Of a stretch of 37,117 nucleotides of DNA, positions 1 to 37,117 are shown one piece after another. Made by a program: the position numbers and the translations under genes. The notes under the pieces are model-generated. The model was not told where the DNA came from. It was given only the letters and a program-made list of their open reading frames with translations, and made no database searches. The stretch's first letter is position 1. Each line of letters starts with the position of its first letter. The DNA is from a bacterium. GTDB taxonomy: Bacteria > Armatimonadota > UBA5829. The stretch covers positions 1 to 37,117 of the forward strand of contig JAJFTD010000017.1 of assembly GCA_021373255.1 (NCBI GenBank), in the 5' to 3' direction.

Positions 1-2
1 TT

Positions 3-143
3 GCAGCTCATCCCAAGTGGGATGGCTATTGCAACGAGACTGCCTGTGAGTGTGCCGATTATCCGGGCTTTGAACTTTACCCATCGGATTTCGGAACTAC
101 CGGCAGGCTGTTCCTTTATATGCCGGTTAGGCCCAAGTCATAA
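3..143 (+). CDS. C-terminal end of an unknown protein (5' truncated by window edge)
   Basis: Frame 3 is open from the window edge to a TAA at 141-143 and gives a 46-residue, protein-like C-terminus. It is rich in Cys, Asp, Tyr and Pro, with three Cys close together (YCNETACEC) and an end reading LFLYMPVRPKS. A strong stem-loop follows 28 bases after the stop, as expected for the end of a transcription unit. No start codon is inside the window, so the gene begins upstream. I do not recognise the family. The competing frame-1 reading runs through the hairpin and is less likely. Confidence 0.55.
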   Translation, partial: AAHPKWDGYCNETACECADYPGFELYPSDFGTTGRLFLYMPVRPKS

Positions 144-170
144 ACACAACAACCATCTTTTGTTTCACTT

Positions 171-196
171 CGGACCGGGAGAAAATTCCCGGTCCG
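171..196 (+). terminator. Intrinsic-terminator-like hairpin
   Basis: A perfect 10-bp stem (CGGACCGGGA at 171-180 with TCCCGGTCCG at 187-196) encloses a 6-nt A-rich loop. The downstream stretch ttgcattttat is only moderately T-rich. It lies between the stop of the truncated first gene and the sigma-factor gene, so it probably ends the upstream transcript. Confidence 0.55.
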
Positions 197-283
197 TTGC
201 ATTTTATCTGGAATTCTGATGGAATATCTTATGGATCGCTGCATCTTTCATGTGGAAACGCACACGAGATTGGAGCAAATGAA

Positions 284-2380
284 GTGGAAGACCAGAAATT
301 AATTGAGGCTGTGTTGTCGGGTGATGTGGGGGCATTCAACCCGCTTATGGACCGTTATTATACGATGGTCTATCGCCTGTGCCTCAATATGAGCGGCAAC
401 GTGCCTGATGCTGAAGAGTTGACGCATGATTCATTTGTGGAAGCCTATTTGAAGCTGGGGCAACTGCGTGAGCCGGACAGATTCGGCGGGTGGCTTAAGA
501 CGCTCGCTCTCAATGTCTGCCGGATGTGGTATCGCCGCAATCAGCAGAGTGTAGTTGAATTGGCTGAGGATCAGGTTGCAGTGGTCGACGATATTGAAGA
601 CTCCTCGATCCGCGCGAGAATGTCTTATGGCCTTCACACGCTGTCCACGCCTCATCGCCTGGTGTTGGCACTTCATTATTATGAGGAACTATCATACGAC
701 GAAATAGCAGTGTTCCTGGAAGTGCCAAAGGGAACAGTGATGAGCCGGCTCCACCGTGCGCGCCAAGCATTGAAAGAGGTAATGGAACAAATGACTGAAT
801 ATGAAGAGATACCTGCCGTTCCTGATGACAGGTTTAAGGAAGTTGTTGAGGCTGAGATTGCGGTGCTGTTGAGGATGTTTGGGGACGAGCCCAACGCCCC
901 CGAGCGCCTGACCCTGGTCCTTAAAAAGTCACCGCTGCGTCTTATGGACCTGATAGCAGGCGCGGATGTCACGGAGACACTTCGGAATATGGCTATTCTG
1001 CTGCCGCACCTGGGAAGCGAAGCCGTCGATACCATTCTGGACTGCCGGTTCTCCACAGACCAGCGCCTGGCTTCTAAGACAGATGAGTTGCTGCAAATCT
1101 ATGCGTCCAGATGTGGGACAATCCCCCAGCGAGAGGGCATGACCGATATGGCTTCGAGAGAGGCGTATCTAATACTGGACCGATTGATCGCTCATTCGGC
1201 AGATGATCAATCAAAGGCAGAGTTATTGCTCACGATGATGGAAGCGTGCGAAGAAGCATGCCCCGTGCTGTTGTTTACGAACGCATTGATGTGCTATGAA
1301 CAAGCAGCGTTCCCGTTCCTGATGGATCACTTCCTTACGGACTCAAAGCAATCTTCCAGAGTCCTGCATGCGTTAGTCAGAACCGGGGCACGCTTCGGGA
1401 GCAGAATGCTGGAGTTGATTAAGAGCGACGACCCAGGGATGCAGGCTGTGGGCCTATCGGGATGTGAAGCCATCGCGCGGTCACTGTGTCCTTCATGGCT
1501 GAACGGCTTCACCCGTGAGCAGTTCCTTAACGACCTACGCACCCGCGAGAAGTGGCCACCGTTGCGTGTTGAAGATATCGGCAGCGGTTTGATCACGGAC
1601 CTGACGCGAGAGACAGCTTCTCTAGTCACCAATGGGCCGGAACACTTGCGTGCCCCGGCGGTTCGGGTTTTGGGATACCTGAGAGCAGCCGAATACTCAG
1701 AAATTATCCAACAACGTCTCTCGGATAATGATCTCGCAACCCGCATGGCTGCGATTTTCGCACTTTCCGAGATCGGTGACGGAGCCTCCGCGGATGCGCT
1801 CATCAGCCGTGCGCAAACTGGCGAGGTGCCTGAAAAAGCCGCAGCTATTGCTGCACTTGGCCGCCTTCAGATCGGGCATGCGGAGCATGTCATGGTCGAG
1901 ATGACGAGTGATGAGGATGAGCAAGTGCGTGAAGCGGCTGTGGCTGCACTTGGTGAAATGGGCACCGTCAGCTCGCAAGTGGTGCTGCAGGAGTTGATGC
2001 GCGGCAGTGATCCAAGAATGCAAAAGGCTGCTGCAAAGGCAGTCTTCGGTGGTGTTCAGCGCAAGAAGCCGGAGCTTTCCGATGTTGGTCGAAGACTAGC
2101 CGAAAAGCGGCGAAAAGTGACCCCCGTGGCGATGATCTCGCCCGATGCCGTCTTGCGCTTCGAGTTAACTGAAATACGAACTTACGACGAACGCGACCTT
2201 ACAGACCGAATCGCCCGAGTCTGCCTTGACTACTGTGCTACAAGGCGCTATATGATCGAACTCGGCCTGATGACCAGGTTCGGGGGCGTCTATGAGTTTA
2301 CTGAGATCGGAAAGTCAGCCTGGCGGGTGGAGCAGTTTATTTGCGAGAGGTACTTGGCGAAGCCTGCGATGGTGGGGTAG
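284..2380 (+). CDS. ECF-type sigma factor fused to HEAT repeats and a DUF2087-like C-terminal domain
   Basis: A 698-residue protein. Residues about 1-165 are a sigma-70-like ECF module: region 2 (LIEAVLSGDVGAFNPLMDRYY, DAEELTHDSFVEAYLKL, GGWLKTLALNVCRMWYRR) and region 4 helix-turn-helix (LSYDEIAVFLEVPKGTVMSR). A long helical middle follows, and about residues 430-610 contain several HEAT/PBS-lyase-type repeats (RAPAVRVLGYLRAAEYSE, TRMAAIFALSEIGD, EKAAAIAALGRLQ, VREAAVAALGEMG). The last ~70 residues (TYDERDLTDRIARVCLDYCA, RRYMIELGLMTRFGGVYEFT) match the pattern of DUF2087, a small domain often found in transcription regulators. I start at GTG 284 because GGAG at 272-275 is 8 nt upstream; the longer reading from 197 would overlap the terminator. 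No anti-sigma gene is adjacent, so the C-terminal extension may regulate the sigma module. Functional role is inference. Confidence 0.88.
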   Translation: MEDQKLIEAVLSGDVGAFNPLMDRYYTMVYRLCLNMSGNVPDAEELTHDSFVEAYLKLGQLREPDRFGGWLKTLALNVCRMWYRRNQQSVVELAEDQVAVVDDIEDSSIRARMSYGLHTLSTPHRLVLALHYYEELSYDEIAVFLEVPKGTVMSRLHRARQALKEVMEQMTEYEEIPAVPDDRFKEVVEAEIAVLLRMFGDEPNAPERLTLVLKKSPLRLMDLIAGADVTETLRNMAILLPHLGSEAVDTILDCRFSTDQRLASKTDELLQIYASRCGTIPQREGMTDMASREAYLILDRLIAHSADDQSKAELLLTMMEACEEACPVLLFTNALMCYEQAAFPFLMDHFLTDSKQSSRVLHALVRTGARFGSRMLELIKSDDPGMQAVGLSGCEAIARSLCPSWLNGFTREQFLNDLRTREKWPPLRVEDIGSGLITDLTRETASLVTNGPEHLRAPAVRVLGYLRAAEYSEIIQQRLSDNDLATRMAAIFALSEIGDGASADALISRAQTGEVPEKAAAIAALGRLQIGHAEHVMVEMTSDEDEQVREAAVAALGEMGTVSSQVVLQELMRGSDPRMQKAAAKAVFGGVQRKKPELSDVGRRLAEKRRKVTPVAMISPDAVLRFELTEIRTYDERDLTDRIARVCLDYCATRRYMIELGLMTRFGGVYEFTEIGKSAWRVEQFICERYLAKPAMVG

Positions 2381-2502
2381 GCTGGGATATTTCAGTCGGG
2401 CGGTGGTCTCTGGCTACCGCCTCGATAACTTCAAGAAGGTTATCATAACTGTAAAATGTAATTATATCGGTAGTGTACCACAATAGCATATTGGGGGCGG
2501 AT

Positions 2503-3441
2503 GTGGAAGATAAATTTGATTCTTTGATGGCAGGTGCATCGCTGTCACGATATACCGACGATATTCGCGGTCTTATTCGCAATTCGATTCGTATCATAAG
2601 CCAGCCCGTCTCGGAAAGCGACTTCGAGATCGGACAATCGAGAATGGGCGGACTCCCGGATCTTCCGCCAAGGGCCGAGTGGCCTGTCTGGATGCCCCCG
2701 GTGTATCCCAGGAAGCCCGGTTTCTTTGAACGTCTATTTTCAAAGCAACCGCCGCCATCGGAAGAACCCAAGCTGTCTCCTCATTCATTTATTGCTCAGT
2801 TCAATTTGTCAGAGGTTTCTCCTTACGATATCGAGAATGTTCTTCCCGACCGTGGAATGCTCTACTTCTTTTTTGATACTAACCCAATGGTCTGGTCCGA
2901 TGATCCGCCCCATAGTGAAGGCTGGCGAGTAACTTATTGGAATGGAGATGCCTCTAGGTTGACGAGAGCTAGTACGCCGAAAGAACTCCCTCAGCGGCTC
3001 ATCTATGGCACTTTTCGTCCAACATTCACTTCAGAAAGAGTGTTTCCTCCCTCGGAATCCCTGCTTCTTGAACGTCTGGGTATGTCACAGAATGAGATTT
3101 ATCAATATGCTGAGGTGATTGAGAAACTATCATCATACGACAATGATCAAGTTTCTCGATTGCTTGGGCATCCCGACTATATTCAATACACGGATATGCT
3201 CACAGAGTGTCAGTTGGCGTCGAACGGTATCGCCGCAGGCGACCTACGACAACTTCCAAACGATACTAGGATCCCCGACCTGCTTGAACGCGCGATAGAC
3301 TGGCAACTGCTTTTCCAGATGGATTCCCGGGACATGAATACCAACTGGGGTGATGCCGGACGCATCTACTACTTCACTAAATCTTATGACATGACACAGC
3401 AGAGCCTAGACGAAGTCCAGCTCGTGCTACAGTGCGGATAA
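2503..3441 (+). CDS. YwqG-like DUF1963 protein
   Basis: A 312-residue soluble protein of the YwqG/DUF1963 family, whose function is not established. Family features visible are the early SRMGGLPDLPP segment, the FIAQFNLSEVSPYD strand-turn, GMLYFFFD, the central hydrophilic region with YQYAEVIEKL, the LLGHPDYIQ segment, and the C-terminal LLFQMDSRDMNTNWGDAGRIYYF motif typical of these proteins. I choose GTG 2503, preceded by a G-rich site at 2493-2500. A longer reading would begin at GTG 2473 but lacks a ribosome binding site. It begins 122 bases after the sigma-HEAT gene on the same strand; a small hairpin (GATAAC 2424-2429 with GTTATC 2439-2444) lies between. Co-transcription is possible but not shown. 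Confidence 0.85.
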   Translation: MEDKFDSLMAGASLSRYTDDIRGLIRNSIRIISQPVSESDFEIGQSRMGGLPDLPPRAEWPVWMPPVYPRKPGFFERLFSKQPPPSEEPKLSPHSFIAQFNLSEVSPYDIENVLPDRGMLYFFFDTNPMVWSDDPPHSEGWRVTYWNGDASRLTRASTPKELPQRLIYGTFRPTFTSERVFPPSESLLLERLGMSQNEIYQYAEVIEKLSSYDNDQVSRLLGHPDYIQYTDMLTECQLASNGIAAGDLRQLPNDTRIPDLLERAIDWQLLFQMDSRDMNTNWGDAGRIYYFTKSYDMTQQSLDEVQLVLQCG

Positions 3442-3533
3442 GCCCTCTGCTCTTGAGTCTAAATATGGCGAGATGCAAGATAACATAATCTTTTGCAATT
3501 TAGCATACCAGCCTCCGGGCTACCGCCCAGCGC

Positions 3534-4220
3534 CTATGTCCCTCCCGTTTCGCGAGTAGGTGCTCCCACGCGTTTGGATTCTGCTGAGCCTTTTTGGCGT
3601 AAGAAGATCGTCAACACAACCATCGAACCTACTGCCAGGAACTCGCTTTGCCAGTTTTGGAATGACTGGAACCAGAAATCCGGTGTGGATAAGAAGCCCC
3701 AGACTGTGGTAGGCGATTGGTCGAGGAATGCTTGCTGCTGGTTGTATTCGCGTACGCCCTCGACTGCGTGGAGAATGAAGCTTAGTAGGAAAAGAGAGAG
3801 CAAAGCGATGCTCAGCGAGTTCTCATATAGTTTTTCAATCCAGCCTCCTCGCCGGATTGGATATGGCGTTTGCTCTCCGTGCTCCTCTGTTTTTGCTGCT
3901 CGTTGTTCCTCATCTTCTTCTTTTTGTTCCTGGGCGTGCTCTTCTTACGGTTTCGATTCCGCTGAGCCCTTTTGGAACAGGTAAGCTGTGAGCAGAACAA
4001 AGAGGCCCATCTGTAGATACTCGCTCTCCCAATTCTCGAATGTCGCTTCCCAGAAGTGGCCGGTGGTGAGGTATGGCAGGAACGCGATCATTGCCTGTCC
4101 GTGATCCTGCTGATCCTGGTTATACTCAAAGAATCCTGAAATAGCCATTGCCAACCAAAACAAGAAGAACAGACCGAACGTTGTGATTGTTAGACCATAC
4201 TCATGGAAGATCTTTCGCAT
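3534..4220 (-). pseudogene. DUF6766 membrane protein interrupted by an in-frame TAA
   Basis: Reading leftward from ATG 4220 (GGGGAG 8 nt upstream), 91 residues encode a DUF6766-type membrane domain (MRKIFHEYG, a hydrophobic helix, YLTTGHFWEATFENWESEYL, FQKGSAESKP) and then stop at TAA (4 nt pattern CCG-TAA-GAA, positions 3945-3947). The same frame continues without a break for 136 more codons. These start with a charged linker (EEHAQEQKEEDEEQ), then RRGGWIEKLYENSLSIALL, a second membrane helix, FWFQSFQNWQSEFLAVGS, FLRQKGSAESK, and TAG at 3534. From memory, family members are single chains of about 220 residues with both halves in this order. This copy is therefore one gene with a nonsense codon in the linker, or a case of readthrough or sequencing error. 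No frameshift is needed. Confidence 0.75.
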
Positions 4221-4318
4221 ATCTGATTCTCCCCAGGTAGTCACCCTTTGAGACAGCATCTGAATGGACAGATTACTATATGGCTATACCCATGGAGATC
4301 ACTGATGCACACGGAGCA

Positions 4319-6370
4319 TCAGCGAGACGAGTCGAAGAGTCTGAGAGCGTTTCCACCTCTACGAATATCACTTAACGCAACCCCGCCAAGCATTTCCTCG
4401 CTGGAACATGTCACCTGCCTGCCTCCGGCGCTCAGCTTATAAGTGTGGCCGCGCATCCCACCGAAGACTATCCTGCCGTCTGCAGAATCGTCCAAATCAA
4501 GTGTAATTGCACTTCGGCCGAACTCCACATGCCCCACACGAAGCCCGTTCAAAGGCACTGCCCATTTTCTAGACACGTGCACAAATACATCCCCGAACTC
4601 TGATCCTATTGCTGCCGAACTTGCTGCTATCTTTAATTGTGTAGCCGGGCAGTCTACTTGTGCTCCCATTGCCGCCTTAAGTGCTGCCGCGCCGCGTTCG
4701 AAGTAGCTACTGGAGCCGGTTGTAGCTCCGTAATGCGTAGCACATCTGGCAAACTCGGCGGTGAGCAGGGGATCCGCCACCCAACCGACATTACCGCGCA
4801 CCAGCATTCCCGCAGGCGGCAATTGCGTGTCCCATGGCCTGTCCCAAACGCATTGCAGTAGGCAGAGCTGATCGAGCACGGCTATGCCCTGGTCGAGGTA
4901 ATTCTTAACGCCTGTGAGTTCATGAAGCTCCAAGCACATCATCGCTGTCCACAGCATCCCCCATCCACCCTGGGTCACGGTACCGGAATGCGGATCAGCG
5001 CACGTTGTGGTGCCGGGATTATCATCAAGGCCTTGCAGCGAATCCTGAAAAAGTCTTTTAGGCACAAGCTCATTCAACACGAATTTCGCCGACTGCTCCG
5101 CTGCCCGCGCATACATCTTTAGCTTGGTAACCTTTGCCAAACGTGCCAGGAACAGCGCAGCCGCTGCTGTGCAAATGCTTGTGCTTGTATGAGGCAGCGC
5201 TTGCTTCTCATTTGTGAACCATGCAGGAATAGCGCCGGATCGAAGACGCTTACTGATCAAAAAATCAGCGAAGCTGCGGCAGTAGGGCACAATCCTTTTA
5301 TCTTTACCAGTCATCAACAACCAGTAGAGCTGCTCAGAACACTCAGCCGTATAGCAGCAAGCCTTGTCATCTTCCCACACCTTGGGGGCAGATAAGATGG
5401 CGTCGACGGCATTCTCAGTCTCGTTCTGTCTTGATTGGCTGTGGGGGTGTGTATGTTTTATAGTGAACCGGCTGCCGTAGTGCTTCCACACAAAGTCCGC
5501 TGTCTCATGAAACGCTGATCTGCGCTTGCAGTTGCCGTCCAACATCAGGTGATAGGCATACTCCAGCATAGGTGGGCTCACGCGCTTGGCCATTGTGATA
5601 TCGTGCCTGCAGTAGTTGTTATCGCTGGTCGGTTCGTAACCACAGAATCCGTAGGAAATCAGTGGAGCGGAGAGAAGCCCGTTTTGCAAGTCCAAATCCA
5701 GTGCAACGGGCATCGGCCTGGTGATCTCGATTGAGTGCAAGTCCGGGACCAACGCGGCTGCAGCGGGACCATGCTGGATAATTGCTGCCGGTGAATGGAA
5801 TGCACAATCGCCTATCAACTGATCGTTGGCAGGCCTGATAAGTGGAGCCCATGTATAGTCGATCTCGTGCCCCAGCGTCACCGGTGCCCTGCCGGGTATG
5901 AACACATAAGAACTCATCAAATATTCTATCAACGGATCGTACCCATTGCAGACTATGTTGTCTTTTACTGCTATGTGCACGCTGTTTTCACCATCTGCGA
6001 GGACGATCCGGCAAGTGAGGCTGTGGCCCATGACTGAACCTGTCAAGTCAATAACAACGTGGTTTTCATCGTGTGCGGTGACATCTGCGTTTGAGTAAAC
6101 CATACGCAGCGATTCCCTGCACACTCCAAACAGGTGCGGTCGATCACCTGATATCATTGGAGACGCGCACATGCGGTGCTCGCTGGAAGTTATCAGGTTC
6201 TTGTGAAGAGACGACAGCAGCAGCACATAGTCCCCCGCTCGGTTGACTGCGTAGAACTCCTGCACATAGCCGCCGTCGCAAAAAAGCAGCCGCACCATCA
6301 CGCGGCCGTTTAGCGCTTCTATATTCCGATCGCCTGTCCTGACAATAATGTTGCCGTGTCTGGACTCCAT
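4319..6370 (-). CDS. Large cytosolic protein with glycoside-hydrolase-like architecture, family unassigned
   Basis: A 683-residue protein without an obvious signal peptide if started at ATG 6370 (AGGG and GGGGAG just upstream); a longer reading from 6430 is possible. The N-terminal half looks beta-rich (repeated short strands such as VVIDLTGSVMGHSLTCRIVLADG). The middle, about residues 330-590, is alpha-helical with spaced aromatic/Gly motifs (EQLYWLLMTGKDKR, GAIPAWFTNEK, TQGGWGMLWTAMMCLELHELTG), resembling an (alpha/alpha)6 toroid as in many glycoside hydrolases and polysaccharide lyases. A short beta-rich tail follows. This N-beta/alpha-toroid/C-beta order supports a carbohydrate-active role, but I cannot name a family or catalytic residues. 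It is a single gene, separated from neighbours by about 100 and 310 bases. Confidence 0.7.
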   Translation of the reverse strand: MESRHGNIIVRTGDRNIEALNGRVMVRLLFCDGGYVQEFYAVNRAGDYVLLLSSLHKNLITSSEHRMCASPMISGDRPHLFGVCRESLRMVYSNADVTAHDENHVVIDLTGSVMGHSLTCRIVLADGENSVHIAVKDNIVCNGYDPLIEYLMSSYVFIPGRAPVTLGHEIDYTWAPLIRPANDQLIGDCAFHSPAAIIQHGPAAAALVPDLHSIEITRPMPVALDLDLQNGLLSAPLISYGFCGYEPTSDNNYCRHDITMAKRVSPPMLEYAYHLMLDGNCKRRSAFHETADFVWKHYGSRFTIKHTHPHSQSRQNETENAVDAILSAPKVWEDDKACCYTAECSEQLYWLLMTGKDKRIVPYCRSFADFLISKRLRSGAIPAWFTNEKQALPHTSTSICTAAAALFLARLAKVTKLKMYARAAEQSAKFVLNELVPKRLFQDSLQGLDDNPGTTTCADPHSGTVTQGGWGMLWTAMMCLELHELTGVKNYLDQGIAVLDQLCLLQCVWDRPWDTQLPPAGMLVRGNVGWVADPLLTAEFARCATHYGATTGSSSYFERGAAALKAAMGAQVDCPATQLKIAASSAAIGSEFGDVFVHVSRKWAVPLNGLRVGHVEFGRSAITLDLDDSADGRIVFGGMRGHTYKLSAGGRQVTCSSEEMLGGVALSDIRRGGNALRLFDSSR

Positions 6371-6540
6371 TTTCCCTACTCCCCGATGGCCTCCGGGGAC
6401 ATTACAGCCCATCCAAAAGATCACCACCAAATTTTTACCACAGAATGGCTGAGTTGTCTATGTGTATATCGGGGATATACAGTTAAATCTTTGACAAATG
6501 ATGGCGGGCGAGCGTTGAGTTGAGATTAACCATGCAAGGC

Positions 6541-6637
6541 ATTTCGGGATTTGAACAAAGTGGAAATCCCGAAATGAGCTTAACTATCCCGACCTCATCT
6601 TTTGAGTTGGTGAGACTGCATTAATGAAGTCGGGATA
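6541..6637. repeat. Two hairpins in the 311-base spacer 6371-6681
   Basis: The spacer between the minus-strand Rnk-like gene and the next minus gene holds two perfect stems. The first is 12 bp (ATTTCGGGATTT at 6541-6552 with AAATCCCGAAAT at 6564-6575, loop 11). The second is 9 bp (TATCCCGAC 6585-6593 with GTCGGGATA 6629-6637). Both use a TCGGGA/TCCCGA core also seen in palindromes near 20866 and 29896. Neither is followed by a clear T-run, so terminator function is uncertain. I see no gene in the spacer. Confidence 0.55.
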
Positions 6638-6681
6638 ATGCTAATAGAGGAGGATCACATTTTTGCTCAACGAACGTGCCA

Positions 6682-7098
6682 CTATAAATGGTAATTGCCG
6701 GAGGCTTCGGGCTGGTAGATTACTTCTTTTACTTGCAAATGCCGCTCGCCTTCCGGAACAATCCAAGCGAAGATGTCACCGGCTCGGTATCCGAGTATCG
6801 CAGTGCCTATGGGAGCCAGAACTGAAATCCGGCCTTGGCTGATGTCTGCATCCGCGGGAAATACCAGTGTGTATGTCTCATCCTCACCCGTCTTCATATC
6901 TACAAGATGCACGGTGGAGTTCATTGTTACCACGTCAGGTGGTATCTCTTCTGGAGCCACGACCTGAGCGCGCGCGAGCTCATACTTGAGGCTTTCCAGG
7001 CACTCCGGTGCGCGATGCTCCAACGCACCCGGATTATTAATAAGCTCCCGGAGGCGTCGAGCATCGTTTTCGGTAATGCAGATTACACGTTTACTCAT
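6682..7098 (-). CDS. rnk: Rnk/GreA-family transcription factor
   Basis: A 138-residue protein. Its C-terminal half carries the FKBP-like GreA/GreB signature (ISVLAPIGTAILGYRAGDIF, WIVPEGERHLQVKEVIYQPE). The N-terminal half is a short helical region (ENDARRLRELI, CLESLKYELARAQVV), shorter than the long coiled coil of GreA, which is the layout of Rnk, the 'regulator of nucleoside diphosphate kinase'. Rnk-type proteins bind RNA polymerase in the secondary channel region without GreA cleavage activity. Start is ATG 7098, with GGAG 6 nt upstream. It follows the ankyrin gene by 75 bases on the same strand and may belong to the same unit as the STAS cluster. Family call is firm; the exact subfamily is less sure. 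Confidence 0.82.
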   Translation of the reverse strand: MSKRVICITENDARRLRELINNPGALEHRAPECLESLKYELARAQVVAPEEIPPDVVTMNSTVHLVDMKTGEDETYTLVFPADADISQGRISVLAPIGTAILGYRAGDIFAWIVPEGERHLQVKEVIYQPEASGNYHL

Positions 7099-7173
7099 CC
7101 TATACACTCCATAATCGTGCCCGCACTCGTTTCGAAAGAATGCCGGCATAATGTTTTTCGATATTCAAGATAG

Positions 7174-7557
7174 TCATTTAGCGGCTGGCTGTTTTGCTGC
7201 CAGCCTGAGTAGTTCAGCCAGCTTAGAGTTGCCACTACTTACAGCGATATCCAGAGGTGTCTGACCAGCATGGTTCGGCGAATGTATTCTGGCTCCGCAG
7301 CTTAACAGCAGGTCAGCCGTTTCCCATGCATTGTATCGAGCCGCGACATGCAGCGGCGTATCGCCAATACCGTTTACAGAATTCACTTCCTCGCCACTGT
7401 CGATCAGGAACCGAGCAACCCGTACGCTGTTTGAATATGCTGCCAGGTGGAGTAAGTTGTTTTCTTTTCGCCCGCCCGGTATACGAAACTGCTTCCTGGC
7501 GCTTGCTAGATCATCATCCAATATAGCCTTAATCAGTTTGTCCTCCTGAAAAAACAC
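7174..7557 (-). CDS. Ankyrin-repeat protein
   Basis: A 127-residue protein built almost entirely of ankyrin repeats: KENNLLHLAAYSNSVRVARFLIDSG, then GDTPLHVAARYNAWETADLLL and AGQTPLDIAVSSGNSKLAELLRLA. These give roughly three canonical repeats with TPLH/TPLD turns, preceded by a helical cap. No signal peptide or membrane segment. Ankyrin repeats mediate protein contacts, so it is probably an adaptor. I start at GTG 7557, with GAGG at 7566-7569 8 nt upstream. A perfect AGGAGG (plus-strand CCTCCT 7542-7547) sits just inside the gene, so a downstream non-ATG start cannot be excluded. It begins 18 bases after the coiled-coil gene, suggesting one operon with the STAS gene. Confidence 0.85.
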   Translation of the reverse strand: MFFQEDKLIKAILDDDLASARKQFRIPGGRKENNLLHLAAYSNSVRVARFLIDSGEEVNSVNGIGDTPLHVAARYNAWETADLLLSCGARIHSPNHAGQTPLDIAVSSGNSKLAELLRLAAKQPAAK

Positions 7558-7575
7558 AGCAGATGCCTCAGCCGG

Positions 7576-7779
7576 TCAAACGCGTGTACTAGATTCGAGT
7601 TTAGTATTTCCTAAATCAGACTGGTCAGATACATGTGTTTTAGTTTGTTGGCTTTCAAGCAAGTATAGAATTTTTCGTGAGTCCTGCCTTAATGCAGCCA
7701 ATTCACGCTGTATATCTGCCAACTTGATACTGAGGGCATGGATAGCCTGCCCGACTCCAAGTCGCTCATAATCACTCAT
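7576..7779 (-). CDS. Small coiled-coil protein
   Basis: A 67-residue protein starting at ATG 7779, with GGAG 7 nt upstream. The ribosome binding site lies in the gap right after the stop codon of the preceding STAS gene (11 bases), which implies translational coupling. The middle is a clear amphipathic coiled coil (ALSIKLADIQRELAALRQDS, RKILYLLESQQ), and the tail is polar. There are no Cys, no membrane segment and no known domain. Its position between a STAS and an ankyrin protein suggests a structural or adaptor partner; this is inference. Confidence 0.75.
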   Translation of the reverse strand: MSDYERLGVGQAIHALSIKLADIQRELAALRQDSRKILYLLESQQTKTHVSDQSDLGNTKLESSTRV

Positions 7780-7790
7780 TATTATTCTCC

Positions 7791-8174
7791 TTATCCATGA
7801 GTTCCCGTGCGAAGTACTGAAGACTGTCCATCACGGAATTTAGCGAGTGCCATTTTCATATCACTTGCCGTTGGCACAAGTGAGCCGAGTCTCAATAGGT
7901 TGAATGCCCGCTCAACCCGTCCTGAGAGCCCGACCACAATCAGGTTCCCGCCAAGCTCTTGAATGTCTTCAACCTTGCGGATAAGAAGTCGAAAAGCAGG
8001 TGATTCAGCAAAAGAAAGGCCGGTCACATCAAGAATGTACCTCCCGTAGCCCTTGGCTATCAACCTGTCCAGTAATACCTCTAGTTCTTTAGTGCAGCAC
8101 TCATCGCATCCACCTTTGATTGCAATGAGTGCAATGTCGCTTATCAAATGGTGGGAAACTATATATTTAGCCAT
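7791..8174 (-). CDS. STAS-domain (SpoIIAA/RsbV-like) protein
   Basis: A 127-residue single STAS domain. The strand-loop-helix carrying the regulatory serine of anti-sigma factor antagonists is visible at residues 48-62 (LDVTGLSFAESPAFRLL). Ser58 occupies the phosphorylated position, although the usual D-S-S-G is changed to E-S-P-A. The C-terminal part (NLIVVGLSGRVERAFNLLRL) matches the family's final strand and helix. Cysteines at 23, 26 and 27 form an unusual CxxCC cluster near the N-terminus. Start is ATG 8174 with GAGG 8 nt upstream. It leads a minus-strand cluster with the coiled-coil and ankyrin genes. No HPK/RsbW kinase or PP2C phosphatase is adjacent, so a classical partner switch cannot be shown here. 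Confidence 0.85.
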   Translation of the reverse strand: MAKYIVSHHLISDIALIAIKGGCDECCTKELEVLLDRLIAKGYGRYILDVTGLSFAESPAFRLLIRKVEDIQELGGNLIVVGLSGRVERAFNLLRLGSLVPTASDMKMALAKFRDGQSSVLRTGTHG

Positions 8175-8296
8175 TGTTTATACCTCAGTAGGCGCACTTG
8201 TCCTTCGACCATCTCATAAGAAGATAGCGCGTGGCAGGCGCATTTATACCACACACAGCTTTTCTCAGGAGTTGGTATTGGAATTGATTGCGGTAA

Positions 8297-8749
8297 TTAG
8301 TTGGCGTAAGGTGTGGGTCCGCGATTAAGTGGGATGTCGAAAACCACGGTTAGTGTTTGAGTATTGGCCGAGATAAGGCAGTTGAACTGTATTGCGGTAT
8401 GCTTGTGAAGAGTAGTGCCGGTAGAGACAGCACCCACATTCAACAAACGTTTCGTCGGATTATGTGTGTTTGCTCGTCTGCCAAGCAGAACTGGTCTTCC
8501 ATTAAGTGTATAGCATGAGACGAATTCAAGTGAATTCTTGCCCGCTTCTGGTGTGGGATCTTCGATCACCCGCGCTCTATAGCTGGATTCAATGATCGTG
8601 CGATTGGGCTGTGAGCTAGTTATAGAAGATCTTAGGCACCCAGTATCTGCTTGAGCCTGGTACGCACGCGATGGCAGCGCCCAACCGATGGACACCACCG
8701 CCGCAACCACGGGAATGGTTAATAGAAGTATCCTATGCAGTTTTCGCAT
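8297..8749 (-). CDS. Secreted hypothetical protein
   Basis: A 150-residue protein with a Sec-type signal peptide (MRKLHRILLL, a hydrophobic core VVAAVVSIGWAL, cleavage likely near SRAYQA). The mature part is polar with probable beta strands and three Cys (about residues 38, 79 and 124). Start is ATG 8749 with an excellent AGGAGGG 5 nt upstream. No recognisable domain. It diverges from the DUF951 gene and is separated from the STAS gene by 122 bases, so it is probably transcribed alone. Confidence 0.75.
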   Translation of the reverse strand: MRKLHRILLLTIPVVAAVVSIGWALPSRAYQAQADTGCLRSSITSSQPNRTIIESSYRARVIEDPTPEAGKNSLEFVSCYTLNGRPVLLGRRANTHNPTKRLLNVGAVSTGTTLHKHTAIQFNCLISANTQTLTVVFDIPLNRGPTPYAN

Positions 8750-8945
8750 GTGGACCCTCCTGTACGCACATTAGGCCGGTATTACCGGATAGGTGCCTAC
8801 CAGCCCAGGACTCTAGAGTGACATTATAGTTATGCTTACACTAAGGCTATCATACCGCAGTAGCATGAGTAAGTCAAACCTTCGTGGGCAGGGCTTTAAG
8901 AAAGGAATGTGGAAACATAAGCGCACTTTGAGTTACAATGTCTGC

Positions 8946-9125
8946 ATGCAGACCGGGGATATTGCAGTTATGCGCAAGCCGCATGCTTGCGGCTCCACAG
9001 AATGGGAAATAGTAAGGGTAGGGGCGGACGTCGGCTTGAAATGCCTGAAGTGTGGGCATAAGGTGATGCTCGAACGCGCCTACTTTAACAAGCGAGTGAA
9101 AGAGATCATCACTAAGGAACAGTGA
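8946..9125 (+). CDS. DUF951 small zinc-ribbon-like protein
   Basis: A 59-residue protein matching DUF951: GDIAVMRKPHACGSTEWEIV, then RVGADVGLKCLKCGHKVML and basic C-terminus. The CGS and CLKCGH cysteines probably bind a metal. The frame is open from 8832, but family members begin only a few residues before the GDIV-like strand, so I favour ATG 8946; ATG 8907 is the alternative. No good ribosome binding site precedes either. The stop codon (9123-9125) is one base before the DUF72 gene, so the two are a translationally coupled pair. Function of DUF951 is not established. Confidence 0.85.
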   Translation: MQTGDIAVMRKPHACGSTEWEIVRVGADVGLKCLKCGHKVMLERAYFNKRVKEIITKEQ

Positions 9126-9126
9126 T

Positions 9127-9852
9127 ATGTCGCGGCTATATTGCGGCACAAGTGGCTGGAACTACAAACACTGGCGGCAGCGCTTTTATCCCGAAGGTCT
9201 CCCGCAGAGCAGGTGGCTGGAGTACTACAGCAGCCGGTTCGATACAGTTGAGATAAACAATTCATTCTACCGCTTGCCCGAACATTCGACATTCGAGAAA
9301 TGGCGTGAAAACTCACCTCAGGGGTTTACTTTTGCCGTCAAGGCCAGCCGATACCTCACACACATCAAAAAGCTAAAAGACCCGGAGGAACCGCTTGAGA
9401 GGCTGTTGGACCATTCCGCTGGTCTGGCTGAAAAGCGCGGACCTATACTATATCAATTCCCTCCCGGTTGGGCAATGGACCTGGACCGTCTTCGCTACTT
9501 CCTGAGCATCCTGCCCAGCAACGTCCGCCATGTGTTCGAGTTTCGCAACGACTCCTGGCATAATAACACAGTCTGGTCCCTCCTCTCAGACTACAATGTT
9601 GCCTACTGTGTAATGGATAGCCCATACCTGCCCATCCACTTCCGAACCACCACAAATTTCTCCTATATCAGAATGCACTCCGGCACCGAGCCCACCGGCG
9701 GCGACTACACGCCCGAATACCTCTCCGAGTGTGCCCGCCGTGTAGAGCAGATGCTTGGCGCGGGCGATGTCTATATCTACTTCAACAACGACTGGAACGC
9801 TTTCGCTGTATATAACGCTCTCCTCCTGCGCCAGCTTGTCCTGGGGGAGTAA
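9127..9852 (+). CDS. DUF72 (YecE-family) TIM-barrel protein
   Basis: A 241-residue protein with all the family landmarks: YCGTSGWNYKHW at the N-terminus, FYPEGLPQSRWLEYYSSRFDTVEINNSFYRLP, FTFAVKASRYLTHIKKLKDP, GPILYQFPPGW, VFEFRNDSW, and the C-terminal YIYFNNDWNAFAVYNA. DUF72 proteins are TIM barrels of unknown reaction; a phosphoesterase or sugar-related role has been suggested. Start is ATG 9127, one base after the DUF951 stop. Full length for the family. The 284-base spacer after it holds a REP-like element and no gene. Confidence 0.93.
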   Translation: MSRLYCGTSGWNYKHWRQRFYPEGLPQSRWLEYYSSRFDTVEINNSFYRLPEHSTFEKWRENSPQGFTFAVKASRYLTHIKKLKDPEEPLERLLDHSAGLAEKRGPILYQFPPGWAMDLDRLRYFLSILPSNVRHVFEFRNDSWHNNTVWSLLSDYNVAYCVMDSPYLPIHFRTTTNFSYIRMHSGTEPTGGDYTPEYLSECARRVEQMLGAGDVYIYFNNDWNAFAVYNALLLRQLVLGE

Positions 9853-9871
9853 TAAACAGTAGTACAACGTA

Positions 9872-9957
9872 AGCATGCTGAGCCTGTCGAAGCGTGCGGC
9901 TTCGAAGTGGTGTGTGATGAGATTTGACCGCACCTTTCGACGGTGCTCAAGATGCTG
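9872..9957. repeat. REP-like imperfect inverted repeat
   Basis: Left arm 9872-9892 (GCATGCTGAGCCTGTCGAAG) and right arm 9934-9957 (containing TTTCGACGGTGCTCAAGATGC) are imperfect reverse complements with about 40 bases between them. The core CTGAGCCTGTCGAAG is a very widespread bacterial intergenic repeat word (its complement is CTTCGACAGGCTCAG), typical of REP elements mobilised by RAYT transposases. No RAYT gene is in this window. Confidence 0.5.
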
Positions 9958-10136
9958 GGTTAGCTATCCCCAGTTTTGTTGCGCAATAATGGCCCTGCGA
10001 GTGTCTGAATCGGCTTTCCTCGTGCTGGTTCGTTGAACGTTTAGATAAATATGGGCGGGGGAAAGTAGACAGTGGATAAGGGCCTATAGGTACGAGCCAC
10101 TTGAGGCCTTGATCTGCAAAGCTAGGAGGGGTTCAC

Positions 10137-10745
10137 ATGGATGAGCGAGAACGCGAGAAAGAAGTGGGCTACAAGGGAGGAGCCTCCGAAGCCTATGCCG
10201 GCCCGCACCCCTACTACTATGAGCCCACGGTGACTGCGGTTACCGATATGGTAGTACCTGCGACCAGGATCCAATGGGGACCGGTATTCGCCGGTCTGTT
10301 GATTGCCCTCTCAACGACATTCCTTATGACCGCGTTGGGAGTTGGAATAGGGTTAAGTGCCACTGGTCTGGGTTATTGGGTTGTTGGCTTCGCTGCTCTT
10401 GGCCTATTTCTCGGTAGCATGTTTGCGGCAAGGACATCCAAGTCCGATATTGTGCCTGCGATCATGCACGGGGTGATTATTTGGGCACTGCTAATGTTGA
10501 TGGTATTGTTCGTTTCCGGTAATATTGGGGGATCTATCCTAGGTTCTCTGCTTGGATCGCAAAATGTTGCCCCTGGCGCTGCCGGAGCGAACGTGACCAG
10601 GATAGCGAGTAACTTCGGTTGGTGGTTCTTCGGCGGCTTCCTGATTCTTCTTGCCGCTTCTGTCCTTGGCGGAATTGTTGGTATGAACCCAGTCCGCCAT
10701 GAAGAAGTGGCTCCCGGACAGCCCCCAAGCACCACAAGACCGTAA
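10137..10745 (+). CDS. Four-helix integral membrane protein
   Basis: A 202-residue protein with a polar N-terminus (about 45 residues; MDEREREKEVGYKGG) followed by four hydrophobic segments at roughly residues 50-70, 78-98, 105-125 and 160-185, rich in Gly and Ala. A short proline-rich tail follows. The pattern of small Gly-rich helices (GVGIGLSATGLGYW, GGSILGSLLG) resembles TIGR04086/YrzE-like membrane proteins, but I cannot assign the family firmly. Start is ATG 10137, with AGGAGGGG about 6 nt upstream. It is monocistronic: a spacer precedes it and a bidirectional terminator follows. Confidence 0.8.
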   Translation: MDEREREKEVGYKGGASEAYAGPHPYYYEPTVTAVTDMVVPATRIQWGPVFAGLLIALSTTFLMTALGVGIGLSATGLGYWVVGFAALGLFLGSMFAARTSKSDIVPAIMHGVIIWALLMLMVLFVSGNIGGSILGSLLGSQNVAPGAAGANVTRIASNFGWWFFGGFLILLAASVLGGIVGMNPVRHEEVAPGQPPSTTRP

Positions 10746-10799
10746 TAATACTGATGCAACCCACGGCTGAATAAGCCGCGTGACTGACAAAATATAAAG

Positions 10800-10824
10800 G
10801 GGCCGGAGAAAACCCCTCCGGCCC
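10800..10824. terminator. Bidirectional intrinsic terminator
   Basis: A perfect 9-bp GC-rich stem (GGGCCGGAG 10800-10808 with CTCCGGCCC 10816-10824) has loop aaaaccc. A-rich sequence lies on its left and T-containing sequence on its right. It lies between two convergent genes, as expected for a shared terminator. Confidence 0.75.
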
Positions 10825-10849
10825 TTAATCTCAAATAATAGCGAGAAAG

Positions 10850-11644
10850 CTAATGATAATACCTGCCCTGCGGATCTCCCGGGAGATTGCTGAGGTCGAG
10901 CTGCCTAAGGGTCGATATGCCCATCGGACTTAGCTTAAATCCTCTTTCAGCCAGAGCGGGTTCTGGGTTTAGTGTCAGCTTTGTTTTGAATACAGCGTCT
11001 TCAACCGCTAGCGTTAGTATCTGTCGCAGTTGATAACTGTCTAGTGCGGCGATTGCTTCACGGGCATCATCGGCAATGTCGCCTTCAGGTTCCAATTCCA
11101 GAGCCAGCAGAAATGTTGGCATCGCTTGAGCGATTTCGCCTTTTTGCTGAAGTAGGACTGCTTTCTTGAAGTGGTGCGCGCAGTCCGTGGGTGCAAGCTG
11201 GATCAACTGGTTAGTGACTTCCAGCGCATCGTCGAGCATACCCTGTTGAAGGTAAGCGATTCCGAGGATGTCACGCGCCAGCAGGTTTCGCGGGGATCTC
11301 TTGAGGAGCCTGTTACTTGTCGATATGGCCTCATCATAACGGCCCATTTCCAGCAGAGTGCGGAGCAGCTGCTGCTGCATTGCGGAGTTTCGAGGGTCGA
11401 GTTCCACTACTTGTTGCATGGCTTCTATCGCTGGACCCATCATATTCTGTGCGCGATAGATGTTTACGAGCTGAATGCTCAACCTGGGGTCGTGCGGCCA
11501 TATTGCCATCGCCTCTTTGACACTTGCGATAGCTTCTTCATACATGCCGCGCTCTGCGAGTGAGCTCGCTCTCTTTACCAAACTGGTAACACGAGATGAG
11601 CCCGCTCTTCCACGTCCATTTTCTGTTGTATTACTCTCACGCAT
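10850..11644 (-). CDS. Tetratricopeptide-repeat protein
   Basis: A 264-residue soluble protein with at least four TPR units at about residues 20-190 (SLAERGMYEEAIASVKEAMA, NMMGPAIEAMQQVVELDP, LLEMGRYDEAISTSNRLLK, AYLQQGMLDDALEVTNQLI, VLLQQKGEIAQAMPTFLLA). The tail of about 70 residues has no recognised domain. No signal peptide or membrane helix; the first 18 residues are polar and Gly/Arg/Ser-rich. TPR arrays serve as protein-interaction scaffolds, and the partner is not evident. It is convergent with the membrane-protein gene. Confidence 0.88.
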   Translation of the reverse strand: MRESNTTENGRGRAGSSRVTSLVKRASSLAERGMYEEAIASVKEAMAIWPHDPRLSIQLVNIYRAQNMMGPAIEAMQQVVELDPRNSAMQQQLLRTLLEMGRYDEAISTSNRLLKRSPRNLLARDILGIAYLQQGMLDDALEVTNQLIQLAPTDCAHHFKKAVLLQQKGEIAQAMPTFLLALELEPEGDIADDAREAIAALDSYQLRQILTLAVEDAVFKTKLTLNPEPALAERGFKLSPMGISTLRQLDLSNLPGDPQGRYYH

Positions 11645-11767
11645 AGAAACCCCATCCGCAGCCGCCCGACTGTGCCACTACATGAGTTATGCGGCCCTCA
11701 TGCTTTTCCTGCATAAATCGTGCAAATCAGGTATTATTCGTTGCCTAAAGCGAGCGAGTTTCTTAAT

Positions 11768-11855
11768 CGCGAAAACGCGAAAGAGCGAAAACACGAAATT
11801 GAACAAAGAGATAACGTAAGTTGCTTCGGACTGCGAAGCTGCCGAAGCCGCCGGA
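11768..11855 (+). repeat. Octamer array plus 35-bp GC-rich module in spacer 11645-11994
   Basis: This 350-base spacer has no gene. At 11768-11799 four consecutive octamers (CGCGAAAA, CGCGAAAG, then AGCGAAAA and CACGAAAT) run in strict 8-nt phase, and decayed units continue to about 11815. Immediately after, 11821-11855 is a 35-bp GC-rich module able to fold on itself (GGCTTCGGC/GCCGAAGC-type complementarity). It is identical, in reverse complement, to 20962-20996, where it again sits next to the same type of octamer array. Confidence 0.75.
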
Positions 11856-11994
11856 CCCACAACGTGAACGGTAATAGCCAACGCGCAACGCATAACATTC
11901 CCCAACGTGTACAGAGACCGCGGGCCTTACCCCGCCTCGATCAATAAGAACAGGGCAACGCCCGCAGCCTCTCTTTGCGTGTGAGGACGACGAC

Positions 11995-12192
11995 TCAGCC
12001 ATCAAGTGCGCTGATTTGGGTTACACGCTCTAAACACACATCCTCAATATCGCCAATCAGATACGCTCCATACAATGGAACGAACGCGACATCCTGGATA
12101 CATAAATCCTTAGTGATCTCATCTCCGTGGCGGTCACGATATGTGACTGCGCAGTGGCGTCCCATATATTGCTTTGCATCAGGTATTCTCAC
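11995..12192 (-). CDS. Small conserved-looking hypothetical protein
   Basis: A 65-residue protein starting at GTG 12192 (VRIPDAKQYMGRHCAVTYRD), with GGAGGAGG 9 nt upstream. The sequence is protein-like: alternating charged and beta-strand residues ending DIEDVCLERVTQISALDG. The YMGRHCAVTYRDRHGDE and VPLYGAYLIGDIEDV segments suggest a small beta-barrel or SH3-like fold, but I do not recognise a family. The frame is open upstream to 12312, but that part is Arg-rich and lies before the strong ribosome binding site. No operon partner. Confidence 0.6.
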   Translation of the reverse strand: MRIPDAKQYMGRHCAVTYRDRHGDEITKDLCIQDVAFVPLYGAYLIGDIEDVCLERVTQISALDG

Positions 12193-12438
12193 TTCGGTTA
12201 GCCTCCTCCGGCGCCGCCTCCATGGTCTCGACATGCGGCAGAGTATTATTTGGCTGACTCTTACCGCCGTCGTGCCCTTGGGAGGGTTACCGGGCCACCG
12301 GAGGATTGTCATTGATCAAAACCCGCATCGAAACCCAGAGCCTATCGGACTCACCGTGAGGACATCTGAGTGCCGAGAGTTAGCAGTCCCTGATCACTAA
12401 CAACTTCATTCCAAGCGGCCCGGTAAACTTAACTACAT

Positions 12439-12609
12439 TTACTTTGGGCGCACAAGCAAGCATTGCTTGCCGTCACAGTAGTTATGCCTTGCATCTCTAA
12501 TATGATGTGCTGTGTGTAATACCTGTTTACAAGAGTCGCATAAGCCATTATACTTAATCAGGAAGCGGCGCGAAGTGAGCGTCGCTTTAACTACGTTTTG
12601 GAGGCTCAT
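12439..12609 (-). CDS. Possible Cys/His-rich small protein
   Basis: A 56-residue reading from ATG 12609 has a pattern that could bind zinc: CDSC, then HTAHH, then RHNYCDGKQC near the C-terminus. The ribosome binding site is weak (GTGAG), and the 5' end faces the start of ftsY on the opposite strand. It could be a real small zinc-binding protein or a chance reading. I see nothing else in the neighbouring spacer 12193-12438. Confidence 0.3.
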   Translation of the reverse strand: MSLQNVVKATLTSRRFLIKYNGLCDSCKQVLHTAHHIRDARHNYCDGKQCLLVRPK

Positions 12610-12618
12610 CAGTCTCAC

Positions 12619-13503
12619 ATGCGGTTGTTCAAAGGTATATTCAGCAAAGTCGATCAGCTTCTGACGGGTCGTCGCCCAGTAGACGACGAGCTTTTCGACG
12701 AACTCGAGGAACTGCTCATCCAGGCGGACTTGAGCATACATACATCTACAAAACTGGTCGATTCACTGCGTGAAGCGGCGCGAAGGGAGAGGCTAAAGGA
12801 GTCCGACGAGATCAAGGATCGCCTGAAGACTCTGCTGGTTCAGATACTTGCCGAGGGCGATGGTCACGGTATAGAGCTGCCTACCGAGCGCCCTGCGGTT
12901 TACCTGTTTGTTGGTGTGAACGGTGTAGGCAAGACCACCACTATCGCTAAACTCGCTTACAGATTTAAGAAATCGGGCATGCGGGTGATACTCTCCGCAG
13001 CGGATACTTTCCGTGCGGCAGCCATAGATCAGCTAGAAATATGGGCGAACAGGGTGGGGGTAGAAATTATCAAACACCAGCACGGTGCAGACCCCGGCGC
13101 GGTGGTTTTTGATTCCATTCAGGCCGCACTTGCTCGCAAGGCTGATGTTGTATTGGTAGATACGGCTGGGCGGCTGCACAACAAGACTAATCTTATGGAA
13201 GAACTTAAAAAGGTTGGCAGGATTGTGCAAAAGGCGCTCGGTCGAGATCCTGACGAGGTGATTCTCGTTCTCGATGCCACCACCGGCCAGAACGCCGTTA
13301 CTCAAGCCAGGGAATTTATGAACGTGGTTCCGCTTACGGGTATTGCGCTCTCGAAGATCGACGGCACTGCCAAGGGCGGAATAGTGGTAACTATCAAGGA
13401 CGAGCTCGGATTGCCTATTAAGCTGGCTGGATCGGGCGAACAGCTTGATGATTTGGATGACTTCCGGCCACAGGACTTTGTGGAGGCGCTCTTTGGTGAG
13501 TAG
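12619..13503 (+). CDS. ftsY: Signal recognition particle receptor FtsY
   Basis: A 294-residue SRP GTPase of the NG-domain type: it delivers ribosome-nascent chain complexes with Ffh to SecYEG at the inner membrane. The N domain (helical) is about residues 1-85. G-domain motifs are GVNGVGKTT at 99-107, DTFRAAAIDQLE at 129-140, DTAGR at 181-185, SKIDGTAKGG at 245-254, and the C-terminal GSGEQLDDL. The long acidic A domain of E. coli FtsY is absent, as in many bacteria. I use ATG 12619; the longer reading from TTG 12598 adds seven residues. The ribosome binding site GAGG is unusually far (about 14 nt). It ends one base before the glycosyltransferase gene, so the two are coupled. Confidence 0.97.
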   Translation: MRLFKGIFSKVDQLLTGRRPVDDELFDELEELLIQADLSIHTSTKLVDSLREAARRERLKESDEIKDRLKTLLVQILAEGDGHGIELPTERPAVYLFVGVNGVGKTTTIAKLAYRFKKSGMRVILSAADTFRAAAIDQLEIWANRVGVEIIKHQHGADPGAVVFDSIQAALARKADVVLVDTAGRLHNKTNLMEELKKVGRIVQKALGRDPDEVILVLDATTGQNAVTQAREFMNVVPLTGIALSKIDGTAKGGIVVTIKDELGLPIKLAGSGEQLDDLDDFRPQDFVEALFGE

Positions 13504-13504
13504 T

Positions 13505-14242
13505 ATGGGAAGCGAATCGCGGCCTTATCTCAGCCTGGTGATTCCGGCTTACAATGAGGAAAAGCGTATCGCGTCCACGTTAAGCTCTGTGCAGTCGTTT
13601 ATGGATTCATTCGGCCAGTCCTACGAGTTGATAATCGTTGACGACGGGAGCACCGACAGTACTCTTGATGAAGTACGCAGGATGGTGTCGGGCGATGGTG
13701 TAGTCAGGGTTGTGAGCTACATTCCGAACCGGGGCAAAGGTTATGCTGTCCGGCAGGGAGTGATCGCGTCACGCGGGGAGTATATAGCCTTTTCCGACGC
13801 TGATCTCTCCGCGCCGATAGACCAGCTTGTGAAGTTGTTCGATGCTATAAAAAGTGGTTATGATGTGGCGATAGGGTCGCGTGCTGCCGATGGTGCCGAG
13901 ATTCCGGTTCATCACCCGCTTTACCGGGAACTGGGTGGCAAGGCGTTGAACATGGTGATTCAAGCCCTGGCGGTTCCGGGAATAAAGGATACGCAGTGCG
14001 GGTTCAAGCTGTTTAGGGGCATTGTTGCAAAAGATATATTTTCCAGGTGTTTCATCGACGGCTGGGGCTTCGACATTGAGGTGTTGTATATTGCCAGGAA
14101 GTTGGGCTATTCCATCGCCGAAGTGCCGGTAAAATGGAGCCATGCAGAGGGTTCCAAAATCCACCCATTCTCGGCCGGGGTAAAAGTGATGCAGGACATA
14201 ATCCGCATACGCACTCATAACTACGGCCCAAAGCAGATATAG
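13505..14242 (+). CDS. GT2 family glycosyltransferase (dolichyl-phosphate glucosyltransferase-like)
   Basis: A 245-residue GT-A fold glycosyltransferase: LSLVIPAYNEEKRI nucleotide-binding start, IIVDDGSTDST, GYAVRQGV, the metal-binding DAD in AFSDADLSAPI, GSRAADGA, and DTQCGFKLFR. This is the pattern of eukaryotic ALG5-like and bacterial polyprenyl-phosphate glucosyltransferases, which load a lipid carrier at the cytoplasmic membrane face. There is no C-terminal membrane pair, so it probably associates peripherally. Start is ATG 13505, one base after the ftsY stop, with GGTGAG just upstream inside ftsY. A frame extension upstream to 13445 is overlap only. Pairing with ftsY suggests co-expression, not a shared mechanism. 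Confidence 0.9.
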   Translation: MGSESRPYLSLVIPAYNEEKRIASTLSSVQSFMDSFGQSYELIIVDDGSTDSTLDEVRRMVSGDGVVRVVSYIPNRGKGYAVRQGVIASRGEYIAFSDADLSAPIDQLVKLFDAIKSGYDVAIGSRAADGAEIPVHHPLYRELGGKALNMVIQALAVPGIKDTQCGFKLFRGIVAKDIFSRCFIDGWGFDIEVLYIARKLGYSIAEVPVKWSHAEGSKIHPFSAGVKVMQDIIRIRTHNYGPKQI

Positions 14243-14252
14243 CTTGTGATTT

Positions 14253-14309
14253 CCGGACACCCGGACGCCGGACATAAGACGCAAGACTCCCAGACACGGG
14301 ACGCTTGAC
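14253..14309. repeat. Degenerate 7-8-nt array with (C)GGAC core
   Basis: GGAC, AGAC or TGAC recurs at 14255, 14263, 14270, 14277, 14284, 14292, 14299 and 14306. The steps are 7 or 8 nt, and CCGGAC is the best-conserved unit. The array abuts the rpsO promoter. A sister array lies at 24651-24683. Confidence 0.6.
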
Positions 14310-14318
14310 TTCTTTTAT

Positions 14319-14348
14319 TTGACAGGTCTTTCTCGTTTGTGGTACACT
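14319..14348 (+). promoter_or_regulatory. Sigma-70 promoter of rpsO-pnp
   Basis: A perfect -35 TTGACA (14319-14324), an 18-nt spacer and -10 TACACT (14343-14348) lie about 95 bases before the rpsO start and just ahead of the leader hairpin. Confidence 0.75.
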
Positions 14349-14364
14349 AACGCGTAGAAGTCGG

Positions 14365-14423
14365 AATGCAAAAGCCGAGCTGCGCCTGGATGCCACGGCG
14401 TATGCTTGTAAGGCTTTTGCATT
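14365..14423 (+). promoter_or_regulatory. Structured leader RNA of rpsO (putative S15 autoregulatory element)
   Basis: A perfect 12-bp stem (AATGCAAAAGCC 14365-14376 with GGCTTTTGCATT 14412-14423) closes a 35-nt region that contains a second short helix (CGCC with GGCG). It is followed by a T-rich stretch and then GGAGG (14431-14435) of rpsO. In other bacteria S15 binds structured leaders of its own mRNA to repress translation, and those structures differ between phyla. The stem could alternatively be an attenuator. No sequence match to a known leader class is claimed. Confidence 0.6.
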
Positions 14424-14444
14424 TTGATTTGGAGGTGCGATTAG

Positions 14445-14714
14445 TTGACGCTTGTAAAGGATAAAAAAACCGAGTTAATCAGCGAGTATAAGCAGCATGA
14501 TGGCGATACCGGATCGCCCGAAGTTCAGATAGCTCTGCTTAGTGCCCGAATAAACCAGCTTACCGAACATCTGAAGGAGCATAAGAAAGATCACCACTCC
14601 CGAAGAGGTTTGCTGATGATGGTTGGGCAGCGCAGGCGGTTGCTGAACTACCTAAGCAATAAGGACATCACCCGGTATCGTGAGGTCATTGCCAGGCTAG
14701 GTATTAGACGGTAG
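14445..14714 (+). CDS. rpsO: 30S ribosomal protein S15
   Basis: 89 residues, exactly the family length. Landmarks are [40 protein letters not shown] and [17 protein letters not shown], ending in RLGIRR. It binds 16S rRNA in the central domain of the small subunit. The start codon is TTG 14445, supported by GGAGG 9 nt upstream and the expected N-terminal length. A weak start plus a structured leader fits autoregulated translation. pnp follows after 17 bases, the common rpsO-pnp operon. Confidence 0.98.
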
Positions 14715-14731
14715 GAGACAACGTATACGGA

Positions 14732-16987
14732 ATGACAATCACTACAGTGGAGACTGAGCTTGGTGGGAAAACACTTACCCTGGAGCAGGGTAGGGTTGCC
14801 GGCCAAGCTAATGGCGCCGTACTGTTGAGGTGTGGCGAGACGGTTGTGCTCGCCACGGCTACAATGAGCGCTAAACCGAGGGAAGGAATGAACTTCTTCC
14901 CTCTTATTTGCGATTATGAAGAGCGCAAATACGCCGTCGGAAAGATTCCCGGCGGTTTTGTTAAAAGGGGCGGCCGCCCCTCCGAGAAGGCCATATTGAC
15001 CTCTCGCCTCATCGACAGGCCTACCAGGCCGCTGTTTTCAGAGGGCATGCGAAATGACGTTCAGGTCATTGCAATGCCTCTCTCCATGGAGCCCGACGTG
15101 CCGGCCGATATGATGGCGGTGAACGCGGCATCCGCAGCTCTTGCGATCTCCGATATACCCTGGGGCGGACCTTTTGGTTTTGTCCGCGTGTGCAGGGTGA
15201 ACGGCGAATTCGTCATCAATCCTTCGCTTGAACAGATCAAGGAATCCGATATGGAACTCTTGGTTGCTGGTAAGGACGGCAAGGTTCTTGAGATCGAACT
15301 TGAGGCTGGCGAAGTTACCGAAGACGAACTGATGGTCGCGATGGATCTCGCTCACGATGCGATCGATACACTGGTCGCATGGCAGATGGATTTGGTGGCG
15401 AAAGTTGGCAAGCCAAAGGCTGAAGTGCCGGTTATCGCTCCCGATCCCGCACTGCTGGAGGAGATAGCTGCTAAGATTTCCCCTGAGATTCAGGAATTCA
15501 TCAAGAACCCGGATAACTCCGGTAGAGAAAAAGCGATATTCGATCTGGAAGCTCAGCTCAAGAAGAGACTTATTGAAGAGTATCCTGAGCGCGAGTCCGA
15601 GATCGGGGACATCGTATACAAGATTATCAAGAAGCAAGTGCGTAAGATGATTGTGGAAGAGAACGCAAGGCCGGATGGTCGCGCTCTCGACCAGATTCGT
15701 CCGCTTCGTGCCGAGGTTGGTCTTTTGCCCCGCGTTCACGGATCAGCGCTATTCAGCCGTGGTCAGACTCAGGTCCTCACCACGCTGACCCTTGGTTCGC
15801 TTGATGATGCGCAGATGGTGGACAACCTTGAAGAAGACGGCGAGAAGCGCTTTATGCACTTCTACAACTTCCCGCCATACAGCGTTGGCGAGGTTTCCCC
15901 GCTTAGAGGCGCAGGTAGACGTGAAGTTGGGCATGGCGCGCTGGCTGAGAAGGCGTTACGCCCTATGATCCCGGCGCAGAACGATTTCCCTTACGCGATG
16001 CTGATGACATCCGATGTCCTTGAATCTAACGGTTCGACATCGATGGCCAGCACCTGCGGATGCACTCTCGCATTGCTTGACGCAGGCGTGCAGCTTAAGG
16101 AGCCTGTTGCGGGTATATCCATCGGTCTTGTGACCGGTGAGGATAAGAAAGTCCTGCTTACCGACATTCAAGGCCTCGAAGACTTCCATGGCGATATGGA
16201 CTTCAAGGTTGCTGGAACAAGGAACGGGATTACCGCGATACAGGTCGACACCAAGACTAATGGTCTTGATCGCGATGTGGTAAAAGGCGCACTTGAGCAA
16301 GCCAAGGCTGCAAGGATGAAGATTCTCGAGGTGATCGCCGACGCGATACCCGGAGCCAGAGAGAAGATGAGTCCGTATGCACCGAGAGTCTATGTGGTTG
16401 TGATCCACCCGGACAAGATCGGTGACATAATCGGCCCTGGCGGCAAGGTCATTAAGAAGATCGAAGCTGAGACCGGAGCCAAGCTGGACATCGAGCAGGA
16501 TGGCCATGTATACATTACGTCGGTCGATGCTGCTGGTGGAGAGCGAGCCAAGAAGATCGTCGAAGATATCACCAAAGAGGTGAGTGTCGGAGAGGTCTAC
16601 ACAGGCAAAGTGACGAGAATCGAGCCGTTTGGCGCGTTCGTCGAGATACTGCCTGGCAGAGACGGTCTTGTGCACATATCCCAGCTTGCAAAAGAGAGAG
16701 TCAACCGGACGGAAGATGTATGTAACCTCGGTGACGAACTCTTGGTAAGGGTCCTTGAGATTGGTGATGACGGAAAGATCCGGCTCACCAGACGCGGGCT
16801 TATTGAGGGCGACGAAGACTATGTCGCGCCGCCTCCCGAGAGCCGTGGCGGTGGACCTAGAGGTGGCGGGCCTAGAGGCGGCGGTAGGCCGCACGGCGGC
16901 GGTGGCGGTGGTGGTTATAGAGACCGCGGACCGCGCCCTGATTCTTCTGATGACGGGCCGAGAGCTCAGTTCCGCCCCAAGCGATAG
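14732..16987 (+). CDS. pnp: Polynucleotide phosphorylase
   Basis: 751 residues: 3'-5' phosphorolytic exoribonuclease. Two RNase PH domains are visible (first with FPLICDYEERKYAVGKIPGG, second with HFYNFPPYSVGEVSPLRGAG, RREVGHGALAEKAL and the catalytic-region DIQGLEDFHGDMDFKVAGT). A KH domain (KIGDIIGPGGKVIKKIEAET) and an S1 domain (GKVTRIEPFGAFVEILPGRD) follow. The C-terminal ~45 residues form an RGG/Gly-rich tail (repeated RGGGP) that is longer than in E. coli PNPase and could add RNA or partner binding. It forms an operon with rpsO. RNase J lies about 4 kb downstream, so both major RNA-decay enzymes are neighbours. Confidence 0.98.
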   Translation: MTITTVETELGGKTLTLEQGRVAGQANGAVLLRCGETVVLATATMSAKPREGMNFFPLICDYEERKYAVGKIPGGFVKRGGRPSEKAILTSRLIDRPTRPLFSEGMRNDVQVIAMPLSMEPDVPADMMAVNAASAALAISDIPWGGPFGFVRVCRVNGEFVINPSLEQIKESDMELLVAGKDGKVLEIELEAGEVTEDELMVAMDLAHDAIDTLVAWQMDLVAKVGKPKAEVPVIAPDPALLEEIAAKISPEIQEFIKNPDNSGREKAIFDLEAQLKKRLIEEYPERESEIGDIVYKIIKKQVRKMIVEENARPDGRALDQIRPLRAEVGLLPRVHGSALFSRGQTQVLTTLTLGSLDDAQMVDNLEEDGEKRFMHFYNFPPYSVGEVSPLRGAGRREVGHGALAEKALRPMIPAQNDFPYAMLMTSDVLESNGSTSMASTCGCTLALLDAGVQLKEPVAGISIGLVTGEDKKVLLTDIQGLEDFHGDMDFKVAGTRNGITAIQVDTKTNGLDRDVVKGALEQAKAARMKILEVIADAIPGAREKMSPYAPRVYVVVIHPDKIGDIIGPGGKVIKKIEAETGAKLDIEQDGHVYITSVDAAGGERAKKIVEDITKEVSVGEVYTGKVTRIEPFGAFVEILPGRDGLVHISQLAKERVNRTEDVCNLGDELLVRVLEIGDDGKIRLTRRGLIEGDEDYVAPPPESRGGGPRGGGPRGGGRPHGGGGGGGYRDRGPRPDSSDDGPRAQFRPKR

Positions 16988-17029
16988 AACTCGGTTCAAT
17001 ATGTCTGAAAGTCGGGCTTTGAACCCTAT

Positions 17030-17064
17030 CCGCACTATTCACGCTTGTTCAGTGAATAGTGCGG
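17030..17064 (+). terminator. Hairpin after pnp (CCGCA-TATTC family)
   Basis: A perfect 13-bp stem (CCGCACTATTCAC 17030-17042 with GTGAATAGTGCGG 17052-17064) has a 9-nt loop. No T-run follows (gttaac), so it may be a 3'-end protecting hairpin or a repeat. Related hairpins occur at 22865 and 33243. Confidence 0.55.
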
Positions 17065-17076
17065 GTTAACGGAGAG

Positions 17077-17129
17077 TGCCACCGGGAGTGCCGCCTCTTG
17101 TGAGAGGGGTGGTGTTGCGGTGGCATTTT
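17077..17129 (+). terminator. Branched terminator before the M16 peptidase gene
   Basis: TGCCACCG (17077-17084) pairs with CGGTGGCA (17118-17125), and TTTT follows. An inner stem CCTCT/AGAGG (17094-17098 with 17103-17107) makes it branched. It would end the rpsO-pnp transcript or attenuate read-through into the peptidase gene. Confidence 0.55.
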
Positions 17130-17147
17130 GGCATGTCTGGATAATTA

Positions 17148-18428
17148 ATGGCTTCACATTCATCTGTTATTAAAACAATTCTGCCGAACGGCATTCGCAT
17201 ACTGAGTGAATATGTTCCGTATGTGGATTCGGTGTCGGTGGGTATATGGGCCCAGGCCGGCTCGCGTGATGAAACTGATAAGCGTCTCGGGATGAGCCAC
17301 TTTGTTGAGCATATGCTCTTCAAGGGCACCGAGAAGCGCAGTGCCAGGGAAATCGCCGACGAGATGGATTCGCTGGGTGGGCATCTCAACGCCTTCACGG
17401 ACAAAGAGTATACCTGTTATTATGCAAAGGTGTTGAGCGAGCATCTGGCTACGGCTATGGGCGTGGTCTCGGACATGGTTCTCAACTCCGTTCTTGATCC
17501 GGCTGAGATCGAGCGTGAGAAGAACGTTGTGCTTGAGGAGATTAAACGTCATTTGGACACCCCCGAGGATGAGGTTCACGACATTCTCGCTGAAACGATG
17601 TGGGCGTCTCATCGCCTCGGCAAACCAGTGATCGGGCTGGCTGAGGTTGTTCAGAGTATTACTCGTGACGATTTACTTGCGTACCTGGGCGAGTTTTATC
17701 GCCCGAATGCAATTGTGATCTCAGTCGCCGGCAACGTTGACCACCGCGAGTTAGTTGATATAGTTGCAAGTTCGTTTGGGCATTTGTCAGGGGCACGGGC
17801 ACCCAGGGTTTATACAGAGCCCCAGGTCCACAAAGAAATACGAATGATAGACAAGACCACGGAGCAGGTGCATTTCTGTTTTGGAACGCGGGGATTCCCG
17901 CAGGATAGCAAACAGAAGTATCCGCTGGCTGTGGTGGATGCGGTGCTCGGTGGTGGTATGAGTTCGAGACTTTTCCAGGAGATACGTGAGAACCGCGGCT
18001 TGGCCTATGCGATTGGTTCATACTCGGCGTCTTACCGTGAAGCCGGTATGTTCGCCATATATGGTGGAACCGGTATTCAGAGTATTCGTGAAGTGATGGA
18101 TCTTACTCGGGTTGAATGTGCGAGTATCGGGCGCGACGGCATCACCGAAGCTGAGCTTGTGCGCGCAAAGAACCAGATCCGGGGCGCGCTGGTGCTTGGG
18201 CAGGAGAGTATGTCCAACCGGATGAGCCGGATGGCTAAAAGTGAGCTTTATTTCGGCCGACTGGTGCGGCTGGATGAGATCATCTCGGAGATTATGGAGA
18301 TCACCCGCGACGATGTGGCGGCAATTGCATCCGAGTTGTTCAGTGACTCAAACTTCGCTGTTGCCGCAATAGGCCCGTTCAAGAAGAACGCCAAGCTGTT
18401 GGGTGAGGGTTTTCTAGGGCAAAAATAA
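17148..18428 (+). CDS. M16-family zinc peptidase (MlpA/YmxG-like)
   Basis: A 426-residue insulinase/mitochondrial-processing-peptidase-type enzyme. The inverted zinc site HFVEH is at 51-55 and the third ligand region VLEEI is at 129-132, with GTEKRSAREIADEMDSLGGHLNAFT between. The C-terminal half has the R/Y region (GGGMSSRLFQEIRENRGLAYAI) that shapes the substrate cavity. Length is typical of the bacterial single-chain form. Start is ATG 17148; the ribosome binding site is weak. The gene sits after pnp in Bacillus too (mlpA), so the context supports orthology. The substrate is unknown. A hairpin terminator follows at 18450. Confidence 0.95.
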   Translation: MASHSSVIKTILPNGIRILSEYVPYVDSVSVGIWAQAGSRDETDKRLGMSHFVEHMLFKGTEKRSAREIADEMDSLGGHLNAFTDKEYTCYYAKVLSEHLATAMGVVSDMVLNSVLDPAEIEREKNVVLEEIKRHLDTPEDEVHDILAETMWASHRLGKPVIGLAEVVQSITRDDLLAYLGEFYRPNAIVISVAGNVDHRELVDIVASSFGHLSGARAPRVYTEPQVHKEIRMIDKTTEQVHFCFGTRGFPQDSKQKYPLAVVDAVLGGGMSSRLFQEIRENRGLAYAIGSYSASYREAGMFAIYGGTGIQSIREVMDLTRVECASIGRDGITEAELVRAKNQIRGALVLGQESMSNRMSRMAKSELYFGRLVRLDEIISEIMEITRDDVAAIASELFSDSNFAVAAIGPFKKNAKLLGEGFLGQK

Positions 18429-18449
18429 GCCCACTATCTTGAGCATAAC

Positions 18450-18480
18450 AGGTGGCAGGCATCATGCTGCCACCTTATTA
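18450..18480 (+). terminator. Intrinsic terminator after the M16 gene
   Basis: A 9-bp stem (AGGTGGCAG 18450-18458 with CTGCCACCT 18467-18475) has an 8-nt loop and is followed by TATTATTG. It lies 21 bases after the stop codon. Confidence 0.7.
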
Positions 18481-18505
18481 TTGTCTGGTATAGATGGGTC
18501 TAAAA

Positions 18506-18561
18506 GTCATAAGGCCAAAGAGTTTAATGGTTGGATGGCTAAATGGTTTGATGGTTGGGAA
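18506..18561 (+). repeat. Octamer array, GTCATAAG/GTTTGATG type
   Basis: From 18506, units beginning with G recur every 8 nt without loss of phase at 18506, 18514, 18522, 18530, 18538, 18546 and 18554; examples are GTCATAAG and GTTTGATG. The consensus is about GTYNNANG. The same family occurs at 18919-18958 (reverse), 25627-25666 and 33185-33222 (reverse). This lies in the 542-base gene-free spacer 18429-18970. Confidence 0.7.
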
Positions 18562-18678
18562 TGAATCGCTTAGTTATAGTTCGGGCAGATCTCTGATCTG
18601 CGCCGAAAAGGGCAAGATGGGATCTCCTGATCCCACTACCCATTGGTTTAATGCGTTTGTTGATATACCAGCTAACCT

Positions 18679-18820
18679 GTAGGGGCAAAGCACTTGCCCT
18701 TCGCCTGTTGTGTTTGCTGTATCTTAAACGCAAGTGCTTCGCCCGAACGTTGCGGGTTAAGCATTTGCGACTATAGCGAGAAGTTGCATCAGATTTATAG
18801 GGCAAATGCTTAACCCCTAC
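18679..18820. repeat. Paired hairpins sharing a GGG(C/T)NAAGCA(C/T)TTGC arm
   Basis: Two tandem stem-loops are made from four related 15-bp arms. The first is 18683-18697 with 18730-18744 (one mismatch, AAGCACTTGC core). The second is 18754-18768 with 18802-18816 (perfect, GGGTTAAGCATTTGC). The outermost flanks GTAGGGG (18679) and CCCCTAC (18814) also pair, so the whole 142 bases could fold as a cruciform. No coding potential is seen. Other small inverted repeats (GCAGATC/GATCTGC near 18584) lie just before. Confidence 0.65.
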
Positions 18821-18918
18821 AATAATCATGCATGCTTTACGTGGTGGCACCTGGAGATGCCATTTGGCCAATGCGGGCCACATCAAAGATGTGCCCGAAC
18901 TCTAAACTTTCTCTTTCT

Positions 18919-18958
18919 CAACTTTTTGACCTTGTGACCTTATGACTTTCTAACCTTC
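18919..18958 (-). repeat. Octamer array, TGACCTTN (reverse of GTCATAAG family)
   Basis: CAAC, TGAC, TGAC, TGAC and TAAC occur at 18919, 18927, 18935, 18943 and 18951, exactly 8 nt apart. On the minus strand the units read GTCATAAG and GTCACAAG, matching the array at 25627. It ends 13 bases before dapB and runs into the dapB ribosome binding site region. Confidence 0.7.
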
Positions 18959-18970
18959 TGGAGATTGTAA

Positions 18971-19771
18971 ATGTCTGATAAAATAAGAGTAGCTGTTATG
19001 GGCGCGTGCGGCAGGATGGGCCGTGAGGTTATTAAGGCTGTTGCGGGCGCGAATGATATGGAGCTTGTGGGTGCGTGTGACATTGCGTGTCCTGGTGTTA
19101 ATGCTTCCGAGGCGACTGGTGTGCCGGGGCTGGAGTTTAGCATTACGGCGGATTGCAATTCGCTGATTACCACTGCAAAGCCGCATGTTGTGGTAGATTT
19201 CGCCAAGCCGTTTGATATGGCTAATGTGCGCTTTATGCTCAAGGCTGGTGTGGTGCCTGTTATCGGCACTACGGGGCAGAGTGATGATGACCTGGCAGAG
19301 ATGTCCAAGATTGCTGAGGAAACTGGTACAGGCGTGATGGTGATACCTAACTTCGCTATCGGCGCTGTTCTGATGATGAAGTTTGCGGCTGAGGCCGCCA
19401 AGTATATGCCGAACGTTGAGATAATCGAGCTGCACCATGACAAAAAGCTCGATGCGCCATCGGGGACGTCAATAAAGACTGCCCTGATGATAGATGAGGC
19501 ACGCAAGGCAGCGGGAATAGTGCCTGAGCAGCCGCTTGGCTCGTTGGATGACCCTGCAAGGGGCGATCAGCGAGGTGGAGTTCAGGTGCACAGTGTAAGG
19601 CTGCCGGGGTTGGTCGCGCATCAGGAGGTGCTCTTTGGTGGCACCGGCCAGATTCTCACGATCAGGCATGACAGTATCGACCGGACAAGTTTCATGCCCG
19701 GCGTATTGCTCGCGGTGAGGCGAGCGCCCCATATCAAGGCTCTGGTCTACGGACTGGACAAGTTGCTATAG
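18971..19771 (+). CDS. dapB: 4-hydroxy-tetrahydrodipicolinate reductase
   Basis: A 266-residue enzyme of lysine/diaminopimelate synthesis that reduces hydroxy-tetrahydrodipicolinate with NAD(P)H. The N-terminal Rossmann motif is GACGRMGREV (residues 11-20). GTTGQSDDDL, the IPNFAIGAVLMMKFA segment, the signature ELHHDKKLDAPSGTS with catalytic His and Lys, and the C-terminal substrate-loop ADQRGGVQVHSVRLPG-like region are all present. Start is ATG 18971, with GGAG about 8 nt upstream. asd follows after 14 bases, forming a two-gene unit. dapA, which makes its substrate, is not nearby. Confidence 0.97.
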   Translation: MSDKIRVAVMGACGRMGREVIKAVAGANDMELVGACDIACPGVNASEATGVPGLEFSITADCNSLITTAKPHVVVDFAKPFDMANVRFMLKAGVVPVIGTTGQSDDDLAEMSKIAEETGTGVMVIPNFAIGAVLMMKFAAEAAKYMPNVEIIELHHDKKLDAPSGTSIKTALMIDEARKAAGIVPEQPLGSLDDPARGDQRGGVQVHSVRLPGLVAHQEVLFGGTGQILTIRHDSIDRTSFMPGVLLAVRRAPHIKALVYGLDKLL

Positions 19772-19785
19772 GAGGAACTACAAAG

Positions 19786-20805
19786 GTGTCGAAGTACAAT
19801 GTTGCAGTCGTCGGTGCAGGCGCCGTCGGCGAAGAAATGGTCAAGGTGTTGAGGCAGAGGAATTTCCCGATGTCGGACCTTAGAATTCTCGCGCGCAGCG
19901 CGCGCAAGCAGGTCATCGATGGCGTGGAGTTTGATGTCAAGGAGACCACTGCTGAGGGATTTGATGGCGTGGACATCGCGTTCTTCGCCGGAACTGAGGG
20001 CGCGAAGGGTGCAAGCCAGGTATTCGGTTGGCTTGCTGTTGATCGTGGCGCGTTTGTTATTGATAACGGTGACGACTTCCGAATGGACCCCCGCGTGCCG
20101 TTGATCGTTCCCGAGGTGAATGGCGATGATATGGCCAAGCACCAGGGTTTCGTTGCTAACCCCAACTGCAGCACCATTCAGATGGTTCATGCTCTTGCCC
20201 CACTGCACAAGAAAGCCGGAATGAAGCGGGTTGTTGTTTCTACATACCAATCCGTGTCGGGCACTGGTGGCGCGGCTATCAGAGAACTTAATCAGCAGAT
20301 CAAAGATTATGCAGCGGGCAATGAAGTGAAGAACCAGCAATATCCCTACCAGATACTCGCAAACTTGATCCCGCAGATCAGCAGCCTGAAGAGTGACTAT
20401 GAAGGCTACTACGGCGAAGAGATCAAAATGATTAAAGAAACCCGCAAAATCTTTAACATACCTAACCTCCCGGTGTCCGCTACATGCGTGCGCGTGCCGG
20501 TGTTCAGGGCACACTCTGAGACTGTGAACGTGGAGTTCGACAACCCCATAACCGCCGCTGAGGCGCGTGAGGCGCTTGCTGGATGGCCCGGTATTGAGGT
20601 GATGGATGACCCTGCAAATAACAAATATCCTATGCCTCTGTTCGCTGAGGGCACTGACCCGACCTACGTCGGTCGCATTCGCCAAGACTCCTGTAACCCC
20701 AATACGCTCGACCTATGGGTCGTAGCCGATAACATCCGCAAGGGCGCTGCTTTGAATGCCGTCCAAATCGCGGAAATGGCCATTGAGCGTGGGTATATCA
20801 AATAG
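19786..20805 (+). CDS. asd: Aspartate-semialdehyde dehydrogenase
   Basis: A 339-residue enzyme converting aspartyl phosphate to aspartate semialdehyde with NADPH; it feeds DapA/DapB and threonine/methionine synthesis. Landmarks are GAGAVG at 10-15, FAGTEGAKGAS, the catalytic Cys128 in NPNCST, SYQSVSGTGG-type loop (VSTYQSVSGTGGAAI), EEIKMIKETRKIF, and His243 in RAHSETVNVEF. Start is GTG 19786 with AGGAGG upstream. The segment CVRVPVFRAHSE is the expected substrate-binding region. It ends a unit with dapB and is followed by a composite repeat. Confidence 0.97.
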   Translation: MSKYNVAVVGAGAVGEEMVKVLRQRNFPMSDLRILARSARKQVIDGVEFDVKETTAEGFDGVDIAFFAGTEGAKGASQVFGWLAVDRGAFVIDNGDDFRMDPRVPLIVPEVNGDDMAKHQGFVANPNCSTIQMVHALAPLHKKAGMKRVVVSTYQSVSGTGGAAIRELNQQIKDYAAGNEVKNQQYPYQILANLIPQISSLKSDYEGYYGEEIKMIKETRKIFNIPNLPVSATCVRVPVFRAHSETVNVEFDNPITAAEAREALAGWPGIEVMDDPANNKYPMPLFAEGTDPTYVGRIRQDSCNPNTLDLWVVADNIRKGAALNAVQIAEMAIERGYIK

Positions 20806-20822
20806 TCGAGAGGACTTTTAAT

Positions 20823-21094
20823 CGCGAAAGCACGAAATTTAGAAAACGCGAAAAGGGAACTGATATTGTTTCGGGAAAAGGGTTTCCCGAAACAACCTAA
20901 AATGAAATGGTGATGGGTGCTAGGTGCCGGGAAAGAAGACTATGCCCGGTCACATCGTGTATCCGGCGGCTTCGGCAGCTTCGCAGTCCGAAGCAACATA
21001 CATTGGCTATCCATTTGTTGCTTCGGCATCCTGATGCCGAAGCCGCCGGACGCACCATGTTATACGATATCATTTCCCTTTTCGCGCTTTCGCG
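20823..21094. repeat. Composite inverted-repeat element in spacer 20806-21157
   Basis: This gene-free spacer is palindromic on a large scale. Both ends carry octamer arrays in opposite orientation (CGCGAAAG, CACGAAAT ... at 20823-20862; CTTTCGCG with TTTTCGCG at 21079-21094), including a shared GGGAANTGATAT edge. Inside are a 13-bp-arm hairpin (TTGTTTCGGGAAA 20866-20878 with TTTCCCGAAACAA 20883-20895) and two GC-rich arms, 20962-20996 and 21018-21050, that are inverted copies of one module. The first arm is identical to 11821-11855. It looks like a non-autonomous, MITE-like unit; no target duplication was established and no transposase is present. Confidence 0.7.
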
Positions 21095-21157
21095 ATGAAA
21101 TTCCCTTCACACGCACTTCCAGGGCATGAAGCCCAGTGAGAACAGGTTTAACAACGT

Positions 21158-22843
21158 ATGGAATCTACTGAAATGACAAATACTTCGGGCAAGCTGCAGA
21201 TCATTCCGCTGGGCGGGGTGATGGAGATCGGCAAGAACATGACAGCCTATGTCTACAATGATCAGATATTGATCGTGGATGCGGGCCTTATGTTTCCTGA
21301 GGAGGAAATGCTCGGGGTCGACATTGTAATACCAGACATTACGTATCTGGAGGAGAACGCGGATAAGGTTCTTGGTATTGTGCTCACACACGGTCACGAG
21401 GACCATATCGGCGCCCTGCCTTATGTGTTACGGCGGCTTGATGTGCCGGTATACGGCACTCCTCTCACCCTCGGTTTCGTGTCAAATAAGCTGAGCGAGC
21501 ACCATTTGGCCGATGTAGCGCGGCTTAATGTTGTGAAGTCGGGGGACATTGTCGAACTTGGCGATTTTACAGTGGAGTTTGTCCGGGTATCGCACAGCAT
21601 ACCAGATGCATCCGGCCTGGTGATCAATACCCCGGTCGGTACAATCGTCCAGAGCAGTGACTTTAAGTTCGATCAGACTCCTATCGACGGTCATCTGGCC
21701 GATATGAGCCGCCTTGCAAAAGTAGGCGAAGAAGGTGTGCTGGCGCTTCTTTGCGATTCTACAAATGTCGAGAAGACCGGTTTTACGCCGAGTGAGAGCC
21801 TTGTTGGTGAGACATTTGAGAAGATATTCAAAACCGCCAGTGGTCGCATTATAATCGCGGCGTTTGCTTCTAACATCCACCGCCTCCAGCAGGTATACAA
21901 CCTGGCTGCGAAGTTGGGACGCCGGGTTGCGGTCGTTGGTCGGAGCATGGCTGAAAACAGCCGCATTGCCGAAGAACTTGGCTATTTGAAAGTTCCAGAA
22001 GGCACCCGTCTGCGGGTTGAGGATACCGACAGTCTCGATCCCAGCGAAGTCGTAATCATGACCACAGGCAGCCAGGGTGAGCCGCTTTCCGCGCTTTCCC
22101 GGATGGCGTCAGATGAGCACAAACATATTAAGATTGGCGAAGGCGATACTGTTGTCATCAGCGCGACTCCAATCCCCGGAAACGAGGACCTGGTCCTTCG
22201 CACTATCAACCAACTCTTCAAGCGCGGTGCGGATGTAGTCTACGAACCCTTTGCGCACGTGCATGTCAGCGGACATGGCAACCAGGAAGACATCAGGCTG
22301 ATGCTAAACCTTCTCAAGCCAAAATTCGTTATACCAGTGCACGGTGAACAGCGGCACTTCGCGAAGTTCATTGAGGTTGCTGACGGCATCGGCTATTCAC
22401 ACGAACGGCTGTTTAAGCTCTACCCCGGCGATGTATTCCAAACCGACGGTGAAACCGCTGAGATATCCGGTAAAGTAGAATCAGGCAGTGTGATGGTTGA
22501 TGGCCTTGGGGTGGGTGATGTGGAAGACGTGGTTCTCCGCGACCGCCAGCATCTTGCCCAGGACGGTGTCGTGATTGTGGTAGTCGGTGTGGACCTCAGC
22601 GACAGGGAAGTGGTCACTGGTCCTGATATTTTCTCTCGCGGTTTTGTTGGCGAAGAGTATGGTGAAGAGATTATCGAGGAAGCCAGGGATGTGGTTCTGG
22701 CGAAAGTTGAGGAGTTTATCTCCGACGACTCGCTGGAGGCTTTGGATGATGTTAAAGCCGCATGCCGTAAAGTTTTGGCTAAGTTTATTTATGATCGCAC
22801 TCATCGCCGGCCGGTGATAGTGCCGATTCTGATGGAAGTATAA
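21158..22843 (+). CDS. rnj: Ribonuclease J
   Basis: A 561-residue metallo-beta-lactamase/beta-CASP nuclease with endo- and 5'-3' exonuclease activity in mRNA decay and rRNA maturation. Motif 2 LTHGHEDHIGALPY (H78, H80, D82, H83), SIPDASGLVI, SSDFKFD, the beta-CASP region (ASNIHRLQQV, GRSMAENSRIA, TTGSQGEPLSALSRM) and the C-terminal HVHVSGHGNQED and PVHGEQRH are all present, giving full family length. I keep ATG 21158; ATG 21173 is also possible, and neither has a strong ribosome binding site. Family members follow asd/dap genes in Bacillus (rnjB), matching this order. Confidence 0.97.
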   Translation: MESTEMTNTSGKLQIIPLGGVMEIGKNMTAYVYNDQILIVDAGLMFPEEEMLGVDIVIPDITYLEENADKVLGIVLTHGHEDHIGALPYVLRRLDVPVYGTPLTLGFVSNKLSEHHLADVARLNVVKSGDIVELGDFTVEFVRVSHSIPDASGLVINTPVGTIVQSSDFKFDQTPIDGHLADMSRLAKVGEEGVLALLCDSTNVEKTGFTPSESLVGETFEKIFKTASGRIIIAAFASNIHRLQQVYNLAAKLGRRVAVVGRSMAENSRIAEELGYLKVPEGTRLRVEDTDSLDPSEVVIMTTGSQGEPLSALSRMASDEHKHIKIGEGDTVVISATPIPGNEDLVLRTINQLFKRGADVVYEPFAHVHVSGHGNQEDIRLMLNLLKPKFVIPVHGEQRHFAKFIEVADGIGYSHERLFKLYPGDVFQTDGETAEISGKVESGSVMVDGLGVGDVEDVVLRDRQHLAQDGVVIVVVGVDLSDREVVTGPDIFSRGFVGEEYGEEIIEEARDVVLAKVEEFISDDSLEALDDVKAACRKVLAKFIYDRTHRRPVIVPILMEV

Positions 22844-22864
22844 ATCCTCCATAGCCCTTTTAGG

Positions 22865-22903
22865 TAGCCCGCATTATTCGACCAAGGTTAATAATGCGGG
22901 TTA
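22865..22903 (+). terminator. Hairpin after rnj (CCCGCATTATT family)
   Basis: A perfect 11-bp stem (CCCGCATTATT 22868-22878 with AATAATGCGGG 22890-22900) extends to 14 bp with a G-U pair. Its core matches hairpins at 17030 and 33243. T-run is weak. Confidence 0.6.
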
Positions 22904-22946
22904 GGTTTACCCGGTTTGTGCGGTAATATCTCCTCGGAGGGACTAT

Positions 22947-23147
22947 ATGAATATTAAGAGCTTTTTTCTAGGTATAGGCGCAGGTGCGTTTGTTGGAGCA
23001 TCTCTGGCGCTCATCTTTGCCCCCAGTCAAGGTTCGGTTACCCGGCAGCATGTCAAAGAGGTTGCCGAATCCGCGCGTCACAAGGCGTCCGATATAGCCG
23101 CCAAAGCCCCATTCAAGCCCCGCCGCACGATAAAACAATCCATATAA
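22947..23147 (+). CDS. YtxH-family membrane-anchored small protein
   Basis: 66 residues: one N-terminal hydrophobic helix with small residues (FFLGIGAGAFVGASLALIF), then APSQGSVTRQHVKEVAESARHKASDIAAKA, the PxSGxxxR-like turn and amphipathic helix of YtxH proteins, and a basic tail. Such proteins are general-stress-associated in Bacillus; the function is not established. Start is ATG 22947 with GGAGGG about 7 nt upstream. It is a short stand-alone gene between rnj and the DehI-like gene. Confidence 0.85.
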   Translation: MNIKSFFLGIGAGAFVGASLALIFAPSQGSVTRQHVKEVAESARHKASDIAAKAPFKPRRTIKQSI

Positions 23148-23224
23148 AGGCAAACTCAGCACGGTTTGGAATGGGCGCGGGATTGGCAACAATGAGGCAG
23201 GCCGCTTTGAGCGATAATTCGCAT

Positions 23225-23240
23225 GCTGATGCGCATCAGC
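23225..23240. promoter_or_regulatory. 16-bp perfect palindrome upstream of the DehI-like gene
   Basis: GCTGATGCGCATCAGC reads the same on both strands with no loop, 22 bases before ATG 23263. It could be an operator, but a palindrome this size is expected by chance about once in a window of this length. Confidence 0.3.
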
Positions 23241-23262
23241 GCGGCAGGGGGAAACGATCTAT

Positions 23263-24117
23263 ATGCACATTACCGCGCTCTCGCACGCCGGTAGCCAGTA
23301 TCACGTCTCAACGCCTGCTGACATCTTGTATCGCAAGATTGGTAGCAGTGTTGTTGGCGAGATATTCGACCTGCCTGCGCGTGCATCCGATTGTGATAAT
23401 GGGTTTAGGGAATTGCTGGCTAATGCTCTAGATGAGGGCCATATACACGATGCAGCCTCAAGCCTTCGGGAAAACGCGCTGCTTGTAGCTCGGGCGTCTT
23501 TCCCGATGCGTTATCACTTCGACTGGCTCAAAGAACGTGGGTTCAGCCGCGAGGACATACGGCAGATTCGCTACGTGGTCGAGATGTTCCACAACATCGA
23601 GCCGGTTTTCGCTATCATTGCCGCGCTAGCCAGACGATGGAGCAGTGGCACTGCCCGAAAGACGCCACAGCGACACACAAGTCGCCGCACCCAGCTCATC
23701 ACGCGAGCGGTCTTCATTCACCCACCACTGCTTCACGATCCATATGAGCACTTGCCATGCCTTGAACCCGCACTGCGGCGGCACGCCGAACCCATTCATC
23801 AGTTCTACAGGGCTCTAGCTATCTGGCCTGACTATATGCAGAAGATGTGGGATGATTTGGGAGGGTGTGTGGGCATGGACTCGGCTATATCGGGTCTTGA
23901 CGCCAGAGCCGACGCGCTGGCAAGTCGCATACCATTCACACATTCCAGGGATGATGCTGATCATAGTGATATGTGTTGGATCAACAGGTGCTGCACGGTT
24001 TCTCTGGAGGTAAGTCTGATAGCCTCGGCATTAAGGCATGGGTTCACAAGAGACGAAACAGCCAAGCGGGGAAATGAGCACAGGCGAAACCTGGTACAAA
24101 AAAATAGGCTTCGCTAG
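23263..24117 (+). CDS. DehI-family (halocarboxylic acid dehalogenase-like) protein
   Basis: A 284-residue alpha-helical protein resembling DehI, the cofactor-independent dehalogenase that is an internal pseudo-repeat. Repeat one includes RENALLVARASFP and LKERGFSREDIRQIRYVVEM with FHNIEPVFAIIAALARRW. Repeat two includes PIHQFYRALAIWPDYMQKMWDDL and LDARADALASRIPF. The length is near the DehI norm. Activity is not implied: the family includes many uncharacterised members, and I could not place the catalytic Asp with confidence. The last ~20 residues are basic and could be a ragged end. The start ATG 23263 has only a distant AGGGGG. Downstream, the stem GGCTTCGC/GCGAAGCC (24107-24133) overlaps the stop. 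Confidence 0.65.
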   Translation: MHITALSHAGSQYHVSTPADILYRKIGSSVVGEIFDLPARASDCDNGFRELLANALDEGHIHDAASSLRENALLVARASFPMRYHFDWLKERGFSREDIRQIRYVVEMFHNIEPVFAIIAALARRWSSGTARKTPQRHTSRRTQLITRAVFIHPPLLHDPYEHLPCLEPALRRHAEPIHQFYRALAIWPDYMQKMWDDLGGCVGMDSAISGLDARADALASRIPFTHSRDDADHSDMCWINRCCTVSLEVSLIASALRHGFTRDETAKRGNEHRRNLVQKNRLR

Positions 24118-24140
24118 TCGCAATGGCGAAGCCCGGAGGG

Positions 24141-24173
24141 AAGGAGGAAAAGATGGTTGTTTGTGCCACTTAA
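24141..24173 (+). other. Possible leader peptide upstream of the YedF-like gene
   Basis: A consensus AAGGAGG (24141-24147) precedes ATG 24153 by 5 nt; this opens a six-codon reading (MVVCAT, stop TAA 24171-24173). The 9-bp word TTGTGCCAC is repeated at 24161 and 24175, once in and once after the reading. It lies 138 bases before the YedF-like start. It may be a leader peptide, or simply the eroded start of a lost gene. Confidence 0.3.
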
Positions 24174-24310
24174 GTTGTGCCACGTTTCGCAAAGTACCCA
24201 CACAACTATTTTGCAGTTTTTTGGAAGGGTAAAAGTTGGTATCAGCCGAACTCATTGTTAGCCCGTTATGAACGCAAGTCAGGAGCACAAAACGGCACCG
24301 GAGGATGAAT

Positions 24311-24643
24311 ATGAACGAAGCAATATTAGTAACAGGAGATGCGATTGGCTCACCGGATGAGAAACTAGGCGGAATACTCCTCAGCAACTTCCTGCGTCTT
24401 CTCGGCAATCGGGAGCAACTACCCAAATACATCATCCTCTTGAACGCCGGAGTAAAATCTGCCGCAAGAGATTCAGAAAACCTGGATTTCCTAAAGAAGC
24501 TGGAGGAGCGCGGTGTAGACATAATCTCCTGCCAGACATGCGTAGATTATTTCGGAATAGAAGATCAAATCGCAGCCGGTAGAATCGACGGCATGGTCAA
24601 TATCGAGGAAATCCTCCTGACCCACAATTCCCTAACTATTTAG
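24311..24643 (+). CDS. YedF-like DsrE-fold protein (selenium-metabolism-associated)
   Basis: A 110-residue protein matching the C-terminal DsrE/DsrF-like part of YedF: NEAILVTGDAIGSPDEKLGG, ILLSNFLRLLGN, PKYIILLNAGVKS, LEERGVDIISCQTCVDYFGI, and GRIDGMVNIEEIL. The Cys pair (SCQTC) is the conserved feature. The N-terminal TusA-like domain of full YedF is missing. I start at ATG 24311, since GGAGG (24300-24304) is 6 nt upstream and directly abuts the earlier ATG 24305. No selD, selA or other selenium gene is in the window, so the link is by family only. Confidence 0.8.
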   Translation: MNEAILVTGDAIGSPDEKLGGILLSNFLRLLGNREQLPKYIILLNAGVKSAARDSENLDFLKKLEERGVDIISCQTCVDYFGIEDQIAAGRIDGMVNIEEILLTHNSLTI

Positions 24644-24650
24644 ACCCCCC

Positions 24651-24683
24651 AGACGCCGGACCCCGGACTCCGGACCCCCGGAC
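24651..24683. repeat. CCGGAC heptamer array
   Basis: AGAC at 24651 is followed by GGAC at 24658, 24665, 24672 and 24680, in steps of 7, 7, 7 and 8. The core unit CCGGAC is shared with the array at 14253-14309. It separates two convergent genes. Confidence 0.6.
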
Positions 24684-24692
24684 CGTCCCTTC

Positions 24693-25496
24693 TCATTCCC
24701 CCAGCGCCGTGCGGAACATTTGGAATGCTTCGCACCAAGCTATTCCCTGGGGTGGGGTGCATTCCAGCATCATGCCGGCGTCACAGCCTGTGGAGCGATA
24801 GATGGATGCGAATCGTGGCCAGTTGATGATGCCTTCTCCTGGGAAACGGTGTTGGTCGTCGGTGCCGTTGTTGTCGTGGATGTGAGTGGTGACTGCGTAG
24901 GGTAGAAGCGCCTGCGCGTATTCCTCAAAGTGTCCTGAGAGGTTAGCGTGACCGCTGTCGAAGCAGACTGCTATGGATTCGCGGTCAATGCCATCGAGTA
25001 GGGCGAAAATCTCTTCGGGACAATTGCCCAGATACGTTGGAGGGAGATTTTCCAGTGCCAGCGTCACTCCCGACTCTCTCGCTACCGCTGCCATTTCCCG
25101 CAGCACACCTCTTGCTCTATCGAACTGCCTGTGTCTGCAGCCCGGCAAAATGTCACTTGCGTGAACGATCACTTTTGTGGCGTCGGTAACATTAGCGAGT
25201 TCAATAGAATCAATAAGCGCATCAACCCCTCTGTCGTGCACATTGTCATCGGGGCTTGATATATCGTAGCCTGGGCCGAATGGTGAGTGGACCGAATGAA
25301 TGCGGACGCCGCTGGAAGACAGGACCGAAATCAGCGCCTGGAGTTCGCGAGCGTCGCGGAAATTGAAGTAGCTGGAGAAGTTTACGCCGATTTCCACGGC
25401 GGTTACTCCCTGGTCCGCTAATAGCGGAATAGCATCGATAAGACTTTCTGCACCTGGGTACCAGGCAGGGCACACAATCTCCAACGCTTGCTCCAT
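24693..25496 (-). CDS. Sugar phosphate isomerase/epimerase-like TIM barrel
   Basis: A 267-residue xylose-isomerase-like (AP endonuclease family 2) barrel. It shows VTAVEIGVNF, IHSVHSPFGPGYD, VIVHASDILPG, TLALENLPPTYLGN (metal-ligand Glu), SIAVCFDSGHANLSGH, TTHIHDNNGTDDQHRFPGEG and MLECTPP near the C-terminus, the usual Glu/Asp/His metal set. Such enzymes isomerise or epimerise sugars or inositols; the substrate cannot be read. I use ATG 25496; TTG 25505 adds three residues, and no good ribosome binding site is seen for either. It is a single gene. Confidence 0.9.
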   Translation of the reverse strand: MEQALEIVCPAWYPGAESLIDAIPLLADQGVTAVEIGVNFSSYFNFRDARELQALISVLSSSGVRIHSVHSPFGPGYDISSPDDNVHDRGVDALIDSIELANVTDATKVIVHASDILPGCRHRQFDRARGVLREMAAVARESGVTLALENLPPTYLGNCPEEIFALLDGIDRESIAVCFDSGHANLSGHFEEYAQALLPYAVTTHIHDNNGTDDQHRFPGEGIINWPRFASIYRSTGCDAGMMLECTPPQGIAWCEAFQMFRTALGE

Positions 25497-25626
25497 TCCC
25501 GACAAGACATGTCTGCCGACGCCATCACACTAAGCGTCGACTAGGAACATGCTTAGACCCCGACCCGCGGTTGTCCTCTGAGCAGCAGCAGAATGGAGCG
25601 GAATTTAATTAGAAAATAGATATAGG

Positions 25627-25666
25627 GTCAAAATGTCATAAGGTCTTAAGGTTACAAGGTTGGAGA
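25627..25666 (+). repeat. Octamer array, GTCATAAG family
   Basis: GTCA, GTCA, GTCT, GTTA and GTTG start at 25627, 25635, 25643, 25651 and 25659, exactly every 8 nt. One unit, GTCATAAG at 25635, is identical to units at 18506 and, in reverse, 18939-18946. It lies in the spacer between two minus-strand genes. Confidence 0.7.
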
Positions 25667-25694
25667 GGTGGCATAAGCTAAACCATAGGATTAA

Positions 25695-28600
25695 CTAATC
25701 GAATGTTGCCCTAAAGTCGATTCGGGCTATGGTGTCGCCTTCATTGGGGTTGATTTTGCTCTTGTCCACGCCGGATTTCTTTTCAGCACTGAGTGTGATA
25801 TACCTGTCTGCGGCCATTTTCTGGTCGTACTTGATGCGGAAGACATTGTCATCGTCCAGCGTGAATCCATCCAGGAGGTGGCAGCGGCCGAAGTAGAACT
25901 CGAATTGCGCGTCGTTTGGCAGTATGCCTGCAAAGCCCAGTCCGGCTATGCGGGCCATTCGGTTGCTGGAGTCGTTACGGTCGATGGTGTAGTCGGCTGT
26001 CATAGTCAGCTTGCTAGTGAGCGTGTGGGTGAGTTTCATTGAAGTACCACCCACCGGTATAAGCGCGCCATTCTGACCGTCCTTGCCGAAGTAGGTGGTG
26101 TAGGCGAAGCGGGTTCCTTCGGACAGCTTTACATCAAATGCATTATTTCGTTTTATTCCTGGTTGACCTGATGGGGTAATCAGATCTTGCTTGAAGAACT
26201 TGATGTGATACCACGCTTTCGGGTCTTTATTTGTCTCATATTGCAGGATACGGGAATGGTAGTACATCCCATTTTTCTTATTCAGCTTATCACTGTTGTC
26301 TATAAGGAAATTTCCGCCGCCTATTATACCAGTCTGGAACTTGAATGCATTGTCGCAGCCGGTCTGCTTGCCTAGGGCAGTCGTAGTGTTCAGCCCCGAG
26401 CCCACTTGAATGTTGTTGAAGATCAGGAACCTCTTGATCACGAGCCCGTTCAGCGCGAACTGCCGCGCGCGCTGGCTTCCATTAGACCCGCTGTCCCGGT
26501 TAGCCAGGCTCATTGTCAGCTTCACATCCTTGTTGATAGACCAGTCCAACCCAAGACTGCCACTGATTTCAGATGGATCAGCCTCACGATCTGTCTGCGA
26601 GAGTGAAGTCACCAACGCCATATTACTCGTCATCCGGGTTTTCACTCCCAACGATCGAGTGTTGACGAACTTACCGTTGCCGAGGTCCGTGTTGACGGTA
26701 TCAATATTGAACGCCAACGGCGCTTTCTGATTAGATTCCAGGTGCGCCTCAACGACTTGAGTGTTCACCGGTGCGTCGGTGCCCTCCTGCGAATAGTTGG
26801 TGTCACTGGAACCCCTTACATGCAGGCCGCCGAGGAAGTTGAAGCTGTTTTCAAAGCTGTATCTGCTGCGGGAATAGCTGGACAGATTTCCCTCGTGCGA
26901 CACATAAGAGCACTCATCGTGGAACGCGCTTATCTTCGTGCCGTTTTTCGGGTCAAAATTCAATTTATATCTGTTCTGTCCACGAGTTTGTCCGGCGGTG
27001 GTGTTGCTGGAATCGTAGAAATAGGTGTCTATATTCAGGTCTTTAGTGGCCTGGAAGTTAATCGCATAATCTGCACGCTTAAATCCGCGTTCGCGGAGCA
27101 GGGTGTTTCTGTCGGCATCTGACAGGTCGAGTATTCTGCTGAAATTCTGATCGATATCCTGGAAGTTGGCATGCAGCTTCAGCCTGTTGTTCTTGAGGTC
27201 GATACTCCTGCGGGTCAACATTGCTCCCTGGTCATCGCGCACACTGGTGTTGTCCAATGCAAGATCGCCAAATGAGAGCTTAAGTGATCCGCCCATGGAC
27301 ATACGGGACATACCATATTCGTTTCCGAATCTGGATTGTTCGATTGGCTGCAAACTGGAAATCCTGCCGAACGTGCTGTCTATGTTCTGGTGGCTAAAGT
27401 AGGCGCTGAAGGTCTTTCCAGCCATGTTGATTGCGCTTCGATTCAATCCGCCTTTATTCGAGTCAACATTAGATAATGTGAGCCAAGTATCGACCGCGCC
27501 GCCGTCAACTTGCACAACATAACTGGACCTATTCAGCCCAGCCTCAGAGTTGATCTTCGCCTTGTCCTGTGCGGTCACATCTGATGCCTTCGCGCCGGGT
27601 TGGAACTGCTGGCGCGCCGTCAGAGCCATGCGGGTCCGCTCACTGTCATTAAGCGCGCTCATCTTATCAAATGTAGGGTCCATTGTGCGCAAATCGGCCT
27701 GGACTTTTACCCTGCCCAGGTCGGCTTCAACGGATTTGATCGACATTACACTGCCGCCACTTTCGATCTGGGTCATCGTGAGTCCAGAGATAGGAGATAC
27801 CCCGCCCGATGCATCCCCGGCAAATTGCAGCGCATACTGTGTGCGTCTCGCTCCGGCTTCTGCCGCCATCTGAGCACGATCCGACTCCTTGAGGTCGCCG
27901 AAACGAGTGAAGTTCTTACCCACTTCTCTGCTGCTGAAGTTGAACGAGAACCCCCCTCCACTGTAGCCGAACGCCTGGTTGGAGATGTCATCATTAGCAT
28001 CACTGATCCGGCCGAATGCGAAGTTGAAACCACCCGTCGTGCCTGTTGGCAGCTCTGCCGCTAAATTGGTCCTGCTGATGCCCTTTTCTTTCTCAAGCTG
28101 ATTGATTATATCCGACTCCGCCGCGTTTGAGTCACGCATCGAAGCAAAACCGCTGAAGTCTTTGCCGACATCCTGGAACCCTAACGTCACCTTTGCCTTG
28201 CCCGCGTTGATATTAGCGCCCTGCACGAACAAGTGGTCCTTTTTGGCATCCGTGGACGCGCTCGGTGCCTTTGATGACGTGCCGGTCAGCGACATCCTTC
28301 CCGACGATTCCGGCGACGAGAAGTAAACCATGCTGTTGAGATTTGAGGTTCCGTTAAGTTTAAGCGACGAGCTGAGCCCATAAGTAACCACATTGCGAGA
28401 GTTGCTGCTATCCAGCGCACGGGTACTGTAGACGGTGTTCAGGTGCAGTGCATCGCCAAACATCGCAGGAGCAAAACTAAGCCCCGAAGATGCTCTTTTG
28501 GGTGCATCTTTGGAATAGAGATAATCGACCCTTACGGTGTCCCCTTCACGGGCGGGCTCAACGAGGTAGATGGTGCCGGACTCGTAATTGATAGTGTAGT

Positions 28601-28877
28601 CTACATTCTTGCGGGCACGCTTAATTCCAACATACACCCACTCGCTTCCGGGTATCACCCCGCCATGCTCCAGGCTATAGCCAGCCGCGCTGCCATGCCC
28701 ACAGAGGACCTCACTCGCAGAAAGACTTTCATTGACTTTTGTGGTCGGTGTGGTTGTAGCGGTTGTCTCTCCCACTGTTTTCAGAGGCGTGGCTGCAGTG
28801 TCCGTTGCCGCGTCCCCAAGAACGCCGCACGGCATCATAAACGCCAATATTGCGATTATGCCCGCAACCTTCCTCAT
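25695..28877 (-). CDS. Large secreted protein with repeated internal motif, probably an outer-membrane beta-barrel
   Basis: A 1060-residue protein with an N-terminal signal peptide (MRKVAGIIAILAFMMPCGV, cleavage near GDA) and a low-complexity Thr/Ala stretch. Residues about 55-125 hold a beta-rich domain (PGSEWVYVGI, NVDYTINYESGTIYLVEPA) similar in style to strand motifs of large secretion-associated proteins. At about residues 236, 318, 399, 498 and 574 a motif recurs, spaced about 75-100 residues apart: (V/I/M)(D/G)xxF(S/T)x(I/F/M)xxL, then a polar stretch, then ExGΦxR and a beta strand (examples DVGKNFTRFGDLKESD, NIDSTFGRISSLQP). The C-terminal ~450 residues are Asn/Asp/Ser-rich alternating strands ending in an aromatic Phe-Asp, consistent with a barrel. 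I choose ATG 28877; TTG 28892 is adjacent to GAGGG. It is downstream of a zinc-finger anti-sigma gene on the same strand. Confidence 0.75.
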   Translation of the reverse strand: MRKVAGIIAILAFMMPCGVLGDAATDTAATPLKTVGETTATTTPTTKVNESLSASEVLCGHGSAAGYSLEHGGVIPGSEWVYVGIKRARKNVDYTINYESGTIYLVEPAREGDTVRVDYLYSKDAPKRASSGLSFAPAMFGDALHLNTVYSTRALDSSNSRNVVTYGLSSSLKLNGTSNLNSMVYFSSPESSGRMSLTGTSSKAPSASTDAKKDHLFVQGANINAGKAKVTLGFQDVGKDFSGFASMRDSNAAESDIINQLEKEKGISRTNLAAELPTGTTGGFNFAFGRISDANDDISNQAFGYSGGGFSFNFSSREVGKNFTRFGDLKESDRAQMAAEAGARRTQYALQFAGDASGGVSPISGLTMTQIESGGSVMSIKSVEADLGRVKVQADLRTMDPTFDKMSALNDSERTRMALTARQQFQPGAKASDVTAQDKAKINSEAGLNRSSYVVQVDGGAVDTWLTLSNVDSNKGGLNRSAINMAGKTFSAYFSHQNIDSTFGRISSLQPIEQSRFGNEYGMSRMSMGGSLKLSFGDLALDNTSVRDDQGAMLTRRSIDLKNNRLKLHANFQDIDQNFSRILDLSDADRNTLLRERGFKRADYAINFQATKDLNIDTYFYDSSNTTAGQTRGQNRYKLNFDPKNGTKISAFHDECSYVSHEGNLSSYSRSRYSFENSFNFLGGLHVRGSSDTNYSQEGTDAPVNTQVVEAHLESNQKAPLAFNIDTVNTDLGNGKFVNTRSLGVKTRMTSNMALVTSLSQTDREADPSEISGSLGLDWSINKDVKLTMSLANRDSGSNGSQRARQFALNGLVIKRFLIFNNIQVGSGLNTTTALGKQTGCDNAFKFQTGIIGGGNFLIDNSDKLNKKNGMYYHSRILQYETNKDPKAWYHIKFFKQDLITPSGQPGIKRNNAFDVKLSEGTRFAYTTYFGKDGQNGALIPVGGTSMKLTHTLTSKLTMTADYTIDRNDSSNRMARIAGLGFAGILPNDAQFEFYFGRCHLLDGFTLDDDNVFRIKYDQKMAADRYITLSAEKKSGVDKSKINPNEGDTIARIDFRATFD

Positions 28878-28970
28878 TTTAGCTAAACCCAACCCTCTGT
28901 GTGCGTTAGCAGTAATATCGACTGCAACAAATGCACAAAGTCCACCTTCGTAGACTTTGAAAATAACTTT

Positions 28971-29873
28971 TTAGAATCTCGCTTTTACAAAACTTACATG
29001 GCTCGCTTGCTCTCCACCCTTGCGCATCGCGGCCATTGCTTTCGCGTCAGCTATCCATTTTTCCGTGTCTTCTTTACTAATCATCGGACCATTGGAGACT
29101 TTCACCGATGCCAGCCTTATATTCTCATCAGAAGCAGGCTGCGGTGTCGGCTCAGGCTTTGGAGCGGTCGCCACTTCTACTTGTTTCGGTTCCGGGAGCG
29201 CGTCTGCCTTAGGCTGTGCAGGTTTTACTGCGTGAGCCATCTGCATCTTTGTGCTCTTGTGAATAACGCGTTTGGAACTCGGAGCCGAAGCCACTGTTTG
29301 AAGCTGGTGACTCGCCTTAGGCGTCCTTACTCTGTATGTCTCATGAACGTGCACAGTTGAGGCTTTCGCAAGTTGCCTTACTGGTGGCCCTGCGGCTACC
29401 TTCGCTTGCACAGCATGTTCCACTGGTCGTGGAGAAACAGTTGCGGAGGCGGTCTGAGACGGTCTGGGACTTTCAAAGGAGGTTCTTCTAGGCAATTGCT
29501 GTTGGTGTTGAGGATTATTCGAGATAACGGCAAACACAACCGCCCCTGCGGCGACGGCACCGGCAGCCCATTTAGCAGCTCGGAGTGACATAACACTCCC
29601 CAGCCACAATCCAAAGCTCACTCGGACTGGTTGCTTTGTGCTGCAGACAGCTTCTTTTTCATGGATCGCTGCCAGGATACTTGCTTTTAATCCGGCAGGA
29701 GGTTCGGCATCCATAATCTCCCCAGCGGTCTGAACCATCGCTGAAAGGGATGCAAGCTCCTCGCGGCAATCTTTGCACTGTCTAATATGTGCTTCCATCA
29801 TTTCCAGGGTGCGCTCATCAAGCATCCCGTCTAAATAGAAGCTCAGATTATCTCGTACCTCGCGGCATGTCAT
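28971..29873 (-). CDS. Zinc-finger (ZAS) anti-sigma-like membrane protein with long Pro/Ala/Lys-rich tail
   Basis: 300 residues. The N-terminus (MTCREVRDNLSFYLDGML, then H29, C33 and C36 in EAHIRQCKDCREEL) is the zinc-binding anti-sigma domain. A single membrane helix is at about residues 98-117 (AAKWAAGAVAAGAVVFAVIS). The remaining ~180 residues are Pro/Ala/Lys/Gln-rich and probably periplasmic, with no folded domain visible apart from a helical end (ISKEDTEKWIADAKAMAAM). Start is ATG 29873 after a G-rich site; GTG 29882 is an alternative. It diverges from the ECF sigma operon, whose own anti-sigma has the same H29/C33/C36 register. The repeat-protein gene follows after 93 bases, so the two are probably co-transcribed. 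It may be an alternative anti-sigma for the same sigma, or a separate sensor. Confidence 0.85.
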   Translation of the reverse strand: MTCREVRDNLSFYLDGMLDERTLEMMEAHIRQCKDCREELASLSAMVQTAGEIMDAEPPAGLKASILAAIHEKEAVCSTKQPVRVSFGLWLGSVMSLRAAKWAAGAVAAGAVVFAVISNNPQHQQQLPRRTSFESPRPSQTASATVSPRPVEHAVQAKVAAGPPVRQLAKASTVHVHETYRVRTPKASHQLQTVASAPSSKRVIHKSTKMQMAHAVKPAQPKADALPEPKQVEVATAPKPEPTPQPASDENIRLASVKVSNGPMISKEDTEKWIADAKAMAAMRKGGEQASHVSFVKARF

Positions 29874-29895
29874 CAGACCCACCCCCGCACAGTGT

Positions 29896-29919
29896 GTTTC
29901 GAGAACAAGTTCCCGAAAC
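29896..29919. promoter_or_regulatory. Palindrome in the divergent spacer
   Basis: Arms GTTTCGAGAAC (29896-29906) and GTTCCCGAAAC (29909-29919) are inverted repeats with one mismatch and a 2-nt centre. The core GAAC-AA-GTTC resembles a dyad operator. It is about 20 bases before the anti-sigma start on the minus strand and could control that gene. Confidence 0.45.
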
Positions 29920-30012
29920 GGAAACGCGCTGTCGCGCTTAAGCGTTGCTCGTTTCTATTGGGTTGGACAATTTGAAATGGGCAAAGTAACAGATTTTTTA
30001 GAATTTCCTTAT

Positions 30013-30037
30013 GGAACGAATGTTATTACAAGTCGTC
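30013..30037 (+). promoter_or_regulatory. ECF-sigma promoter of the sigma/anti-sigma/RseB operon
   Basis: GGAAC (30013-30017), a 16-nt spacer and CGTC (30034-30037) are the classic RpoE/SigW-type promoter layout. It lies 68 bases before the sigma gene start, implying autoregulation of the operon by its own sigma factor. Confidence 0.75.
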
Positions 30038-30105
30038 GAAACCCTTAGAAGGCAGTTTGCTGTAATTTCCTGCGTCTGATACTATCTATAAGGGCTAAGG
30101 TTGAT

Positions 30106-30741
30106 ATGGAAGCCTACGCACCAAGCACAATAAGGATAGCGTTAACCGGACAAGTGGGAATGGACGGCTATACTGACCAACAAATAGTTGAGCGTGTTCT
30201 GGCGGGCGAGATGGACGCTTTTTCCGTATTGGTAGACAGGTACCAAGACCGGATATTCAGCGCCGTGTTCAACTACGTCTATAACCACGACGATGCGATT
30301 GATATCACGCAAGAAGCGTTTGTCAAAGCCTATTCCAGGCTGAAAAGTTTCAACGCGAGTTCCGCTTTTTACACATGGCTGTATAGAATCGCTGTGAACT
30401 CGGCTATAGACTTTTTACGAAAGCGTAAGTCCCGTCCTGCTGATTCGCTGGATGATGACAAGTTCTCAGAGATCGGCTTCGAGCCGGTTTCGCATGACGC
30501 ATCAACGGACCCGGAAAAGGTTGTTGTGAGGTCAGAGCAGGTCCAGACTCTCAGAAAAGCCATTGCGTCGTTATCGAGCAAGCTCAAGAGTGCGCTGATA
30601 CTGCACGATGTGGAGGGCTTGTCTCAGGAGGAAGTCGCCGAGATACTGAATGTGCCGCTGGGTACCGTAAAATCTCGTGTTTCCAGAGCACGTGTTGAAC
30701 TCAGGAATCTGCTCCGGAAACAAATAGGTGAAAGTTTATGA
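30106..30741 (+). CDS. ECF RNA polymerase sigma factor (RpoE/SigW-like)
   Basis: A 211-residue sigma factor. Region 2 is at about residues 22-95 (QIVERVLAGEMDAFSVLVDR, DAIDITQEAFVKAYSRLKSF, WLYRIAVNSAIDFLRKRKSR). A linker with acidic residues is followed by region 4 (IASLSSKLKSALILHDVEGL, QEEVAEILNVPLGTVKSRVS). Start is ATG 30106 with AAGG 5 nt upstream. Its stop codon overlaps the start of the zinc-finger anti-sigma gene (ATGA, 30738-30741), the typical co-expressed sigma/anti-sigma arrangement. A matching ECF promoter lies at 30013-30037. It probably governs an envelope-stress response; the signal is unknown. Confidence 0.95.
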   Translation: MEAYAPSTIRIALTGQVGMDGYTDQQIVERVLAGEMDAFSVLVDRYQDRIFSAVFNYVYNHDDAIDITQEAFVKAYSRLKSFNASSAFYTWLYRIAVNSAIDFLRKRKSRPADSLDDDKFSEIGFEPVSHDASTDPEKVVVRSEQVQTLRKAIASLSSKLKSALILHDVEGLSQEEVAEILNVPLGTVKSRVSRARVELRNLLRKQIGESL

Positions 30742-31232
30742 ATTGCAGAACTGCTGCTGTCGTGATGTCTGAGTATTTGGATGACTGCCTTCCCGGCCAT
30801 GTGCGTCTAGAGTTTGAAATACACATTAATGAATGCCGGAGATGCGCAGACGAGCTTCAGTCAATGCAGAATATGTTGACGCGTCTTGGCTCGTTGTCTG
30901 TGAACAACTCTTCGGTCAACTGCTGGCCGGGAGTGAAGCAGTGCATCGTCGAGAGGCGTTCCTCCAGGCGCACCCGCAGCCCATGGTTTATGAGGGTTGC
31001 CATTGGAGCCCCGGCTTTCGCGCTCACGATTCTGCTGGTCGTGCTGCTTCTGCTTCCCGGTGGCGTTAAAAATGAATCGACAGCTCCGGAAGTATCAGTG
31101 CCGGAGTATTCGTATTACATCTCAGCTCATTCGCATGCACAGCGCCAGCAGGCTCTCAGCGATCCACATGTCAGCCTTGTTGCCGCCGAACTCGAGAAAG
31201 CCAGCCTAACTGAAGATACTATGCGACCATGA
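30738..31232 (+). CDS. Zinc-finger anti-sigma factor, membrane-anchored (RseA/RsiW-like)
   Basis: 164 residues. The N-terminal ZAS domain has MNCRTAAVVMSEYLDDCLPG and the H29/C33/C36 set in EIHINECRRCADEL. A single membrane helix lies at about residues 88-108 (FALTILLVVLLLLPGG), and a short periplasmic tail follows. Known anti-sigmas of this type hold the sigma at the membrane until regulated proteolysis releases it. It overlaps the sigma gene by 4 bases and the next gene by 4 bases, so all three are coupled. Confidence 0.92.
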   Translation: MNCRTAAVVMSEYLDDCLPGHVRLEFEIHINECRRCADELQSMQNMLTRLGSLSVNNSSVNCWPGVKQCIVERRSSRRTRSPWFMRVAIGAPAFALTILLVVLLLLPGGVKNESTAPEVSVPEYSYYISAHSHAQRQQALSDPHVSLVAAELEKASLTEDTMRP

Positions 31233-32149
31233 TGACAAAGAAAATCGTTACAACTCTCTTAGCAGCGCTTTCCTTGCCGGCTGTTGTGTTTGGTGCGAAC
31301 GCGACTGAGGTTTTGAAACGAGCTGAAGTGGCGGATCAGCGGGTGAGCTATCGCGGGGTGAAGGTAGCCACGTTCAGGTTCAATGGCAGGTCGACTGTTT
31401 CCTCGTTCAAAGTTATCCACATGGTTCCTGACCTGACCCGTGTGGAATTCTTCAGCCCTGCGTCACTGAGTGGTATGGTGGTTATCCAGGATGGATCAAC
31501 ATCGTGGAAGCTGCGTCCCAGATCTCAATGCTGGGAAGAGTCCGGTGGGCAAAGCGTGCCTGCGATGGGCATGATTCACCAGGAAGCTTTACAGAATTAC
31601 GATCTGCGTATAGCTGGCTCGGATACGGTTGCCGGACGCCCTGCGTATGTTATTCATGCAATACCCAAGAGCAAGGAAGAAGCCGCGCATCGTGTCTGGG
31701 TAGATAAAGGTTGCTTCCTTGTGATGGGCACCCAGGTCGAGAGTCCGCGTGGTTTTATATTGAATTCATCCCGCTACTCCAGCATACAGATTAATCCGGG
31801 GAATATATCACATTCGCTGTTCAAAGTAAGTGGAAAGGTGAAATGCCAACCGAAGCCTGGCAGCACAGCGATGAATGTGGTCAAGCCATCGTATCTGCCC
31901 AAAGGCTACAAGCTGGTGGCGGTGTCGAGGATGTCAGTGAATGGATCGTGTTGCGCTCATATGCAGTTTTCCAATGGTGCCAATTCGATATCTCTCTTCC
32001 AACGCAGGGCACACTGCGAGTCCCCGCAAACGTCGATAAAGAGCAAGATGACCAATGTCATCACCTGGGCGCATAAGGGAGTGCTTTTCACACTGATGGG
32101 CAGCGTCCCGCGCTCTGAGCTTCGCAAGATAGCTGATTCCACAAGATGA
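31229..32149 (+). CDS. RseB/MucB-like periplasmic sensor
   Basis: A 306-residue exported protein: signal peptide (KKIVTTLLAALSLPAVVFG, cleavage near ANA), then a LolA/RseB-like half-barrel (VLKRAEVADQRVSYRGVKVA, ADLTRVEFFSP-type strands, VVIQDGSTSWKLRPRS, AGRPAYVIHAIPKSKEEAAHRVWVD) and a C-terminal domain with YLPKGYKLVAVSRM and SLFQRRAH, as in MucB/RseB. RseB binds misfolded outer-membrane or lipid signals and shields the anti-sigma from proteolysis. Start is ATG 31229 (ATG-ATG), overlapping the anti-sigma stop. Its presence makes the operon a sigmaE-rseA-rseB-like triad. Two Cys near VNGSCCAHM may form a disulphide or be an oddity. Confidence 0.82.
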   Translation: MMTKKIVTTLLAALSLPAVVFGANATEVLKRAEVADQRVSYRGVKVATFRFNGRSTVSSFKVIHMVPDLTRVEFFSPASLSGMVVIQDGSTSWKLRPRSQCWEESGGQSVPAMGMIHQEALQNYDLRIAGSDTVAGRPAYVIHAIPKSKEEAAHRVWVDKGCFLVMGTQVESPRGFILNSSRYSSIQINPGNISHSLFKVSGKVKCQPKPGSTAMNVVKPSYLPKGYKLVAVSRMSVNGSCCAHMQFSNGANSISLFQRRAHCESPQTSIKSKMTNVITWAHKGVLFTLMGSVPRSELRKIADSTR

Positions 32150-32198
32150 AGCCTTGTTTGTTGGAATATCATCCATCGGATATGGGTAGCTTCACAGC

Positions 32199-33182
32199 GT
32201 GATAATAAACAACCTGATTGACACAATAGATGCACGGCTGTTGGAGCTGATCCAGAGGGACTTTCCGCTCGCTCACAGGCCATTTGATGAGATCGCGGCG
32301 CGGCTGTCGATATCGTCCATTGATGCCATCTCACGTACCTCACGATTGAAATCTCAGGGGATAATCCGGCAGATCAGTGCGATATTTAATTCTTCGGCTT
32401 TGGGCTACAGCAGCGTGCTGGTGGCGTTTAGGGTGGGGGATGGCTATCTGGAGAACGTTGCCGCAGCCGTTTGTGCGAACCCCGGAGTAAGCCACTGCTA
32501 CTCCCGGAGTGATGACTTCAACCTCTGGTTCACTCTCACACTCAGTCCCGAATCAGACCTGGGTAGAGAAATCGCCGGGCTCGCCAGTCTGGATGGTGTG
32601 CAATCACACATGATCCTGCCCGCCTTGAAAGTCTACAAGATCGGCTTGTTTCTCAAGCTGACTGATGATGCCATTGGTCCGGTTTCATGGACCATTACGC
32701 AACCAACCCGGCACGAACTCACGAATCTGGACCGCGCAGTAGTTCTCGCCCTCCAGCAGGATATTCCGATCATTGAGGAACCATTCGCACGCATTGCCGA
32801 CCATGCGGGGCTGCAGGAGGATATAGTCTTCCAGCGTGCAAATGCATACAAAGCCGATGGCACCATGCGCCGGTTCGCCGCGGTTCTCCGCCACGGGCAG
32901 GCGGGGTATAAGGCCAACGCAATGGTTTGTTGGCAAGTGGACTCCGAGAAGATCGATGAAGTAGGGGAGCAGTTCGCCCAAAACCCCCACGTGAGCCATT
33001 GTTATGAGCGCGCGCAATACCCCAATTGGCCATACTCGCTCTACACAATGGTCCACTGCCTAGATGACCAAGAACTCGATCAAATCATATACAAACTTGC
33101 CGAAATTTGCGGTGGCTGTGATCACAGAGTACTCAAGACGGTGAAAGAGTATAAGAAGACACGTGTGGTGTATTTCCGGTAA
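32199..33182 (+). CDS. Siroheme decarboxylase, AhbA-AhbB fusion
   Basis: A 327-residue protein with two Lrp/AsnC-like halves. The first half (DARLLELIQRDFPLAHRPF, GIIRQISAIFNSSALGYSS, VSHCYSRSDDFNLWFTLTLS) is AhbA-like. The second (DRAVVLALQQDIPIIEEPF, ADGTMRRFAAVLRHGQAGYK, ANAMVCWQVDSEKIDEVG, VSHCYERAQYPNWPYSLYTM) is AhbB-like. AhbA and AhbB normally form a heterodimer that decarboxylates siroheme to didecarboxysiroheme on the siroheme-dependent heme route; similar NirD/L/G/H proteins act in heme d1 synthesis. Here both are one chain. Start is GTG 32199. No other heme genes are nearby. Annotation as a plain AsnC regulator is less likely. Confidence 0.88.
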   Translation: MIINNLIDTIDARLLELIQRDFPLAHRPFDEIAARLSISSIDAISRTSRLKSQGIIRQISAIFNSSALGYSSVLVAFRVGDGYLENVAAAVCANPGVSHCYSRSDDFNLWFTLTLSPESDLGREIAGLASLDGVQSHMILPALKVYKIGLFLKLTDDAIGPVSWTITQPTRHELTNLDRAVVLALQQDIPIIEEPFARIADHAGLQEDIVFQRANAYKADGTMRRFAAVLRHGQAGYKANAMVCWQVDSEKIDEVGEQFAQNPHVSHCYERAQYPNWPYSLYTMVHCLDDQELDQIIYKLAEICGGCDHRVLKTVKEYKKTRVVYFR

Positions 33183-33184
33183 CT

Positions 33185-33222
33185 CCCAGGCCATCCACCC
33201 ATCCCATCATCAAACCATCCGA
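33185..33222 (-). repeat. Octamer array, GTTTGATG family (reverse)
   Basis: CCAT, CCAT, TCAT and CCAT at 33191, 33199, 33207 and 33215 are exactly 8 nt apart. On the minus strand one unit reads GTTTGATG, identical to the unit at 18546. Confidence 0.6.
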
Positions 33223-33242
33223 CTAAAGTTACTTTCTCCTAA

Positions 33243-33314
33243 CCCGCATTATTCGTGATTGAATGGAATACCGCACTACTACCTGCGGTATTCGGATAAG
33301 GTGAATAACGCGGG
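33243..33314 (+). repeat. Nested hairpins of the CCCGCATTATTC family
   Basis: The outer stem is CCCGCATTATTC (33243-33254) with GAATAACGCGGG (33303-33314, one mismatch). The inner stem is GAATACCGCA (33266-33275) with TGCGGTATTC (33284-33293), perfect. It lies between the siroheme decarboxylase and DUF255 genes and may end the upstream transcript; the outer arms match the post-pnp and post-rnj hairpins. Confidence 0.6.
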
Positions 33315-33367
33315 AGAATTCTGGGCATACTCCAATTGCCGACTCATCAGAAAGTGGAGCAATAACT

Positions 33368-35071
33368 ATGGCGGAAGTGAACTGGCGGGATTGGGGCGAT
33401 GAGGCGTTTGAGGACTCAAAGCGAACCGGCAGGCCGGTGCTGTTGGACATAAGCGCGGTGTGGTGCCACTGGTGCCACGTCATGGACGAAACCACCTATT
33501 CCAATCCCACTGTAGTTGATATTATCAACCGCGACTACATACCCGTGCGCGTGGACAACGATCGTAACCCAGATATCAACGCGCGCTATAATATGGGCGG
33601 CTGGCCCACCACGGCATTCCTTACTCACAACCGCGATGTTATCACCGGATCTACATACATTCCCCCGGAGCGTATGGCTGCGATGCTCAAGCGAGTGTCA
33701 CAGGTGTACCAGGAGGGTGGTGAGGATCTGATTCAAAGAGCGGAGACTGCGCGGTCGGAGACTGAGATCGAGATGACCGAGGAGGTGGGGCGTTCGGCGA
33801 GCATGGAGGATGTTGAGCAAGTGCTTGCCGCGGTGGAGTCGAGTTACGATCCCAGGTTCGGTGGGTTTGGTCACGATCAAAAGTTTCCGTTTTCTCAGGT
33901 GTTGGAACTTCTTCTGATGGAATATGAGCGCACAGGCACACGCCGCCGCCTCACAATGGTTACTGATACACTCAATGCTATGCTTGGTGGTGAATTATTT
34001 GACCGGGTGGAGGGTGGTATGTTTCGCTACGCCACCCAGCGCGACTGGCGAGTGCCGCATTTCGAAAAGATGCTGGATGACAACGCCCGCATTGCGCAGG
34101 TGCTGTTGAACGCCTACCGTATTACTGCTGATGAGAAACTACTGAGCGTGGCAAAAAATATCTTTTCATATCTTGAGAATGTGCTGTTGGATTCCAATAC
34201 AGGCGTCTTCTACGGTAGTCAGGATGCTGACGAAGAGTATTATCATCGAGATTCCGCAGGCCGAAAAATGCTCACTCCACCGCACGTTGATAAGGCCGCT
34301 TACACCGATTCTAACTCAGCTCTCGCAATTGCCTACGCTCAGATGTGGGGAATGACTGAAAATCATCCGGCAAGAGACCATGCGCTCCAGATAGTATCTT
34401 TCCTCAACGCTCTGAACAAGGGCCCGGATGGCACTATCTGCCATTATTACGAAAACGGTGCTCCACACCAATTCGGCAATCTTGCGGACCATGTAATGTT
34501 ACTTTTGGCGAATATTATGTGCTGCCAGGCCTCAGCAGATTTGCTATACCTGGATGTGGCAAAGGAACTTGTCAATTCTATTGTTTCCGCTTATGGTGCC
34601 CCGGATGGTGGATTTTACGACATTAGTGCCCGTCGCGCGAGCGAACGTGGTCTTCATCGGTATATGATCCCAATGTCGGAGAATTCCACTGCAGCCAGGG
34701 CATTAACCTATCTTGCTGATCTCACCGCTGATGAACACTTCAGCGACCTCGCATGCCGCACCCTCAATGCGCTTGCAAGACAATTTACCAACTATGGCAT
34801 TATCGCATCAGAATATGCTTCATCTCTTATTCTGTTTAACACTCGCCGGCCCGTGGTCACTGTAAACGCTGATCCCGGTAGTGAGTTGGCTGACAAGATG
34901 ATCCGAGCCACAATGGTCGCATGCGGCCCCCTGTGTTCTGTAAAAGCCGGTTCCCCTGATGGTGCTGAAGCTACAGTTTGCACAGGAACCACATGCACCC
35001 TCCGCACCCATGATCCAGCCAAATTAGCTGAAGAACTGACCAGGCTAATGTCTGCAAGAATTAGCGGCTAG
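33368..35071 (+). CDS. Thioredoxin-fold DUF255 / YyaL-like protein
   Basis: A 567-residue protein. The N-terminal ~140 residues are a thioredoxin-like domain (PVLLDISAVWCHWCHVMDET, with C33-x-x-C36; MGGWPTTAFL). The rest is an (alpha/alpha)6-type region (DPRFGGFGHDQKFPFSQVLE, YATQRDWRVPHFEKMLDDNA, GVFYGSQDADEEYYHRD, GGFYDISARR) characteristic of DUF255/YyaL (N-acylglucosamine 2-epimerase-like). Family members are usually about 650-700 residues, so this one is shorter: it starts at VNWRDWG instead of the longer N-terminal NPVDWYPWG segment. No signal peptide. Start ATG 33368 has only a weak upstream site. Function is not established. Confidence 0.92.
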   Translation: MAEVNWRDWGDEAFEDSKRTGRPVLLDISAVWCHWCHVMDETTYSNPTVVDIINRDYIPVRVDNDRNPDINARYNMGGWPTTAFLTHNRDVITGSTYIPPERMAAMLKRVSQVYQEGGEDLIQRAETARSETEIEMTEEVGRSASMEDVEQVLAAVESSYDPRFGGFGHDQKFPFSQVLELLLMEYERTGTRRRLTMVTDTLNAMLGGELFDRVEGGMFRYATQRDWRVPHFEKMLDDNARIAQVLLNAYRITADEKLLSVAKNIFSYLENVLLDSNTGVFYGSQDADEEYYHRDSAGRKMLTPPHVDKAAYTDSNSALAIAYAQMWGMTENHPARDHALQIVSFLNALNKGPDGTICHYYENGAPHQFGNLADHVMLLLANIMCCQASADLLYLDVAKELVNSIVSAYGAPDGGFYDISARRASERGLHRYMIPMSENSTAARALTYLADLTADEHFSDLACRTLNALARQFTNYGIIASEYASSLILFNTRRPVVTVNADPGSELADKMIRATMVACGPLCSVKAGSPDGAEATVCTGTTCTLRTHDPAKLAEELTRLMSARISG

Positions 35072-35129
35072 AATTCCATCATTAAGACCTCTCAATTCTC
35101 CACCTGATATTCAATTAATCGCTAAGCCA

Positions 35130-35143
35130 CACACATATGTGTG
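35130..35143. promoter_or_regulatory. 14-bp palindrome in the 444-base spacer 35072-35515
   Basis: CACACATATGTGTG is a perfect palindrome. It lies 123 bases before the promoter at 35266. The spacer is AT-richer than the genes and has no gene. It also contains GGACTACAT (35301-35309) paired with ATGTAGTCC (35334-35342) in the 5' leader. Confidence 0.35.
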
Positions 35144-35265
35144 AAGCAGTCCTACAAATGCATGTGGGCAAAAATGTTGGACGAAACATGCCCTCGATGC
35201 TGCGTACTTTTCTATGCAATAATAATTAAAATGTGTGTGCAGAAAATCTGGATATAATTCTACCA

Positions 35266-35294
35266 TTGACAATGTGCAATACACATGCTATATT
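35266..35294 (+). promoter_or_regulatory. Consensus sigma-70 promoter of the last gene
   Basis: TTGACA (35266-35271), a 17-nt spacer and TATATT (35289-35294) are near-perfect. A short dyad ATGTG/CACAT lies in the spacer and could be an operator. The gene starts 221 bases downstream, giving a long leader with a 9-bp stem at 35301-35342. Confidence 0.75.
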
Positions 35295-35515
35295 GCAAGC
35301 GGACTACATGATACAAATAATGGTACAACATATATGTAGTCCTACACAACCCCCAAGTTGGATGTATCATGCGGTGGGATCTTTCTGTACATGGGTTAAT
35401 GTGAATAGCTTCGCCGCACTATTGGTAGTAGAGCTATAGGTCATGTTGAAAGGGGGGCTCTGACGAGGGTATTGGATCACCGCATTGAAAGTACACGTTC
35501 GAAAGGAGAATCGAG

Positions 35516-37117
35516 ATGAAAGGAATTGAAAGAGGGCAGTGTCGTGTTTCTCTATATCGACGCTGGGTTGTATCCGGGCTATCTGTTGCCTGCCTTGCTT
35601 TGATGCTGATTGCCACCATTGCATCAAGTGGCATAGCTGCAAATATGATCGCAGATGGCAGCTTTAACAGCATTCCCAGCGGCATAAACGCGACCGATAC
35701 AGGTGTATATCAATATGGAGGATACTGGTATTACCAGAACAATGCTGGTATCGGAACTCTGAATATGGTTACACCTGGAGCCGATGGTACCGGTCAGGCT
35801 GTAAAGCTTACAAGATCCTCGTCAACCGGTTGGTTGGGGATGGCTAGTCCTTGTATTCCAGTTGTGGGAGGACATACCTATCGCTTTAATTATTGGGTTC
35901 GCTCTGATGATGCAACGAGCCGCTCGCTCATTGGAGTAGTGGCATCGTTCCAGAATTCTGATGCTAGTGGATGGGATGGTAATACTACAGTCGTCTATTC
36001 CTATTCGACTTCGCAGTGGACTGAGTATTCAGCCATATATACCGCTCCTACAACTACTCGTTACGCGCAGATTCAGTTCCAACCCAGCAACTTTACAGGT
36101 ACTGTTGAAGTAGATAATGCTTCGCTTGAAGATGGTGACCTGTTAGTTGGCAACTTGATTCCTAATCCTGGGTTTGAGAACTTCCCCATCGGAGGAAGCT
36201 GGACAACCTCAGGAACGGTATGTGGCTGGTCATTCAACAGCCCGACTGGAACTAACGCAACTTTGAGTACAGTCACTCCCGGACGTGATGGGACTGGTAG
36301 GTGCATAGAGTTAGCAAAGCCTACATCCGGCACTTCACCATCAATGGCTATTGTCAGTTATGCTCGGGGGATAGAAGGGCACTCATATCGCCTTTCGCTC
36401 TGGGCACGGACAGATGAGGCAACCCCGCAGGAAGCACGGGGAGTGCTGGCGATGTTTAATTCGTCCGGTGGATGGCTCGGCAATATAATATATGCCAATT
36501 TCTTTGCTGATTCAGTGTGGAGGCAGTATACGTGTGAGTGTGTTGCTCCTGCGACTACTGCAAAAATAGGCACTCAGCTTTATTTCTATTCCGTTGGAAG
36601 CGTTCAATATGACGACCTTTGCCTGACGGACGTTACTGCCAGTTCACTTACCGGCACAGTGGTAAGCGCATTGTCGGGTAGTCCGATCTCTGGAGCGACC
36701 GTCTCGATCACATCCAACGGCATGACTCTTTCTACCACAACCAACTCCAGTGGTGTTTATACGTTCAGTAACTTAACTCCTGCTGATTATGTCGTGACTG
36801 TCGCTACAGCCGGTTACACAACCAGCAGCAAGACTCTCACGGTTATTGAATCAAAGACACAGGATTTCGGCCTGGTGCCGGACGTGAATACTTCCTGGAC
36901 TATCACCGACACCTTCACTAGACCTGCCAACACTGACTTGGGTCACACCGAGGACGCTAATGCAATCCCGTGGGTAAAGACTGCTGGTAACACATCCTCA
37001 GCAATCAATGGAGATGGAAAACTGCAGGTCGATAGCGGTGGTGTAGCGGGCGGTGCATGCCTTGGCCGTGGCTTCGCTCCGACTAACTTTGATATGTCAG
37101 TCGATATGGCTTGGAAT
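35516..37117 (+). CDS. Large secreted multidomain protein (3' truncated by window edge)
   Basis: The frame is open from ATG 35516 to the window end (534 codons, no stop). GGAG lies about 8 nt upstream. The signal peptide has a basic start (MKGIERGQCRVSLYRR) and a hydrophobic core (SGLSVACLALMLIATIAS). Two similar jelly-roll, CBM4/9-like domains follow: about residues 45-205 (NMIADGSFNSIP, YRFNYWVRSDDA) and about 208-375 (NLIPNPGFENFPIGGSW, YRLSLWARTDEA). A carboxypeptidase-regulatory-like domain is at about 380-455 (LTGTVVSALSGSPISGATVS, SGVYTFSNLTPADYVVTV). The final part (DTFTRPANTDLG) starts another beta-sandwich. Likely role is binding of polysaccharide at the cell surface or outside; the catalytic part, if any, is beyond the window. 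Confidence 0.85.
   Translation, partial: MKGIERGQCRVSLYRRWVVSGLSVACLALMLIATIASSGIAANMIADGSFNSIPSGINATDTGVYQYGGYWYYQNNAGIGTLNMVTPGADGTGQAVKLTRSSSTGWLGMASPCIPVVGGHTYRFNYWVRSDDATSRSLIGVVASFQNSDASGWDGNTTVVYSYSTSQWTEYSAIYTAPTTTRYAQIQFQPSNFTGTVEVDNASLEDGDLLVGNLIPNPGFENFPIGGSWTTSGTVCGWSFNSPTGTNATLSTVTPGRDGTGRCIELAKPTSGTSPSMAIVSYARGIEGHSYRLSLWARTDEATPQEARGVLAMFNSSGGWLGNIIYANFFADSVWRQYTCECVAPATTAKIGTQLYFYSVGSVQYDDLCLTDVTASSLTGTVVSALSGSPISGATVSITSNGMTLSTTTNSSGVYTFSNLTPADYVVTVATAGYTTSSKTLTVIESKTQDFGLVPDVNTSWTITDTFTRPANTDLGHTEDANAIPWVKTAGNTSSAINGDGKLQVDSGGVAGGACLGRGFAPTNFDMSVDMAWN

Follow-up and report, generated by a model that had tools for sequence, protein, structure and literature searches.

A zinc-binding anti-sigma factor paired with a giant predicted outer-membrane barrel in Armatimonadota, and its candidate sigma factor at the TamB-BamA locus

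The window, a stretch of 37,117 nucleotides from a bacterium of the phylum Armatimonadota, probably holds parts of two separate ECF sigma factor circuits that lie back to back. A sigma factor operon on the plus strand diverges from the gene for a second zinc-finger anti-sigma factor (ZAS2), beyond which lies the gene for a giant barrel protein. In the reading we favour, ZAS2 is paired with the barrel and is the feedback-regulated anti-sigma factor of an unlinked ECF sigma factor, sigma-TB (G000:C138:42865-43377), encoded between the genes for TamB and BamA. Sigma-TB, rather than the neighbouring sigma factor, is the most likely target; we infer the binding from co-occurrence, co-loss, the lack of any other anti-sigma gene at the sigma-TB locus and, in one genus, a promoter element before BamA. 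The features of the locus are as follows.

25695 to 28877, minus strand: predicted giant outer-membrane beta-barrel, 1060 aa (co-directional with ZAS2; phylum-wide orthologues; AF2 model; structural matches)
28971 to 29873, minus strand: ZAS2, 300 aa (zf-HC2, AF2 model, RsiW profile match, hydropathy, C-terminal conservation)
29966 to 29991, minus strand: predicted ECF-type promoter for ZAS2 and the barrel, TGTTAC-N16-TGTC, preceded by an A-tract (conservation)
30013 to 30037, plus strand: predicted promoter of the sigma operon, GGAAC-N16-CGTC (conservation)
30106 to 30741, plus strand: ECF sigma factor, RpoE/SigW type (Pfam and NCBIfam matches)
30738 to 31232, plus strand: RseA-like zinc-finger membrane anti-sigma factor (zf-HC2; membrane segment)
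31229 to 32149, plus strand: RseB-like periplasmic regulator (MucB_RseB N- and C-terminal domains)

The sigma operon, ZAS2 and the barrel

The sigma factor of the plus-strand operon matches the Pfam families Sigma70_r2 (E 1e-17) and r4_2 (E 1e-16) and has orthologues of 59-80% identity in 11 relatives. It is followed by an RseA-like protein, with a zf-HC2 score of 21.9 bits, slightly below the cut-off of 22.2, and a membrane segment of mean hydropathy 2.7, and by an RseB-like protein with both MucB_RseB domains (N-terminal E 4e-12, C-terminal E 3e-9). The translational overlap reported in the preliminary description is seen as an ATGA at both junctions. The operon thus combines an ECF sigma factor, a membrane anti-sigma factor and a two-domain RseB, and shares gene order and domains with RpoE/RseA/RseB/DegS of Escherichia coli and AlgU/MucA/MucB/AlgW of Pseudomonas. 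Its structure suggests that the RseA-like protein is the cognate anti-sigma factor of the adjoining sigma factor.

In agreement with the preliminary description, the divergent minus-strand gene encodes a second zinc-finger anti-sigma factor (zf-HC2 E 4e-12; 50.3 bits when the genome was searched). The gene probably starts at ATG 29873, as judged from the M-x-C start in the alignment, rather than GTG 29882 of the listed open reading frame. Counted from this ATG, the two zinc fingers of the locus have in common not only the register H29/C33/C36 described before, but also C3. The zinc-binding domain of ZAS2 comprises residues 1-78 and carries the class I motif C-x(n)-H-x3-C-x2-C in an N-terminal helical domain; the ligands C3, H29, C33 and C36 are invariant across 24 aligned members, while they are unrecognisable in family f11. 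The AF2 model (pLDDT >94 over the first 50 residues of the domain) shows four helices at residues 3-15, 20-32, 34-54 and 62-78. A profile match to RsiW (5wuq) covers the whole domain with E 1e-9, and the same structure is the top Foldseek match, with a probability of 0.99 but an E-value of 0.17. Hydropathy predicts a membrane segment at about residues 99-118. The long tail behind it, of ~180 residues, is Pro/Ala/Lys-rich, as noted earlier, as well as disordered and of low complexity, with a helix at 267-285 and the C-terminus ...VSFVKARF. This conserved end forms an amphipathic strand with a Phe carboxylate; a C-terminal Phe was found in 29 of 31 ZAS2 proteins and in 0 of 48 other anti-sigma factors. 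Some families have two tandem domains in ZAS2. From its domain, its probable membrane segment and its exported-type tail, ZAS2 is assigned as an inner-membrane class I zinc-binding anti-sigma factor.

The gene behind ZAS2, first described as a secreted repeat protein, is indeed present, and we read its product as a predicted outer-membrane barrel of 1060 residues. Its start was placed at ATG 28877; the listed open reading frame begins at TTG 28892. The AF2 model (pLDDT 81.9) contains 48 strands of at least 8 residues. The barrel matched no Pfam family, and a profile search of PDB sequences gave no match. The Foldseek matches of the model are mostly outer-membrane barrels, among them SprA, LptD and other large ones, with TM scores by query length of at most 0.2; these matches are too weak to assign it to the SprA or LptD family. 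The 48 predicted strands compare with 36 in SprA (PMC9581022).

Promoters and the link to sigma-TB

ZAS2 and the barrel form a two-gene unit in ~30 Armatimonadota genomes, and their joint conservation across the phylum is beyond chance. The motif TGTTAC-N16-TGTC lies upstream of ZAS2 in 24 of 29 scanned genomes, with a spacer of N16 throughout, and a pattern search added a 25th. It differs from the conserved promoter of the sigma operon, GGAAC-N16-CGTC, which precedes all 11 readable sigma orthologues.

Sigma-TB is present in 30 of 30 decidable ZAS2 genomes, and ZAS2 in 0 of 12 genomes without sigma-TB. In two genomes without ZAS2 (G005, G009) TamB stands directly beside BamA and the sigma gene alone is gone. 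Four genomes with a barrel but no ZAS2 (G008, G012, G038, G051) have neither the TGTTAC promoter nor sigma-TB. Where its locus was read, sigma-TB nearly always sits between TamB and BamA and has no adjacent anti-sigma gene. In genus g3, the ZAS2-type promoter also occurs between sigma-TB and BamA, with a spacing of 16 in G010 and G013 and of 17 in G006; in most genera it is missing before both genes. Because the genomes are related, Fisher p-values for the co-occurrence overstate the evidence, and the independent losses behind it may number only two or three. When the ZAS2 domain was set against each of the two sigma factors by mirror-tree, the two were not told apart (partial correlations of 0.55 for sigma-TB and 0.49 for the neighbour). 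Since 17 genomes of other classes have sigma-TB with no detectable ZAS2-barrel pair, sigma-TB can exist with another regulator or with none.

A wider regulon of the motif was considered and rejected: sites outside ZAS2 are no commoner than in a reversed-pattern control, and only the BamA site of genus g3 recurs between genomes. Further intergenic sites lie ahead of SurA/PpiD (G000), a secreted cyclophilin (G002) and an M16 peptidase (G011).

Alternatively, ZAS2 may be the anti-sigma factor of a third ECF sigma factor that uses TGTTAC-N16-TGTC, with the link to sigma-TB reflecting shared outer-membrane biology only. Several sigma factors of the window's genome have no adjacent anti-sigma gene, and the motif lies upstream of 0 of its 27 sigma-region-2 genes, so autoregulation names no cognate. 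The correspondence of sigma-TB with ZAS2 in presence and co-loss is nevertheless exceptionless among ZAS2 carriers, even if sigma-TB was profiled more fully than other sigma factors, and together with the element before BamA in genus g3 it makes this alternative unlikely.

The preliminary description proposed instead that ZAS2 senses the barrel and competes with the RseA-like protein for the neighbouring sigma factor, as a second arm of one circuit. The identical zinc-finger register fits such a model, as do the divergent adjacency in two genera, the fact that within the family genomes without that sigma factor also have no ZAS2, and the different sigma/anti-sigma pair just upstream of ZAS2 in family f4. 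The adjacency is local to those two genera, however, while the anti-sigma/barrel pair, the part of the proposal that held, is phylum-wide. Of the 12 genomes that have a close orthologue of the sigma factor, only 5 have its operon adjoining the pair (G000, G002, G003, G006, G010); the operon lies 3.6 kb away in G004 and is found elsewhere in five relatives (G001, G007, G011, G015, G017); in G013 both are at contig ends. Outside the order, ZAS2 is kept with only distant sigma homologues (~41% identity or less), and it occurs without any RseB-family gene in G019, which is assembled as one contig and 98% complete, and in G023, G025 and G033. With the promoters also different, neither linkage nor co-regulation places ZAS2 as a second RseA/MucA arm, and competition for the neighbouring sigma factor is improbable.

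It is more doubtful still that ZAS2 has ceased to regulate a sigma factor and serves as a membrane-anchored scaffold with a periplasm-spanning tether that assembles or positions the barrel, as the strict pairing, the conserved C-terminus and the unrecognisable zinc ligands of f11 might suggest: the cytoplasmic four-helix domain is its best conserved part, its zinc ligands do not vary across the 24 aligned members, zinc-less class I anti-sigma factors are common (PMC7406223), a pure tether needs neither this domain nor its own ECF-type promoter, and ZAS2 is missing where barrels persist without sigma-TB.

Proposed circuit and related systems

The first circuit would be an ordinary sigma/RseA-like/RseB-like operon under its own promoter, and the second would consist of the promoter-ZAS2-barrel unit and sigma-TB. 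ZAS2 would hold sigma-TB at the membrane, while its tail, ending in the strand and the Phe carboxylate, would report on outer-membrane protein assembly or on the partner barrel. Loss of this contact, or proteolysis triggered through the tail, would free sigma-TB to transcribe the ZAS2-barrel unit, which would close a negative feedback loop; BamA would be a further target in some lineages.

ZAS2 resembles SigW/RsiW of Bacillus and other class I anti-sigma factors in its four-helix zinc domain, single predicted membrane segment and extracytoplasmic tail. The RsiW gene is encoded together with its sigma factor, whereas that of ZAS2 lies apart from its presumed sigma factor and together with an outer-membrane barrel; the long low-complexity tail, its Phe-ending strand and the tandem domains are further differences. 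In contrast to RseA, ZAS2 has a barrel and not an RseB as its adjoining partner, and its own last residue is a conserved Phe. FecI/FecR/FecA likewise ties an inner-membrane anti-sigma factor genetically to an outer-membrane barrel. In that system the barrel, FecA, is a TonB-dependent receptor that carries a signalling domain, and the anti-sigma factor, FecR, belongs to the FecR family; in Pfam, ZAS2 has a match to zf-HC2 alone and its partner barrel has none. In the RpoE and AlgU systems, Phe-ending C-terminal peptides of outer-membrane proteins act as the switch for the protease that cleaves the anti-sigma factor (PMC8545111). More speculatively, and against the odds as we judge them, ZAS2 and sigma-TB could form a phylum-wide homeostat of outer-membrane assembly unlike the RseA/DegS route, in which the unlinked anti-sigma factor holds the orphan sigma factor of the TamB-BamA locus and its periplasm-spanning tail mimics the strand-plus-Phe C-termini of outer-membrane proteins, so that the anti-sigma factor itself senses directly whether the assembly machine or the partner barrel is occupied.

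We found no literature on ECF or anti-sigma systems of Armatimonadota. For many ECF sigma factors, no anti-sigma gene lies in the neighbourhood, and a published survey left open whether an orphan anti-sigma factor or another form of control acts on them (PMC7406223). ZAS2 and sigma-TB offer a concrete and testable case of such an orphan pairing, backed by co-loss across a phylum. They also point, in a diderm phylum that has been little studied, to a stress circuit of outer-membrane assembly that is centred on TamB, sigma-TB and BamA and whose sensor tail looks like the end of an outer-membrane protein.

Gene content and anatomy of ZAS2 and the barrel

The gene set of the preliminary description, an ECF sigma operon with a divergent second zinc-finger anti-sigma (ZAS2), is present in the window:

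30106-30741, plus strand: ECF sigma factor, the window sigma (Pfam Sigma70_r2, E 1e-17)
30738-31232, plus strand: RseA-like zinc-finger membrane anti-sigma (Pfam zf-HC2, 21.9 bits; cut-off 22.2)
31229-32149, plus strand: RseB-like protein (both Pfam MucB_RseB domains)
28971-29873, minus strand: ZAS2
25695-28877, minus strand: barrel, predicted outer-membrane protein

The proposed translational overlap of the plus-strand operon, an ordinary RpoE/RseA/RseB-like system, is seen as ATGA at both the sigma/RseA-like and the RseA-like/RseB-like junctions, and the RseA-like protein and ZAS2 indeed have a common zinc-finger register (C3, H29, C33, C36). ZAS2 likely starts at ATG 29873 and not at GTG 29882, because the family begins M-x-C. 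Contig C129 of the window genome (4.19 Mb, 201 contigs) carries another sigma/anti-sigma/RseB-like operon (L153:2513-4628). Directly 3' of RseB, a single 327-residue gene (32199-33182, plus strand) fuses the siroheme decarboxylase subunits AhbA and AhbB. A 727-residue reading frame (197-2380, plus strand), with an ECF-sigma-like start (Sigma70_r2 match) followed by repeats that by eye look HEAT-type, is possibly a sigma-repeat fusion.

The AlphaFold2 model of ZAS2 has a domain of four helices at residues 3-78, with very high confidence up to residue 50 and lower confidence beyond. A helix at 107-118 falls within a probable membrane segment; the tail that follows is disordered, and a further helix spans 267-285. 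The closest solved structure, RsiW bound to SigW (5wuq, profile E 1e-9), is also the best Foldseek match (probability 0.99, E 0.17), and by domain ZAS2 belongs to the class I zinc-binding anti-sigmas. Its C-terminus is conserved phylum-wide, with hydrophobic residues at -8 and -6 (31/31) and -5 (29/31), Arg/Lys at -2 (24/31) and Phe at -1 (29/31). None of 48 other zinc-finger anti-sigmas ends in Phe; the Phe-ending L161 and L163 of that control set are ZAS2 orthologues. The barrel C-terminus (L-7, F/Y-5, F-1) is similar, the hydrophobic register not being the same. DegS and AlgW are known to be activated by peptides with a terminal Phe (PMC8545111). The ZAS2 C-terminus may bind a partner.

The 1060-residue barrel protein follows 3' of ZAS2 on the same strand, from ATG 28877. 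Its model (pLDDT 81.9, pTM 0.50) contains 48 strands at least eight residues long and matches mostly outer-membrane barrels in Foldseek (LptD, SprA, TonB-dependent receptors, SlpA), with low TM scores. SprA has 36 strands, whereas 48 are predicted here; if it closes into one, the barrel would be one of the largest formed by a single chain.

Pairing with the barrel and linkage to the sigma operon

With ZAS2 and the barrel as queries, and with genes called in 35 loci, ZAS2 is found immediately 5' of the barrel and co-directional in 30 genomes of clear status for sigma-TB, an orphan ECF sigma described below, and in G017. The pair thus spans the phylum, Armatimonadota. In genus g3, as in families f2 and f3, ZAS2 carries a tandem pair of anti-sigma domains. 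Family f11 retains the gene and its neighbour but has no recognisable zinc ligands.

Conservation in relatives, a check suggested in the preliminary description, is seen for the ZAS2-barrel pair; the divergent sigma operon adjoins ZAS2 in five genomes only (G000, the window genome, and its relatives G002, G003, G006, G010). Close window-sigma orthologues (59-80% identity) occur in 11 relatives; the operon lies 3.6 kb from ZAS2 in G004 and elsewhere in G001, G007, G011, G015 and G017, while G013, with contig ends at both loci, was counted as neither adjacent nor separate. No RseB-family gene was found in the ZAS2 carriers G019 (one contig, 98% complete), G023, G025 and G033, nor in G007 and G011, whose sigma loci stop at contig ends. 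The sigma operon is a unit separate from ZAS2-barrel. Family f4 has another ECF sigma, with its own zinc-finger anti-sigma, just 5' of ZAS2 on the same strand (L082:5980-7446, L085:9654-11169); hence sigma/anti-sigma pairs became ZAS2 neighbours at least twice.

Predicted promoter elements and sigma-TB

Conserved elements 5' of the window sigma and of ZAS2 are probably promoters. GGAAC-N16-CGTC precedes all 11 readable window-sigma orthologues (here 30013-30037). ZAS2 is preceded by an A-tract and TGTTAC (or TGTAAC, TGCAAC), exactly N16, and TGTC/TGTT, or AGTC in two cases (here 29991-29966), in 24 of 29 genomes scanned and, by pattern search, in G025; family f11 has TGCAAC-N16-TGTC. By simple, rough base counting, the chance of one match per 250-base window is ~0.4%. 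Since the two elements differ, the barrel's proposed dependence on the window sigma, for which ZAS2 was thought to compete with the RseA-like protein, is unsupported. In 28 genomes of the class, TGTWACWTTN13TGTY matches 32 times, with 20 matches lying at ZAS2; those outside ZAS2 are not above the reversed-pattern control. In a single case, a TGTAAC-N16-TGTT site lies ~30 bases 5' of a SurA/PpiD-like foldase gene in the window genome (L234:5658-5683, plus strand); such sites are no more numerous than chance would give.

The ZAS2-type element also occurs 5' of BamA in G010 and G013, just 3' of an ECF sigma gene which itself lies 3' of TamB (Pfam TamB E 5e-27, POTRA E 2e-35, Omp85 E 6e-35, Sigma70_r2 E 2e-18), and with spacing 17 in G006. 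Most of the phylum has clear orthologues of this sigma-TB (about E 1e-35 or better), encoded 5' of BamA and preceded by TamB or a different gene; in the loci examined no anti-sigma adjoins it. With G017 and G024 left out (contigs missing or cut), 30 genomes carry both ZAS2 and sigma-TB, 17 carry sigma-TB and no detectable ZAS2, and none of the 12 that lack sigma-TB carries ZAS2. The ZAS2/sigma-TB tables read 21/0/0/5 within the class and 30/0/0/4 among barrel-bearing genomes (Fisher p ~2e-5 for both, relatedness of genomes ignored). In G005 and G009 TamB directly adjoins BamA, only the sigma gene is missing, and ZAS2 is also gone. The barrels without ZAS2 (G008, G012, G038, G051) have no ZAS2-type promoter, in genomes that lack sigma-TB.

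A candidate regulatory circuit

Most likely, ZAS2 would sequester sigma-TB at the inner membrane, and its tail may read outer-membrane protein assembly or the partner barrel. Release of sigma-TB would then raise ZAS2-barrel expression and, in some lineages, that of BamA. The main evidence against this model is the genomes with sigma-TB and no detectable ZAS2, together with an uninformative mirror-tree test. A published survey collected its anti-sigmas from the surroundings of ECF genes and did not settle the question of orphan pairs (PMC7406223), so a pair of the ZAS2/sigma-TB type would escape that approach. What is new is that ZAS2 is strictly paired with a giant barrel, lies apart from its probable sigma and has a conserved tail ending in Phe; the TamB-sigma-BamA locus is new as well.
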